The position numbers and the translations under genes were made by a program. The notes below the pieces were generated by a model. That model ran no database searches. It saw only the letters and a program-made list of their open reading frames with translations, and was not told the DNA's origin. This document shows, one piece after another, positions 1 through 56,878 of a stretch of DNA of 56,878 nt. How positions within the stretch are numbered: the first letter of the stretch is position 1; each line of letters begins with the position of its first letter. The DNA is from Pseudomonadota bacterium (lineage in GTDB: Bacteria > Pseudomonadota > Alphaproteobacteria > UBA828), in NCBI GenBank assembly GCA_027624955.1, contig JAQBTG010000023.1, forward strand, positions 1-56,878, read 5' to 3'.

Positions 1-109
1 CGATGAGACAGAAACCCTCCCTTATGCAATCCGACTAGTTTGTTCCATAGGCGCTGACGTCAGACACTCTACCCTTGGGGCGCAGTTCGGCTCGGCCGAA
101 TGTCAGGCG

Positions 110-343
110 CTAGGCAGTGGGGCGGGTCATTCGTGCCACGTGCCAGCGGCGAAATGCGATGACGGCCCAAATGCCCTCGGCAATCAAGAATGGGTACGAA
201 TCGATCAGATAAGCATAGACGGCCGCAAGCGCACACCCCGCCGCAAAACTCGCGAGAAAAAATGCACTGCGTTTTTCGAGCGCGTAGCTCGTGACCATGA
301 TCACGATCGCGATTACTCCGAGAATTTCGATGGGTTGGTTCAT
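110..343 (-). CDS. Small membrane protein at the end of the MerR operon (YgjV-like)
   Basis: This 77-residue protein is mostly hydrophobic, with about three closely spaced membrane segments (roughly residues 5-20, 26-46 and 51-65) and a short basic, Arg-rich C-terminus. Its ATG overlaps the stop codon of the MerR-family gene by 4 nt (ATGA), so it is probably translationally coupled and belongs to the same operon. The pattern resembles small YgjV-like inner membrane proteins, but the similarity is only in general character and I cannot give it a function. Because it is the last gene of a metal- or redox-type operon, a supporting membrane role is possible (inference). A longer frame on the same strand at 69-389 is an out-of-frame shadow. 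Nothing recognisable lies between base 1 and this gene. Confidence 0.6.
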   Translation of the reverse strand: MNQPIEILGVIAIVIMVTSYALEKRSAFFLASFAAGCALAAVYAYLIDSYPFLIAEGIWAVIAFRRWHVARMTRPTA

Positions 344-735
344 GACGGTTCGAACCGAGGGTCCGCCTCAGCTCGTTTGACGCACTCATTCAGGCTTGCA
401 CATTCGCAGGTGAGGAGTGCGCTGAGGACGCGATCGACCCGCCGCAAGTCGCTGATCTGCTGCCGGACGGCGGCCTGTTTCGCTTCGGCGAACGGCTTCC
501 ACATGCCCGCCGGACCTGGGTCCTCTGCGTAACGTTCGAGCAGTGATTTGGTATCGGCGAGTGAAAAACCTGCGGCCTGCGCCAGCCGTACGAACTGCAG
601 TGTCACCAGGGCTCGCTCATCAAACTGTCGTCGGCCGGAGACGCGGCGTTGCTCCGCGATGAGACCCATTTTCTCGTAATAGCGGATTGTAGATGCCGGC
701 ATGCTGAGCTGCCGGGCAACGTCTCCGATCTTCAT
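340..735 (-). CDS. MerR-family transcriptional regulator with a C-terminal Cys cluster
   Basis: A 131-residue MerR-family activator. The N-terminal winged helix is clear (residues 1-70: MKIGDVARQL, then STIRYYEKMGLI, then GRRQFDE). A dimerisation helix follows at about residues 80-108. The C-terminal loop has Cys110, Cys112 and Cys118 in a C-x-C-x5-C pattern, which fits a metal- or redox-sensing MerR protein. The Cys that mercury MerR proteins carry near residue 80 is missing (the segment reads LLERYAEDPG), so mercury should not be assumed to be the inducer. The gene overlaps both its neighbours by ATGA. It sits inside the operon it probably controls, and a matching operator is found at 1384-1414. 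Such regulators twist promoters with overlong spacers into an active shape, which fits the 19-bp spacer seen there. Confidence 0.9.
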   Translation of the reverse strand: MKIGDVARQLSMPASTIRYYEKMGLIAEQRRVSGRRQFDERALVTLQFVRLAQAAGFSLADTKSLLERYAEDPGPAGMWKPFAEAKQAAVRQQISDLRRVDRVLSALLTCECASLNECVKRAEADPRFEPS

Positions 736-1019
736 ACCTGAGACTCCCTGCGTCTCGACCGCATACGCCGAAGTTTGAAAACCATTAGCAACGTGCCACC
801 CAATACGGCAAGCACCATCCCGCCAATTTCAAGGAGTGAGGTGGGTGCAAACGCCGCGGTTCCTGCGCCCAACCCACCGATGCCAACAAAGGCGAGAATG
901 ATCGGTACCTCACACGCGAAGAGTGCCATTACGCCGAGCACGATGCCCGCCACTCCGGTCCGCTTTATCACGCTCCCTGTGGCAGATCGTCCGCCACTCA
1001 AACTTGGAGCCTTTCTCAT
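732..1019 (-). CDS. Small two-helix membrane protein, MerF/MerT-like
   Basis: A 95-residue protein with two predicted membrane helices (about residues 22-48 and 62-82), separated by a Gly/Ala-rich turn and ending in a very basic tail (KLRRMRSRRR). Size and layout match the small mercury transporters MerF and MerT. The first helix carries FACEVPIIL where MerF/MerT usually have a vicinal Cys pair, so only one Cys is present. It lies second in a MerR-controlled operon, after a protein with a Cys-Cys motif, and overlaps both neighbours by 4 nt. A role in moving a soft metal or thiol-reactive compound across the membrane is inferred from layout and context only. Confidence 0.6.
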   Translation of the reverse strand: MRKAPSLSGGRSATGSVIKRTGVAGIVLGVMALFACEVPIILAFVGIGGLGAGTAAFAPTSLLEIGGMVLAVLGGTLLMVFKLRRMRSRRRESQV

Positions 1020-1348
1020 TGTCCTATGGCCGCGTCTGCGAATCTATCGAGTGTTATCTGCGCCTCGGGTGGTCCCTCGATCGTGAGAATCAGGCCGTCG
1101 ATGGGCGGTGCGAGTGTGAAAGTCAGAAAGCCACAGCACTGACGCTCCAAGCGGATGAAGCTCTCCACGCGCGATCTCAGCGCGACGCTATCGGCGAAAG
1201 TCAGTCTCAGGCCGCTGTCCATCCGCTCGCCGTCAAGAATATGTGGCAGCAAATCCTTGCGCGCCATTGCCCGACGCTCCCTGAATTCCTCGTCTGTGAG
1301 CGAGCAGGTGATTTCTGCGGTGCCTGCGGCGCGCATACTCTCTTCCAT
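1016..1348 (-). CDS. Cys-Cys motif protein, first gene of the MerR-controlled operon
   Basis: A soluble 110-residue protein with no signal peptide or membrane segment. It has Cys15 in ITCSLTD and a vicinal pair, Cys71-Cys72, in ERQCCGFLTF. I recognise this type from memory as an uncharacterised protein often found beside MerR regulators and mercury transporters in proteobacteria. I do not know of an assigned activity. The vicinal Cys pair plus a distant Cys could bind a soft metal such as Hg(II) and hand it to or from the membrane protein encoded next (inference). The ATG at 1348 follows a GGAG ribosome binding site 9 nt upstream. The predicted transcript starts about 30 nt before it. Confidence 0.7.
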   Translation of the reverse strand: MEESMRAAGTAEITCSLTDEEFRERRAMARKDLLPHILDGERMDSGLRLTFADSVALRSRVESFIRLERQCCGFLTFTLAPPIDGLILTIEGPPEAQITLDRFADAAIGQ

Positions 1349-1383
1349 GGCATTGTTCTCCAGATATCAATGAGGGTCTCACC

Positions 1384-1414
1384 ACACTACCACTTAAAGC
1401 ATAGTTTAAGTCAA
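1384..1414 (-). promoter_or_regulatory. MerR-type promoter and operator
   Basis: On the minus strand a -35 box TTGACT (1414-1409) and a -10 box TAGTGT (1389-1384) are separated by 19 bp, the overlong spacer typical of MerR-activated promoters. Between them lies a perfect inverted repeat ACTTAAA-N6-TTTAAGT (1392-1411). It drives the operon beginning at 1348. Confidence 0.85.
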
Positions 1415-1947
1415 GGTCGATTTCCTGTGTGCTCAGAGGAATGTCGGGGTGCCAGAAAAACTGAGCCGCCTTACTCCCGCGACGCCTTCAAACATAGCCT
1501 CTCTGCCGCGCTGGCCCCGCCGGACCACTGGCCCACTGGCCCACTGGCGTCACCTCGCGACGTGAGAGTCATCACCGCTCTGATTTCGCGGGTCACGTTC
1601 AGTTAATCTGATGGCACCTCGTAAAGGCTTTGGTCCCGGCGGGAGCGATGAGGGCGATGCTATGGGCGAAGCGACTGCATTCACCAACACATTAATCTGA
1701 TGCTTCTGTTGATTTGATCGAAGTCATGTCGCTTGCTCCTGTCGGAACAACGCTTGGCCGGGCAAGCAGCTTTTATGCGTGACTTCACCCCGCATGCCGA
1801 TTTTGGCAAGGACCGCGCTGTAATTGTACTCCGGGTCCGGGACCCTACTGAACGGTGGAAGGTAGGGCGTGCAAATCGACGTCAAGCTGAGTGGTTAAAC
1901 GTAAGACCTGACCGCACGCCTATTTGGGCTATGACAGAGCGCCCAGT
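1415..1947. other. Intergenic stretch without a supported gene
   Basis: About 530 bases between the MerR operon promoter and the end of the TPR-methyltransferase gene. It holds the 8-mer tandem repeat and two copies of the 11-mer TTAATCTGATG (1603-1613 and 1692-1702). A 75-codon frame on the plus strand at 1733-1960 lacks a clear ribosome binding site and resembles no family I know. The stretch could be decayed DNA left by an old insertion, but no terminal repeats or transposase remains are recognisable. Confidence 0.5.
1525..1548. repeat. Three tandem copies of an 8-mer
   Basis: CCACTGGC occurs three times in a row without change (1525-1532, 1533-1540, 1541-1548). It lies in the non-coding stretch upstream of the MerR operon. 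No function is evident. Confidence 0.9.
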
Positions 1948-4203
1948 TTATATTTTTTGACACCAGAACTGATACATACCCCGGAACGTATCGGGATTCT
2001 TGAATTCAAACTCGTGCCACAGTTGCAGGGAGATCAGATCGCCGCCGCTTGGGTAAGAGTCTTTAAATTTTCTCAGGATTTTTTGATTATGAATAGTGAA
2101 GCCCAGAAACTTTAGTCCGAGTTCCCGCAGGGCCTCATCGATCCCGATAAGCGTAAAGCGATGTTCTTGAACATGAAAAAGCAGATCGCGACATTCACTT
2201 AAGTTGAAGAAATCTTTCATTTTGAAAATTTCCGCCATCACTTGATTGCCGTCTTTGGCCTTCGTTATGATGTCCCGCCGACATCGGCGAATGTCGTCGG
2301 GAGACGTCGTATATCCATTCTCGGCAATCAAGCGGCGTCCACTGACGATGTGCTGTCGCGCGATCTCGCTGTATAGGCCAATATTCATCAGACCCCCCGG
2401 GCGCAAAAGCTTCATCAGAACGCGCCAGCCCGCCAACGGGTCGTCCAGATGGTGAAGCACGCCAATGCATTCGATAAGATCGAATTGCCGCCCAAGATTA
2501 CCCAGTTCCATAATGTCCGCTTGCACGTACTCGATGTTCTTAACGCCGAGCTCCTCGGTCTTACGCCACGCATAGGAGAGACTGCTCAGGCTCAAATCCA
2601 CGGCGAGCACACGGGCGTTCGAAAACCTGGATGCTGTGCTCAGGGCATGCTGGCCCGTGCCGCAACCTGCCACCAGGATTTCCGGACTCTCGGGAGACTC
2701 ATAATCTCCTAGATCGAGGCGGAGTGGGGCGCGCAGCAATTCTGCGCCAATCGTTTTTCCTGTTTCCCGTAAGCCTGTATTGATCCATCGCGGATATGGG
2801 TTTTCCTCATATTGCTCACGAACCAACTGAGAAACCGGATTTTGAATGGACGTCAGGTTGACAATTTGAGAGCGCAGAACCTGCTCTTTAAGGGGTTGTG
2901 ATATTTGTCGCTCAATGACGCCGCTGATGGCTCCGGTCCATTCCCGCTCGCTCAATTCCCCAGCCCACGCAAAACCATACAAGGGCCTGTAGGCGCCCAA
3001 CGCAGCAACCAAGGATGCCGGCACGTCCTGTGTCTTTTCGACCAGCGTCGCAATCCGTTGCTGAAGCTGCTCAACAACCGCCTTTTCTTCTTCGGTCTCA
3101 TTAAAAACATACTTATTCGTAAAACATTGAAGAGCCAGGGCTGCCGAAAACGGCAAGCTCTTTTCACACGTCTTCGCCGACATCGCCTCTTGAGACATGG
3201 CGCGGCGTAGATGTGTGAGCATTCGTTCAATTTCCAGGTCATGGATGGGGCTCAGCCCCATGACCCGAAGAAACAGAGGAATTGCCGACAACCGTTCTGC
3301 GAGGCCCCCGTATGCAATGCCAGTCTCCATATCCTCACTGCCCGTCAATCCTATGATCGCTGAGAAATCCGGGTTATGGCGAAGTGCCGAGAGGATTGGT
3401 TGAACGACGCGGATCGGACGCACCGTGGGCTTATCGAGTACGAGCAATAGATCTCGCCAGAGATCATCATCAATAGAAGTGAGCGAAAGATATTCCAGAG
3501 ATTCCGCAAAACCGGCCCAGAACAAATCGCTCCGGGGATTGAGCGCAATGGCACGGCGGTAACATGCGAACGCAACATCCGGTTTGCCCTGGGCCTGGAA
3601 GGTCGTGCCAAGATTATTGTGCGTTTCGGCCAAATCGGGCCTGATGGCTAGGGATTGGTGAAAACTTGTCACCGCCTCATCCAGCATTCCTAGGTCCAGG
3701 AGCGCGTTGCCAAGGTTGCTATGCGTTTCGGCGTTGTCGGGATTGATGGCGAGGGCCCTGCGGTAGCATTCTACGGCCTCGTCCAGATCTCCCAGTTCTT
3801 TGAGCGCAATACCCAGATTATTGTGCGCTTCGGCGTAGCCGGGATTGACGGCGAGGGCGTTGCGATAACTCACGACAGCCTTGCCCCTCTTGCCCAGTTC
3901 TCGGAGCACAACCCCGAGGCTGTTGTGCGCCTCGGCCAAGTCGGAGTTGATGGCGATGGCCTTGGTAATGAGATCAACGGCAATGCCGTTTTTACTTTCT
4001 TGATGGGCGATCACGCCGAGCAAATGCAGGGCGTCGGGCTGATCGGGGTCGGCCCGTAATATGCTTTGATAAATTTTCTCGGCATCAGGCAAGCGGCCCA
4101 CCGTGTGATGCTGAATGGCGAGATCTAGAGCTTGCTTAATAGTAAGCGTCTGTTGTTCAGGCGCTGTGCTGTTTGATTGCAGAGGAATCATAATTGTCGA
4201 CAT
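1948..4203 (-). CDS. TPR repeat protein fused to a class I SAM-dependent methyltransferase
   Basis: About 751 residues. The N-terminal part (about residues 20-225) contains at least five tetratricopeptide repeats with the typical A-x-x-x-L-G-x-x-L and Y-x-x-A-L/I-x-x-x-P spacing, of the kind found in O-GlcNAc-transferase-like proteins. A helical linker follows. The C-terminal half has the segment EENPYPRW (about 466) and a Rossmann methyltransferase with motif I ILVAGCGTGQH (about 509), an acidic end of strand 2 (AVDLS), and IECIGVLHHL as motif IV. It should transfer a methyl group from S-adenosylmethionine, with the TPRs holding a protein or glycan substrate; the substrate is unknown. A GTG at 4257 would add 18 residues. 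I prefer the ATG at 4203 because the TPR-family pattern begins soon after it, though neither start has a good ribosome binding site. Confidence 0.85.
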   Translation of the reverse strand: MSTIMIPLQSNSTAPEQQTLTIKQALDLAIQHHTVGRLPDAEKIYQSILRADPDQPDALHLLGVIAHQESKNGIAVDLITKAIAINSDLAEAHNSLGVVLRELGKRGKAVVSYRNALAVNPGYAEAHNNLGIALKELGDLDEAVECYRRALAINPDNAETHSNLGNALLDLGMLDEAVTSFHQSLAIRPDLAETHNNLGTTFQAQGKPDVAFACYRRAIALNPRSDLFWAGFAESLEYLSLTSIDDDLWRDLLLVLDKPTVRPIRVVQPILSALRHNPDFSAIIGLTGSEDMETGIAYGGLAERLSAIPLFLRVMGLSPIHDLEIERMLTHLRRAMSQEAMSAKTCEKSLPFSAALALQCFTNKYVFNETEEEKAVVEQLQQRIATLVEKTQDVPASLVAALGAYRPLYGFAWAGELSEREWTGAISGVIERQISQPLKEQVLRSQIVNLTSIQNPVSQLVREQYEENPYPRWINTGLRETGKTIGAELLRAPLRLDLGDYESPESPEILVAGCGTGQHALSTASRFSNARVLAVDLSLSSLSYAWRKTEELGVKNIEYVQADIMELGNLGRQFDLIECIGVLHHLDDPLAGWRVLMKLLRPGGLMNIGLYSEIARQHIVSGRRLIAENGYTTSPDDIRRCRRDIITKAKDGNQVMAEIFKMKDFFNLSECRDLLFHVQEHRFTLIGIDEALRELGLKFLGFTIHNQKILRKFKDSYPSGGDLISLQLWHEFEFKNPDTFRGMYQFWCQKI

Positions 4204-4784
4204 CAGACAATAGATTGATTGAGTTATCGTACGGTCGAACGACAAGTGCCGCGACACCTAAATAAGATTGTCCACTCTGGACAGGCGCTCGGCTTTATCC
4301 GCAGCCTAGAAAAGCACACCGATCACGTTGTGCAAAGATTCTATCAAGAGCATCTCACTATAAATTGGTTAAATTAAAATTAATAAATCAAGTGCCCGAT
4401 TGCCGAGCAATGAGTAAATATGGGTAGTAAGCGGTTCCGTCCCGCTGGCTGTATTGTCATCGGAATCTGAATTTGGCGTGCCTTCAATTAGGATACACCG
4501 GGTGCCGTCAACTGCCTGCCGTCAGCACCCATGGGATACATTAAGCTAATTGGAAAACGGAGTTCTCATTCGAGATTTCTACGAAACCGTCATACTCGGC
4601 CCAAGCACGTTTCCCCGCCAAAACAAGCGAACAGGTCACGCGCCGCGAAGGCGAATTGAGGCGGGATACGTCGATAGCTTGAGCTGCTTGTGAGGGCCGT
4701 TCAACCAAGCTCGCGCGCCTTCCGGCGGGCGCAGGCGTGGCAACAACACCGCCGTTCGTCGTATCGCTAGTTCCGATATTCAGC
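4204..4784. other. Intergenic stretch between the TPR-methyltransferase and cupin genes
   Basis: AT-rich DNA (about 4320-4400) sits in front of the TPR-methyltransferase gene and probably holds its promoter, but I see no convincing -35/-10 pair. On the minus strand a stop-free frame runs from about 4785 down to TAA at 4543-4541 (about 75 codons, segment VTCSLVLAGKRAWAEYDGF). It has only an internal TTG as a possible start and no clear ribosome binding site, so I do not call it a gene. It could be a decayed fragment or the chance product of GC-rich DNA. Confidence 0.4.
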
Positions 4785-5225
4785 TCAGGGAACGACGCTC
4801 AGGTCCCATGGCCCTGTTTGATGAAGGTACATCACGCACGGCTCATCGCTGACGCATCGGGTCATATGTTTGACATCGGCCGGCATATAATAATATGCGC
4901 CCGCCGCGTGTTCTTGGACTTGCCCAGAATCGGCGATAACGTTCTCAAATATTCCTGACAGAATAACGGCGTGGTAAGGAAGCGAGTGCGTGTGCACGGG
5001 GGAGCTGGCTGCTGGGTTCCACTTTGACAGCCTGCCATAAGCGGTCGCCTGCATATTTCCCCAAAGCGGGCCGGCGGCTCCGACCGGCGTGGGAAACCAT
5101 TCGATTTGCGCAGGCGATTTTGCCACAATCATGTCCTGTGACTGGGCGTTCGAAGAAGTCAGGGCAAGCCCGAGCACGGCAATCGAAATCGCCGTCGAAA
5201 TCGGTAACAACAATTTGGCCTTCAT
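4785..5225 (-). CDS. Secreted cupin protein (DUF4437-like)
   Basis: A protein of about 146 residues with a signal peptide (MKAKLLLPISTAISIAVLGLALTSSNAQS) and a single cupin barrel. The metal-site motif is visible as HTHSLPYHAVILSGIFE, and a second histidine lies further on (ADVKHMTRC). Two Cys near the C-terminus (RCVSDEPC) could form a disulfide in the periplasm. It is probably a periplasmic metal-dependent cupin; the substrate is unknown. The strong AAGGAG ribosome binding site precedes ATGATG, and the second ATG (5225) has better spacing than the first (5228). The gene is divergent from a TetR-family regulator with an 18-bp palindrome between them, so the regulator probably represses it. 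Confidence 0.8.
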   Translation of the reverse strand: MKAKLLLPISTAISIAVLGLALTSSNAQSQDMIVAKSPAQIEWFPTPVGAAGPLWGNMQATAYGRLSKWNPAASSPVHTHSLPYHAVILSGIFENVIADSGQVQEHAAGAYYYMPADVKHMTRCVSDEPCVMYLHQTGPWDLSVVP

Positions 5226-5355
5226 CATTCATCTCCTTGGTTTGGGTCTTTTGGCCGTTCTGGCAGCCCGCGGGAAGCCGGTGGAATGGACGGGGGTGCA
5301 ACCGTAGCGACCGTCCTTGTCGCTTCATATTTGCTCAGTGTGTTTCAAGCTCTTA

Positions 5356-5373
5356 GGATGTTCAATAACATCC
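5356..5373. promoter_or_regulatory. Candidate TetR operator between the cupin and TetR genes
   Basis: A perfect inverted repeat GGATGTT-CAAT-AACATCC lies in the 196-bp divergent gap, 48 bp before the TetR start codon. Size and symmetry suit a TetR dimer. That it is bound by the adjacent regulator is inference. Confidence 0.6.
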
Positions 5374-5421
5374 AATATGGTCGTGTCAGTATTCTTGCAC
5401 CGACATCAAGGAGGGATCGAC

Positions 5422-5994
5422 ATGCGTTACGCTGCGGACCACAAACAGAAAACGCGCGCGCAGATTATCGCCAGTGCACTCGCCGTGTTCGGTGAATCTG
5501 GTTACGAAAAAGCCACGATCGAGGATGTCATGGCCCATGCGGGTTTAACGCGCGGCGGCTTTTACCGGCACTTCCGCAGCAAGGAAAAATTGTTCGTCGA
5601 AGCGATTTTAACCGGCGCCACGGAAAAAGACTATTTGCCGCCGGCGCGATACCGTTCCATGACGGCGAACAATTTTGAGGCGTTCATAACCGGCTATGTC
5701 GGCGACAAGCATTTCAACAATAAGAACAGTCCGTGTCCGCTATTCGCTTTTCCAAGTGACGTGTCGCGAGGAGGACCGGAGCTCCACAATGCGTACGAAA
5801 AAGTCGCCCGTTCGATCGCGGAGAACCTGGAAAGCTACATCACCGTGCCGGATCGGGCCGAACGATCGCTTGCCGCGCTGGCAATGATCGTCGGCGCGAT
5901 GGTTATCGCCCGCAGCGTCGAGAGTTCAAAGCTTGAAAAGACCATCCGCGCGGCGTGCATCAAGTATGCCAAGACACTCGGCGCAACCAATTGA
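5422..5994 (+). CDS. TetR/AcrR-family transcriptional regulator
   Basis: A 190-residue regulator. The N-terminal helix-turn-helix is typical: KTRAQIIASALAVFGESGYEKATIEDVMAHAGLTRGGFYRHFRSKEKLF, residues about 10-58. The remainder is a helical ligand-binding and dimer domain. Its segment CPLFAFPSDVSRG resembles TetR proteins of the group that controls short-chain dehydrogenase or xenobiotic genes (inference). The start at 5422 is set by AAGGAGG 7 nt upstream; the open frame extends 35 codons further up but without a ribosome binding site. It is divergent from the secreted cupin gene and probably controls that gene and itself through the palindrome at 5356-5373. Confidence 0.92.
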   Translation: MRYAADHKQKTRAQIIASALAVFGESGYEKATIEDVMAHAGLTRGGFYRHFRSKEKLFVEAILTGATEKDYLPPARYRSMTANNFEAFITGYVGDKHFNNKNSPCPLFAFPSDVSRGGPELHNAYEKVARSIAENLESYITVPDRAERSLAALAMIVGAMVIARSVESSKLEKTIRAACIKYAKTLGATN

Positions 5995-6240
5995 CCCGCT
6001 CAAACCGCACTTCAATAGCCTGTTGCGGGCAGTCGCAAAAAAGAGGAGGCGGCGGGCCGATCAGCGGCAGGTCCTTGCCGAAGAGGTTGTGGCATCCGAG
6101 ATCGGTGCCGTTGTCAGGCTCCAACAAGACATTAACCGAAGCTGATGTCATGACGCGCGGTCCATCGCCGTTATAGCAGCTTGGCTGACGACACCGCGGG
6201 GTTGTCGATGGCCGCGCCGGGGCGCGTGTCTCTAGGGTGT

Positions 6241-6684
6241 TTAGCCGTCGCTTTCTGAATTAGGCACGGCGGCGGCGCGACGTTTCGAGCCCAATCCAAT
6301 TTGCTTGGCCAGTTGGCTGCGCTTCTTGGCGTAATTCGGGGCGACCATTGGGTAATCGGACGGCAGGCCCCATTTTTCACGGTATTGCTGTGGGGTGAGC
6401 CCGTAATGGGTGCGCAGGTGACGCTTCAGCATTTTCAGCTTGATGCCATCTTCCAGGCAGATTAGGTAATCCGGCGTGATCGACTTTTTGATCGATATCG
6501 AGGGCCTGGCCGATGCCTCGCTAGGCCCTTGAGCGGCGCTTTGTCCAGCGCGGGAAAAGCTCTCATAAATGTTTCGAATGAGGTCCGGAAGTTCGGAAAC
6601 GGAGACCTTATTGTTGGAAACATAAGCGGCCACAATGGAACCGGTCAGCGCAACAAGTGATTCAGTACTATTATTTTCTACCAT
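6241..6684 (-). CDS. MucR/Ros-family zinc-finger transcriptional regulator
   Basis: About 147 residues. The N-terminal region (LTGSIVAAYVSNNKVSVSELPDLI) is the MucR/Ros oligomerisation part. The C-terminal finger runs CLEDGIKLKMLKRHLRTH, then LTPQQYREKWGLPSDYPMVAP, which is the family signature. The second Cys of the classical C2H2 finger is Asp79 here, giving Cys76-Asp79-His89-His93, a variant known among MucR/Ros relatives. These proteins are AT-rich DNA-binding silencers of surface polysaccharide, motility or virulence genes in alphaproteobacteria. I chose the ATG at 6684 because homologues begin with this V-E-N-x-S-T type sequence; an upstream start at 6720 adds an atypical hydrophobic stretch. 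The gene stands alone, and the 246 bases downstream contain nothing recognisable. Confidence 0.92.
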   Translation of the reverse strand: MVENNSTESLVALTGSIVAAYVSNNKVSVSELPDLIRNIYESFSRAGQSAAQGPSEASARPSISIKKSITPDYLICLEDGIKLKMLKRHLRTHYGLTPQQYREKWGLPSDYPMVAPNYAKKRSQLAKQIGLGSKRRAAAVPNSESDG

Positions 6685-6817
6685 TACGCGTAGGCCCCAC
6701 CGTATTACTGCGATATGCAAACAAAATTGGTATTTTGTCGCGCCAAGTCAAGGTAATTAGTGGATGGGATTTTGTCGAGTAACGGCTAATTTTCCGCTAT
6801 TTTAGCAGTACATCGCC

Positions 6818-7270
6818 TCAGTAGTTCAGCAACAGGTCAGTTTCGGCGGTGATGCGGACCAGCTTGACCGATGCGTCCTCAAAGTCCGGAGGGCCGAGCG
6901 CCGCAACCGCACCATTGGAAAATTCATATCCTTCGCGCGGCACGCCGATGAAATTCGTGTCAAAATCGCCGCTCTGATTCTCATCATGAAACGCCGCAGC
7001 AGCGTAAGTTCCGGGCCGCAAATTAGCGAACACCACCTTCACATCGCCGCGCCGTGCCGACAACGACTGGGTCGCAGCCGTCCGCCCATCGACGAGAAAA
7101 TTATCGGCGGAACTGTAAAGCGCAATTCGAATTTCGCCCACATCGCTACGAATATCCCGCACCGTAACGACAAGGCTATCGGCGCGCGCCGAATGCATCG
7201 TGGCGGAAATCAAGAAAATCGCAGTGAGAAGAAGTGCAAATATTGATAGAAGACGGCGGCCTGGTGTCAT
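6818..7270 (-). CDS. Secreted DUF2141 family protein
   Basis: About 150 residues with a signal peptide (MTPGRRLLSIFALLLTAIFLISATMHSARA), then a single beta-sandwich domain with the DUF2141 pattern: VTVRDIRSDVGEIRIALYSS, LRPGTYAAAAFHDENQSGDFDTNFIGVPREGYEFSNGA. The segment HDENQSGDFDTN is a conserved, possibly calcium-binding loop. The cellular role of this periplasmic family is not established. A TTG at 7285 would lengthen the protein by five residues but sits too close to its AAGGA, so I prefer the ATG. The gene is divergent from a TetR regulator, which might control it. Confidence 0.85.
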   Translation of the reverse strand: MTPGRRLLSIFALLLTAIFLISATMHSARADSLVVTVRDIRSDVGEIRIALYSSADNFLVDGRTAATQSLSARRGDVKVVFANLRPGTYAAAAFHDENQSGDFDTNFIGVPREGYEFSNGAVAALGPPDFEDASVKLVRITAETDLLLNY

Positions 7271-7438
7271 ACGTTTGCTCAACAAGTTCCTTGATGCGTT
7301 AACATCGTCAATTTACTCGGCACATTTTATGCTGCCTGAGTTAATATTCCGTTTGTAGGCGAGGGACTACTATATTCGTCACAGCATCGAAATCCAATGG
7401 TGCCGGTGGCGGGCGTCAGAAATCAAGGCGGTAGAAAC

Positions 7439-8104
7439 ATGGCAGAAACCGATAATTCATCGGGACTCGTGAAACGGAAGCCCCCCAAGAAGGGAGCCTA
7501 TCACCATGGAAATTTGCGCCGAGCTTTGCTCGAGTCAGCGCTTGCAATGGTGGAAAAGGAGGGGCCGCGAGGTGTGTCGCTCCGCGCGCTGGCCCGCTTG
7601 GCCGGCGTATCACCGGCAGCGCCCTATCGACACTTTGCTGGCAAGGAAGGGCTTCTCGCCGCCGTCGCCGAAGATGGGTTTCGCGCCCTCGAGGAGAAGA
7701 TGCAGGTTGCAAGTCGGGAGAACCGCGGGCTCGCCTTGGCCGAATTTCGTGCTATTGGCTTCGCCTATGTTCACTTTGCGGCAAGCAATCCGTCGCATTT
7801 TCGCGTCATGTTTGGCCCTGAGGTATCCGACAAAAGCGAACATCCAAGCCTCAGCGAAGCGGCAGACCGAGCGTCGCAAATCATTGCCGGCGCGATCGCC
7901 AATTGTCAGCGCCCGGGATTGGAGGGCGGCGATACAGATCCGCAACGCCTCTTTATTTCGGCGTGGGCGACGTTCCATGGCTTGGCCACACTCATCGTGG
8001 ATGGTCAGCTTAAGAGCTCGGTCGGCTCCGATGCCGATTTAGAGACGCTCGGCAATAGTGTTGCCGACGTCATCTATCGCGGCTTGTCGTTCAGCGGCCT
8101 TTAG
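7439..8104 (+). CDS. TetR/AcrR-family transcriptional regulator, WHG-domain type
   Basis: A 221-residue regulator with a basic N-terminal arm (KRKPPKKGAYHHGNLRRALLESAL) running into the helix-turn-helix (GVSLRALARLAGVSPAAPYRHFAGKEGLLAAVA, about residues 36-70). The C-terminal domain has the pattern of TetR proteins with a WHG ligand domain (FAYVHFAASNPSHFRVMFGPE, later FISAWATFHGLATLIVDGQL). The ATG at 7439 follows AAGGCGG. The frame extends 14 codons further up, but less plausibly. It converges with and overlaps by 14 bp the end of the AbrB-type gene. An imperfect dyad, ACTCGGCA with TGCCTGAGT, lies in the divergent gap before DUF2141 and may be its operator. Confidence 0.9.
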   Translation: MAETDNSSGLVKRKPPKKGAYHHGNLRRALLESALAMVEKEGPRGVSLRALARLAGVSPAAPYRHFAGKEGLLAAVAEDGFRALEEKMQVASRENRGLALAEFRAIGFAYVHFAASNPSHFRVMFGPEVSDKSEHPSLSEAADRASQIIAGAIANCQRPGLEGGDTDPQRLFISAWATFHGLATLIVDGQLKSSVGSDADLETLGNSVADVIYRGLSFSGL

Positions 8105-9212
8105 GGTTCGTCGCCTTATTCATATACAGATACTTAAATATTGCCGGCGCGATAACGACCAGCAAGATGATCCTCACAATGTGGTGCGTCGAAACGAAGG
8201 CGGCCGCGGTGCCGAACGACAGCGCAATAATACTCATCTCGGCCAAACCGCCGGGTGCTAGGGCGAGGAACAGCGCCGTCTTGGACGAACCTGAGATTTC
8301 TCCCAAGACAAACGCGAATATCGCGGCGATTGCCACCATGATAATTGCCGCCCCGATCGAGACGACGATGATTCGCCAAATCTCGGTAATTCTAGCACCG
8401 ACAAAGCGCGCACCGATGGCGGCGCCGAGCGCGACCTGAGCAGCAGCAACGATTTCGCCCGGCGGCATAGCGCTGACCAGGCCGCTTAGATGCGCTCCAG
8501 CGCTGAGCGCCAGTGGCCCCACGAGCTGCGCTGCCGGTATGCGGAGAAGGCGGGCGGCGGGCCAGCCCACGATTGCGCATGCCACCAGTATCAAACTATC
8601 TCGCCAACCAACCGCCGAAACCTCCTCGCCGACCAAGCCGACAGGTTGATAGCCTTCGAACAGGCGGAAATAAAACGCAATGAGAAACACCGCGGTGAGG
8701 ATACGCACGGCGTGGGAGAGTGAAATTCGTCGGGCGTCACCTCCCATCGCTTCACCGAGCACCATCATTTCGCTCAGGCCCCCGGGGATGGCGGAAAAGT
8801 AGGCGGATGTCCGATCGTACCCGCCCAGCTTGCGGTAATAGACCGTGCATAACGCGACCATCACGCTGCCCGAAACAGCGACGCCGGCGAGGCCGACATA
8901 CCAATCGGCGATGCGCGCGAATATGTCGGCGTTGAACTGCGAGCCCAACAACACGCCCAACACGGCAACCATGCCATTGCGAAAACGTGGCCAGGAGGCG
9001 AGAGGCACACCCGAGATGGCGGCAATCGTCACCAACGACATGGCGCCAAGCATCCAAGGAAGCGGCAACCCCAACATATAGAAGACAGCACCGCCGACCG
9101 CACCGAGAGCTAAAGCAAGTAAGAATTTCGCGGCATTTTTTTGCGAAAGGCCGGGCGCTGGGGGCGGGACGTTGGTTATGGCGGAATGGCTAGACGTTGG
9201 CTCTCTAGTCAA
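8091..9212 (-). CDS. AbrB family membrane protein
   Basis: A 373-residue membrane protein with about ten helices arranged as two similar halves. Each half has the Gly-rich family pattern: LPWMLGAMSLVTIAAISGVPLASWP, and later GPLALSAGAHLSGLVSAMPPGEIVAAAQVALGAAIGARF. This is the AbrB duplication family once labelled ammonia monooxygenase or putative regulator; it is more likely a transporter, and the substrate is unknown. It starts with TTG, whose TG is shared with the stop of the upstream hydrolase gene (TTGA), so the two are translationally coupled. The coupling suggests the hydrolase acts on a compound that this protein carries (inference). Confidence 0.85.
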   Translation of the reverse strand: MTREPTSSHSAITNVPPPAPGLSQKNAAKFLLALALGAVGGAVFYMLGLPLPWMLGAMSLVTIAAISGVPLASWPRFRNGMVAVLGVLLGSQFNADIFARIADWYVGLAGVAVSGSVMVALCTVYYRKLGGYDRTSAYFSAIPGGLSEMMVLGEAMGGDARRISLSHAVRILTAVFLIAFYFRLFEGYQPVGLVGEEVSAVGWRDSLILVACAIVGWPAARLLRIPAAQLVGPLALSAGAHLSGLVSAMPPGEIVAAAQVALGAAIGARFVGARITEIWRIIVVSIGAAIIMVAIAAIFAFVLGEISGSSKTALFLALAPGGLAEMSIIALSFGTAAAFVSTHHIVRIILLVVIAPAIFKYLYMNKATNPKGR

Positions 9213-10090
9213 TCTTTGCTATCCGCAACATAACGGCCAAGACGCACTGCTGTTTGTCCTCTGGATGGCTGTCGGGCTGGCATGACCAGAACGCAATCGT
9301 CGTAGGGCGTGACAACGTCGTGTGTTCCGTCCCGTGCGATTCGGGTGCCCGCCTTCGGGATAATTTCAAAGCATTGGAATTCGCCGCTGAAAGAGAAGCG
9401 GTCGGACTGAATCGTAACGGCGTGGCTAACTTCGATTAATCGCTGCCTCGACAAGTTTGCAGGTTGGTGGAGTTTCTCGGAGGCTTGATCCAGCATGCCG
9501 CAGGCTAACAGAAAGGCGACGATTGTTTTTGACGCAATGGTCGAGCTCTCACTGTCGAAATGCTGACCGCATTCGACAAGTACGGAAGATTTGGAGGTTG
9601 AGCCATTGTTGAAGTCACCAAAGTCACGCAGCCTCACGCCGGAGTTGTGGCCTTCGTCTGCCACCACATGAAATGGGTAGCCCATTTTGGCGGCCAAAAG
9701 GCGCCCTTTTTCTCGGCTACCACACAACAGCATCGCCGGCGCTGGGAGAGATGTGGAATGCAGGTCGAGAAGAAAATTCGCAGCTTCCGCGAAAGGGCGT
9801 AGTTCGCGCGCGCGCGCAAGTTCGACGCTATGACGCGTGCTGTCCAGTATGTCGCGCGACCACAACCGGTTCATATCCTCGTCGATGAACCGAGACGCGT
9901 AGGGCTGAGCGGAGTCAAAGCGTGAGAACGCAGCCACATTGGCGAATGCTACGATGAGGCGGCCTCGGTCTGGTGCGAAAGAGGAAGACAAGAGTTGGTC
10001 GAGCGCGATGGCGCCGCAAACTTCATTGCCGTGGATCAGAGCACTAATCATAGCGGTCGGACCTGGCTTTGCGCCCTCCAGGGTGGTCAC
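9209..10090 (-). CDS. Succinylglutamate desuccinylase / aspartoacylase family zinc hydrolase
   Basis: 293 residues from the first standard start (GTG at 10090). The M14-type zinc site is visible: ISALIHGNEVCGAIALD (His and Glu ligands), then NFLLDLHSTSLP (second His), and VLVECGQHFD as the catalytic region. It should cleave an N-acyl amino acid or related amide in the cytoplasm; the substrate is unknown. The frame stays open upstream to TAA at 10186-10184, and this segment translates as IDIPDIAQYERGNTDVPYVT, which matches the conserved N-terminus of this family as I know it. No ATG, GTG or TTG lies in that extension. The true start may therefore be a rare codon such as the CTG at 10147. The gene is followed by a coupled AbrB-type membrane protein. 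Confidence 0.88.
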   Translation of the reverse strand: MTTLEGAKPGPTAMISALIHGNEVCGAIALDQLLSSSFAPDRGRLIVAFANVAAFSRFDSAQPYASRFIDEDMNRLWSRDILDSTRHSVELARARELRPFAEAANFLLDLHSTSLPAPAMLLCGSREKGRLLAAKMGYPFHVVADEGHNSGVRLRDFGDFNNGSTSKSSVLVECGQHFDSESSTIASKTIVAFLLACGMLDQASEKLHQPANLSRQRLIEVSHAVTIQSDRFSFSGEFQCFEIIPKAGTRIARDGTHDVVTPYDDCVLVMPARQPSRGQTAVRLGRYVADSKD

Positions 10091-10163
10091 ATATGGAACA
10101 TCAGTGTTTCCGCGTTCATATTGCGCAATATCGGGAATATCGATCAGTTTATTAGATCCGGCT

Positions 10164-10931
10164 TCAGGGTGTGAACTGTTCGTTTAAGATGCGCTCTTCC
10201 AAATTGTGCTCCGGGTCAAAAAGCAGGTATATCGACACACTTGGATCGATAGAGACGGTTACCGAGGCGACATCGCGTACTTCGGTGTAGTCGGCGACTG
10301 CGCTGACCGGCCGTTTTTGCGCTTCCAGAATTTCAAAGCCCACTCTTGCCTCGTTCGGCAATAGAGCGCCGCGCCAACGTCTGGGCCGAAAGGCGCTAAT
10401 CGGGGTCAATGCGAGGATATTGGAGCTTAGTGGAATGATCGGGCCGTGTGCCGAGAGGTTATAGGCCGTACTGCCGGAGGGTGTGGCAACCAGCACACCA
10501 TCGCAAACGAGTTCAGGGACGCGCTTGATGCCGTCGACTATTACACTAATTTTTGCAGCCTGGCGCGTCTGGCGGAGGAGAGACACTTCGTTGATAGCGA
10601 GCGCCTCCTGAACGACTCCGTAGTGATTCTCTGCCGTCATGCGCAACGGATGCAATTCAGAGCGGTGCGCGGAATCAAGGCGTTTCGCCAATCCATCGGC
10701 CCTAAATTCGTTCATAAGGAAACCGACTGTTCCCCGGTTCATGCCGTAAATCGGCTTGCCGTGATGAAGAAATCTATGCTGCGTTTCCAGCATGAAACCA
10801 TCGCCGCCCAGGGCAACGATAACGTCGGCATCTTTCGGATCGCACAATTTGTAGCGTGATGTGATTTCTTCCAACGCCTTTTGCGCGTCCGGCGAACGGG
10901 AGGCAACAACAGCAAAGCGTTCAAAGCTCAA
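10164..10931 (-). CDS. nadK: NAD kinase
   Basis: 255 residues; phosphorylates NAD to NADP in the cytoplasm. The signature GGDG (residues 42-45, in [14 protein letters not shown]) is present, as are the NAD-site segments [30 protein letters not shown] and [22 protein letters not shown]. Length suits the compact alphaproteobacterial form. The start is TTG, with AAGGAG 8 nt upstream, and no better ATG is present. The next gene on the strand, the AstE-like hydrolase, begins close behind, and its N-terminal extension would overlap the end of nadK. Confidence 0.96.
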
Positions 10932-11069
10932 TTTGGAAACTCCTTCCGCCGAATTATTTTACTCTTCGCGTGCACGCCAAGTTGCTCAAGGTGTCAGCTT
11001 CGGCCATGGCAAGGTAACTCGCACGCAAGAAGCGTTTCTAAAAATATCGAGGACGCAGGAAGAATAGAT

Positions 11070-12062
11070 TCAGCCGCCGGTGACACTCATATGCCGCGCG
11101 ACCGCCGGAGCAGTATGCGATCGGTCGATAATAAAGTCATGGCCTTTGGGCTTGCGTGAAATGCCTTCCTGGATGGCGGCGATGAGTGCCGCGTCGCTAT
11201 CGCTGGCGCGCAATGGCGCACGAAGGTCGGCTGCATCGTCCTGCCCAAGGCACATAAATAAAGTACCCGTGCAGGTCAATCGTACGCGATTGCAAGATTC
11301 GCAAAAGTTGTGAGTGAGCGGCGTGATAAAGCCGACCCGCTGATCGGTTTCGCGCAGGGTGACATAGCGCGCCGGGCCGCCACTATCATGGGCATTGTGG
11401 TCCAGCGTCCAGGTTTTTTCCATCTGAGCGCGGACTTGCGTGAGAGGCAGATATTGCTCGCTCCTGTCACCGTCGATTTCGCCGAGGGGCATGGTCTCGA
11501 TAAACGTCAAATCCATATCTTTTTCACCGCACCAGCGCACAAGATTTTCGATTTCGTCGTCATTCACACCTTTCAGCGCCACGGTGTTGATCTTGACTCT
11601 GAGCCCGGCCGCCCGCGCCGCGTCAATTCCCGCCATGACTTTGCCAAATTTTCCCCAGCGTGTAATCGCGACAAATTTCTCTTCGTCGAGACTGTCCAGT
11701 GACACATTGACCCGCCGTACGCCGCAGGCCACCAATTCTTCGGCGTAGCGCTCTAACTGACTGCCGTTTGTGGTGAGAGTGAGTTCCTCCAAGGCGCCAG
11801 TGTCGAGATGCCGTCCGAGCTGCTTGAAAAGAGTCATGATGCCGCGCCGGACAAGCGGCTCTCCACCACTGATGCGAAGTTTCTTCACCCCAAGCGTCAC
11901 AAACGCACTGCACAGGCGATCCAGTTCCTCAAGGCTCAGGAGTTCCGCCTTGGGCAGAAAGGACATGTGTTCCGACATGCAATAGACGCAGCGGAAGTCA
12001 CAGCGGTCGGTGACCGACACCCTAAGATAGGTGACATGACGTTCAAACGGATCGATGAGCAT
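11070..12062 (-). CDS. moaA: GTP 3',8-cyclase MoaA (molybdenum cofactor biosynthesis)
   Basis: A radical SAM enzyme of 330 residues that converts GTP to 3',8-cyclo-7,8-dihydro-GTP, the first step of molybdopterin synthesis. The N-terminal radical SAM cluster is Cys21-x3-Cys25-x2-Cys28 ([11 protein letters not shown]). The C-terminal second cluster is [13 protein letters not shown], and the protein ends in the Gly-Gly pair typical of MoaA (SVTGG). The ATG at 12062 is supported by AGGA 8 nt upstream; the frame opens 10 codons earlier without support. No other moa gene is in the window. Confidence 0.96.
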
Positions 12063-12141
12063 GGCGATTCCTAAGTGGCGAGCGGTGCACAAGCCAATTT
12101 ATAGCCTGATTAGCCCAAAGTTTCCTCTCAAAAAGACGGCA

Positions 12142-12831
12142 TTAAGCCATTCTGTTCATGCGGGCCTGGACAGCTGCGCTTTCAAGTTCGCGCAGGGCAT
12201 TGGTCGCGACCCATCGCGCAGGCTTCGATCCGCCGTCCGCAATGCGGTGCGCGCATTCAATGGCCTGGCGATTAAGGCTAAGATTGCGTTTTCCGATTTG
12301 CCGGAGTCCCCAGTTCACGGCTTTCTTGACGAAATTTCGAGGATCCGAAGCACCTTCTTCAATCATTGGCAGCCACGTGGTGAATAGTTCATCGTCTGCG
12401 GCTTTATCATGGATCGCCAGCACTGCGATCATTGCGAAGGCCGCCCGCTTGACGAATTCCTCGTCGCGATGCCGCCATGCGCCAATCAAATCATGGGCGA
12501 ATGCAGTTTTGCGGAAAAGGTTTAAGCAGCACTGGTCGCACAAATCCCAGGAGCGGAAATCCGCGGCCCAGGATTCCGTCAGCGCACGGTCCGTGTCCAC
12601 CGGCACCGCGATCATCGAGGCAAGTAGACGCGCCTCATGGACGCCAGATCGCCACAAAGAGAGCGCGAGAGGGTGGTCTTGTCCGGTTTCCTTGGCCAGA
12701 CGGCGCAATTCTGGAACTGCCACGCCGAAGGCGTTTTCCGTGTCGATGCCGAAATGCGCCATGCCGAGAAGCGCATCGGGCCGGCCAATCTCCTTCAAGC
12801 GGGATAGGATTTGTTTTTCGCGCCTCGTCAT
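12142..12831 (-). CDS. DNA alkylation repair protein, AlkD-like HEAT-repeat
   Basis: About 229 residues, all helical, built of HEAT-like repeats. Family features include LRRLAKETGQDHPLALSLWRSGVHEARLLASMIA and SWAADFRSWDLCDQCCLNLF, which holds the Trp and Asp positions expected in AlkD-type glycosylases, and EEFVKRAAFAMIAVLA. It probably removes alkylated bases from DNA. The ATG at 12831 is chosen because the frame further up runs into the divergent meaB gene. It is divergent from meaB with a gap of under 100 bp. Confidence 0.88.
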   Translation of the reverse strand: MTRREKQILSRLKEIGRPDALLGMAHFGIDTENAFGVAVPELRRLAKETGQDHPLALSLWRSGVHEARLLASMIAVPVDTDRALTESWAADFRSWDLCDQCCLNLFRKTAFAHDLIGAWRHRDEEFVKRAAFAMIAVLAIHDKAADDELFTTWLPMIEEGASDPRNFVKKAVNWGLRQIGKRNLSLNRQAIECAHRIADGGSKPARWVATNALRELESAAVQARMNRMA

Positions 12832-12926
12832 GGAAGGTTTGTCGCGTGCGTTGAAATCGGGCGCAAGAGTAAAAAGTGAGTTTCGAATTGGTGGTGAAAA
12901 ATCCATCGGGCGCCGAAGGCGGCAAC

Positions 12927-13910
12927 ATGCCGAACGCTGAGGACATTCGGTCCGGAAACCGGCGGGCGCTGGCACGCGCCATTACTTTGATCGAATCCGC
13001 GCGAGAGGACCACAGGTCTGCGGCCCAAGAGTTGCTTGAGACATTATTGCCGTACACCGGACAAGCCGTTCGGATCGGCGTCTCTGGCTCCCCAGGAGTC
13101 GGTAAATCGACCTTTATCGAAGCGTTTGGGCTCTATTTAATCGGGATCGGCAAGCGTTTGGCGGTACTCGCAGTGGATCCGTCGAGCGCGTTGAGCGGCG
13201 GTTCGATACTCGGGGATAAGACCCGTATGGAGCGTTTGGCCCGCGAGCCGGACGTGTTCATCCGCCCGTCGCCGGCGGCCGGCGTTATGGGCGGCGTGGC
13301 GCGCCGAACCCGCGAAGCAATGCTTGCCTGCGAAGCAGCAGGATTTGATGTCGTGTTGATTGAGACCGTCGGCGTGGGGCAATCCGAAGCGGCTGTTGCG
13401 GATTTGGTGGATTTGTTTGCGCTTCTGGTTCAACCCGGCGGCGGCGATGATCTGCAGGGTATCAAGCGTGGTGTTATGGAACTGGCGGATCTTGTTATCG
13501 TGACTAAGGCGGATGGTGATCTGAGAGATTTAGCGCGCCACGCAGAGGCCGATTACCGTTCAGCTCTGGGTCTGATACGTGGCCGGGGAAAAGGGCCACG
13601 GCCCCACGTTCTATCCTGCTCCGCTGTGGAAGAGCGCGGTATGGACGAAGTTTGGCAGGCCATTGAATCACAACGCAGCGCACTGGATGAGACCGGTGAA
13701 CTGGCGCGAAAGCGGGCGGCGCAGGCCACTTCGTGGATGTGGCGAGAAGTTGAAGGACTTGTGATGTCTGCTTTGTTGGGGAACGCTGGCTTGGCCAATC
13801 TTTCAGAGCGCTTACAAACCGACGTGGCAGAAGGCCGGAAAACGCCTGCCGCAGCTGCGGCAGGCATATTGGCGGCGTTCCGCAAAACACCGAGAAATAA
13901 ATCTGGCTGA
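12927..13910 (+). CDS. meaB: Methylmalonyl-CoA mutase-associated GTPase MeaB (ArgK family)
   Basis: A P-loop GTPase of 327 residues that protects and reloads the B12 cofactor of methylmalonyl-CoA mutase. Walker A is GSPGVGKST (residues 53-61). Also visible are the family segments DPSSALSGGSILGDKTRM, ETVGVGQSEAAVADLVD and a base-recognition VTKADGD. The start at 12927 has AAGGCGG 6 nt upstream; a GTG at 12876 would add 17 residues overlapping the divergent alkD-like gene. The mutase itself is not in the window. The nearby cobS/cobT genes serve cobalamin synthesis, but they are 4 kb away and not part of this unit. Confidence 0.93.
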   Translation: MPNAEDIRSGNRRALARAITLIESAREDHRSAAQELLETLLPYTGQAVRIGVSGSPGVGKSTFIEAFGLYLIGIGKRLAVLAVDPSSALSGGSILGDKTRMERLAREPDVFIRPSPAAGVMGGVARRTREAMLACEAAGFDVVLIETVGVGQSEAAVADLVDLFALLVQPGGGDDLQGIKRGVMELADLVIVTKADGDLRDLARHAEADYRSALGLIRGRGKGPRPHVLSCSAVEERGMDEVWQAIESQRSALDETGELARKRAAQATSWMWREVEGLVMSALLGNAGLANLSERLQTDVAEGRKTPAAAAAGILAAFRKTPRNKSG

Positions 13911-13945
13911 TATAGCGTTAAAGGGCCGATTTCTCCCCACCGGGC

Positions 13946-13974
13946 TTGACGCGCAGAGGGATCGGGCCTAAATA
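13946..13974 (+). promoter_or_regulatory. Sigma70-type promoter of rpmB
   Basis: TTGACG (13946-13951) and TAAATA (13969-13974) are separated by 17 bp. The predicted transcript starts about 38 nt before the rpmB start codon. Confidence 0.7.
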
Positions 13975-14018
13975 GGCGCCTCCCCAAGGGCAGGCTTAGA
14001 TTATCCGGAGCAGACCTC

Positions 14019-14309
14019 ATGTCGCGGCGTTGTGAACTTACCGGCAAAGGCGTACAGGCAGGCAACAATGTCTCACACGCCAATAACAGAACCAGACGGC
14101 GGTTTTTGCCAAATCTGCAATCAAAATCACTGTTGAGCGACGCCTTGGGCCAGAGCATTCGTTTTCGTGTGACGACCTCTGCGATGCGCACGGTGGAGCA
14201 TAATGGCGGCCTCGATTCTTACCTTCTAAAAGCGCCGAATTCGCTTCTCTCACTGGAAGCGCAGAGGGTTAAACGGAAAATTGTCCGCGCGCGCGCAGCC
14301 GCCACCTAA
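14019..14309 (+). CDS. rpmB: 50S ribosomal protein L28
   Basis: 96 residues. The pattern is that of L28: [34 protein letters not shown], then [25 protein letters not shown], with the long C-terminal extension common in alphaproteobacteria. It belongs to the large ribosomal subunit. The ATG is preceded by GGAG and by a strong promoter at 13946-13974. It is transcribed alone. Confidence 0.96.
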
Positions 14310-14419
14310 ACTACCGTCCAAGCGAATAATTCATCAAATATCCGCCAATACCGATTGGCGCACAGGCGGACGCGACCTATAGTCCGCTCACTCGATGATG
14401 GCGGCACAGGAGAGTGAAC

Positions 14420-15070
14420 GTGAGCGCTGAAACGGAATTCCCCAATCTCCACATCGTCGATCATCCGCTCGTTCAGCACAAACTCAGTCATCTGCGCGAC
14501 CAGACAACGTCGAGCCATGATTTTCGCGCGCTTCTGCGCGAGATGGCTTTGCTGATCGGCTACGAAATCACCCGTGTTCTCGACATGACGACCAAGATGA
14601 TCACGACGCCCATCACCGAGATGGAGGCGCCGATACTGGCCACCGTCAAACCGGCCATCGTACCGGTTTTGCGCGCCGGCCTTGGCATGGCGGAGGGCTT
14701 GTCGCAGCTCATCCCAACGGCACCGACCGGCCATATCGGCCTGTTCCGCGACCCAAAGACCAAGCGACCGGTCGAATATTACGTCCGGCTGCCGGACAAC
14801 AAAAATCGCTTGTTCATCCTCGTCGATCCGATGCTGGCAACCGGCTATTCCGCCAGCTACGCAGTTGATGTACTCAACAAACATGGCGTGCCGGACAGCA
14901 GGATACGGTTCATGGCCATGGTGGCGGCGCCGGAAGGCATGCGCGCCTTCAATGAGGCGCATCCGACGGTCGAAGTCTGGGCCGCCGCCCTGGACGAAAA
15001 ATTGAACGAGAAGGCCTATATCGTCCCCGGCCTTGGCGATGCCGGCGATCGCCTGTTCGAAACCAATTAA
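14420..15070 (+). CDS. upp: Uracil phosphoribosyltransferase
   Basis: 216 residues; makes UMP from uracil and PRPP for pyrimidine salvage. The PRPP loop is [15 protein letters not shown]. The uracil-binding C-terminal [13 protein letters not shown] is typical of Upp. Other family marks are the N-terminal [17 protein letters not shown] and [14 protein letters not shown]. The GTG at 14420 is 7 nt from AGGAG; another GTG at 14414 is too close to it. The stop codon overlaps by 3 nt the end of the convergent phytase-like gene. Confidence 0.96.
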
Positions 15071-16073
15071 TCCGCGCTGTCGGTAAGTTCGAACATGAGC
15101 AGCAAGGTGCGCTGCAAGACGGAATAATTATCATCGGACAGCAGATAGATCAGCGTGCGACCGGAACTGTCGCGCCTAGCCGCGATCCCCTCCATATTGT
15201 CGACCGTTAGCGGCGGTGCGATGCGCGCGAGCTCTAGCCCGTCGAGCCGCGCGCCGGGCTGAATACTTTCCTTGGAGACCCGACGTAGAAGCGCAGCAAC
15301 GCCGCCGATCAACGTGTAGCGCCGTTCAACGATGATCAGGTCGCCATCAGGGAGACGCGTGGCGCCGGTCGAGCGAAATCTGGCCGCCCGCTTGTATTCC
15401 AGCCGTGCGGGTGCCGTGCCTTTGCGCAGAATCCATCCCGGTTTGCTCGACCGGTCATTGTCGAGGCCTTCGGTGAGGATAGAAGGCCACCATCGGCAAG
15501 TGTGACCAACGCTTCCATGGCGGCATTGCTATTGAACTCAGCAAGCTCGGCAGGCGCCGCCACAAGATCCGGCTTCACCGCTGACAGGTGGTCGGCATCG
15601 AACAGGCCGGAAGTTGCAAAGCGCAGAATCCGGTGATGCTGTTCAAACGCCAGGACTACCGTGCCATCGTCGGCTCGCGCCAGGCCCTCTGCATCGCGGT
15701 AGCGTCCGGTTAACGGTTTGCCGTCTGAACCGGTGATCGGCGCCAACCGGGCGGAAGACAGACCAACAAGGTTTCCATCATCGCCATAGTCGAGAGCGGC
15801 GGAAAACCACACGCCTCTGTCCGAGGCCGCAAGCAAAAGCTTGCCGTCTGCGCTGACGAGCAGAGATGAGAGGCCGCCGAACTGCGAGTCTCTGGCCGAA
15901 ATAGATAAACCGCCGCGATACTCCAGCATTCCGACGCTATGCTGGTCAGGCATTTCGTAATTGAGAGGAACCTGGCTGTAGGATAGCTCGATATCGTTCG
16001 CGCCGGCGCCTTTGGTGCTAAGGAAAAGCGCGAGCGCAAGAACGATGAGATGCAAGGTGGGGGGCTTCTTCAC
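15067..16073 (-). pseudogene. Phytase-like esterase gene broken by a one-base frameshift
   Basis: The first part (GTG at 16073, down to about 15480) encodes a signal peptide and the N-terminal two thirds of an esterase-like-activity-of-phytase domain (GGLSSLLVSADGKLLLAASDRG, YRDAEGLARADDGTVVLAFEQHHRILRF, then ALVTLADGGLL). Near 15475-15484 the family sequence continues in another frame (TEGLDNDRSSKPGWILRKGT, then RFRSTGATRLPDGDLIIVER, YTLIGGVAALLRR, DNMEGIAAR) to the stop at 15067. Adding one base in the sequence CTTCTATCC would restore a protein of about 335 residues. It is either a real, recent pseudogene or a sequencing or assembly error. The intact protein would be a secreted beta-propeller of unknown substrate. 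Confidence 0.85.
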
Positions 16074-16149
16074 GGGCTATTGAATTGGGCGCGGGTGCTC
16101 AGGTTGGTAGTTTAACAGCAATTCATCATCGCATATTTGGAGCAGGAAC

Positions 16150-16914
16150 ATGCAAATCGCTCGCAGAGATATCATACGTGGTTTGGCTGGCTTGCCGCTC
16201 GCCATGGTGCTTGCCGATCCTCGGCTGTCCTGGGCGGCAGCGCAGTCATTGAAAAATGTGACACTGAATACCGATGGAGGATTGTCGGTGCAGGCCGCGC
16301 TAGCGATTCCCGCACAAACACCGACTGCGGCAGTCATGCTGGTGCATGAATGGTGGGGTCTCAACGATCAAATTAAATCAATGGCGGCGGAATTGGCCAA
16401 GCAAGGCTATCTGGCGCTTGCCATCGATCTCTATCGCGGCCAGGTAACGGCTGAACCAGATCAAGCAAAAAAATTGATGAGCGGCGTCGACAGTGACGCG
16501 GCGACAGATACGATTGGTTCCTGGCTGCGCTGGTTGAAGCGCCACGATATGGCAAACGGCAAGGCTGCGACGATCGGCTGGTGTTTCGGAGGCGGTTGGT
16601 CGCTAAACGCTTCACTTGCGGAACCCGTTGATGCGACCATCGTCTATTACGGTAATGTGAAGAAATCTGCTGACGACCTAAATGCTCTCCGCGGACCCGT
16701 TCTCGGTCACTTCGCGGAGAGCGACAAGTGGATCAACCACGACATGGTAAACGGTTTTGAAGCGGCGATGAATAAGGCGGGAAAACCGTTTGCCAGTCAC
16801 TGGTACCAGGCAGATCATGCGTTCGCCAACCCAACCAGTGGACGCTATGACGATGACGACGCAGCACTCGCCTGGCGCCGCAGCCTGGATTTTCTGCACA
16901 AACATCTGTCATAA
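16150..16914 (+). CDS. Exported dienelactone hydrolase family protein
   Basis: 254 residues with a Tat-like N-terminus (ARRDIIRGLAGLPLAMVLADP) followed by the alpha/beta-hydrolase fold. The catalytic triad can be read as Cys145 (TIGWCFGGGWS), an Asp in GHFAESDKWI and a His in YQADHAFANP. The segment VMLVHEWWGLNDQIK is the typical oxyanion and substrate region of the dienelactone hydrolase family. It probably hydrolyses lactones or esters outside the cytoplasm; the substrate is unknown. AGGA sits just before the ATG. The amidohydrolase gene follows 33 bp later and may be co-transcribed. Confidence 0.9.
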   Translation: MQIARRDIIRGLAGLPLAMVLADPRLSWAAAQSLKNVTLNTDGGLSVQAALAIPAQTPTAAVMLVHEWWGLNDQIKSMAAELAKQGYLALAIDLYRGQVTAEPDQAKKLMSGVDSDAATDTIGSWLRWLKRHDMANGKAATIGWCFGGGWSLNASLAEPVDATIVYYGNVKKSADDLNALRGPVLGHFAESDKWINHDMVNGFEAAMNKAGKPFASHWYQADHAFANPTSGRYDDDDAALAWRRSLDFLHKHLS

Positions 16915-16947
16915 CTCTGCGCTCTTATCATTTGCGAAGAGGACGAG

Positions 16948-18120
16948 ATGAAAGACGGCTTGAGAATTATCGATTGCGATTTGCACGTAATCGAAAACGG
17001 CGATCTATTTGAGAAATATCTCGACCCGAGATTTCATGCTCATCTGCCCAAATATCTCGGTTGGGGGCCGACTAATTTCCCCCATTGGGACGCGGGCGGC
17101 CAGATGATTCCGCCGTGGGCGCGCGACGCAGCTGTAGTCGGCCCGCAAAAAGCGCTCGACGCGCCGAGCGAAGATATTTACGCGCCGATACGGGAAAAGA
17201 AATACGACGCCGATTCGACGATTGCGGCGATGGACGTCGAGGGCATCGACGAAGCGGTCATGTTCCGCACGTTCGCGTCGATGTTTCTTTCGATCGACAG
17301 TTTGGCGGGAGATGTTGCAACCGCTTACGCTGCGGCGTTCAATGATTGGTTGGCGGATTATTGCGCCGCCCATGCTGGCCGTCTCCGGCCAGCGGCGATT
17401 GTCTCGATTCATGACCCTGAATTGGCGGCGGCCGAGGCGCGCCGGGCAGTCGAGGACAAGGGCCATGTCGCGGTGGTGTTGCTGCCCATGCCAGTAAGTG
17501 GGCGCTATGTGAATGCTCCGGAGTGCGACGTGCTTTGGCATGAAATAACCCGCCTCGGCGTGCCGCTCATCTTTCATGGCACGAGCGGCGGCGCGTCTCT
17601 CGATTATGCCGCCAACCGCTTTCGCGGCCACCCGAATTTCCGCACGCTGAATCATGCGACAGCCTTTCCCTTTGAGTTGATGGCGGCCATGGGCGCCGTC
17701 CTAGTGGGTGGCGTGTGTGAGCGCTTTCCGCAAATGCGAGTAGGTTTTTTGGAGGGCAATTGCGGCTGGCTCCCATGGTGGCTGGACCGGCTCGACGGCC
17801 AGTGGGACAAATATGGCAGCGGTGAGGCGCTTCAACTGTCGGCGCTGCCCAGCGAGATTTTTCTCAATCAATGTTTCATCGCGACCGATTCAGACGAAGC
17901 ACTTGTGGCGCAGGTGGTGGACCGTTTTGGTGACGATAATATCGTCATGTCGATCGATTATCCTCACGCAGACGGAGGATACCCCAACGGCACCCAGGAA
18001 TTTCTCTCCCTGCCTGGCGTCGGACTAGAATCGAAAAAGAAGATCATGTGGGACAATTGCCGCAGGTTATACGGCTTTGGCGACGACGCCCGCGGAGCAA
18101 GTTCCGGTCCCCAGTCATAA
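16948..18120 (+). CDS. Amidohydrolase family protein (metal-dependent hydrolase or decarboxylase)
   Basis: 390 residues of the amidohydrolase-2 TIM-barrel family. The N-terminal metal site reads IIDCDLHVIE (D-x-H), the middle His is in LGVPLIFHGTSG, a further His is in TLNHATAFP, and the catalytic Asp is near the C-terminus in MSIDYPHADG. The family hydrolyses C-N bonds or decarboxylates aromatic acids, so specificity is open. The ATG follows GAGGACGAG. It lies directly behind the dienelactone hydrolase gene, which hints at shared use in breakdown of an aromatic or cyclic compound (inference). Confidence 0.88.
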   Translation: MKDGLRIIDCDLHVIENGDLFEKYLDPRFHAHLPKYLGWGPTNFPHWDAGGQMIPPWARDAAVVGPQKALDAPSEDIYAPIREKKYDADSTIAAMDVEGIDEAVMFRTFASMFLSIDSLAGDVATAYAAAFNDWLADYCAAHAGRLRPAAIVSIHDPELAAAEARRAVEDKGHVAVVLLPMPVSGRYVNAPECDVLWHEITRLGVPLIFHGTSGGASLDYAANRFRGHPNFRTLNHATAFPFELMAAMGAVLVGGVCERFPQMRVGFLEGNCGWLPWWLDRLDGQWDKYGSGEALQLSALPSEIFLNQCFIATDSDEALVAQVVDRFGDDNIVMSIDYPHADGGYPNGTQEFLSLPGVGLESKKKIMWDNCRRLYGFGDDARGASSGPQS

Positions 18121-18166
18121 GCAAAAGCGTGAAAAAGATTCGCAAGTAGGGCAGTCTTTTAGCGGC

Positions 18167-20044
18167 TTAGCTCGCCAAACGGCGTCGGCCGCTGCTTGGG
18201 TTTGGCCGACTCGATTCTTCTTCAAACAATTCGGCCAGTTTTTCCGTCATCGTACCGCCCAGTTGCTCCGCATCGGTAATGGTCACTGCATGCTGGTAAT
18301 AGCGCGTCACGTCGTGGCCGATGCCGATCGCGAGCAGCTGAACAGGTGACGAAACCTCGATCCATTGAATGACGGAGCGCAAATGGCGCTCGAGATAATT
18401 GCGCGGGTTGACCGAAAGGGTGCTGTCATCCACCGGTGCGCCGTCTGAAATCACCATGATGACGCGGCGTTCTTCCATCCTGCCAATCAATCGCTCATGC
18501 GCCCACAACAGCGCCTCGCCGTCGATATTTTCTTTTAATAGGCCTTCGCGCAGCATGAGTCCGAGGCCTTTTCTGGCGCGGCGCCACGGTTCATCGGCGT
18601 TCTTATATACAATATGTCGCAGGTCGTTGAGGCGGCCAGGATTGCGTGGGCGGCCCTGGGCAAGCCAGCGCTCACGCGCTTGCCCGCCTTTCCAGGCACG
18701 CGTAGTAAATCCCAATATCTCAACTTTGACGCCGCAACGTTCCAGTGTGCGCGCCAGAATGTCGGCACACATTGTGGCGACCAAGATTGGGCGGCCGCGC
18801 ATAGAGCCGGAATTGTCGATCAACAACGTCACCACCGTGTCGCGAAAGCGCATCTCCTTTTCAGTCTTGTAGGTAAGGGGATGGAGCGGTTGCGTGATGA
18901 TGCGGGCGAGACGACCGGCATCCAATAGACCTTCTTCAAGGTCAAACTCCCAGGCGCGGACTTGATGGGCCATCAGTCGACGTTGCAAGCGGTTGGCGAG
19001 GCGCCCGATGACGCCTTGAAGTTGGGAAAGTTGCTGATCGAGCTGCGCGCGCAGACGTCCCAATTCCTCTATGTCACAGAGGTCGGAGGCATTGACCACT
19101 TCGTCGAATTCTGAGGTGTAACTGGTATAGATCGGGCCTCGTTCTCCGTCCGGTCCATCGCCGGGCAACATACGGCGGCGGCCACCCTCGTCCGATTCAT
19201 CATCTCCGTCACCTGCCATGGCGTCGGCGTCGCTGTCGGAAGCATCGCTCGCCTCGGCATCTTCGCCCATTTCCGCGTCGGCGTCGGCGCTGCTGTCGCC
19301 GTCCAATTGCTCGCCGCCCTCGGCCGCGCCGCTATCGTCAGAATCCGAGCCTTCAGAAGAATCCGGCGAGGCTTCCGCTTCCGAATCGTCGCCTTCCTCA
19401 ATCTCGTCATCCTCGATGTCGAAATCCTCAATCATTTCGCGGATAAGTTTGCCGAATGCTTCTTGGTCGTCGGCATTTTTCGCCAAATCAAAAAGGAGCT
19501 TTCCTGCTTTATCTTCGAACCAGGGGCGCCAAAGATCCGCCAAATGCTTCGCTGCTGCCGGCAACGGCTGGTCGTGCAGGCGCTCGCGTACCAGAGCGCC
19601 AATTGCGTCGGCAATCGGTGCTTCTTCCGGGCTGGATAGTTGATCATAATCCTTGAGGCGGCTGCGCTGCTCAAGAGCCGAACTGAGGTTGGCGGCAACG
19701 CCGGCGAAGCGTCGGGCGCCAAGGCATTCGATTCGCGCCTGCTCCACAGCTTCAAAAATCGCGCGGGCGCTCTTGCCGCGGGGCTGGACACGGCGATGCG
19801 CCTTCGGGTCGTGATAGCGCAATCGCAGAGCAAGAGAATCTGCTGAGCCGCGCACCATCTCGATATCAAGTGCGTTGAGGTCGCGCGCCGGGAAGGGCAG
19901 TTGAACGCTTTCGCCGCTCAACTGCGGCGTATCGGAGTCGAACGTGACTGCCAATTCTTCGCCGGATTTCCCGGCGATGGCGCGCACAGCACAGCTCACG
20001 GCGCGTTGAAACCGCTCGACTGGATTTTCTTCTTTCGCGGTCAA
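18167..20044 (-). CDS. cobT: Aerobic cobaltochelatase subunit CobT
   Basis: 625 residues. CobT works with CobS and CobN to insert cobalt into hydrogenobyrinate a,c-diamide in aerobic cobalamin synthesis. The C-terminal part is a von Willebrand A domain with the metal-binding MIDAS motif [11 protein letters not shown] (about residue 410) and the later [14 protein letters not shown] very acidic middle segment (about residues 210-295, rich in Asp, Glu and Ser) is typical of CobT and resembles the linker of magnesium chelatase BchD. The start is TTG, with AAGGG upstream and no ATG nearby. It lies 10 nt behind cobS. No cobN is in the window. Confidence 0.95.
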
Positions 20045-20054
20045 GGAAGACCCT

Positions 20055-21062
20055 TCAACTTACGGGCGGTGTCGGCACCGCCGATTCGGGTAGCTCCTTA
20101 CCAAAGCAGCGCTGGTAATATTCCGCCACAGCCGCGCGTTCCATCTCATCGCACTTGTTCACGAACGTCACGCGGAAGGCAAAGCCGATATCATGGAATA
20201 TTTTCGCGTTCTCGGCCCAATGTATAACTGTTCGCGGCGACATCACCGTCGAGATATCACCCGACATGAACCCAGAGCGCGTCAGATCGGCGACTTCAAC
20301 CATGGCATCAACGATCTTGCGATCCTCGTCATTATCGTAGACGGGCACCTGGGACTGCACGATCTGCACTTCTTCGTCATGCGGCAGGTAATTGAGTGTG
20401 GTGACGAGATTCCACCGGTCCATTTGCCCCTGGTTAATTTGTTGGGTGCCATGATAAAGCCCGGTGGTGTCGCCGAGGCCAACCGTGTTGGTGGTCGAAA
20501 AAATGCGGAAGGCAGGATGCGGATGGATTACTTTGTTCTGATCCAATAGCGTCATCTTGCCATCGACTTCCAAGATTCGTTGGATGACGAACATCACATC
20601 GGGCCGGCCAGCGTCATATTCGTCAAAGCAAATGGCTACCGGGTTTTGCAGCGCCCAGGGCAGGATGCCTTCGCGAAACTCAGTTACCTGCTTGCCGTCT
20701 TTAATGACGATCGCGTCCTTGCCCACGAGATCAATTCTGCTGATATGGCTGTCCAGATTTATCCGAATGCACGGCCAATTTAGGCGCGCGGCCACCTGCT
20801 CGACATGGGTTGATTTGCCGGTGCCGTGATAGCCTTGGACCATGACACGCCGATTGTGCGCGAACCCGGCCAGCAGGCTGAGAGTGGTATCATAGTTAAA
20901 GTGATAGGCAGGATCGACAACCGGGACATGCTCTTCTGGCTCAGAGAATGCCGGTACTTCCATGTCGTTATCGATGCCAAATGTTTGACGCACCGAAACC
21001 ATGATGTCGGGAAGGCGATCGCTTAATTTGGGCGCGTCACCCAGTTGCTCTTGAGAGGCCAT
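20055..21062 (-). CDS. cobS: Aerobic cobaltochelatase subunit CobS
   Basis: An AAA+ ATPase of 335 residues that forms the motor ring of the cobalt chelatase with CobT. Walker A is GYHGTGKST, Walker B is [10 protein letters not shown], and sensor residues lie in [21 protein letters not shown]. The N-terminal segment ([44 protein letters not shown]) is the usual CobS one. Its ATG directly abuts the stop codon of the J-domain gene (TAAATG), so the three genes form one operon. Confidence 0.96.
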
Positions 21063-21707
21063 TTATTGTCCCTTCCGAGGGGAGGCTCGCCGCGGCTGCG
21101 GCGCGTGTGCAGTGTCAGAGACCTGGTTCAAAAGATACGTATAGGCCAGGTTGATCGATTTCAACAACTCTTCCGATTTTTTACTACCACCATTCATATC
21201 GGGATGGTGTTTTTTGGCTAACTCCATGTAGCGGCTACGCAATTTTACGCGATCGAATCCGAGTTCGAGATTGAGAGTGGCGCAAGCGCGTTGAGTATCC
21301 ATGTCGGCCGCCGAGAGCTTTTTCCCACCCTCATTTTTGTCTCCATTTTTTTGCTTCTCCGCCCCAAACCAGTCGCTCGAGAAGTTATGGAAAATATTCT
21401 CTAAATCGTCCATTTCCTCGTGCAACGGGCGCTTGACATAAACCGGCCATGTCGGGCGATGGCCGGTGACGTCATCGCGCTGAAAGTGCTCGATGTCCAA
21501 TCGCGACCAGCCCTCGAAGAAATTCCACGCGCGGTTATATTCGCGTACGTGATCGAGGCAGAACCAACGATAGCTGCGCAAATCGTGGGGCGCCCGCGGC
21601 GCGCGGTGCGGCGCGCGCTCGGCGCAAGCCGGATACTCACACATGTGCTCAGACGGAGGCTCTGGTTTCCCCGGTCGTGTGCGATGGTTGCCTTCGAAGA
21701 CCTTCAT
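21063..21707 (-). CDS. J-domain protein with an N-terminal Cys/His segment, cobST-linked
   Basis: 214 residues. The C-terminal 70 residues are a J domain with the invariant HPD (LAKKHHPDMNGG) and helix IV (LLKSINLAYTYLL); it should stimulate DnaK. The N-terminal part has Cys and His in CEYPACAERAPHRAPRAP and RWFCLDHVREYN, probably a zinc-binding module. The ATG at 21707 is preferred because the upstream frame begins only with TTG. It is the first gene of the operon with cobS and cobT, an arrangement common in alphaproteobacteria. The link suggests DnaK help in assembling the CobST ring (inference). It is divergent from a bolA family gene. Confidence 0.9.
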   Translation of the reverse strand: MKVFEGNHRTRPGKPEPPSEHMCEYPACAERAPHRAPRAPHDLRSYRWFCLDHVREYNRAWNFFEGWSRLDIEHFQRDDVTGHRPTWPVYVKRPLHEEMDDLENIFHNFSSDWFGAEKQKNGDKNEGGKKLSAADMDTQRACATLNLELGFDRVKLRSRYMELAKKHHPDMNGGSKKSEELLKSINLAYTYLLNQVSDTAHAPQPRRASPRKGQ

Positions 21708-21818
21708 CGAATAAGTATGCCGTCTGCTCTGTGGTGAGTAAAGGCGAGGCGTTGCCGTTGCGAGTGCGCCTACCAAATTCGATTTACCAAGCCTAAATCA
21801 TGGCATGAAGAGGGAAAT

Positions 21819-22091
21819 ATGCGGGTTGCCCAGGCGATTGAAACCAAATTAGATGAGCATCTAGCGCCGGTAAGGCTCGAAATCAAGGACGAATCGGCGC
21901 GCCATCACGGCCATGCTGGCGCTCGGCCCGAAGGTGAAAGTCATTTCAACGTGACTGTCGTTAGCGCAATTTTTGAAGGGATGAGCCGCATCGAGCGCCA
22001 GCGACTCGTTTATCGTCTTCTCGCCGATGAAATGAAAAGCGACATCCACGCTTTGGCGCTCACCACACTGACGCCGGTTGAGGATTCTTAG
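21819..22091 (+). CDS. BolA family protein
   Basis: A 90-residue BolA-like protein. The family fold is seen in IETKLDEHLAPVRLEIKDESARHHGHA, ESHFNVTVVSAIFEGMSRIERQRLVYRLLADEM and IHALALTTLTP. The His in ESHFNV and the His-rich loop RHHGHAG are the likely iron-sulfur ligands shared with monothiol glutaredoxins. The role is in iron-sulfur handling or iron regulation. It is divergent from the J-protein/cobST operon and followed by convergent genes, so it is transcribed alone. Confidence 0.93.
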   Translation: MRVAQAIETKLDEHLAPVRLEIKDESARHHGHAGARPEGESHFNVTVVSAIFEGMSRIERQRLVYRLLADEMKSDIHALALTTLTPVEDS

Positions 22092-22121
22092 TGCGGGTAT
22101 TCAGAGGGTCGCCTGAGACAG

Positions 22122-22709
22122 TCATCGGCGCAGCAGGTCCAATACGTCGGCGGTCGAATGTACAGTGGCAAATTCGCCATGTAAGTTACTGATCGTAACA
22201 GATAAAATCTCATCAGCACTGTGCTCTTGGCCGTCCGGCCCAATGCATCCGTAGGCCCAGACGCCATCGGCCACGTATAGCGTGTTGAAGCCAAGGTTTC
22301 CGGCCATCCGGGCTGTTGTTTCGACGCACTGATTGGCGGTCGCGCCGCAGAGAATGAGGTGCTCGATGCCATCGCGGCGGAGGTCGTTCTCCAGGCCCGT
22401 GCCGATAAAGCTGCTGTTGACATGCTTGATGTAGACAGCTTCGCCTGGCGCAGGCTTGGCAAATGCTTGCACAACGGCTCCCGGGAGACCGGCGGTGAAG
22501 GGTGAGCCCTTCTGATGCGAATGGTGATGGATGTGGATGGTCTTTCCGCCAGCTTCGCGGAACCAATCTAGGAGGCGGCGAATATTGTTCTCCGCCATCG
22601 GCGTGGTGCGAGGAACACCTGATTCGTCGCGATGCACAAACGCCATCTGAACGTCGATCACCAACAGCGCAGTCTTTGAGAGGCTAATATGCTCGTCCTG
22701 TTCGGTCAT
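22122..22709 (-). CDS. Isochorismatase-like cysteine hydrolase
   Basis: 195 residues. The catalytic triad of the family is visible: Asp19 (LLVIDVQMAF), Lys95 (VYIKHVNSSF) and Cys128 (CGATANQCVETT), together with the cis-peptide segment GATAN. Such enzymes hydrolyse small amides or vinyl ethers (nicotinamidase, isochorismatase and related). The substrate cannot be read from the sequence. It follows the DUF2889 gene after 10 bp and may share its transcript. Confidence 0.92.
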   Translation of the reverse strand: MTEQDEHISLSKTALLVIDVQMAFVHRDESGVPRTTPMAENNIRRLLDWFREAGGKTIHIHHHSHQKGSPFTAGLPGAVVQAFAKPAPGEAVYIKHVNSSFIGTGLENDLRRDGIEHLILCGATANQCVETTARMAGNLGFNTLYVADGVWAYGCIGPDGQEHSADEILSVTISNLHGEFATVHSTADVLDLLRR

Positions 22710-22719
22710 CGTCTGCTTG

Positions 22720-23265
22720 CTAATCTCCCGTATACCAACTCGGATATTGTACTTTCACTACTGGACTGTCTGAAGCCCATGCGAGGCAGCTGTTGAGCAT
22801 CGGTGGTTTGCGATCGCCCGCCGCCATCAGCTCCTTTTCGCGCAACGGGAAAATGGTCTGAAACGCTACCGTGGCAAGCACGCCCATCAGTTCCCTGAGA
22901 TGGGTGCATCCTTTTATGCCGCCGACCCGTGATTTGATTTGGCGAACCCAACCCGGCGCGATTCGCAGCCCGACCAGCGCTTGAAAGTTTTCTGCAACGC
23001 TCGAACAGGGCTCGTAGGGTGTTACATCGGAGGCCGTTTCGATGCCCTGGATGCACAAATCATCGTCAACGGTTAGACGCACCCACATGTCGTGTACCGG
23101 TTCACCCGGTGCCACCTTGCCGCGCCAGTAACTCTCGATTTCATAGGACTTAACGTCGGTGAGGTGCGCCTCTATATCCCACAGGCCGTCTTCCCGCCGG
23201 TAGCCCCGGCAGTCGATCTGGCGTCTATGCATGGATTCTCTCGCTGCTGGCGCGCTGAGCGGCAT
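22720..23265 (-). CDS. DUF2889 family protein
   Basis: 181 residues. The family opening is clear: MPLSAPAARESMHRRQIDCRGYRREDGLWDIEAHLTDVK. It is followed by HDMWVRLTVDDDLCIQGIE and the Cys segment GCTHLRELMGVLATVAFQT. The function of this family is not established. The ATG at 23265 is supported by AGAGG and by the family pattern; an inner ATG at 23232 would remove conserved residues. It is the first gene of the pair with the isochorismatase-like hydrolase. Confidence 0.88.
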   Translation of the reverse strand: MPLSAPAARESMHRRQIDCRGYRREDGLWDIEAHLTDVKSYEIESYWRGKVAPGEPVHDMWVRLTVDDDLCIQGIETASDVTPYEPCSSVAENFQALVGLRIAPGWVRQIKSRVGGIKGCTHLRELMGVLATVAFQTIFPLREKELMAAGDRKPPMLNSCLAWASDSPVVKVQYPSWYTGD

Positions 23266-23308
23266 GTCGGCCTCTTACTTCAGTTTGGGTGATCGAATGG
23301 TGAGAGTG

Positions 23309-24184
23309 CTAGAGCACTGCATATATCAAGAGCGGCATGAGAAGGAAAGCGAGGGTGGAAGAAAGCACCACGAGGCTGGCAACCTCTTCTGGATCGCGGT
23401 TGTAATAGGTGGCGAACAAATAGTTGAAGACTGCGACCGGCATTGAACATTGAATTATCAACACACCGCGCTCCATGCCCTCAAAGCCGAATAGTTCGGC
23501 AAACCCGAATCCACCGGCGGCGCCCATCCCAAGGCGCAAGAGCGAGAGCGCCAGGCTGCGGCTAAATCGCACCACTTTTAGCTTTGCGAGCGATACGCCG
23601 AGGGTAAAGGTCATCAATGGAATGGCGAAGCCGCCGAGCAATTCGGTGGTGTTGTAGATGAATTCGGGCGGCTGAGTGTCGGTGGCCAGAAAAATGGCGC
23701 CGATCGCGACCGCGTAAGGAATCGGTGCCTTGAGTAGGGGCACCGGTGTGGGCAGGCCGGAGAACAGCCATTGGCCGAAAATCAGCTGGGCAGAGGACGA
23801 GATCGCGAAAAACCCAATGCCGAGCGCCAATCCCTCATCGCCGAAGGCGAATAGGCAGAGCGGCAGGCCGATGTTGCCGGCGTTGGGAAAGGTCACCGGC
23901 GCCAAATAGGTGCGCATCGGTAGTTTGGCAAAATACAAAATGGTCGCAGCAACGGCGGCGAAGGCCAAGAGTACGGCCACAGCGCTCAACGCCATTTCCG
24001 CAATTTGGCCGGACATGCCTTGGATGCCGACCATGGTCGAAAATATGAGGCAGGGCGCACCGATATGCCCCACAAGCCGGGTCACGATGTGGGTGTCAAA
24101 GGGTTGGTCGAAGCGCGCCCAGAGATAGCCTAGTCCGGCACAAGCAACGACCGGAAAAATGGTGTTGAAGAGTTCCAGAATCAT
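23309..24184 (-). CDS. AEC family transporter
   Basis: 291 residues, with about nine to ten membrane helices, of the auxin efflux carrier family (MILELFNTIFPVVACAGLGYLWARF; VTFPNAGNIGLPLCLFAFGDEGLALGIGFF, with the conserved N-A-G-N-x-G-x-P motif of the crossover region; QCSMPVAVFNYLFATYYNRDPEEVASLVVLSS). In bacteria these are secondary transporters of organic acids such as malate. The substrate here is unknown. It follows the CorC-like gene after 15 bp and probably belongs to the aroK-aroB-corC transcript. Confidence 0.9.
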   Translation of the reverse strand: MILELFNTIFPVVACAGLGYLWARFDQPFDTHIVTRLVGHIGAPCLIFSTMVGIQGMSGQIAEMALSAVAVLLAFAAVAATILYFAKLPMRTYLAPVTFPNAGNIGLPLCLFAFGDEGLALGIGFFAISSSAQLIFGQWLFSGLPTPVPLLKAPIPYAVAIGAIFLATDTQPPEFIYNTTELLGGFAIPLMTFTLGVSLAKLKVVRFSRSLALSLLRLGMGAAGGFGFAELFGFEGMERGVLIIQCSMPVAVFNYLFATYYNRDPEEVASLVVLSSTLAFLLMPLLIYAVL

Positions 24185-24199
24185 GGCGCGGCGCAGCGC

Positions 24200-25492
24200 C
24201 TATTCATGGTCTCCGGAATCCTTGGGCCTGCTTTGCGACGGAATCACGCGAACCGAAGTAATGCGGTTTTTCTGTCGCTCGCGGATATCTAAGGTAAAGC
24301 CGTCCAGCTCGATAAGCTCGCCGATCTGCGGGATCTGCTGCGCCACATGAAGAGCCAGTCCGGCGATCGTCGCCGCTTCCTCGTCCGGTAGGTTCCACTC
24401 AAAACGGCGGTTAAGGTCTCGGATCGTCGTATCGCCGGCCACCAGGACAGAACCATCTGAGCGCGCGACCGTATGGCGCAGCGTGATATCGTGTTCGTCC
24501 ACAATGTCGCCGACGATTTCCTCCAATATATCTTCCAGCGTAACCAGGCCCATGAGGGAGCCATATTCGTCGACGACCAGGGCGAAGTGCGCCCGGCGCT
24601 CGCGAAATGCATTGAGTTGCTCTCGAAGACTGGTTGTTTCAGGCACGAACCATGGCGGCGTCAGCACCTTTTCGATTTCTACCGCCTCAATATTATTCCA
24701 ATAGCCCTGCATAGCGCGCAGAAGGTCTTTGCTGTGGAGAATCCCAACAATGTTTTCGGGATCATCGCGCCACAGCGGTATCCGAGTGAACGGGCTTTCC
24801 ACTGCCTGGTCAAGAATAGCGCGCACAGGCGCTTTCACATCGATCATCGCCATATTGTTGCGGTGAGTCATGACTTCGCCGACCGCAACATCGTCGAGAT
24901 CCAGGATGCCGTGCAACATGTCGTGCTCATGCTTGATCACGCCGCCTTCCTCGGCTTGCAGGCTGATCGCACCACGCAACTCTTCTTCCGCTTCGTCTTT
25001 GTTATCGGTCACTTTGTGGGCGCCGAAAGGCATAAGCGTAACGTAGACGATGCCGCGCACCGCCAGCACGGCAGGCGTCAACAACCACACCAGCGCGACA
25101 AGGATTGGCGCCATGGCGAGCGCGACTTGATCGGCGTTGCGGATGGCATAGGTCTTGGGCAGCACTTCGGCGAAAATCAGAATTATCAGCGTGAGGCCGG
25201 CGGTAGCGTAAAACACGCCGACCTCTCCCGCGACGGATATCAGCAGGCTGGTGGAAAGCGCCGTAGCGAGAATATTGACGGCATTATTGCCCAGTAGGAT
25301 CGAACCGATGAAATGTTCGCGCTTGCGCATCAGCTTGCCGATCATCTGGGCGCGCCTATTGCCTTGCTTTTCGAGATGGTGAAGCCGCGCGCGCGACGCC
25401 GCGGTGACGGCGGTCTCCGAGCCGGAAAAAAAGCCGGAAAGCAGAATCAGCAGAGCGATCGCCGCGACGGTGATCATTTGTCCGGTGCTCAT
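24200..25492 (-). CDS. HlyC/CorC (CNNM) family transporter with CBS domains
   Basis: 430 residues. The N-terminal CNNM membrane domain has four hydrophobic segments (MITVAAIALLILLSGFFSGSETAVTAASRARL is the typical opening). Two CBS domains follow (VMTHRNNMAMIDVKAPVRAILDQ and VLTPPWFVPETTSLREQLNAFRERRAHFALVVDEYGSLMGLVTLEDILEEIVGDI). The C-terminal CorC_HlyC domain runs to about residue 415. The family moves magnesium or other divalent cations. It sits downstream of aroK-aroB, an order common in alphaproteobacteria. Confidence 0.93.
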   Translation of the reverse strand: MSTGQMITVAAIALLILLSGFFSGSETAVTAASRARLHHLEKQGNRRAQMIGKLMRKREHFIGSILLGNNAVNILATALSTSLLISVAGEVGVFYATAGLTLIILIFAEVLPKTYAIRNADQVALAMAPILVALVWLLTPAVLAVRGIVYVTLMPFGAHKVTDNKDEAEEELRGAISLQAEEGGVIKHEHDMLHGILDLDDVAVGEVMTHRNNMAMIDVKAPVRAILDQAVESPFTRIPLWRDDPENIVGILHSKDLLRAMQGYWNNIEAVEIEKVLTPPWFVPETTSLREQLNAFRERRAHFALVVDEYGSLMGLVTLEDILEEIVGDIVDEHDITLRHTVARSDGSVLVAGDTTIRDLNRRFEWNLPDEEAATIAGLALHVAQQIPQIGELIELDGFTLDIRERQKNRITSVRVIPSQSRPKDSGDHE

Positions 25493-25523
25493 AATGCCGT
25501 TGTCGTATTTCCGTAATAGTTAA

Positions 25524-26684
25524 TCATGTGCTGCTCGTGGCGCTCAGGAAGTCGTCCAAGGCAGCCGAAATATCTTGTGGCTCGACGTCGCCGGCGACAA
25601 AAGCACCGCCTATACCGCGCGCCAATATCAAATGCAGGCGCCCGTCTTTAATCTTCTTGTCATGGCTCATATGCTGCATCAACGCTTCCCGTCGGCGCGC
25701 TGCGAGTGGCAGTTGCGCTGCCTCAGTGGGAAGGCCTTGCGCCGCCAGATGGGCGGAGACGCGCGCAACATCCGCTTCGCCGCACAGGCCGAGGCTGTGC
25801 GAAAGACGAAAGGCCAGCACCATGCCGATGCTGACCGCTTCGCCGTGCAACAGCGCATCGCCATACCCACATTCCGCTTCAAACGCATGGGCAAACGTAT
25901 GACCCAAATTGAGAAGCGCGCGGCGGCCGTTCTCCTGTTCATCTTGCGAAACTATGCGCGCCTTTGCGCGGCAGCAGTGGGCGATGGCGTGCCGGCGGGC
26001 GGCGCCGTCCCCAGTCACGATCCGGCTGCCATTCTCTTCGAGCCAAACGAAGAAGTCCGGGTCGTCAATCAAGCCGTACTTAACCATCTCAGCATATCCC
26101 GCTGCTAGTTCGCGCGGCGGCAAGCTGTCTAGGGCGCCGGTATCGGCCAATACAAGGCGCGGCTGGTGAAAACTCCCGATAAGGTTCTTGCCATGGCGGC
26201 TGTTGATGCCGGTCTTGCCGCCGACCGAGCTGTCGATCTGCGCCAACAAGCTCGTCGGAAGCTGGATAACGTCTATGCCGCGAAGGAGAACACTGGCGGC
26301 GAATCCCGCGAGGTCGCCGATCACACCGCCGCCCAAAGCCAGCAGCGTCAACCCGCGCTCCGCCCGGGTGGCGAGTAGACGTTCGAGCAACGCCTCAAAA
26401 CTCGCGAAACTTTTGCTTCCTTCGCCGGGTGCCAGGACGATGCTATCGCAATCTATACCGTGCCGGCCGAGAGATTCCACGACCCGATTCTGATATAGCG
26501 GCGCGACATTTTCGTCAGAAACCAGGATAGTTCTCGGCAGCGCGAGTAGCGGCGCAATTTGGTCGCCGGCGTCAGATAACAGTCCATCGCCAACAAGGAT
26601 GTCATAACTGCGCGCGCCAAGAGCCACATGAACCAACTCGGAGGATTGCGCCCTACTGTCGGGCTCCGATTCACTTGCACTCAC
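25524..26684 (-). CDS. aroB: 3-dehydroquinate synthase
   Basis: 386 residues; second step of the shikimate pathway, DAHP to 3-dehydroquinate, with NAD and zinc. Visible are the NAD segment LLALGGGVIGDLAGFAAS, the substrate loop LPTSLLAQIDSSVGGKTGIN, and the zinc and active site region with Glu (GYAEMVKYGLIDD) and His (LLNLGHTFAHAFE and LLHGEAVSIGM). The start is GTG. It follows aroK after 23 bp in the same transcript. Confidence 0.97.
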   Translation of the reverse strand: MSASESEPDSRAQSSELVHVALGARSYDILVGDGLLSDAGDQIAPLLALPRTILVSDENVAPLYQNRVVESLGRHGIDCDSIVLAPGEGSKSFASFEALLERLLATRAERGLTLLALGGGVIGDLAGFAASVLLRGIDVIQLPTSLLAQIDSSVGGKTGINSRHGKNLIGSFHQPRLVLADTGALDSLPPRELAAGYAEMVKYGLIDDPDFFVWLEENGSRIVTGDGAARRHAIAHCCRAKARIVSQDEQENGRRALLNLGHTFAHAFEAECGYGDALLHGEAVSIGMVLAFRLSHSLGLCGEADVARVSAHLAAQGLPTEAAQLPLAARRREALMQHMSHDKKIKDGRLHLILARGIGGAFVAGDVEPQDISAALDDFLSATSST

Positions 26685-26707
26685 GATATTTCTCTAATTG
26701 GCTATAT

Positions 26708-27298
26708 TTAGGTGGCTAAGTTTGAAGGTTTAGCGGCATCTGCGTCACTCTGCTCGCCTTCAATGAGGCGCTTCAAGGCAGCAATAACATCGTTGACGGT
26801 TTCCTCATGTGGTCCGTCCTGACTTTGCACGATGATATCTGCTTCTTGGTAAATGGGATAGCGCTCTTCGATGAGCTGGCGCAAGACTTCTTCCTTGTTC
26901 TCTACCTTCAGGAGCGGCCTGTTGTCACGGCGTGAGACGCGTCGCAACAGGACGTCGAAATCCGCGCGCAGCCATATGGAGTAGGCGCACTCCTTAATTC
27001 GCTTGCGCGTCTCAGGATCAATGAAGGCGCCGCCGCCCGTGGCCAAGACATGAGGAGGCTTGGACAAGAGCCGTGCGATAACGCGCCGTTCGCCGTCGCG
27101 AAATGCCGGTTCACCATGCACTTCGAAAATATCGGTAATGGAGAGGCCCGCCGCTTCCTCGATTTCCGAGTCCGCATCCACGAAATTCATTCCGATTCGA
27201 GCCGCCAAACGCCGACCGATGGCGCTCTTGCCCGATCCCATCAGGCCGACAAGAACGATCGAGCGGTCAAACGCTGGGTCTGCATTGGCCGCGTTCAT
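26708..27298 (-). CDS. aroK: Shikimate kinase
   Basis: 196 residues; phosphorylates shikimate at O3. The P-loop is GLMGSGKSAIGR (residues 18-29), the shikimate site includes NFVDADSEIEE and the GGG of VLATGGGAFID, and the lid is RRDNRPLL. It is the first gene of an aroK-aroB-corC-AEC run and is divergent from the small membrane protein gene at 27509. Confidence 0.97.
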   Translation of the reverse strand: MNAANADPAFDRSIVLVGLMGSGKSAIGRRLAARIGMNFVDADSEIEEAAGLSITDIFEVHGEPAFRDGERRVIARLLSKPPHVLATGGGAFIDPETRKRIKECAYSIWLRADFDVLLRRVSRRDNRPLLKVENKEEVLRQLIEERYPIYQEADIIVQSQDGPHEETVNDVIAALKRLIEGEQSDADAAKPSNLAT

Positions 27299-27508
27299 AT
27301 CCGCATCAGCCTGAAACTGTGTATGAATTGCCCTTGAGGGCGCGCCGTTCCTTGTTGCAAATGTTGCTGCCGTACGAGGCGGTCATTAAACTGCCTTACA
27401 ATTGCCATGAACAAATAGATTATCGCAAAATAGTCATTTTTGGCGGTAGCACAAACTGGAGCGTGATCGACGCCCCGGCGGATTTCGGCGGAGTGAACGG
27501 CGAGCTGT

Positions 27509-27649
27509 ATGGGATTTTATACGCGAATCATATTGTTGCTGGTGATTTTAGCAATTGGCGGAGGTCTCGCCTTTCTTTTGACCTGGGATATTCCGCCGCC
27601 TACCGGTCCGATCGAAAAGGTTGTACCCGATGCGCGATTCGAAAAATAA
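27509..27649 (+). CDS. 46-residue membrane microprotein upstream of the periplasmic repeat protein
   Basis: A very short gene with one membrane helix near the N-terminus (MGFYTRIILLLVILAIGGGL, continuing AFLLTWDI) and a Pro-rich, then charged C-terminal tail (PPPTGPIEKVVPDARFEK). From memory, small proteins with the pattern FLLTWDIPxPT occur in this position in related alphaproteobacteria; I cannot verify this here. It overlaps the first codons of the next gene by 20 bp in another frame, so the two may be translationally coupled. The function is unknown. It may anchor or assist the exported protein encoded next. Confidence 0.7.
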   Translation: MGFYTRIILLLVILAIGGGLAFLLTWDIPPPTGPIEKVVPDARFEK

Positions 27650-29498
27650 GCGACAATCGAGGTATGCCGCGATGCCGCTGTGGGGACTCTGTGCGGCCGC
27701 GTTGTTGATTGCCGCCTGGGGCTCAGCAGCAGCGCAGACGGCGGATTCGGATGCCCCAATTAGATTGGTGCCTTTGGAAGAAATCGTTGCGCCGGCCGAA
27801 ATTTTGCCGTCGCCGGTAGTAGCTGACCCGCCGTTTCTCTGGGACGTCGAGAATTTTACGGCGCCTGAACGAACAGTGGAAAACGACAACGATCAAGTTG
27901 AGGTCGGCACCTTGGGGGAAATTAATGCCGATGACGTTGGGTTGTTGAACGAGCAATCAGGCGGTTTTCCGGAATCGCTGTGGTTGCGAACGCGGTACGA
28001 TATCTTAACGCTTCTTCTGCCGCGACTGCCTGTCGAGGCGCGTTCTCCAGCAATGCGTTCGGCGGCATTAAGGTTGCTGCTCTCGCGGGGAAAAGCACCG
28101 CGCAGCGAAGGTGCGGAACGGAGCGAACTGATTCGCCTGCGTGCAGAAGTGCTGGCACGCATGGGAGAGTATGACGCCGCAATCGCTCTTCTGCAGGCCG
28201 CACCGAGCGAAAATTTCGAGGAAGTGCTCGCGCGCTACGATATTGATCGGATGTTCCTCCAACTCGATTTCAGCGGCGCTTGCCAACAGGCGCGCGCACA
28301 CGTTGATCTCTCGCCAGACCCGTATTGGCAGCGCGCCCTGATTTTTTGCCAAAGTAAAAACCAGGAAACCGAGGCCGCTAATCTCGGCCTGGATTTGCTG
28401 CGTGAGAGCGGTTACGCGCCAGACGCTGCCTTCGTCACGCTGATTCAGGCAATGAACGGGTATGGCGAGGCGGAACTGGACTCCTTGCCGAACCCGACCC
28501 CGATGTTGGTTTCGATGTTACGTGTTTTGGGGGTTGACGCGCCGATAAACGCCGTCGATGTCGCCAATCCCGCACTTCTGCGCTTTATCGCCGGCGCTTC
28601 GGACAGCGACATCCAGATCCGCTTGTTGGCCGCGGAACAGGCGGAGGCCGTCGGCGCGCTGCCTGCCGCCAGCGTTGCCGCGCTTTATGCGATCGTGCCT
28701 TTCACTCTGGAGGAAAGGGCAAATCCGATCGAATACAGCGCGCAAGCAAACGGGCCGCTGGCCCGGGCAATGCTGTACCAGGCCATTCTCAACGAGAGCG
28801 TGCCGACTGCGCGCGCAGAAGCCGTGGGCATTGCCTTGCAGCGCGCCAAGGAAGAAGCACGTTTCCCGACCATGGCGCGTGTTTTGCTGCCAGCCATCCA
28901 AGAGCTGCCGGTGACGCGGGAATTCGCCTGGTTTGCCGCAGAAGCCGGGCGCGCGTATTTTGCCGCCAGCCGCTGGGAGGAAGCGCGCCGCTGGTTTGAT
29001 GTGGCGGTCGCTGGGCGAGGCGCGGATCACGAGGCCAGACAGGCGGCCGTCGATTTGTGGCCGTTGATTGCTCTGACCGGGAAGGATTCAACCGGGAAGG
29101 ATTCAAATGTCGACCCCGGAATGTTGACAGCGTGGTGGGAGTCACAGGGCGGAGCGTTGGACCCCGAGGCGCATAGCCGGGGCGGGCTGATGCTCACATT
29201 GCTCGCAGCATTGGGCCGGAAGGTTTCTCCCGAACAATGGGACGCCCTGCTCGCCGGGCCGCTGAGCGAGCCCAGCGCCGTCGCATCACCAGCCTTGCGC
29301 CACGCCTTGCGGGCTGCCGCTTCGGACCAACGTCTGGGTGAGGCGGTTCTGCTGGCGTTGCTCGGTTTGGGTGCGGGCGGTCCGGAAAATTCCGGTCTAG
29401 TCACATTGGGAGAAACGATCGTCGGGTTGCGCGCTGTCGGTCTCGACCGGGACGCTCAGGCGATAGCTGTAGAGGCCGCGTTGGCGGGCGGTTTGTGA
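27630..29498 (+). CDS. Exported alpha-helical repeat protein of unknown function
   Basis: About 622 residues. A basic N-terminal segment (MRDSKNKRQSRYAAM) leads into a signal peptide (PLWGLCAAALLIAAWGSAAAQT). The rest is Ala/Leu-rich and helical, with a repeat-like look (AEVLARMGEYDAAIALLQ; AEAGRAYFAASRWEEARRWFDVA), suggesting a TPR-like periplasmic solenoid. I do not recognise a catalytic motif. The ATG at 27630 has AAGG 9 nt upstream and gives the signal peptide a positive start; ATG 27672 is an alternative. The stop codon overlaps the xerD start by one base (TGATG). A 15-bp perfect tandem duplication lies in the coding region at 29076-29105. Confidence 0.8.
   Translation: MRDSKNKRQSRYAAMPLWGLCAAALLIAAWGSAAAQTADSDAPIRLVPLEEIVAPAEILPSPVVADPPFLWDVENFTAPERTVENDNDQVEVGTLGEINADDVGLLNEQSGGFPESLWLRTRYDILTLLLPRLPVEARSPAMRSAALRLLLSRGKAPRSEGAERSELIRLRAEVLARMGEYDAAIALLQAAPSENFEEVLARYDIDRMFLQLDFSGACQQARAHVDLSPDPYWQRALIFCQSKNQETEAANLGLDLLRESGYAPDAAFVTLIQAMNGYGEAELDSLPNPTPMLVSMLRVLGVDAPINAVDVANPALLRFIAGASDSDIQIRLLAAEQAEAVGALPAASVAALYAIVPFTLEERANPIEYSAQANGPLARAMLYQAILNESVPTARAEAVGIALQRAKEEARFPTMARVLLPAIQELPVTREFAWFAAEAGRAYFAASRWEEARRWFDVAVAGRGADHEARQAAVDLWPLIALTGKDSTGKDSNVDPGMLTAWWESQGGALDPEAHSRGGLMLTLLAALGRKVSPEQWDALLAGPLSEPSAVASPALRHALRAAASDQRLGEAVLLALLGLGAGGPENSGLVTLGETIVGLRAVGLDRDAQAIAVEAALAGGL
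29076..29105 (+). repeat. 15-bp perfect tandem duplication in frame
   Basis: ACCGGGAAGGATTCA occurs twice in a row (29076-29090 and 29091-29105), encoding TGKDS-TGKDS in the exported helical protein. Perfect identity points to a recent slippage or duplication. Confidence 0.95.
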
Positions 29499-30538
29499 TG
29501 GCTACAACGCGCGGCGTGAAACGTCTGAGCGCAACTGACGATACGCGCGGCGTGAAGCATCCGAGCGCAATTGAAAATTCGTATGGCACGGCGCGGCCGC
29601 TGGGGATAGACGATGCGCGTGCACTCGAATTGTTTTTGGAAATGCTGCTCTCCGAACGTGGCGCGGCCGCACATACCGTTGACGGCTATAGGCGGGATAT
29701 CGAACAGTTTGGAGCTTCGCAAAATTTGCGCGGATCAGATTTGGCCGGCGCCGACGGCGCTGCGGTGCGGGCCTTTCTGACGGAACTCTCAGAAAACGGT
29801 CTTGCGCCGCGGACGGCTGCGCGGCGTCTCTCCGCGCTCCGGCAATTCTACCGCTTTTTGCAAGCCGAAGAACTGCGCGCTGACGACCCATGCGCGACAA
29901 TCGAGGGGCCACGGCTGGGCCGGCCGCTTCCAAAAATACTCAGCGAGAATCAGGTTGCCCAGCTTTTGGATGCCGCCCGACTTCGGTTGGCGGAGAATAC
30001 TGGTAGCGCCCGCGCGCACGCCGATGCCGTCCGTTTGTTGGCGTTGGTGGAACTGCTCTATGCGACCGGGTTGCGCGTCTCCGAACTGGTGGAATTGCCG
30101 TTTGAGAATGTTATTGAAGGGCGCAAATGCCTGCTGGTGCGCGGCAAGGGAGGCAGGGAGCGCATCGTTCCCGTGGGGCAACCTGCGGAAGCCGCGCTCG
30201 CCGAATATGTGCCGCTCAGGGAGCTGCATACCGGCAAAGCGGGGCACTCGAAATGGCTTTTTCCATCGCGCGGCAGGCATTTGACGCGCCATCGATTCGC
30301 GCAAGTTTTAAAGGAATTGGCGATAGAGTCTGGCCTGCCGCCGGAGAAAGTTTCGCCGCATGTCTTGCGCCACGCCTTCGCCAGCCATCTGCTGGCAAAC
30401 GGCGCAGATTTGAGGGCCGTGCAGAAAATGCTAGGCCATGCGGACATTTCAACCACGCAAATCTATACCCACATATTGGATGACCGATTAAAAGCGGTGG
30501 TGCGCAATCACCATCCCTTGGCCGGCGCCGGGCACTAG
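29498..30538 (+). CDS. xerD: Tyrosine recombinase XerD
   Basis: 346 residues; resolves chromosome dimers at dif together with XerC. The N-terminal SAM-like domain is [29 protein letters not shown]. The catalytic domain shows Arg ([12 protein letters not shown]), Lys ([14 protein letters not shown]), His-x-x-Arg ([11 protein letters not shown]), His ([12 protein letters not shown]) and the Tyr nucleophile ([13 protein letters not shown]). The protein has an extra N-terminal part of about 37 residues compared with usual XerD, made mainly of a 12-residue tandem duplication. The ATG overlaps the preceding stop (TGATG). Confidence 0.94.
29507..29578 (+). repeat. 36-bp imperfect tandem duplication at the xerD N-terminus
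   Basis: Two in-frame 36-bp copies (29507-29542 and 29543-29578) match at 30 of 36 positions and encode [12 protein letters not shown] and [12 protein letters not shown]. They form the N-terminal extension of XerD. Confidence 0.9.
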
Positions 30539-30581
30539 TGACCGCACGGCTTGGCGTGACAATGCAAAATGGCGTAGTTTG

Positions 30582-31580
30582 ATGGCCCAAGAAAATGCAA
30601 CGGAAAACGAAAATACCACGAAGATGAGCAGCTACTTGGATTTCGAAAAACCGATAGCCGAGATCGAAGGCAAGATTCACGAACTGCGCCATTTAAGCGA
30701 CGGCAGCGGTGTGAATATCCTCGAGGAGGTGTCCCGCCTTCAGGGTCGTGTGGACCGCATCTTGAGGCAAACTTATAGCCGCCTCTCGCCTTGGCAGAAA
30801 TCACTGGTCGCCCGTCACCAGCTTCGGCCGCACTTTTCGGACTATGTGAGCGCGCTGATCGAGGATTTCACTCCACTGGCGGGGGACCGCAATTTTGCCG
30901 AGGACCGTGCCATCATCGGTGGGCTTGGGCGCTTTCGTGGGCGTGCGCTAATGGTAATCGGTCACGAAAAAGGCGCCGACACCGAAGGCCGGATGCGCCA
31001 CAATTTCGGAATGGCCAATCCAGAAGGCTACCGCAAGGCCGTGCGCCTAATGCGCTTGGCGGAACGATTTTCTCTGCCCGTTGTGACTTTGATCGATACG
31101 CCTGGGGCTTATCCTGGCGTTGGCGCTGAAGAGCGCGGACAGGCTGAAGCCATTGCCCGCAGTATCGAGACTTGCCTCGATCTCCGCACCCCTCTCGTAA
31201 GCGCCATCATCGGCGAAGGAGGTTCGGGCGGCGCTATTGCTCTGGCTGTGGCGAACCGAGTCTTGATGCTGGAACACGCAACGTATTCGGTGATTACGCC
31301 CGAGGGCTGCGCCGCCATTCTGTGGCGAGATTCTGAGCACGCTCAAGAAGCCGCTGATGCGCTAAAAATGACTGCGCAGGATCTGTACCAAATGGCGGTC
31401 GTCGATGAAATTGTCGCCGAACCCGTCGGTGGCGCGCATCGCTCGCCAGCAACCGCCATTGCTGCTTTGGGTGATGCGTTGGAAAAGGCATTGGACGGTT
31501 TGAAGCCGTTAAGTGGTGCGGAACTGCGCGCCAAGCGTCGCGAAAAATTTCTTGAGATTGGAAAAATAGGTCTCAGTTAA
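30582..31580 (+). CDS. accA: Acetyl-CoA carboxylase carboxyltransferase subunit alpha
   Basis: 332 residues; with AccD it transfers the carboxyl group from carboxybiotin to acetyl-CoA at the start of fatty acid synthesis. The family marks are [68 protein letters not shown] and [40 protein letters not shown]. The first 14 residues (rich in Asn, Glu and Thr) precede the usual start. An ATG at 30624 (MSSYLDFEK) fits the family better, but neither start has a clear ribosome binding site. It converges with secA, only 16 bp apart. Confidence 0.96.
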
Positions 31581-31596
31581 TAGCACTCTTCGGCGC

Positions 31597-34377
31597 CTAA
31601 GTTAAATTTCCATGGCACTGTTTGAATTTTTTTCCCGAGCCACAGGGGCAGGGCGTGTTGCGGCCCGTCCGGCCCCATGTAGAGGGGTCGTCCTTATCGA
31701 ATTCCGCGTGGCGCATGGTGCCAAGTTTGGCTTCGGCGGCGAGAATCTCTTCGTCGCTCATAGCGGGCGGCAGTGGGAAAGCGTCTGAATCGTCCGTAAT
31801 TTCCGGTGCAGAAGCGGGCGCCATGCCCGCAAAGGCAGGGTCCTCTCGAGTTTCATGGACTTCCTGCGGGCGCGGCTGTAGCGCTCCTTGATCTTCTTCG
31901 TTGAGACGCAGGTCAACATGGGTCAGCAGCTGGGTAACTTGTTCGCGGAGGCCTGAAAGCATGGTTTCAAACATGCTGAACGCTTCCTGCTTGTATTCAT
32001 TCAACGGATCACGCTGCGCATAGGCGCGTAGCCCGATGCCCTGGCGCAAATGGTCTAGCGTCAGCAGATGATCTTTCCATGTCTGGTCGAGAATCTGCAA
32101 CAAAAGACTCTTCTCGGCCATGTGCCACATTTCGCTGCCGTATTTCGCTATCTTTGCCGCCGCTTGGCGATTCGATGCATCGGTAATTCGCTCACGTATC
32201 TCCTCGTCCGCAATACCTTCCTCCGAAGCCCATTCCTTAATCGGCAGATCTAGGTTGAGCAGGCGCTGGCAGTCCTCCGTCAGCTTTTCGACATCCCATT
32301 CTTCGGCGTAAGCCTTTTCCGGGATATTGTCGTCAACAATGTCCTCAATCACCTCGTGACGCATGCCGGCGACGGTTTCGGAGACATCCTCAACGCGCAT
32401 CAAATCCTTACGTTGTTCATAAATCACTTTGCGCTGATCGTTCATGACATCGTCGAACTTGAGTAGATTTTTGCGGATCTCGTAGTTGCGTGCCTCGACT
32501 TTCTGCTGGGCCTTTTCCAGGGCTTTGTTGATCCACGAGTGGATTATGGCTTCGTCTTCCTTCAGGCCGAGTTTGGAAAGCATCGAATCCATCCGCTCGG
32601 AACCGAAAATGCGCAACAAATCATCTTCGAGGGAGAGGAAGAATACCGACGCGCCTGGATCACCTTGGCGCCCGGCACGGCCGCGTAACTGATTGTCGAT
32701 GCGCCGTGCCTCATGGCGTTCACTGCCGATGATGAGGAGCCCGCCCGCGGCTAGAACTTTTTCCCGCTCTGTCGCCACTTCGGCGCGGATGCGGTCGCGC
32801 TCTCCTTCAAGCTTGGCGGCATCCTCTTCTTCGGCAAGCTCGCCGAGAATGCGAAAATCGACGTTGCCGCCGAGTTGGATATCGGTGCCACGTCCGGCCA
32901 TGTTTGTCGCAATGGTCACCGCGCCGATACCACCGGCCTGGGCGATTATGCCAGCCTCTTGCTCGTGGTAGCGCGCGTTGAGGACGCTATGCTCGATCCC
33001 TTTCTCCTTCATCATTCCGGATAGCAACTCCGATTTTTCGATGCTGGTGGTGCCGATCAAAACCGGCTGACCCGCCATACGGCTGACTTCGACACGGGCG
33101 ATGACCGCCTTCCATTTTTCGTTGGCGGTGCGATAGACCTCGTCGTCATTGTCTGCTCGCACGCCGGGCTTGTTGGTCGGAATCTGCGTGACCTCGAGCT
33201 TGTAAATATCGGCGAACTCGGACGCTTCCGTCGCCGCAGTGCCGGTCATGCCACCGAGCTTGGGGTACATGCGGAAATAGTTTTGAAAGGTGATTGAGGC
33301 CAGAGTTTGGTTTTCGTTTTGGACGGAAACCTGTTCCTTGGCTTCGAGGGCCTGATGCAGACCATCGGAAAAACGCCGACCGGGCATCATGCGGCCGGTA
33401 AACTCGTCAATAATGATGACCTGACCGTCTTTGACGATGTAGTCCTTGTCGCGTTCAAACATCTTATGGGCACGTAACGCCTGATTGACGTGATGCACGA
33501 CCGAGATATTTTCGATGTCATAGAGATTGGGGCTTTTCAGAAGGCCCTGTTCCTCAAGCAGTTTTTCGGCTTTCTCCGTGCCGACATCGGTGAGCGTTGT
33601 CGCGCGTGCCTTTTCGTCGATTTCGAAATCATCTTCGGTGAGGTGGGGGATGAGGGTATCGGCGTTTTGATACATTTCCGAATGATCCTCGGCAGGACCC
33701 GAGATAATTAGCGGCGTACGCGATTCGTCGATCAAGATGCTGTCCACTTCATCGACGATCGCAAAGTTGAATTCTCGCTGCACCATGCTTTCCAGCGTGA
33801 ATTTCATATTGTCGCGCAAATAGTCAAAACCGAATTCGTTATTGGTGCCGTAAGTGACATCGCGTCGATATTGGTCGCGGCGTGAATCGTCGTTGAGGCC
33901 GTGCACGATGCAGCCGACGCTCATGCCGAGAAATTCGTAGATCGCGCCCATCCAGGCGGCGTCGCGTTGGGCGAGATAATCGTTTACGGTGATGATGTGC
34001 ACGCCCTTGCCCTGAAGCGCGTTCAAATAAACCGGAAGCGTCGACACAAGCGTTTTGCCTTCGCCAGTCGCCATTTCAGCGATATGGCCCTCATGCAAAA
34101 CCATGCCGCCGATCAACTGCATATCGTAATGGCGTTGGCCGAGGGTGCGTTTTGCGGCTTCTCGTACGGTGGCAAAAGCGTCTGGAAGAATGGCTTCCAA
34201 ATCCGGCTTTTTGGCAAGGCGCTCCCGCAGCTCACCCGTGCGGGCGCGCAACGCCTCATCCGAGAGCGCCTCCAACCCCGCTTCGAGGCTGTTGGTAGCG
34301 TCGACTTGCTTGGCGTAGGCCTTGACCACACGCTCATTTGCCGTGCCGAAAATTCGGCGCGTCAATCCCCGCATCAT
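31597..34377 (-). CDS. secA: Preprotein translocase ATPase SecA
   Basis: 926 residues, full length. The motor that pushes unfolded preproteins through SecYEG. Walker A is in [10 protein letters not shown] (about residue 102), the second motif is [17 protein letters not shown], and the helicase-like motifs [14 protein letters not shown] and [11 protein letters not shown] are present. The C-terminal zinc site [13 protein letters not shown], which binds SecB, is intact. The ATGATG start has GAGG upstream. It is divergent from a parvulin isomerase gene; both act on exported proteins. Confidence 0.98.
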
Positions 34378-34581
34378 GGGATGACCTCGAAATCAGTCTA
34401 GATTAGCGCGACCGCGATCAGCCCGCTCTTGAGAGATAAGCGCGCTGCGGGACAGTGTCAACGGCCCTGCCGGTCGAGATACTAGGGGCACTAGACAGGT
34501 TGTGTGAATTTAGGCGATATGGTTTAAGCCCAGCTTGGCGGCGCGTCGGGCAGCCGTCATCGCATGGCATGGGGAATTCAT

Positions 34582-35451
34582 ATGATATTGTCCGGATTTA
34601 GCCACGTTGGCGCGCGCTGGCTCGCGTCAATCGCTGTCGCGGTGCTTATTCTCGTGGCGAGCTGGCATTCCGCTTTGGCTGCGGACGACAGTCCCGTGGC
34701 CGCGACCGTAAACGGCGAAACCATAACCCGAACCGAAATATTGCTGGCATTGGAGCTTCTGCCTGCGCAGTTTCGCAACCTCCCGCCCGATCAGTTGTTT
34801 CCCCTGATTCGCAACCAGTTGATCGATATTAAATTGCTGTCTGCCAAAGGTGCCGAATCTGGATTGAAAAAGGATCCGCGAATTTCCGCGCGAGTCGACT
34901 TCTATGCCATGCGCCTTGCCCATGATTATTATGCGCGCGACATTGTCGGGAAGTATCTCGATGAAGATCTGTTGCAGGAGGGATACCAGAAGTTCCTGGA
35001 AAATTTTCCCAAGGCCGAAGAAACGAACATCAGTCATATCCTCGTCGCCACCGAGGCAGAAGCCCAAGAGGTCGTCGCAGAATTGAAATCGGGCGCTGAC
35101 TTTTCGGCGACCGCGCGGCGATACTCGGTCGGGCCGTCTGCACCTCAGGGCGGCGCGTTAGGCTTCCTTCGCCGTGAGCAAGTGGTGCCCGAATTCGCCG
35201 AAGCCGCCTTTGCGCTGGAAGACGGCGGGATTTCTGAGCCGGTAAAAACTTCGTTCGGTTGGCACGTCATTACGGCTTCGGAGCGGCGAATTCCGGAGCC
35301 GCCAGAATTCAGTCAGGTCGAACAAAAGCTGCGCGCCGAAATCGCCGACCGCCTAGTATCCGATGCCGCCAAGCAGGAGCGGCAAGAGGCCGAGATTGAG
35401 CTGTTCGAGATGGATGAAGATTTTTTCGACGGCGAGACCGTCGCCCCTTGA
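34582..35451 (+). CDS. Periplasmic parvulin-type peptidyl-prolyl isomerase
   Basis: About 289 residues with a signal peptide (residues 1-34, ending SWHSALAADD). An N-terminal SurA/PrsA-like chaperone segment follows (VNGETITRTEILLALELLP, PLIRNQLIDIKLLSAKGAESGLKKDPRI). The parvulin domain is at about 155-245 (ISHILVATEAEAQEVVAELKSGADFSATARRYSVGPSA, GGALGFLRREQVVPEFAEAAFALEDGGISEPVKTSFGWHVI). It helps exported proteins fold. The ATG at 34582 has GGGGA 7 nt upstream; an ATG at 34564 is less well placed. argJ follows after 35 bp. Confidence 0.93.
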   Translation: MILSGFSHVGARWLASIAVAVLILVASWHSALAADDSPVAATVNGETITRTEILLALELLPAQFRNLPPDQLFPLIRNQLIDIKLLSAKGAESGLKKDPRISARVDFYAMRLAHDYYARDIVGKYLDEDLLQEGYQKFLENFPKAEETNISHILVATEAEAQEVVAELKSGADFSATARRYSVGPSAPQGGALGFLRREQVVPEFAEAAFALEDGGISEPVKTSFGWHVITASERRIPEPPEFSQVEQKLRAEIADRLVSDAAKQERQEAEIELFEMDEDFFDGETVAP

Positions 35452-35486
35452 GGCACTCATTCTGAGCAAGTAGTAAGGGCCCCCGC

Positions 35487-36719
35487 ATGAGCGGCATGTC
35501 ACCTCTAGCACCAAAAAAATTTCCCACCCTACCGGCAGTTGCCGGTGTGCGCCTGGCGGCCATAGCCGCCGGCGTGCGGTACGTAGGACGGGACGATTTG
35601 CTGCTCGCTGAATTCGCGAAAGGAACACGCGTCGCCGGTGTTTTGACGCGTTCCCAAACACCGGGTGCGCCAGTGAAATGGTGCCGAAAATTGTTGCCTA
35701 AAGGCCAGGCGCGAGGACTTGTGGTCAATTCCGGCAACGCCAATGTTTTTACCGGCCGAAGTGGGGACGCGGTTGTCAGCCGCACGGCCGAGGCGGCGGC
35801 GCGGCTTCTCGGCGCCTCGCCGAACGAAATTTTTGTCGCGTCAACCGGGGTCATCGGGGAGGCGCTGCCAGTGGAGCGAATAACCACGGCGTTGCGGCCG
35901 CTTTCCGAAAAATTATCGCCAACCGCTTGGCCAGATGCGGCGCGCGCGATCATGACCACCGATACCTTTCCGAAAGGCGCGGTGCGCCGGACGAAGATAG
36001 ACGGCGTGCCAGTCACGATCTCGGGGATTGCCAAGGGCTCTGGCATGATCGCGCCGAATATGGCGACCATGCTGGCATTTCTCTTTACCGATGCGCGATT
36101 GCCAGCACGGGTTCTGAATTCACTTCTGCGCCCAGCAAACGACCGTTCCTTCAATTCAATTACCGTCGACGGCGATACGTCGACGAGCGACACCTGCCTG
36201 CTGTTCGCCACCGGAGCGGGCGCACACCATCCTGCCGTGACACGGGCAGGCGATTCTCGCCTCGAGGCCTTCCGCACGGCCTTGCAGGAAGTGATGACGG
36301 ACCTCGCGCAGCAAATTGTGCGCGATGGCGAGGGCGCTGAGAAATTTGTGACTGTCCGTGTGGGCGGCGCTGCGTCGGACGCGGCGGCACGGCGAGCCGC
36401 GCTAGTGGTGGCCAATTCACCGCTGGTGAAGACAGCCATTGCCGGCGCCGATCCCAACTGGGGGCGGTTGGTGATGGCCGTCGGCCGCTCGGGCGAGCGC
36501 ATTCGCGTCGAGAAGATGGTGATCGCCATTGGTGGGCAGACCGTGGCACGCGGCGGCAAGAAACTGGCCAGTTATAGAGAAGACAAGGCAGCCCGCCATA
36601 TGCGAGGCAGAGACATCGAAATCGATCTTGACCTTGCGGTTGGAAACGGTGCGGCGACTGTTTGGACCTGCGATTTGACTCATCGCTATATCGATATCAA
36701 TGCCGATTACCGCTCCTGA
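35487..36719 (+). CDS. argJ: Bifunctional glutamate N-acetyltransferase / ornithine acetyltransferase
   Basis: 410 residues; recycles the acetyl group in arginine synthesis by moving it from N-acetylornithine to glutamate. The self-cleavage site is visible in GMIAPNMATMLAFLFTDA, with Thr as the nucleophile of the new beta chain. Other marks are VVNSGNANVFTG, STGVIGEALP and DGDTSTSDTCLLFATG, and the C-terminal ADPNWGRLVMAVGRSG. The gene overlaps mutT by 20 bp, so the two are probably coupled. Confidence 0.97.
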   Translation: MSGMSPLAPKKFPTLPAVAGVRLAAIAAGVRYVGRDDLLLAEFAKGTRVAGVLTRSQTPGAPVKWCRKLLPKGQARGLVVNSGNANVFTGRSGDAVVSRTAEAAARLLGASPNEIFVASTGVIGEALPVERITTALRPLSEKLSPTAWPDAARAIMTTDTFPKGAVRRTKIDGVPVTISGIAKGSGMIAPNMATMLAFLFTDARLPARVLNSLLRPANDRSFNSITVDGDTSTSDTCLLFATGAGAHHPAVTRAGDSRLEAFRTALQEVMTDLAQQIVRDGEGAEKFVTVRVGGAASDAAARRAALVVANSPLVKTAIAGADPNWGRLVMAVGRSGERIRVEKMVIAIGGQTVARGGKKLASYREDKAARHMRGRDIEIDLDLAVGNGAATVWTCDLTHRYIDINADYRS

Positions 36720-37131
36720 CGGCGCCGGGCAAAAGCCCATTCTCCTGGTTGCCGCCATCGCCCTGGTCGATGCCGATGGCCGAGTCCTAATTGCACAACG
36801 GCCAAAGGGTAAACATCTCGAAGGTTTATGGGAATTTCCGGGCGGCAAGCTGCGCGACGGCGAAACGCCGGAAGTGGCCCTAATTCGCGAATTGAACGAG
36901 GAGTTGGGTATCGATGTCGAGCATACTTGCCTGGCGCCGCTCAGTTTTGCGTCGCATGATTATGAAGAATTTCATCTCCTGATGCCGCTCTATGTTTGCC
37001 GCGTTTGGAACGGTATCGCGCGCGGGCGCGAGGGTCAGCAGTTAAAATGGGTGCGGCCGTCCAAACTCACTGACTGGCCGATGCCTCCAGCCGATGCGCC
37101 GCTTGTCGCGGCGTTGCGCGATTTGCTGTAG
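36700..37131 (+). CDS. mutT: 8-oxo-dGTP diphosphatase MutT
   Basis: A Nudix hydrolase of 143 residues that removes oxidised guanine nucleotides from the pool. The Nudix box is complete (GGKLRDGETPEVALIRELNEELGI, matching G-x5-E-x7-R-E-x2-E-E-x-G). The first strand and substrate segment are ILLVAAIALVDADGRVLIAQRPKGKHLEGLWEFPGGK. The 20-bp overlap with argJ, in a different frame, is common in alphaproteobacteria. Confidence 0.94.
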   Translation: MPITAPDGAGQKPILLVAAIALVDADGRVLIAQRPKGKHLEGLWEFPGGKLRDGETPEVALIRELNEELGIDVEHTCLAPLSFASHDYEEFHLLMPLYVCRVWNGIARGREGQQLKWVRPSKLTDWPMPPADAPLVAALRDLL

Positions 37132-37154
37132 GTACAGCCGGCAAAGAAGGTCCG

Positions 37155-38069
37155 TTAGTCGGGCACCTGCTGGTCACTCAGCGCCGTCTTCAAGCTGACT
37201 TCGCCGGAGCCTGGTTTGAGCGGCTGTTGTTGGCTTTCATGCGGGCACCAGCCGGCGAGATACAGCACTTGAAATGTCGCCGGGATACGGCCGCTGTCGT
37301 CGCCGAACATCTGGCGGTAATGCTCAACTGCGGCCAACATGGTGCCCCGGCGTGTGAAGCCCATGCGGCGTTCTCGCAGAACATTGCTCTCTCCCATGCC
37401 ACGTAGTTCTCGCATCAGGGCGAGCGCATCGGGGTAACTGACATTTATCGTATCGCTGTCGACGACTGGAAGCGCAAAGCCGGCGCGTTGCAAAAGCGCG
37501 CCCAGATCGCGAATTTCGACGAAGGGCGCAATTCTCGGGCTAATTCCGCCTTCGACTTCACTTTCCGCCCGGGTCAACGATTGACGGAGTTCAGTCAGGC
37601 TGTCACCACCGAAGATGGCGCCAAGAAACAGTCCGTCTGGGCGAAGCGCGCGGCGAATTTGAATAAGCGCCCCCGGCAGGTCATTGACCCAATGGAGACT
37701 GAGCGCGCTGATGACGAGATCGAGCGACGCGGCGGCAAAAGGCAACCACTCTTCGTCCGCGACGACACGATTGGACCCTGAACTACTTGCGACCATGGCC
37801 GGAGAGAGGTCGCATTGGATGAGACGCTCTATGCCGTTTAGACCGGATAATTCGGCTGCCAGGCAATCACCTCGGCAACCCAATTCCACAGCTAAGGGAA
37901 AGCGCCGTTTAATATCTCCAAGGCGCTCGGCGAGCCTTGCTGAGACTTCCTGGGCCAGAAAGGAATGAGCAGCAAAGTTAGCCGCTACGCGATCGCGCCG
38001 CCGGCGCAATTGTGCGCGGTCGAACGGGCCTTTCTCGCCGCCTGGGCTGCCTGAAGTTGCCGTATTCAT
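37155..38069 (-). CDS. Class I methyltransferase, NDUFAF5/BioC-like
   Basis: About 304 residues. The start sits at the ATG at 38069 (MNTATSGSPGGEKGPFDRAQLRRRRDRVA). The segment FDRAQLRRRRDRVAANFAAHSFL, then LAVELGCRGDCLAAEL (motif I, with Gly-Cys-Arg-Gly replacing the usual Gly-x-Gly-x-Gly), is that of the alphaproteobacterial relatives of the mitochondrial complex I assembly factor NDUFAF5. That protein hydroxylates an Arg of a complex I subunit. Other marks are EWLPFAAASLDLVISALSLHWVNDLPGAL. The bacterial target is not established. It is divergent from comF by about 40 bp, an arrangement common in this class. Confidence 0.87.
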   Translation of the reverse strand: MNTATSGSPGGEKGPFDRAQLRRRRDRVAANFAAHSFLAQEVSARLAERLGDIKRRFPLAVELGCRGDCLAAELSGLNGIERLIQCDLSPAMVASSSGSNRVVADEEWLPFAAASLDLVISALSLHWVNDLPGALIQIRRALRPDGLFLGAIFGGDSLTELRQSLTRAESEVEGGISPRIAPFVEIRDLGALLQRAGFALPVVDSDTINVSYPDALALMRELRGMGESNVLRERRMGFTRRGTMLAAVEHYRQMFGDDSGRIPATFQVLYLAGWCPHESQQQPLKPGSGEVSLKTALSDQQVPD

Positions 38070-38110
38070 GGCTGCTATATGACATGTGCAGGCACAGTCG
38101 GCAAAGTGAT

Positions 38111-38911
38111 ATGGCCGTTGACCTGGCCGCTGTCGGGAGTTTGATTCTGGATATGGCTCGAAACGCAACATTCGGCTATGTCGTGCGCACGCTGATGCGG
38201 GGCGGCATGAACATGGTTCTGCCGCCGCATTGTGGGGCCTGCGACGCGCCGGTCGACGTGCCGGGGCGACTGTGCGCCGAATGTTGGAGTAAGGTCAGCT
38301 TTATCGTGGCACCCTATTGCGCTTGTTGCGGCACGCCCTTCGAAATCGAGGCCGAAGCCGGTGCTGTCTGCGCCGCGTGCTACCGCACGCCGCCGATTTA
38401 TCGCCGCGCCCGCGCTGCGATTCTCTATCGCAGCGTTGGCCGCGATCTCCTTCTCGCTTTGAAAATGGCTGACCGTACCTGGATCGCGCCGGCTCTTGGC
38501 AGCTGGATGTCGCGCGCCGGCGCGGAGCTGCTACAGGACGCAGATTTAATTGTGCCCGTGCCACTTCATCGTTGGCGGCTTCTGGCGCGGCGCTTCAACC
38601 AATCGGCACTTTTGGCGGCGACGGTAAGCCGAGATTCGGGCACGGCGTGGATTCCCGATTTACTGGTCCGCGCCCGCGCCACGAAGTCTCAGGCGAGACT
38701 CAGTGCAAACTTGAGGCGCACAAATGTTAAAGGCGCGTTCCGTCTGCGCAAGCGCCATGCCGATCGGGTGCGAGGCAAAACTATCCTCCTGGTGGACGAT
38801 GTTATTACCACCGGTGCGACGGTAGAGGCGTGCGTGCAGGCGCTACTCCGCGGCGGCGCTGCGGGAGTTGACGTATTGACCCTTGCGCGAACCCTGGATC
38901 GTTCTACATGA
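38111..38911 (+). CDS. ComF family phosphoribosyltransferase-like protein with double zinc ribbon
   Basis: About 266 residues. The N-terminal zinc ribbon has four Cys pairs (CGACD, CAECW, CACCG, CAACY). The C-terminal type I phosphoribosyltransferase domain has the PRPP loop ILLVDDVITTGATVEACVQAL and the segment LIVPVPLHRWRLLARRFNQSALLA. In naturally competent bacteria ComF helps DNA uptake; elsewhere its role is unclear. The ATG at 38111 is chosen because the upstream frame overlaps the divergent methyltransferase gene. grxC follows after 33 bp. Confidence 0.92.
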   Translation: MAVDLAAVGSLILDMARNATFGYVVRTLMRGGMNMVLPPHCGACDAPVDVPGRLCAECWSKVSFIVAPYCACCGTPFEIEAEAGAVCAACYRTPPIYRRARAAILYRSVGRDLLLALKMADRTWIAPALGSWMSRAGAELLQDADLIVPVPLHRWRLLARRFNQSALLAATVSRDSGTAWIPDLLVRARATKSQARLSANLRRTNVKGAFRLRKRHADRVRGKTILLVDDVITTGATVEACVQALLRGGAAGVDVLTLARTLDRST

Positions 38912-38944
38912 TGAAGCTAGAAACCAAAGCGAAGGGGTGCGAAC

Positions 38945-39202
38945 TTGCCCGAAGTTATTCTTTATACAACGCCATTTTGTCCGTATTGCCATCGAGCGAA
39001 GCGATTGCTTGAGAACAAAGGCGTGGCATTCACTGATATCGGTGTGATGGGCAAACCCGAATTGCGCCGCGAGATGGAGGCGCTCTCGGGCGGCTACACG
39101 GTGCCGCAAATACTCATCGATGGAGAACCGATTGGCGGCTCCGACGAGCTGGCTGCACTTGAACGAGCAGGGAGATTAGACGGCATGTTGGGGCTGTCAT
39201 GA
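38945..39202 (+). CDS. grxC: Glutaredoxin 3
   Basis: 85 residues; a dithiol glutaredoxin with the redox-active Cys12-Pro-Tyr-Cys15 (TTPFCPYCHRAK) and the glutathione-binding segments GYTVPQILIDGEPIGGSDEL. It starts with TTG, with AAGGGG upstream. The stop overlaps the ATG of the following nitrilase gene (ATGA). Confidence 0.96.
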   Translation: MPEVILYTTPFCPYCHRAKRLLENKGVAFTDIGVMGKPELRREMEALSGGYTVPQILIDGEPIGGSDELAALERAGRLDGMLGLS

Positions 39203-40053
39203 CAACCAAAGTGCGGGTGGCCTGCGTTCAACCAAGCAGCGGCCAGGATATGGCGGAGAATTTGCGCAGCGCTTGCGAGTTGGTCCGCGCGGCGGAAGGC
39301 GAGGGCGCCAAACTTATCGCCTTGCCCGAAAATGTGGCGCTGATGGATCACCGCACTGAGGAGGTTCACGCGCAGTCAGCGGCGCCCGATAAGCATCCGG
39401 CGATCTCCGCGTTCGCCGACATCGCGCGTGAAACCGGAGTCTGGATCGTTGCTGGCTCCGTTGGCGCGCGTACATCCGACGGGCGGGTCGCCAACTGCTC
39501 AATTCTCATTGACGGCGACGGCGCCATCGTCGCCCGATACGACAAAATTCATATGTTCGATGTTGATCTGCCGAACGGCGAGATCTACCGCGAATCCGAC
39601 GCCTTCCGTGCCGGCAATGATGCTGTCATCGCCCAAACGCCATGGGGCGGGCTCGGCATGAGTATCTGCTATGATCTTCGCTTTCCGCATCTTTACCGCG
39701 CTCTTGCCCATGGCGGTGCGCATATCATTTCAATTCCGGCCGCGTTTACCAAGGTAACTGGCGAAGCGGTATGGCATGTGTTGAACCGCGCCCGCGCCAT
39801 TGAGAGCGCCGCGTTTGTAATTTCGCCCTGCATGTGGGGAAGTCACTCAGGCGGACGGACAACGTTCGGCCACTCGCTGATTGTCGACCCCTGGGGCACA
39901 GTACTGGCAGATGCCGGTGAAGGCGTGGGTTATGTGACGGTCGAGATCGATTTGGACGAGGTTGCCAAGGCGCGCGCCGCTATTCCGGCCCTCCGGCATG
40001 ACCGTGATTTCAATATTCCATCGGACGATAGGAAAGCGATTCGGGCAGTCTAG
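39199..40053 (+). CDS. Carbon-nitrogen hydrolase (nitrilase superfamily, Nit-like amidase)
   Basis: 284 residues. The catalytic triad is Glu44 (LIALPENVALM), the Lys in RYDKIHMFDVDLP and the Cys in GMSICYDLRFPHLYRAL. The pattern matches the Nit1/deaminated glutathione amidase group. That activity would fit its coupling to grxC, a glutathione-dependent gene (ATGA overlap), as removal of a damaged form of glutathione. The substrate is inference. Confidence 0.92.
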   Translation: MTTKVRVACVQPSSGQDMAENLRSACELVRAAEGEGAKLIALPENVALMDHRTEEVHAQSAAPDKHPAISAFADIARETGVWIVAGSVGARTSDGRVANCSILIDGDGAIVARYDKIHMFDVDLPNGEIYRESDAFRAGNDAVIAQTPWGGLGMSICYDLRFPHLYRALAHGGAHIISIPAAFTKVTGEAVWHVLNRARAIESAAFVISPCMWGSHSGGRTTFGHSLIVDPWGTVLADAGEGVGYVTVEIDLDEVAKARAAIPALRHDRDFNIPSDDRKAIRAV

Positions 40054-40057
40054 TAAT

Positions 40058-40594
40058 TTACGCGGGTTTGCGCGCGCAAATCCGCTGCACGGCAGCTGGT
40101 TTGGGTTCTTCGATGATTAAGTCCTCATAGGCGAGGATGACCAGGCCGGCGAAAACGCTGGACAGAAGCTCGCCGCGATTCAACAAGTAAGCAGGATTTC
40201 TGGGGCGACCAAAATTCTCGTTTCCCGCCGCGAAGGTTTCGTAAAGCAACAACCCGCCGGGCGTCAAAGCGGCAAGAATCTCCGGAAACAGTGGACGGTG
40301 AAGATAGTTGGTTACCACGATGGCAGCGAACTGACGGCCAGAAAACGGCCAGGCGCCATTCTCGAGATCAGCTGCGACAATTTCCATTCTGGCTTCTTCC
40401 TGAATGTCCGCCAGCGCCGAAACATCGATATCGCAAGCCGTGACTTGAAGGCCGTGACGCAGCAGGAATAGGCTGTGACGGCCGCCACCGCACGCGAGGT
40501 CCAGCACCGACCCGCGCGGCTCGATTTCGCCGGCAAAACGGGTGATCCAGGATGAGGGCGCGCCGCGCCCTTGGGCACCGTTGTGTTTGCTCAT
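40058..40594 (-). CDS. Class I SAM-dependent methyltransferase, TehB-like
   Basis: 178 residues. Motif I is SVLDLACGGGRHSLFLLRHG, the acidic end of strand 2 is VTACDIDVSAL, and motif IV is AAIVVTNYLHRPLFPEIL, followed by LTPGGLLLYETFAAGNENFGRPRNPAYLL. The last segment is typical of TehB/small methyltransferases of unknown substrate. Its stop lies only 4 bp from that of the convergent nitrilase gene. Confidence 0.87.
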   Translation of the reverse strand: MSKHNGAQGRGAPSSWITRFAGEIEPRGSVLDLACGGGRHSLFLLRHGLQVTACDIDVSALADIQEEARMEIVAADLENGAWPFSGRQFAAIVVTNYLHRPLFPEILAALTPGGLLLYETFAAGNENFGRPRNPAYLLNRGELLSSVFAGLVILAYEDLIIEEPKPAAVQRICARKPA

Positions 40595-40679
40595 CGTATT
40601 GTGGACGCTTGATTTCGTACCAATTTAAGATACTTAGTGAAGCTCGATCGGAGCTTAAGATGGTATTGGATCAATTGCG

Positions 40680-41162
40680 ATGATTGTCTTTGACGTGAAA
40701 TGCGCGCAGGAGCACGTATTCGAAGCGTGGTTTGCCGATTCCGATACAAGTACCCGGCAGATTTCGGGCGGCAAGGTGGCGTGTCCAATTTGCGGCGACC
40801 ACAAGGTCGCAAAGGCGCCAATGGCGCCGAATATTCCGGCTGGTACCGGGCGTGGCCGGGGTCGGGGCGGCGAACCCGTTCATGCAAAGACGGCTAACGC
40901 GGCGCCAGGCGCGGCGATGGCGCCGCCAACACCAGAACAAATGGGCGAGGCCATCAAAACATTGCGTAAGATGCGCGAAGTGGTCGAAAAGAACTTCGAC
41001 AATGTTGGCGAGCGCTTTCCTGAAGAAGCACGCAAAATTCACCATGGCGAAGTTGAAAAGCGGAATATTTACGGCGACGCCAGCAGGGAAGAAGCGCAGG
41101 AACTTCAGGAAGAGGGTATCGAGATCAGCCAGATGCCTTGGGTGCCACGGCACGATTCTTAA
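40680..41162 (+). CDS. DUF1178 family protein
   Basis: 160 residues. The opening MIVFDVKCAQEHVFEAWFADSDT and the Cys pair CPICGDHKVAKAPMAPNI are the family signature, probably a small zinc ribbon. The C-terminal part is ETLRKMREVVEKNFDNVGERFPEEARKIHHGE-type (seen here as IKTLRKMREVVEKNFDNVGE and RFPEEARKIHHGEVE). The function is not established. It ends with a 4-bp overlap with the convergent ubiG gene. Confidence 0.93.
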   Translation: MIVFDVKCAQEHVFEAWFADSDTSTRQISGGKVACPICGDHKVAKAPMAPNIPAGTGRGRGRGGEPVHAKTANAAPGAAMAPPTPEQMGEAIKTLRKMREVVEKNFDNVGERFPEEARKIHHGEVEKRNIYGDASREEAQELQEEGIEISQMPWVPRHDS

Positions 41163-41923
41163 GTTTCGCTTTTTACTCCAGAGGCAATGTAATTCACCGA
41201 GAGTTTTTGGCTGAGTACCCAGTCGCGTGTCAGCGGGTCGTAGGTAAGGCCGCTGACGTCTTGAATGGCGATGCCGTGTCGACGTAGCGGCGCCACAAGT
41301 TCAGAGGGGCGGACAAATTTTGACCATTTGTGCATGCCAGGTGGAAGCCACCGCAAAATGTGCTCGGCCGCAACAATGGCAAGTAGATAGGACGCGGCGG
41401 TCCTATTGAGGGTGGCGGCGAAAAACATTCCGCCGGGTCGCACCAAGTGCGAGCTTGCGGCGAGAAAACTACCTAAATCCGCCACATGCTCGACCACTTC
41501 GAGCGTCAGCACGCCGTCAAATTGAATGTTTTCATCGGCCAGCTCTTCGGCGCTGATGTGGCGGTAGTCGATGTTTAACCCAGATTGATCTGCGTGTAGC
41601 CGCGCCGCTTCGATGGCATCTCCGCCGGCGTCGATTGCCGTGACTGCAGCGCCTAAACGCGCCAAAGGTTCAGCGATCAGCCCACCACCGCAACCGATAT
41701 CCAGCAGACGCAAGCCGGCGAGCGGGCGCTCGTTTCTTATGTCGCGCTCATATCGTTGGCAGAGGTGGTCGCGTATGTAGGTAAGGCGCGGAATGTTGAG
41801 AGAATGAAGCGCACGGAAGGGCCCATCAGGCTGCCACCAATTCTCAGACAGTGCGGCGAATCGCGCGATCTCTTGTTCGTCGATGCTGGCGTGCTCTGGC
41901 GCCGCTCTGTTTTTTTGTGTCAT
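41159..41923 (-). CDS. ubiG: Ubiquinone biosynthesis O-methyltransferase UbiG
   Basis: 254 residues; carries out both O-methylation steps in ubiquinone synthesis. Marks include the N-terminal FAALSENWWQPDGPFRALHSLNIPRL, motif I LRLLDIGCGGGLIAEPLARLGAAVTAIDAGGDAIEAA and the downstream MLTLEVVEHV-like segment (seen as GVLTLEVVEHVADLGSFL). The ATG at 41923 is set by GGAG 5 nt upstream. It is divergent from lysC. Confidence 0.96.
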   Translation of the reverse strand: MTQKNRAAPEHASIDEQEIARFAALSENWWQPDGPFRALHSLNIPRLTYIRDHLCQRYERDIRNERPLAGLRLLDIGCGGGLIAEPLARLGAAVTAIDAGGDAIEAARLHADQSGLNIDYRHISAEELADENIQFDGVLTLEVVEHVADLGSFLAASSHLVRPGGMFFAATLNRTAASYLLAIVAAEHILRWLPPGMHKWSKFVRPSELVAPLRRHGIAIQDVSGLTYDPLTRDWVLSQKLSVNYIASGVKSET

Positions 41924-42040
41924 GCGTTCTCCGCCTGCTTGCTTGCGTGATTCTAACACAGTATGTATACGCGCCCTTCGCTCCATAACCAGGATGAACG
42001 AGGCGCGCCCCTCCCCTTGCCGGGCGCCAAAGTAAATTTA

Positions 42041-43288
42041 ATGGCGTTAATTGTACAAAAATTCGGTGGGACTTCCGTGTCCCATTTAGGGCCAATCCGC
42101 CGTGTTGCGCGCCGGGTCAAGGCCGAGTTGGATGCCGGCAATCAAGTGGCCGTCGTGGTTTCCGCAATGGCCGGTGTGACCGACCAGCTCGTGGGATGGG
42201 TGCAGGATATTTCGCCTAAAGGCAGCCGCGCGGAATATGACGTCGTGGTGTCGAGCGGCGAACAGGTAACCAGCGGTTTGGTGGCGCTCGCCCTGCAGCA
42301 ATTGGGTGTTGAGGCGCGCTCTTGGATGGGCTGGCAATTGCCGGTACGCACCAATGGCAACCACAGTCGCGCCCTCATCCACGAAATAGAGACGGGCGAA
42401 ATAAGGCAATTAATGGCGGCGGGTGGCGTTCCCGTGGTGGCGGGATTTCAGGGGCTGTCGCCAGACGGCCGGGTGACGACGGTCGGCCGCGGCGGTTCGG
42501 ATACGCTTGCGGTCGCGCTTGCGGCGGCGCTCGGCGCCGACCGCTGCGATCTCTATTCTGATGTCACCGGCGTCTTTACCGCCGATCCGTGGATCGTCAA
42601 TAATGCGCGCAAGCTTGACAAGATCACGTACGAGGAGATGCTCGAACTAGCCTCATTGGGGGCCAAGGTCTTGGACCCTCGGGCGGTGCGGATGGCGCTT
42701 CGCCATCGTGTGCCGATTCAGGTGTTGTCGAGTTTCGCCGATTTGCCGGGAACGTTGGTCGAAGGAACAATCATTACGGACGTGTGGGGCATGCAGTTAG
42801 AAAACGACGAAACCCAAAATATGGTTACCGGGATCGCCTACAGCCGCGATGATGCCAAGATTACGGTCGTGCGGGTACCGGACAAGCCGGGTGTGGCTGC
42901 CAATATTCTGGCGCCGCTTTCTGAGGCCAATATCAATATCGACATGATCGTGCAAAATATTTCACATAACGGGAAGGCGACAGATATCACTTTCACCGTT
43001 GCCCGCGGCGATGCGGCGCGCGCCATCGAAGCGTTGAACAAATTGCAGAGCGAGCTGGAATTTGAACGGCTGTTGAGCGATACCGAAGTGGCCAAGGTTT
43101 CGGTTATCGGAGTTGGCATGCAAAGCCATGCTGGTGTCGCGCAAACAATGTTCACCGCTCTCGCCGAGAACAATATCAACATCCAAGTGATATCGACGTC
43201 GGAAATAAAAACCAGTGTTTTGATCGCAGAGGAACATACGGAGCTCGCTGTGCGCGCTCTGCATGCTGCCTACCGACTGGATGAATAA
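42041..43288 (+). CDS. lysC: Aspartate kinase
   Basis: 415 residues; phosphorylates aspartate at the start of lysine, threonine and methionine synthesis. The catalytic opening is MALIVQKFGGTSVSHLGPIRRVARRV, with KFGGTS as the ATP/aspartate motif, then GRGGSDTLAVALAAALGADRCDLYSDVTGVFTADP. Two ACT domains follow (ITVVRVPDKPGVAANILAPL and VSVIGVGMQSHAGVAQTMFTALAE), the usual site of lysine/threonine feedback. The start at 42041 is chosen by the family pattern although its ribosome binding site is weak. The end overlaps the nitronate monooxygenase start by 8 bp. Confidence 0.97.
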   Translation: MALIVQKFGGTSVSHLGPIRRVARRVKAELDAGNQVAVVVSAMAGVTDQLVGWVQDISPKGSRAEYDVVVSSGEQVTSGLVALALQQLGVEARSWMGWQLPVRTNGNHSRALIHEIETGEIRQLMAAGGVPVVAGFQGLSPDGRVTTVGRGGSDTLAVALAAALGADRCDLYSDVTGVFTADPWIVNNARKLDKITYEEMLELASLGAKVLDPRAVRMALRHRVPIQVLSSFADLPGTLVEGTIITDVWGMQLENDETQNMVTGIAYSRDDAKITVVRVPDKPGVAANILAPLSEANINIDMIVQNISHNGKATDITFTVARGDAARAIEALNKLQSELEFERLLSDTEVAKVSVIGVGMQSHAGVAQTMFTALAENNINIQVISTSEIKTSVLIAEEHTELAVRALHAAYRLDE

Positions 43289-44330
43289 AGACAGCGCTCT
43301 TGTTGCTGCGCGCGCCGAGCTAGATGAATTATCCGCCAGTGGGCGTGCGTTTCTCGGCGTCCGCCATGCCATTTTAGGCGGTGCGATGTCCTGGTTATCC
43401 GAGCGCCATTTGGTTTCGGCGACTTCAAATTGTGGCGCTTTCGGCGTTATCGCGACCGGTTCGATGAGCCCCGACCAATTGCGCGAAGAGATCAGGCAAA
43501 CTTTCGCGCTTACCGACAAGCCATTTGGCGTCAATGTGATCATCATGCATCCTGAAATCGATGCGTTGTTGCAGGTCTGCATCGACGAGGGGATTGGACA
43601 TGTTGTTCTAGCAGGCGGCATGCCGCCGCGCTCCGCAACGGACCCACTAAAAGAATCCAACATCAAAACTATCGCCTTCGCACCGACTCTGCCGGTGGCC
43701 AAGAAGCTGATGCGTCAAGGCGTCGATGCGTTCATCATCGAAGGCATGGAGGCGGGTGGCCATACTGGCCCCGTGTCGACCAGCGTTCTATGCCAGGAAA
43801 TTCTCCCCCATCTGCGCGAAGTTCCCGTGTTTGTCGGTGGCGGTATTGGGCGCGGCGATGCCATCGCCCTGTATATGGAAATGGGTGCTGCGGGGTGCCA
43901 AATTGGCACGCGCTTTGTTTGCGCAACCGAGTCCATCGCACATGGAAATTTCAAAAAAATTATCCTTCATGCCAAGGCGCGCGACGCGCAACTCTCAGTG
44001 CAGCTGGATCCGGATTTTCCGGTAATTCCCGTGCGGGCTCTCGCCAACAAGGCGACTGAGCAATTTTTCGCGGCCCAGCGCGACGCGATCGCGCGCTATC
44101 GTGCCGGCGAATTGGACCAGAAAGAAGCGCAACTTGTTATTGAACATTTTTGGGCAGGCTCGTTGCGCCGGGCGGTCATCGATGGCGATATCGAACATGG
44201 CTCGCTAATGGCCGGGCAGAGCGTCGGTATGGTCGATCGTGAGCAGCCCGTCGCAGATATCGTCGAAGAGTTAATTAGCCAAGCAACCGAGGTTCTCGCC
44301 ACGCGAATCGGGCGATTATCCACGGGATAG
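43281..44330 (+). CDS. Nitronate monooxygenase family FMN enzyme
   Basis: About 349 residues of the 2-nitropropane dioxygenase-like TIM barrel. The FMN-binding segments are LGGAMSWLSERHLVSATSNCGAFGVIATG, VDAFIIEGMEAGGHTGPVST and VPVFVGGGIGRGDAIALYMEMGAAGCQIGTRF. The His in AGGHTG is the catalytic base of the family. Its natural substrate is unknown; these enzymes oxidise nitronates such as propionate-3-nitronate. The ATG at 43281 overlaps the end of lysC (ATGAATAA), so the two are translationally coupled, but no metabolic link to lysine is evident. Confidence 0.9.
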   Translation: MNKDSALVAARAELDELSASGRAFLGVRHAILGGAMSWLSERHLVSATSNCGAFGVIATGSMSPDQLREEIRQTFALTDKPFGVNVIIMHPEIDALLQVCIDEGIGHVVLAGGMPPRSATDPLKESNIKTIAFAPTLPVAKKLMRQGVDAFIIEGMEAGGHTGPVSTSVLCQEILPHLREVPVFVGGGIGRGDAIALYMEMGAAGCQIGTRFVCATESIAHGNFKKIILHAKARDAQLSVQLDPDFPVIPVRALANKATEQFFAAQRDAIARYRAGELDQKEAQLVIEHFWAGSLRRAVIDGDIEHGSLMAGQSVGMVDREQPVADIVEELISQATEVLATRIGRLSTG

Positions 44331-44370
44331 AGATTTATGGGGAAAGTTTGGGGAAAGCGTCGCCACAATT

Positions 44371-44396
44371 GGGGCGCGCAATATTAATTGCGCCCC
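44371..44396. terminator. Possible rho-independent terminator after the lysC operon
   Basis: A 7-bp perfect stem (GGGGCGC with GCGCCCC) lies 40 bp behind the nitronate monooxygenase stop. Its T-rich tract is delayed and broken (TTATTTTAAT about 15 bp later), so the call is only moderate. Confidence 0.4.
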
Positions 44397-44537
44397 GCAC
44401 GGGCCGGTGTTATTTTAATGAAATGCCGTTAAGACAAGGCTTTGGGCTGCGCTTTGCGGTTTCAGCATGAGGATTGGCTGAGCCCGGCTTAAAGCAAAAC
44501 GGTAATCGGCGGCGAGGCGGATCCTAAATTGCTTGGG

Positions 44538-44555
44538 AAACGCCAGTTGGCGTTT
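44538..44555. promoter_or_regulatory. Perfect 18-bp palindrome upstream of the rodZ-like gene
   Basis: AAACGCCA-GT-TGGCGTTT lies about 90 bp before the rodZ-like start, in the 313-bp gap at 44331-44643. With a centre of only two bases it suits a dimeric DNA-binding protein better than a terminator. The rest of the gap holds the hairpin at 44371-44396 and no gene. Confidence 0.5.
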
Positions 44556-44643
44556 GTCATGTATGAGTTATCGAACCGTGAATTCAAGACTTAGCCGGTA
44601 AGGTGCCTGTTTTACATGCTGGTTGAAGCGATGAGGCGGCGGA

Positions 44644-45933
44644 ATGTTACAGCGAAGAGGGGTTGAACCTCTCGAACCGCAATTGGGCAGTGACCCTCTA
44701 TTACATCGGGCTGGCGGTGAAACCGCCGGCGAATTGCCGAGCCTCTGTGCTGATTTAAAGCGGGCCCGCATGACTGCGGGTTATGAATTGACGGACATCG
44801 CTTCGGCACTGCGAATCCGTCTGGTCTATCTTGAAGCATTGGAAGAAGGGCGCTTTGGCGATTTGCCGGGCACGACCTACGCCACCGGATTCCTACGCAG
44901 CTATTGTGAATATCTTAGACTCGACTCCGAAGAGATGGTTGAACGCCTCAAGCGCGAAACGACATCCGGGACTGTTCGGCGCGATCTAACGTTTCCGGTG
45001 CCGCCCAAAGAAGGCAGAAATCCAAAACCGTGGTTGGTATTGATAGTTTTGCTGTTAGCGGGCCTCGCCTATGGTGGCTGGTATGTTTATTCAACAGAAG
45101 GTCAAATCGCGACAAATCTCGTTTCAGACGTGTCTAACAAATTGACCGAGGCAGCCGGGCTGTCGAACGATGAAGACGTGATGGCGGCGGTCGCAACGGA
45201 GGCAGTTGCTACCGAGGACGAGGCAGGCGAAGCGCAATCGTCGGTTTCAAGCAAAGCAGCACCAACTGAGGCCGGCATCGAGAAATTTGTGAACAGCGAG
45301 CAAAATATAAGCACAACGCCGGAAGCTGTATCCGTACAAACGGATGTGGTGGGGGCGGAAGCGGGCGCAGCTCTTACGTCGCCTGACGTGGCGCGCGACG
45401 CTGCATCATCAACCACCAATTCTCGACCGCTGAGAAGTGATTCTCTTTGGGACAACGCCGCCCGCAGTCAGCCCGACGCATCGGCAGCCACTTTGGAATC
45501 GGCTCTTCCGCAGAGCGGGGAAGCTGTGCCCATCATTCGAAACGCAAATGCACAGTCGATGGAAGGTGAAGACTCCGAAGAATTTGATGTGGCTTCGTCT
45601 TCGTCTGATGCCACTGACATGCCGGCCCGTCGGCCCAGTATTTTTGGTGAAGAAAACGCAGATTTCAGAATTGCTATCAGGGCGACCGCCGATAGTTGGG
45701 TGGAAATTCAGGGTCCCAACAATGAGCTGTTGTTAACGCGAATTTTGCGCACCGGCGAAATATATCAAGTGCCAAATCGTTCGGGCTTGATCATGGTGAC
45801 TGGCAATGCAGGCGCTTTAGAGGTGCGTGTGGATGGCGCTGTCGTTGATGCGCTGGGCCCTATTGGCGTAGTTCGGCGCAACGTGTCCTTAGACCCGGAA
45901 ACTTTGGTTGCTGGTTCGGAAGCAGACCATTAG
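44644..45933 (+). CDS. RodZ-like cell-shape protein
   Basis: 429 residues. The N-terminal helix-turn-helix (about 36-105: LCADLKRARMTAGYELTDIASALRIRLVYLEALEEGRFGDLPGTTYATGFLRSYCEYL) is that of RodZ, followed by a basic juxtamembrane part and one membrane helix (about 130-150, LVLIVLLLAGLAYGGWYVYS). A long, low-complexity Ser/Ala/Glu/Thr linker (about 150-340) leads to the C-terminal DUF4115 domain (FRIAIRATADSWVEIQGPNNELLLTRILRTGEIYQVPNRSGLIMVTGNAGALEVRVDG). It should link the bacterial actin MreB to the envelope. The first 30 residues are an extra extension. GAGGCGGCGGA precedes the ATG. hisS follows 121 bp later. Confidence 0.9.
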   Translation: MLQRRGVEPLEPQLGSDPLLHRAGGETAGELPSLCADLKRARMTAGYELTDIASALRIRLVYLEALEEGRFGDLPGTTYATGFLRSYCEYLRLDSEEMVERLKRETTSGTVRRDLTFPVPPKEGRNPKPWLVLIVLLLAGLAYGGWYVYSTEGQIATNLVSDVSNKLTEAAGLSNDEDVMAAVATEAVATEDEAGEAQSSVSSKAAPTEAGIEKFVNSEQNISTTPEAVSVQTDVVGAEAGAALTSPDVARDAASSTTNSRPLRSDSLWDNAARSQPDASAATLESALPQSGEAVPIIRNANAQSMEGEDSEEFDVASSSSDATDMPARRPSIFGEENADFRIAIRATADSWVEIQGPNNELLLTRILRTGEIYQVPNRSGLIMVTGNAGALEVRVDGAVVDALGPIGVVRRNVSLDPETLVAGSEADH

Positions 45934-46054
45934 CGATTTATTCTGAGCTTTCGGGTTGGCGAATTTGCCCCGGTTAAATTTACGGACGCCGATACGGGCA
46001 GCAGTGATTCGCTGGCGCAGGAATTAACTCGCCATTCTCTGAACGGAGATTCAA

Positions 46055-47299
46055 TTGCCTAAATTGCAGCCAGTTCGCGGCACTCATGATGTGTTGCCGG
46101 ATGAGAGCAGAGCACATCGACATGTCCAAGAGGCAGCCCGAGCGGCCGCAGACCTCTATGGCTATCAAGAGATGTCGACGCCGATATTTGAATTTACCGA
46201 GGTGTTCAAGAGAACATTGGGTGACAGCTCCGATATCGTCACCAAAGAGATGTATACGTTTGAAGATAGAGGCGGCGATTGGATTACCCTCAGGCCTGAA
46301 AACACTGCGGGTGTGGCGCGTGCGGTGATCAGTGGTGGTCTCAGCCAGAGTCTTCCGCTGAAGTATTTTTATGGCGGCCCCATGTTTCGCTACGAGCGGC
46401 CGCAAAAGGGACGGTTGCGGCAGTTTCATCAAATTGGCGTGGAGTTGTTGGGCATTTCGGAGGCGATGGGTGATGTGGAAATCATCGCTCTTGGCGCACA
46501 TGTCCTAAAAGCCCTCGGCGTAGCCAGCTTAGTCAAGCTTGAGTTAAATACGTTGGGTGACAGCGAAAGCCGCGAGAATTACCGCGCCAGTCTAGTGAAA
46601 TATTTCACAGCGCATCTCAACGACCTCTCAGAGGAAAGCCGCGTCAGGCTCGAAAAAAATCCGTTGCGCATCCTGGATTCGAAAGATGAAGGCGATCGCC
46701 ATGTCGTCACTGAGGCGCCAAAAATGTCGGATTATTTGAACCCGCTATCTCGTGAATTTTTTGACACGGTGTGTGCTGGCCTCGACTCCCTCGGCATTGA
46801 CTACGAACTCAATCCGCATTTGGTGCGTGGCCTCGATTACTACTGCCATAGCGCTTTTGAGTTCACCACCTCAGCACTGGGTGCACAAGGCGCGGTGCTA
46901 GCCGGCGGGCGCTATGATGGCTTGATCGAGACGATGGGTGGCCCGCCCACACCCGGAGTGGGTTGGGCCGCCGGCATCGAGCGGCTAGCCATGTTGGTTG
47001 GTGATGTCGCTGCCGAAGGCAATACCATTGCGGTGGTGCCGATCGGATCAGAAATGGAGTCAGCGGCGTTCATCTTGACGCAGCAATTGCGCGAAGCGGG
47101 ATTTCGCACGGATATGGCCTTTCGTGGCAACATGTCCAAGCGTCTTAAACGGGCGAATCGATTGGGCGCCGTCTGCGCAGTTATTCTTGGCGAAGAAGAG
47201 GCGGGCAGAAATAGCGTTATGCTCCGCGACCTCGGTTCCGGCGATCAGCAGGAAGTTACCAAGGAAAATCTGCACGCGCATCTAAAGCGCTACTGCTGA
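46055..47299 (+). CDS. hisS: Histidyl-tRNA synthetase
   Basis: 414 residues; class II aminoacyl-tRNA synthetase. Motif 1 is in [19 protein letters not shown], motif 2 in [23 protein letters not shown], and the histidine-specific segments are [18 protein letters not shown] and [10 protein letters not shown], with motif 3 [14 protein letters not shown]. The C-terminal anticodon-binding domain is complete. The start is TTG with CGGAG 7 nt upstream. ispG, a common upstream neighbour of hisS in other bacteria, is not between it and rodZ here. Confidence 0.97.
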
Positions 47300-47322
47300 A
47301 TATCGCTGATGGAGCGCACTTG

Positions 47323-48399
47323 GTGAATTTGGATGAGCGCCTCGACGCTATCGTCGCTCGGCTAGACGAGTTGTCCGATTTATTGTCCGGACAGAGCAAT
47401 ATGTCGAGTGATGAGTTGGTTCGTCTCTCGAAGGAATATTCTGAGCTCAAACCAGTGATCAGTGCCATTAAGGCGCTGCGAGCAGGCGAGTCCGAGGCCG
47501 CTGATCTGGCGGAAATGATCGCTGACAAGGACACTGACGGCGATATGCGGGCGCTGGCTGAAGAGGAATTCAAGGCCCTCAAGATAAAAATACCAAAGCT
47601 CGATGGGAAGCTAAAACTTCTCCTGCTGCCCAAAGATGAGGCCGACGAAAAAAGTGCCATCCTGGAGATCCGCGCAGGCACCGGGGGCGATGAGGCGGCG
47701 CTGTTCGCGGCCAATTTGATGCGCATGTACCAGCGATATGCCGAAGAGAAGAAGTGGCGCGGCGAAGTCATTTCATTGTCGGAAACCGGCATCGGCGGCG
47801 TCAAGGAAGTGATCATGGAGATCGGCGGACGCGGGGCATTTGCCCGCCTAAAATATGAATCGGGTGTTCATCGGGTGCAACGCGTGCCTGAGACCGAGGC
47901 GAATGGCCGCATCCACACTTCGGCTGCCACCGTAGCTGTGCTGCCGGAGGCGCAAGAGGTCGACCTGGTGATCGAGGACAAGGATCTCAGGGTCGATGTG
48001 TACCGGGCGTCAGGTCCTGGGGGCCAGAGCGTCAATACGACCGACAGCGCCGTTCGCCTGACCCATTTGCCGACAGGTATCGTGGTCACTCAGCAAGATG
48101 AGAAATCGCAACATAAGAACCGCGCCAAGGCGCTCAAAGTGTTGCGCGCTCGGCTTTACGATCACGAGCGCCGGCTGCTAGATGCGGAACGTGCAGAGAC
48201 CCGCCGCGGCCAAGTCGGCTCCGGTGATCGCTCGGAGCGCATTCGCACCTATAATTTTCCGCAAGCGAGGGTCACCGACCACCGCATTAATTTGACACTT
48301 TATAAGCTCGACAAGATTTTGAGCGGCGAGGCGTTAGACGAAATCATCGATGAATTGCTCAATGACGAACAAACGCGCCGTCTGGCGCAAACTGATTGA
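47323..48399 (+). CDS. prfA: Peptide chain release factor 1
   Basis: 358 residues; reads UAA and UAG stop codons. The catalytic GGQ is in [26 protein letters not shown], and RF1-type recognition segments are present ([28 protein letters not shown]). The GTG at 47323 lies 8 nt from GGAG; a TTG at 47320 is an alternative three bases earlier. The stop overlaps prmC, whose product methylates the GGQ glutamine. Confidence 0.97.
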
Positions 48400-49265
48400 G
48401 CGAAGTGGTGGCCACGGTAGAAGAGGCCTTGCGGCAAGTCGCGTCTCTCCTACAGGGAGGCGGAATCGAGCAGCCCCGGCACGAGGCCAGAATTCTTCTT
48501 CGTCACGTCACGGGTCTGTCGCGCGAGCGATTGCTGCTCTGTCATCGGAGCGAGATCGAAGAACCCGCGCTGACCGAGCTGATCGGGCTGGCGCGGCGCC
48601 GGCGCGCGCGCGAGCCAATTGCCTATCTCATCGGCGAGCGGGAATTCTGGGGACTCTCTTTTGAAGTTACTCGCGATACACTGATCCCTCGCCCGGACAG
48701 CGAAACATTGATCGAAGCGGTGCTTCACTTCACGAATCAGGCTGGGCATGAATGCCCGCGCATTCTCGATTTCGGAATCGGGAGCGGCTGTCTATTGGTT
48801 TCGCTGCTGACGGAAATACCATTGGCCATGGGCTTCGGCGTGGACCGCAGTTTTGCTGCGTTAACGGTCGCCCGGCGCAACGCGGCGCGCCACGATGTAT
48901 CGACACGGGTCCATTTTGTTGCAGGCTCATGGGGAGATGCTTTGGCGCCGCCGTTCGACCTTATTATTGCCAACCCGCCCTATGTCGCGGCCGGCGAACG
49001 GGCTGCGATAATGCCGGACGTTAGAGACTATGAGCCCGCCGAGGCTCTCTTCGCCGGCCCACGCGGAGACGAGGCGTACCGCGCGTTAGCGCCTGAATTT
49101 TCCCGCCTGCTGACCCCGGCCGGGCGCGTATTTGTTGAATTCGGCGCCGGTATGGCAGAGGAGGCCGCGGCTATTATTTGCAGCTCCGGCTTGTTCGAAT
49201 GCGAACGGCGGAAGGATTTGGCTGGTATCGAGCGTTGCGGTGTTTTTGAGTTGGCTGGCACTTAA
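48396..49265 (+). CDS. prmC: Release factor glutamine methyltransferase
   Basis: 289 residues; methylates the glutamine of the GGQ motif in RF1 and RF2. The SAM site is [16 protein letters not shown], the catalytic NPPY is in [13 protein letters not shown], and the N-terminal helical domain ([20 protein letters not shown]) is present. It begins with a TTG overlapping the prfA stop (TTGA), a tight coupling that fits its substrate being the upstream product. A 254-bp gap without a recognisable gene follows. Confidence 0.96.
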
Positions 49266-49519
49266 CAATAGTGGCGCGAAAGAATTGGTTAACAGACAAC
49301 CACTTGAACATGCATTGGAAAAATAGGGGTTGAAAACTAAGTAATCCTAGCTAGGGTCAAGTTGGCTGTGGCGTACGCGGATGTGAAAGCGTCCATCGTT
49401 ACCACCCCACTTCCAGCCGCACAGGCCGGGAACTAGTCCCAATATTTAAATAATATCGCCGCAAGTTCGTGGCGTTGTGGGCGAACAAATCGTTCGAACT
49501 GATAAAATGAGACATTAAT

Positions 49520-49987
49520 ATGAAGCCAGTTCAGCCAACGAAGCGTCCGCGAGGTCACCGCGGAAACGGGCGCCGCCCGAACGGCGGACGCAACTCAAAT
49601 TTCGAAAGTAGTGGCCCGCAAGGTAAAATTCGCGGCACTGCGTTTCAGGTGATCGAAAAATATCAGGCAATGGGACGCGACGCGCTGACCTTTGGAGATC
49701 GAGTGGCAGCGGAAAACTATTTCCAGCATGCGGAACATTATTACCGCGTGATGGTGGCCAGCGGTGGTTTAGAGCAACGAAGCGTTCGCCCCCAAGGTCA
49801 GCCTCAGAATCGGCATCCGGAACAGGAGAGCGAGTTTCAAGCTCCTCAACCTGTCGGGGCAGAAGGCGCCGATCAAGAGGAACTGTCGGACGGTGAGCGC
49901 ACGGGCGCTGCAGACGAGCAGGAACAACATTTGTCTGGCGAGGAAAACGATCTGAATAATTCTGAGTCGGACGCTCCAGTCGCCTAA
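49520..49987 (+). CDS. DUF4167 family protein
   Basis: 155 residues. The N-terminal basic, Gly/Asn/Arg-rich segment (RPRGHRGNGRRPNGGRNSNF) leads into the conserved core (GKIRGTAFQVIEKYQAMGRDALTFGDRVAAENYFQHAEHYYRVM), typical of alphaproteobacteria. The remaining part is acidic and disordered. The function is unknown; the basic tail could bind nucleic acid. Confidence 0.92.
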   Translation: MKPVQPTKRPRGHRGNGRRPNGGRNSNFESSGPQGKIRGTAFQVIEKYQAMGRDALTFGDRVAAENYFQHAEHYYRVMVASGGLEQRSVRPQGQPQNRHPEQESEFQAPQPVGAEGADQEELSDGERTGAADEQEQHLSGEENDLNNSESDAPVA

Positions 49988-50066
49988 ACCGGCATATATT
50001 CTCGCCATCAACCCGAATGCGATTGAGCGAGAATCCCGGAATTAAGGATTTTACTGCGCGCACACC

Positions 50067-50094
50067 CTTGCGAGGCGCTTTCCAATTCCCATAT
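50067..50094 (+). promoter_or_regulatory. Sigma32 (RpoH) type promoter of clpB
   Basis: CTTG (50067-50070) and CCATAT (50089-50094) are separated by 18 bp, matching the alphaproteobacterial heat-shock promoter pattern of CTTG, a 17-18 bp spacer and a CCATAT-like -10. It lies about 100 bp before clpB. Confidence 0.75.
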
Positions 50095-50197
50095 TGAATT
50101 CATAGTTATTGTCTGAACAGGCGCCCAGGTTTCAAAGTTACGAGTGCGGTAAGAATACCGGCTCATGAAGCGCGGCGGCCAATCGGAGTAGGGCAGC

Positions 50198-52801
50198 ATG
50201 GATTTCGAAAATTACACGGAACGTTCGAGTGGTTTTGTACAGTCAGCGCAAGGGCTGGCAGTGCGAAGCGGCCACCAACGGTTTACCCCCGAGCACCTCC
50301 TGAAAGTCATTCTCGAAGATAAGGAGGGCTTGGCTGCAAATCTAATTCGCGCCGCAGGCGGCCGCCCAGAAGACGCTCTTCGAGACGTCAACGTCGCACT
50401 CGATAAGTTGCCAAAAGTCGAAGGTGATGGAGCAGGGCAGGTGTATCTTGCGCCTGAGACCGCGCGCCTGTTTGAGGGCGCCCGGGAAATCGCAAAAAAA
50501 TCCGGCGATAGCTTCGTCACGGTCGAACGTTTGTTGCTGGCTCTGACGTTGGCGACTGGAACGCCGTCGGGGACAATCCTGGCCGAGGCGGGTTTGACCG
50601 CTCAGGCACTGAATTCCGCCATCAACGATTTGCGCAAAGGGCGTACCGCCCAGAGTGCCAGCGCCGAGGATTCTTTCGAGGCCTTAAAGAAATTTGCCCG
50701 CGACCTGACGGAAGCGGCGCGTGAAGGCAAGCTTGACCCGGTGATTGGACGCGATGAAGAGATCCGGCGCACCATTCAAGTTCTGTCGCGTAGAACCAAG
50801 AACAATCCAGTCTTGATTGGCGAGCCCGGTGTGGGCAAGACCGCGATCGTTGAGGGGCTAGCGCTTAGGATCGTCAATGGCGATGTCCCCGAATCACTCA
50901 AAGAAAAGAAGCTGTTGATGCTCGATCTCGGCGCTCTCATTGCCGGCGCGAAATTTCGCGGCGAGTTCGAGGAGAGGCTGAAGGCGGTATTGTCCGAGGT
51001 AACGGCGTCCAACGGTGAAATCGTTCTGTTCATAGACGAAATGCACACCATTGTCGGCGCGGGCGCGGCAGAGGGTTCGATGGATGCATCGAACCTGCTC
51101 AAGCCGGCCTTGGCGCGCGGCGAGTTGCATTGCGTCGGCGCCACGACCTTGGATGAATATCGCAAACATGTAGAAAAGGACGCCGCATTGGCGCGCCGTT
51201 TCCAACCGGTGTTCGTTGCGGAGCCGAATGTCGAGGATACAATCTCGATCTTGCGTGGCTTGAAGGAAAAGTATGAGGTGCATCACGGTGTACGAATTTC
51301 CGATAGCGCTTTGGTGGCGGCGGCGACGCTCTCCAACCGCTATATCACGGACCGCTTTTTGCCGGACAAGGCCATCGACCTGATGGATGAAGCGGCAAGC
51401 CGCTTACGCATGGAACTCGACAGCAAGCCAGAAGAGCTCGATGAACTAGACAGACGCATCATTCAGCTCAAAATCGAGCGTGAGGCGCTGAAAAAGGAAA
51501 AGGATTCCGCCTCGGCGGATAGGCTCGAGAATTTGGAAGAAGAACTATTCGAATTGGAGGGTCGCTCGACCGAGCTAGCCGCAGTGTGGCAGGCCGACAA
51601 GGATCGGTTGGCTGGGGGGCAGAAAATTAAAGAGCAGCTCGACGCCGCGCGGAGCGAGTTTGAAATCGCCCAGCGCAATGGCGACCTGGCGCGTGCCGGA
51701 GAGTTGTCATATGGCGTAATCCCGGAATTTGAGCGCAAGCTGGTCGAACTTGAAGTTGGCGAAAAAGAACGCATGTTGAACGAAGCGGTCGGCGAACAAC
51801 AGATCGCCTCCGTGGTCGCGCGCTGGAGCGGAATTCCGGTTGAGAAAATGCTCGAGGGGGAGCGTGAAAAACTGATTCACATGGAGGATGGCCTGCGCCA
51901 TCGGTTGGTTGGCCAGGACGAGGCCGTGATTGCCGTGAGCAACGCTGTCCGGCGAGCACGTGCCGGCCTTCAGGACAGCGACCGGCCGATCGGCTCCTTC
52001 ATGTTCCTTGGCCCCACAGGCGTGGGCAAGACCGAACTCGCAAAAGCATTGGCCGAGTTCATGTTTGACGATGAAAACGCGATCCTGCGAATCGACATGT
52101 CCGAATATATGGAGAAACACTCGGTCGCCCGTCTACTGGGGGCACCGCCCGGGTATGTCGGCTATGAAGAAGGCGGCGTTCTGGCCGAAACCGTGCGCCG
52201 TCGGCCTTATCAGGTCGTTCTCTTCGATGAGATGGAAAAGGCGCATCCCGACGTCTTCAATGTTTTGTTACAGATGCTAGATGATGGACGCCTGACGGAC
52301 GGTCAGGGCCGCACGGTGGATTTTCGCAATACCGTGATCATCATGACGTCGAATTTGGGCGCCGAACTTTTGGCGGCACAGCCGGACGGTGAGGAATCGG
52401 AAGCCGTGCGCGAACCAGTTATGGAAATCGTCCGCACCGCATTCAGGCCGGAATTTCTCAACCGGTTGGACGAAATCATACTTTTCCATCGTCTCAGCCG
52501 CGAGAATATGGACGCCATTGTCGACATCCAGGTCGCCGGATTGGCGGCGCGGATGGCCGAGCGCAAACTCACGCTTGAGCTTTTGCCGGCGGCCCGCTCT
52601 TGGCTCGCCGAGACGGCCTATGACCCGGTGTATGGCGCCCGGCCGCTCAAGCGTGTCATCCAGCGCTATTTGCAGGATCCGATCGCCAATCTCATTCTCG
52701 AGGGTAAGGTGACGGATGGTCAAATCATTCGCGCCGCACCCGGCGAAATTGGATTGAGCATCGTGGTGGGAAATTCCGAAGAGGCCTTGAGCGCCGCTTA
52801 G
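50198..52801 (+). CDS. clpB: Chaperone ATPase ClpB
   Basis: 867 residues; a hexameric AAA+ disaggregase working with DnaK. Layout: N-terminal repeat domain (residues 1-145), first AAA domain with Walker A GEPGVGKT (about 208), a coiled-coil middle domain (about 400-525), second AAA domain with Walker A GPTGVGKT (about 605) and a C-terminal domain. All expected motifs are intact. Expression is probably heat-inducible through the promoter at 50067-50094. The 173-bp gap to the convergent M23 gene holds no recognisable gene. Confidence 0.98.
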
Positions 52802-52974
52802 AGTAATTCAGCAATCCTCAACGTGGTACGGCCTTTCTCCGCAGCCGGGAAGAAGGGTCGGATGAGAGAAGAGAGCAAACCGCGCCAAAGCGCCCCAAGT
52901 TCACCCCGTCTCTTCATCTGCTCTTGCCCTCGAGTAAGAGAGATTTAACTTTTACGGTGTGAATTCCCGATTTT

Positions 52975-55944
52975 TTATTGGCTGGCTATTTTTTGGGCGC
53001 TTGGGACTTCAGCTATCAAGACACGGATCTTACGCACCTGTTGCTCGAACTGAGCTAGCTCCGTGCCCGCGAGTTTTTGCCCAGTCGGAAGTTTAAGACG
53101 GCGTGGATTCATCTGCGTGCCGCCGCGCAAAACTTCGTAATGCAGATGCGGGCCGGTCGAGCGGCCGGTGGTGCCCACATAACCGATGGTTTGGCCCTGA
53201 CGCACGCGCTTGCCGGCCCTGATGCCACGGGCAAAGCCCTTCATATGAGCATAGGCGGTTTGATAAGTTCCGTTGTGGCGAATGCGGATATAGTTGCCGT
53301 AGGAGCCGTTGCGGCCAGCGAGCTCAATGACGCCATCGCCTGCAGCGACGATGGCCGTGCCCCGCGGCGCCGAGAAATCCAGCCCACGATGCATCTTGTT
53401 ATAGCCGAGCACCGGATGGCGCCGCATGCCGTAGCCGGAAGATAGGCTGGCGCCATTGATAGGCGTCAGCATCAGAGCCTTGCGCGCGCTCTGTCCTTTG
53501 ATGTTGAAGTAATCAACTGGACCGTTTCCGGGCTCATGGCGGTAAAGGCCGATCAAATTGCCGTTCACACTCAGAGCTGCAAAAAGAACCGGGCCGAGCG
53601 CCACGGTTTCGCCATCGTCGTTCAATAGGTTTTCGTAGAGAACTTCAAATTTGTCGCCTTTTTGAATCTCACGCTGAAAATCGACATCAAAACTGAATAT
53701 TTGCACCATTTCCATCAGGATACTGATCGGCAACCCAGCTTCCGTCGCCGCATCGTAAAGGCTGGTTTGAATGACGCCCTCGGCTTTTTCCAGCCGGCGT
53801 ACCAAATCGCGGGCGATTTCGCTGGCGTGAAAACGGTCGTCGTCCTGGCGGGCTACCAATATGTCGCGGTCGGGAGCGACATCCAGAGCAATTTCTGCGA
53901 GCCGCAGTGCCGGTGCCTCATTCTCATCCACCATGGGTTCGAATGCGAGTGTCAGGGTTTGCCCTATTTGCAGACTGCGCGGGTTGTGTACGGTGCGAAA
54001 AGCCGCAATGGCCGCTTCTGCATCCCCGGCAGCGCTTCCGGCTTTGGTGAGCGCCACGAACAAAGTATCTCCCTTGCCGATCATGACGGCCTTGCGGGTG
54101 AAACCGTCCGCAGCGGCTTGTTTCTTTTGCGAGGCTGGGAACGAAAGGGCGTTCTTGGCGTTCGTCGCGCTGTTTAGAAGCGGCCACACACGAGCAGGGT
54201 CGGCAATCAATTCTTGCTCCGCCGGCGCCGCAGCGGCAATCATTGCACCCTTCATCGCCTGGCCTTGACCCGGGCGTGGCGTTAATTGAGCGCTGCTATT
54301 TGTGTTGGCTTTTCCGTCCGGCTGGCTCTTAGCGGCTATGTCGGTGCGCGTTGTAAAATTGGGTTCGGTGACTTTAGCCGAGGTGAAATTCTTAGCACCA
54401 GTTCTTAGAACTTCGATGTGACGATCCTTGCCAATTTTGATGCTGAATCCTTCTAGCGTAAGGGCGCCAGAATTGTCGGCGCGCGTGGCAAAAGTAATTT
54501 GTTGGCCTTCGCGCAGACGGCGCGGATTAAACAAATTACCCAAAGCGCGAATAGCGCGATCCGCTTCGTGGCGGTCGATGCCTTCGCTGCGCAGAATTGC
54601 CATCAGCGTGTCGCCCCGGTCCACCAGGATCGTCACGGCATTGATATTCCCCTCGATTTGCATGACTTCGGCCGCGGGCGTTTGGTTTCTTGGCGCGGTC
54701 GCGGATTGCTGACCCTCCCGAGTCTGCGCATCCGGTTCACCTAGAACGGTCGTCTCTGTCATTGGTGCACTTGAGTTTGGCTTAGCCGCCGGCGTTTTGG
54801 CGGCCGGCGAGATATCAGCCAAACTATCGATGGGCGCGCGCGCGAGCCCGCTGGTAAATCGGCCAGAGGGTCCGCGCTGGATTGTGGCATGGCGCATACC
54901 GCTTATCGCGATCGATAGGCCCTGTAACTCCGGATTGCCCTTATCGTTTTCGGTGACGATCACATAAATGAACTGTCCTTCGCGCAGCCGTCTGGGGTCA
55001 AAAACTTCTGTGAGGACGCTGACTGCCTGATAGGCCTCGGCTGGAGCGACGTGTTGCGCCGTCAGCAGGCCCATTAACGTCGCACCCTTGGTGACCCGCA
55101 GTTTATGGCGCTCACCTGCGACAGGCCGTGAAATGGTGTCGGCCGGTATAATACTGTTGTCAATCGCATCTGCAAGCGCCAGCGTAGGCAGGCGGTGAGC
55201 GGAGAAGCCGTCATTTCCGTCGCGACGCGCCTGAACGACGCCGCCACTTTTTATGTGAACCGCCACACCGATTAGGGTCAACTTCCCGTCGGAACGTGTC
55301 GCGCCTTGTAAAATCGATATTTTTTGACCGACACGCAATTTCTTGGGATTGAACAGGGTACCGAGCGCTTTCGTCGCACGGTCTATATCGCGCCCTTGGA
55401 AATTCATTGCGTGCAGCATATTGCCAATCGTACTTCCAGAGCGCGCCACAAGCGTGATGACGCCACCTTCGCGATGCTGGTCAGCAGCGTCGATTTCTTG
55501 CGACCAGCGCTGGCTGGTGCGCCGCGCGCGGTATTTTTCGTCGGCGCCGCGTGACACTTCTACAAAGCGGTTGGTGGTGAGTTGGACAGAGAATAGGGTC
55601 AGCTGCGTGGCCTCACCATGGCCAGATTCAAATCGCATTATAATGTGTTGGCCGACGCGGAGCTTTCTGGGATCGAAGAGCTTCTTAAGAGCCTGAACAG
55701 CGGCGGCTGCGTTTCTCTGCGTCGCGCCGGCTGATTTGAGCAATTCGATCAGCGTGTCGCCTTTTCGGACGCTCTGTCTGATAACGCTATCGGTCGAATT
55801 TCCGTTTTGAGACGCCGCCGCGTGTGCAGGAGAGAAGCCTAGTTTGCCATTAGACGGCGAAACCGTACCAAACGCGGAGGCGGTGAGTATGAGAGCGCAA
55901 GTGATCGCAGCACGCGCCACCCAAATCCTATCCAGATGTCGCAT
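52975..55944 (-). CDS. Large M23 peptidoglycan endopeptidase with five LysM/OapA-like modules
   Basis: 989 residues. A signal sequence of about 42 residues is followed by five copies of a 40-residue module (about 60-100, 168-208, 286-326, 442-482 and 622-662) of the type GDTLIELLKSAGATQRNAAAAVQALKKLFDPRKLRVGQ. Their G-D-T-L start and R-x-G-Q end resemble the LysM/OapA-like cell-wall modules of M23 peptidases. The C-terminal M23 domain (about 835-945) has the complete zinc site: His852 and Asp856 (HRGLDFSAPRGTAI), His900, and His933/His935 (PHLHYEV). It should cut peptidoglycan cross-links during growth or division. Relatives I know of carry fewer such modules. It is divergent from the rRNA operon. 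Confidence 0.9.
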   Translation of the reverse strand: MRHLDRIWVARAAITCALILTASAFGTVSPSNGKLGFSPAHAAASQNGNSTDSVIRQSVRKGDTLIELLKSAGATQRNAAAAVQALKKLFDPRKLRVGQHIIMRFESGHGEATQLTLFSVQLTTNRFVEVSRGADEKYRARRTSQRWSQEIDAADQHREGGVITLVARSGSTIGNMLHAMNFQGRDIDRATKALGTLFNPKKLRVGQKISILQGATRSDGKLTLIGVAVHIKSGGVVQARRDGNDGFSAHRLPTLALADAIDNSIIPADTISRPVAGERHKLRVTKGATLMGLLTAQHVAPAEAYQAVSVLTEVFDPRRLREGQFIYVIVTENDKGNPELQGLSIAISGMRHATIQRGPSGRFTSGLARAPIDSLADISPAAKTPAAKPNSSAPMTETTVLGEPDAQTREGQQSATAPRNQTPAAEVMQIEGNINAVTILVDRGDTLMAILRSEGIDRHEADRAIRALGNLFNPRRLREGQQITFATRADNSGALTLEGFSIKIGKDRHIEVLRTGAKNFTSAKVTEPNFTTRTDIAAKSQPDGKANTNSSAQLTPRPGQGQAMKGAMIAAAAPAEQELIADPARVWPLLNSATNAKNALSFPASQKKQAAADGFTRKAVMIGKGDTLFVALTKAGSAAGDAEAAIAAFRTVHNPRSLQIGQTLTLAFEPMVDENEAPALRLAEIALDVAPDRDILVARQDDDRFHASEIARDLVRRLEKAEGVIQTSLYDAATEAGLPISILMEMVQIFSFDVDFQREIQKGDKFEVLYENLLNDDGETVALGPVLFAALSVNGNLIGLYRHEPGNGPVDYFNIKGQSARKALMLTPINGASLSSGYGMRRHPVLGYNKMHRGLDFSAPRGTAIVAAGDGVIELAGRNGSYGNYIRIRHNGTYQTAYAHMKGFARGIRAGKRVRQGQTIGYVGTTGRSTGPHLHYEVLRGGTQMNPRRLKLPTGQKLAGTELAQFEQQVRKIRVLIAEVPSAQKIASQ

Positions 55945-56007
55945 TATATTGATATCATTACCTTAAATCTGAGGTCGCTGAGCGAAACAGATTAGTTTTG
56001 TTGAAAC

Positions 56008-56013
56008 ATTATA
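56008..56013 (-). promoter_or_regulatory. Possible -10 box of the M23 peptidase gene
   Basis: A perfect TATAAT on the minus strand, about 65 bp before the M23 start codon. No matching -35 box is visible at the usual distance, so the call is weak. Confidence 0.35.
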
Positions 56014-56275
56014 GCGCCCCAGGCCCGAGCCCGGCTCGTAAACCGAACTATTCCTAGATTGATTAACCATGCTTTTGTAACAGAATTTTGTCAATAATTT
56101 CTTACACTTCACGCGTTTTTTTCAACTTTGCACATGTTTTTGTCTCCTACTATCCCAGAACTCCGGACTGATGGCCGGTCCGGTTTATCAAGTTGCCTAA
56201 TTCTAGTGTCGTCTACGCGTGAGATTGCGGATTGTATGAACCAGAAACTTTTTGGCTAGAGTCAGCGAGTAAATC

Positions 56276-56304
56276 TTGACTTTGATCGGGGCGGGGCGTA
56301 ATAA
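56276..56304 (+). promoter_or_regulatory. Ribosomal RNA operon promoter
   Basis: TTGACT (56276-56281) and TAATAA (56299-56304) are separated by 17 bp, followed by a C-rich discriminator. This is the only strong promoter seen between the M23 gene and the 16S gene. The leader before 16S is about 225 nt. Confidence 0.7.
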
Positions 56305-56344
56305 CCCACCACGCGTCACGGACCGCAAGGGCCGTGGCGCGAAC

Positions 56345-56356
56345 TGCTCTTTGACA
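56345..56356 (+). promoter_or_regulatory. boxA antitermination site in the rRNA leader
   Basis: TGCTCTTTGACA matches the boxA consensus TGCTCTTTAACA at 11 of 12 positions. In rRNA leaders boxA RNA binds NusB-NusE and prevents early termination. Confidence 0.75.
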
Positions 56357-56535
56357 TTGTGAATTGGAAGAGATGCGTGGGCGGCGTTGATTTGACGCTG
56401 CCGACGCAAATGGTTCGATGCGTCTTGGTTTAAGGCGGTTGCTTTGGGCGAAGGCGCAGCGAGCGTGCGTTTGCGTGGGAACACGTTAATTCACCTCGGA
56501 ATCAGTTCTTCGGAATTGGTGAAGAGGCGAACATT

Positions 56536-56878
<343 letters not shown>

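Follow-up and report, generated by a model that had tools for sequence, protein, structure and literature searches.

A recurrent four-gene unit linking a SoxR-like MerR-superfamily regulator without the first cluster cysteine to an unnamed three-cysteine protein family

To which signal does a MerR-superfamily operon respond when it carries small cysteine-bearing proteins and an over-long promoter spacer, but no reductase? The question is raised by the left end of the window analysed here, a stretch of 56,878 nucleotides that represents one entire MAG contig (G000:C23) from an assembly of 84 contigs, where four genes (110-1348, minus strand) lie behind a single MerR-type promoter (Table 1). The ORF coordinates reproduce the compact architecture of the original prediction, with the Cys-Cys protein gene followed by those of a first small membrane protein, the regulator and a second small membrane protein, and with a 4-nt ATGA overlap at each of the three gene junctions (1016-1019, 732-735 and 340-343). 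The operon shows a GC content of 59% against 57% for the window and is not an outlier. Elsewhere, the window comprises a 769-aa protein (1948-4257, minus strand), which reads as an array of tetratricopeptide repeats with a methyltransferase-like domain behind it, and the start of a 16S rRNA gene (56536-56878, plus strand) running off the right contig end.

Table 1. Features of the four-gene unit, listed in the direction of transcription.
Feature	Position	Strand	Description
Promoter/operator	1384-1415	minus	TTGACT 1414-1409, 19-bp spacer, weak TAGTGT 1389-1384, dyad 1411-1392
Cys-Cys protein gene, 110 aa	1016-1348	minus	ORF; no Pfam/NCBIfam/PDB sequence match
MerF-like small membrane protein gene, 95 aa	732-1019	minus	ORF; profile comparison with MerF
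SoxR-side MerR-superfamily regulator gene, 131 aa	340-735	minus	C110-x-C112-x5-C118, W79
YgjV-like small membrane protein gene, 77 aa	110-343	minus	PF10688 match below cut-off

MerR-superfamily activators act by distorting long-spacer promoters (PMC9909328), and the promoter described earlier for this unit is recovered here with its perfect 7-bp dyad, ACTTAAA-N6-TTTAAGT. The window contains a single copy of the operator pattern, whereas 0.05 would be expected in shuffles at up to three mismatches; a looser pattern, TTGAC plus any 7-bp dyad, occurs twice versus 0-2 in shuffles and is not significant alone, so that the significance of the operator derives from its conservation between genomes and not from the looser within-window test. 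The pattern CTTGACTTAAA-N6-TTTAA is also found upstream of the Cys-Cys gene in three other genomes (G024, G111 and G143), and a search of the 385 genomes of the class sample disclosed 16 exact matches versus a single one for the reversed control. Eight of the 16 correspond to Cys-Cys loci, that is, to eight of the nine Cys-Cys carriers of the sample, the ninth (G400) displaying a MerR of a different type. Another match precedes a genuine SoxR gene with CIGCGCLSLKSC (G144), and the E. coli soxS/soxR intergenic region contains CCTCAAGTTAACTTGAGG in the same register as the window operator, which shares with the SoxR operator both the 19-bp spacer and the register. In contrast, the consensus of the mercury MerR operator, TCCGTAC-N4-GTACGGA (PMC1526738), differs from the window dyad. 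Matches in G047, G094, G190, G210 and G304, all lying more than about 1.5 kb from any recognised MerR-type gene, are probably due to chance or unrelated, and were set aside. At the G144 locus (L041:1501-2800), the operator and the SoxR gene are followed by a gene for a Cys-rich 212-aa protein with CNCSYGCPCQF near its start.

The NCBIfam scores of the regulator for SoxR, MerR and CueR (63.9, 63.0 and 62.2 bits, respectively) are near-equal and cannot decide its family by themselves, the value for the SoxR model (TIGR01950), although the highest, falling far below the cut-off of 116.9. The alignment with E. coli SoxR, a redox-sensing [2Fe-2S] activator, is gap-free from the preceding helix and superimposes C110, C112 and C118 on C122, C124 and C130, and W79 on W91. 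The cluster ligands of SoxR comprise Cys119, 122, 124 and 130 (PMC9909328); the window regulator preserves three of the four cysteines of the C-x2-C-x-C-x5-C motif, with Leu at the position of C119, and this Cys is missing in all eight regulators of the group, the relatives showing Leu, Ile or Gly instead. Comparison with the other two characterised types highlights clear differences: (i) of the MerR set Cys82, Cys117 and Cys126, the counterpart of Cys82 is absent; and (ii) of the CueR signature (Ser77 and C-x7-C followed by P-I-[IL]), the spacing is shared by C110 and C118, but an additional Cys lies between them and both P-I-I and a Ser at the Ser77 position are lacking. The earlier observation that the regulator has no Cys near residue 80, and hence no MerR mercury site, stands, a trait that SoxR displays likewise; its description as a mercury-type MerR minus one Cys is not supported. 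Within the MerR family, the Cys register and the operator group the protein with SoxR, as does the tree at the support given below, and the mercury-like label given to the operon has to be changed.

The phylogenetic tree joins the eight regulators to four SoxRs with support values of 92/92, or 84/93 when the Cys-loop and Trp columns are omitted, both below 95% bootstrap; in this tree, SoxR is the nearest characterised neighbour of the window regulator. Descent from SoxR is thus favoured, not proven, by sequence comparison, supported by the operator at eight of nine carriers and before a genuine SoxR, by the gap-free Cys register, by the Trp aligned with W91 and by the tree. Profiles built from either half of the eight regulators rank the other half above every SoxR, CueR and MerR tested, by a modest margin; a profile scan of 347 genomes places the eight at 194-209 bits and the next protein at 97, a gap inflated by the eight being training members. 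The 22 next-best proteins examined are all full SoxRs or CueR/MerR types, none with C-x-C-x5-C lacking the first Cys, a combination that occurs, among the proteins examined, beside Cys-Cys genes only. A difference in scope accompanies the difference in ligands: SoxR regulates soxS, whereas the local operon of the window regulator includes the regulator's own gene.

A SoxR-type register and operator would also suit a redox or electrophile stress unit, in which a cluster whose fourth ligand is not Cys, or a thiol/disulfide switch formed by C110, C112 and C118, would still sense oxidants and the Cys-Cys protein would serve as a thiol-repair factor or redox carrier. The genome of the window contains no SoxR above the cut-off, and the redox-related genes beside distant relatives of the Cys-Cys protein, described below, also favour such a role. 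On the other hand, the loss of the first cluster ligand from every one of the eight regulators and the retention of a separate, normal SoxR in two other carrier genomes (G111 and G257) argue against it, and the company of the family, with its carriers, ACR3 and merB as well as membrane partners resembling Mer proteins, fits metal(loid)s better; we consider the redox reading unlikely.

The distribution of the unit bears on its completeness. The Cys-Cys gene is present in three of 60 relatives, the window genome included, and absent from the five other genomes of the genus and the 15 others of the family; it is found in nine of the 385 genomes of the class sample, again counting that of the window, and in one further genome of the phylum sample, the genome samples covering part of the class. 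This sporadic spread suggests horizontal transfer of the unit. The four genes recur in the same order in G024 and G111, with different flanks (to judge from the sequences, one has an RND-adaptor-like gene there, the other a gene like that of a cytochrome P450), whereas G143 comprises the Cys-Cys gene, the regulator and the YgjV-like gene without the MerF-like one. In these three genomes the unit stops at the YgjV-like gene, and unrelated genes come next. Since the unit recurs in G024 and G111 between unrelated flanks, it seems to need no gene beyond these four. A second arrangement, with the regulator divergent from the Cys-Cys gene, is displayed by G257, G028, G163 and G030, and a YnfA gene follows in G257 (PF02694 above the cut-off) and, by reading, in G028 and G030.

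These neighbourhoods weigh upon the possibility that the window preserves an ordinary Hg(II) resistance operon cut by the contig edge, with merA, merP or merT to the left of base 1. Such a truncation might be suspected from the mere 109 bp between the YgjV-like gene and the left contig edge, from the remote MerF likeness of the membrane protein and from one relative of the Cys-Cys protein fused to a Mer-transporter-like segment; moreover, a MerR-superfamily regulator, a long-spacer promoter with a dyad and a small Cys-bearing membrane protein are common to the window operon and the mer operon. However, MerA, MerP and MerT are lacking in the operon, and no mer counterpart was found for the Cys-Cys protein. 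The lack of a reductase, pointed out in the original prediction, extends to the whole window and, for MerA matches above the curated cut-off, to the 84-contig assembly. The regulator and the operator, as described above, are not of the mercury MerR type. Because the conserved unit ends at its fourth gene in the relatives, a merA further on would not be part of it; a hidden merA is unlikely, and we regard a truncated mercury operon as very improbable.

The Cys-Cys protein is the most distinctive component of the unit. As anticipated, it is under-described: comparison with Pfam, NCBIfam and PDB sequences returned no match, and no described family covers it. Of the two outcomes that the original prediction named as refuting it, neither came to light, the conserved unit of the relatives stopping at its fourth gene. 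A search of viral contigs disclosed no relatives, and nothing was found in the open-access literature on this family or on a SoxR without C119. The protein contains three cysteines, C15, C71 and C72. An alignment of 21 members, drawn from Alpha- and Betaproteobacteria, Actinomycetes, Bacteroidota and Halobacteria, shows C15, E68, C71 and C72 in every sequence (21 of 21), and R25 in all but one. The topology predicted by AlphaFold2 from a two-sequence alignment is α-β-β-α-β-β-α, with moderate confidence (mean pLDDT 77.8). Residues 1-13, which adjoin C15, show pLDDT below 50, and we therefore make no claim that the three cysteines meet in space. Foldseek searches with the predicted fold gave nothing at E ≤ 0.001. 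The fold of the arginine-repressor C-terminal domain provided the best rows of the structural comparison (Z 7.8, rmsd 2.7, 76 aligned residues), within the range commonly seen, and was discarded; likewise, the hypothetical protein of an Acidiphilium merR-hypothetical-merA locus proved not to be a member of the family.

The two small membrane proteins show weaker relationships. Profile comparison of the MerF-like protein with MerF yields a probability of 53% (E 1.4e-4), and its two relatives give sub-threshold matches to MerE, MerTP and MerF. Nevertheless, the protein itself has no match to the Pfam or NCBIfam MerF models, one relative reaching 8.1 of 50 bits with NF033565. Its only cysteine, C36, in agreement with the single Cys reported before, lies in the motif ACE[LV]PI, where MerF has C-C-x-T-P; both are small membrane proteins in which the first hydrophobic stretch has, close to its end, a Cys and, three residues later, a Pro, but the first helix of MerF carries a vicinal Cys pair and the window protein C36 alone. 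The protein may function as MerF does, but is no member of that family by the tests applied. Its profile finds two further weak matches only in the class. The YgjV-like protein scores 16.6 bits against part of the PF10688 profile, below the gathering threshold of 23.5, and is conserved in three relatives, with 64-69% identity to relatives; it is also present in G143. No plasmid relatives of either membrane protein were disclosed by tblastn.

Beyond these close relatives, the Cys-Cys family is accompanied by a variety of genes, and its link with metals is deduced from the annotation and the family models of these neighbours. The loci comprise those of plasmid relatives (i-v) and one in the genome G593 (vi): (i) Rhodococcus, with the Cys-Cys domain fused behind a MerR and followed by an SBF carrier or YnfA; (ii) Cupriavidus and Nitratireductor, where the gene is accompanied by a MerR and an SBF carrier and, in Cupriavidus, also by a redoxin-domain gene; (iii) Adhaeribacter, with ars genes including a true ACR3 (443 bits, cut-off 283); (iv) Rhizobium, with MerR, thioredoxin and CcdA genes beside the Cys-Cys gene; (v) haloarchaea, where all five loci viewed display a helix-turn-helix regulator and an SBF or Na+-dependent carrier, and two of the five a merB-family gene (MerB matches above the Pfam cut-off); and (vi) G593, where a fusion protein carries, C-terminal to the domain, a membrane segment that contains ACGVCCVLPF and is only weakly similar to MerC and MerF. 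The modules of Rhodococcus, Cupriavidus, Nitratireductor, Rhizobium and haloarchaea have in common with the window unit the same Cys-Cys family, its invariant residues and an adjacent or fused regulator of the MerR or helix-turn-helix type, but their regulators belong to different lineages, in many of which a Cys lies near residue 79, and their membrane partners differ. Throughout these loci it is the Cys-Cys domain that stays the same, whereas the membrane partner is interchangeable.

Could the unit serve specifically for the sensing and export of arsenite or antimonite, or of methylated arsenicals? AfArsR binds As(III)/Sb(III) through three cysteines in a short stretch (PMC11212059), to which the three-Cys loop of the regulator bears a likeness that we take as an analogy, and the genuine ACR3 of Adhaeribacter, together with ACR3-like carriers beside other relatives, would fit such a function. 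The ArsR with ACR3, ArsB or ArsC that characterises ars operons is, in contrast, not found among the four window genes; most of the neighbouring SBF carriers fall far below the ACR3 cut-off, the merB neighbours point equally to mercury, and nothing arsenical accompanies the three complete units. We consider this narrower case, a sub-case of the more general metal(loid) reading, rather doubtful.

The more general reading, to which we give an about even chance, is that of a self-contained, probably autoregulated unit in which a SoxR-derived regulator would govern the sensing and handling of a thiophilic metal(loid). The thiophilic part is supported by the company of the family, namely ACR3/ars genes, SBF carriers, merB, thioredoxin/CcdA and the fusions to MerR or to a CC-containing segment. 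The regulator would be an activator seated on an over-long promoter, whose occupied C110/C112/C118 loop would re-phase the promoter elements by DNA distortion; without C119, this loop would most likely bind one soft ion through its thiolates rather than a normal [2Fe-2S] cluster, arsenic, antimony, mercury or organic forms of these being the candidates. Once induced, the Cys-Cys protein could bind the same species through C15, C71 and C72, acting as a buffer or carrier, and the MerF-like protein could pass it across the membrane; induction would also supply more regulator and the YgjV-like protein, to which we would assign an accessory role. The sequences themselves show the genes and their junctions, the operator, the invariant cysteines, the SoxR register and the recurrence of the unit, whereas the ligand, its binding, and the transport with its direction are deduced. 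Several points count against the metal(loid) reading: beside the three complete four-gene units (the window, G024 and G111) nothing indicates a particular metal; the company of distant relatives may be inapplicable to the lineage of the window; the SBF carriers of that company mostly score far below the ACR3 cut-off; the grouping with SoxR does not reach 95% bootstrap and the NCBIfam scores are near-equal; and the regulator could conceivably hold a cluster whose fourth ligand is not a Cys.

The regulator type and the promoter logic are already known; the apparent novelty resides in a SoxR-side regulator without C119 tied to an unnamed three-Cys family. A bolder proposal, held tentatively and judged less probable than not, is that a SoxR lineage turned into a three-thiolate sensor of metalloids or soft metals, losing one ligand and keeping its operator, and controls new three-Cys carriers of bacteria and archaea combined with interchangeable exporters. 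The family is absent from the Pfam, NCBIfam and PDB sequences searched, yet it extends over bacteria and haloarchaea with invariant cysteines and steady metal or thiol company. The regulator, a natural SoxR-like protein short of one cluster ligand whose likely promoter has been located, makes it directly testable how a MerR-superfamily sensor exchanges a redox cluster for a different ligand; a response to metalloids, should there be one, would turn it into a new biosensor part.

Several of the distant loci show a noteworthy organisation. Two plasmids of one strain of Rhizobium acidisoli carry the MerR/Cys-Cys/thioredoxin/CcdA module, which is thereby present twice (L009:4725-6791 and L014:3806-5413). 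On haloarchaeal plasmids, the merB-family gene, the SBF carrier, the helix-turn-helix regulator and the Cys-Cys gene are adjacent (L013:1952-4315 and L015:2778-5099), with a 4-nt overlap between merB and the Cys-Cys gene in L013. The fusion gene of G593 (L034:6394-7116) is accompanied by a divergent MerR-type gene at 5829-6296.
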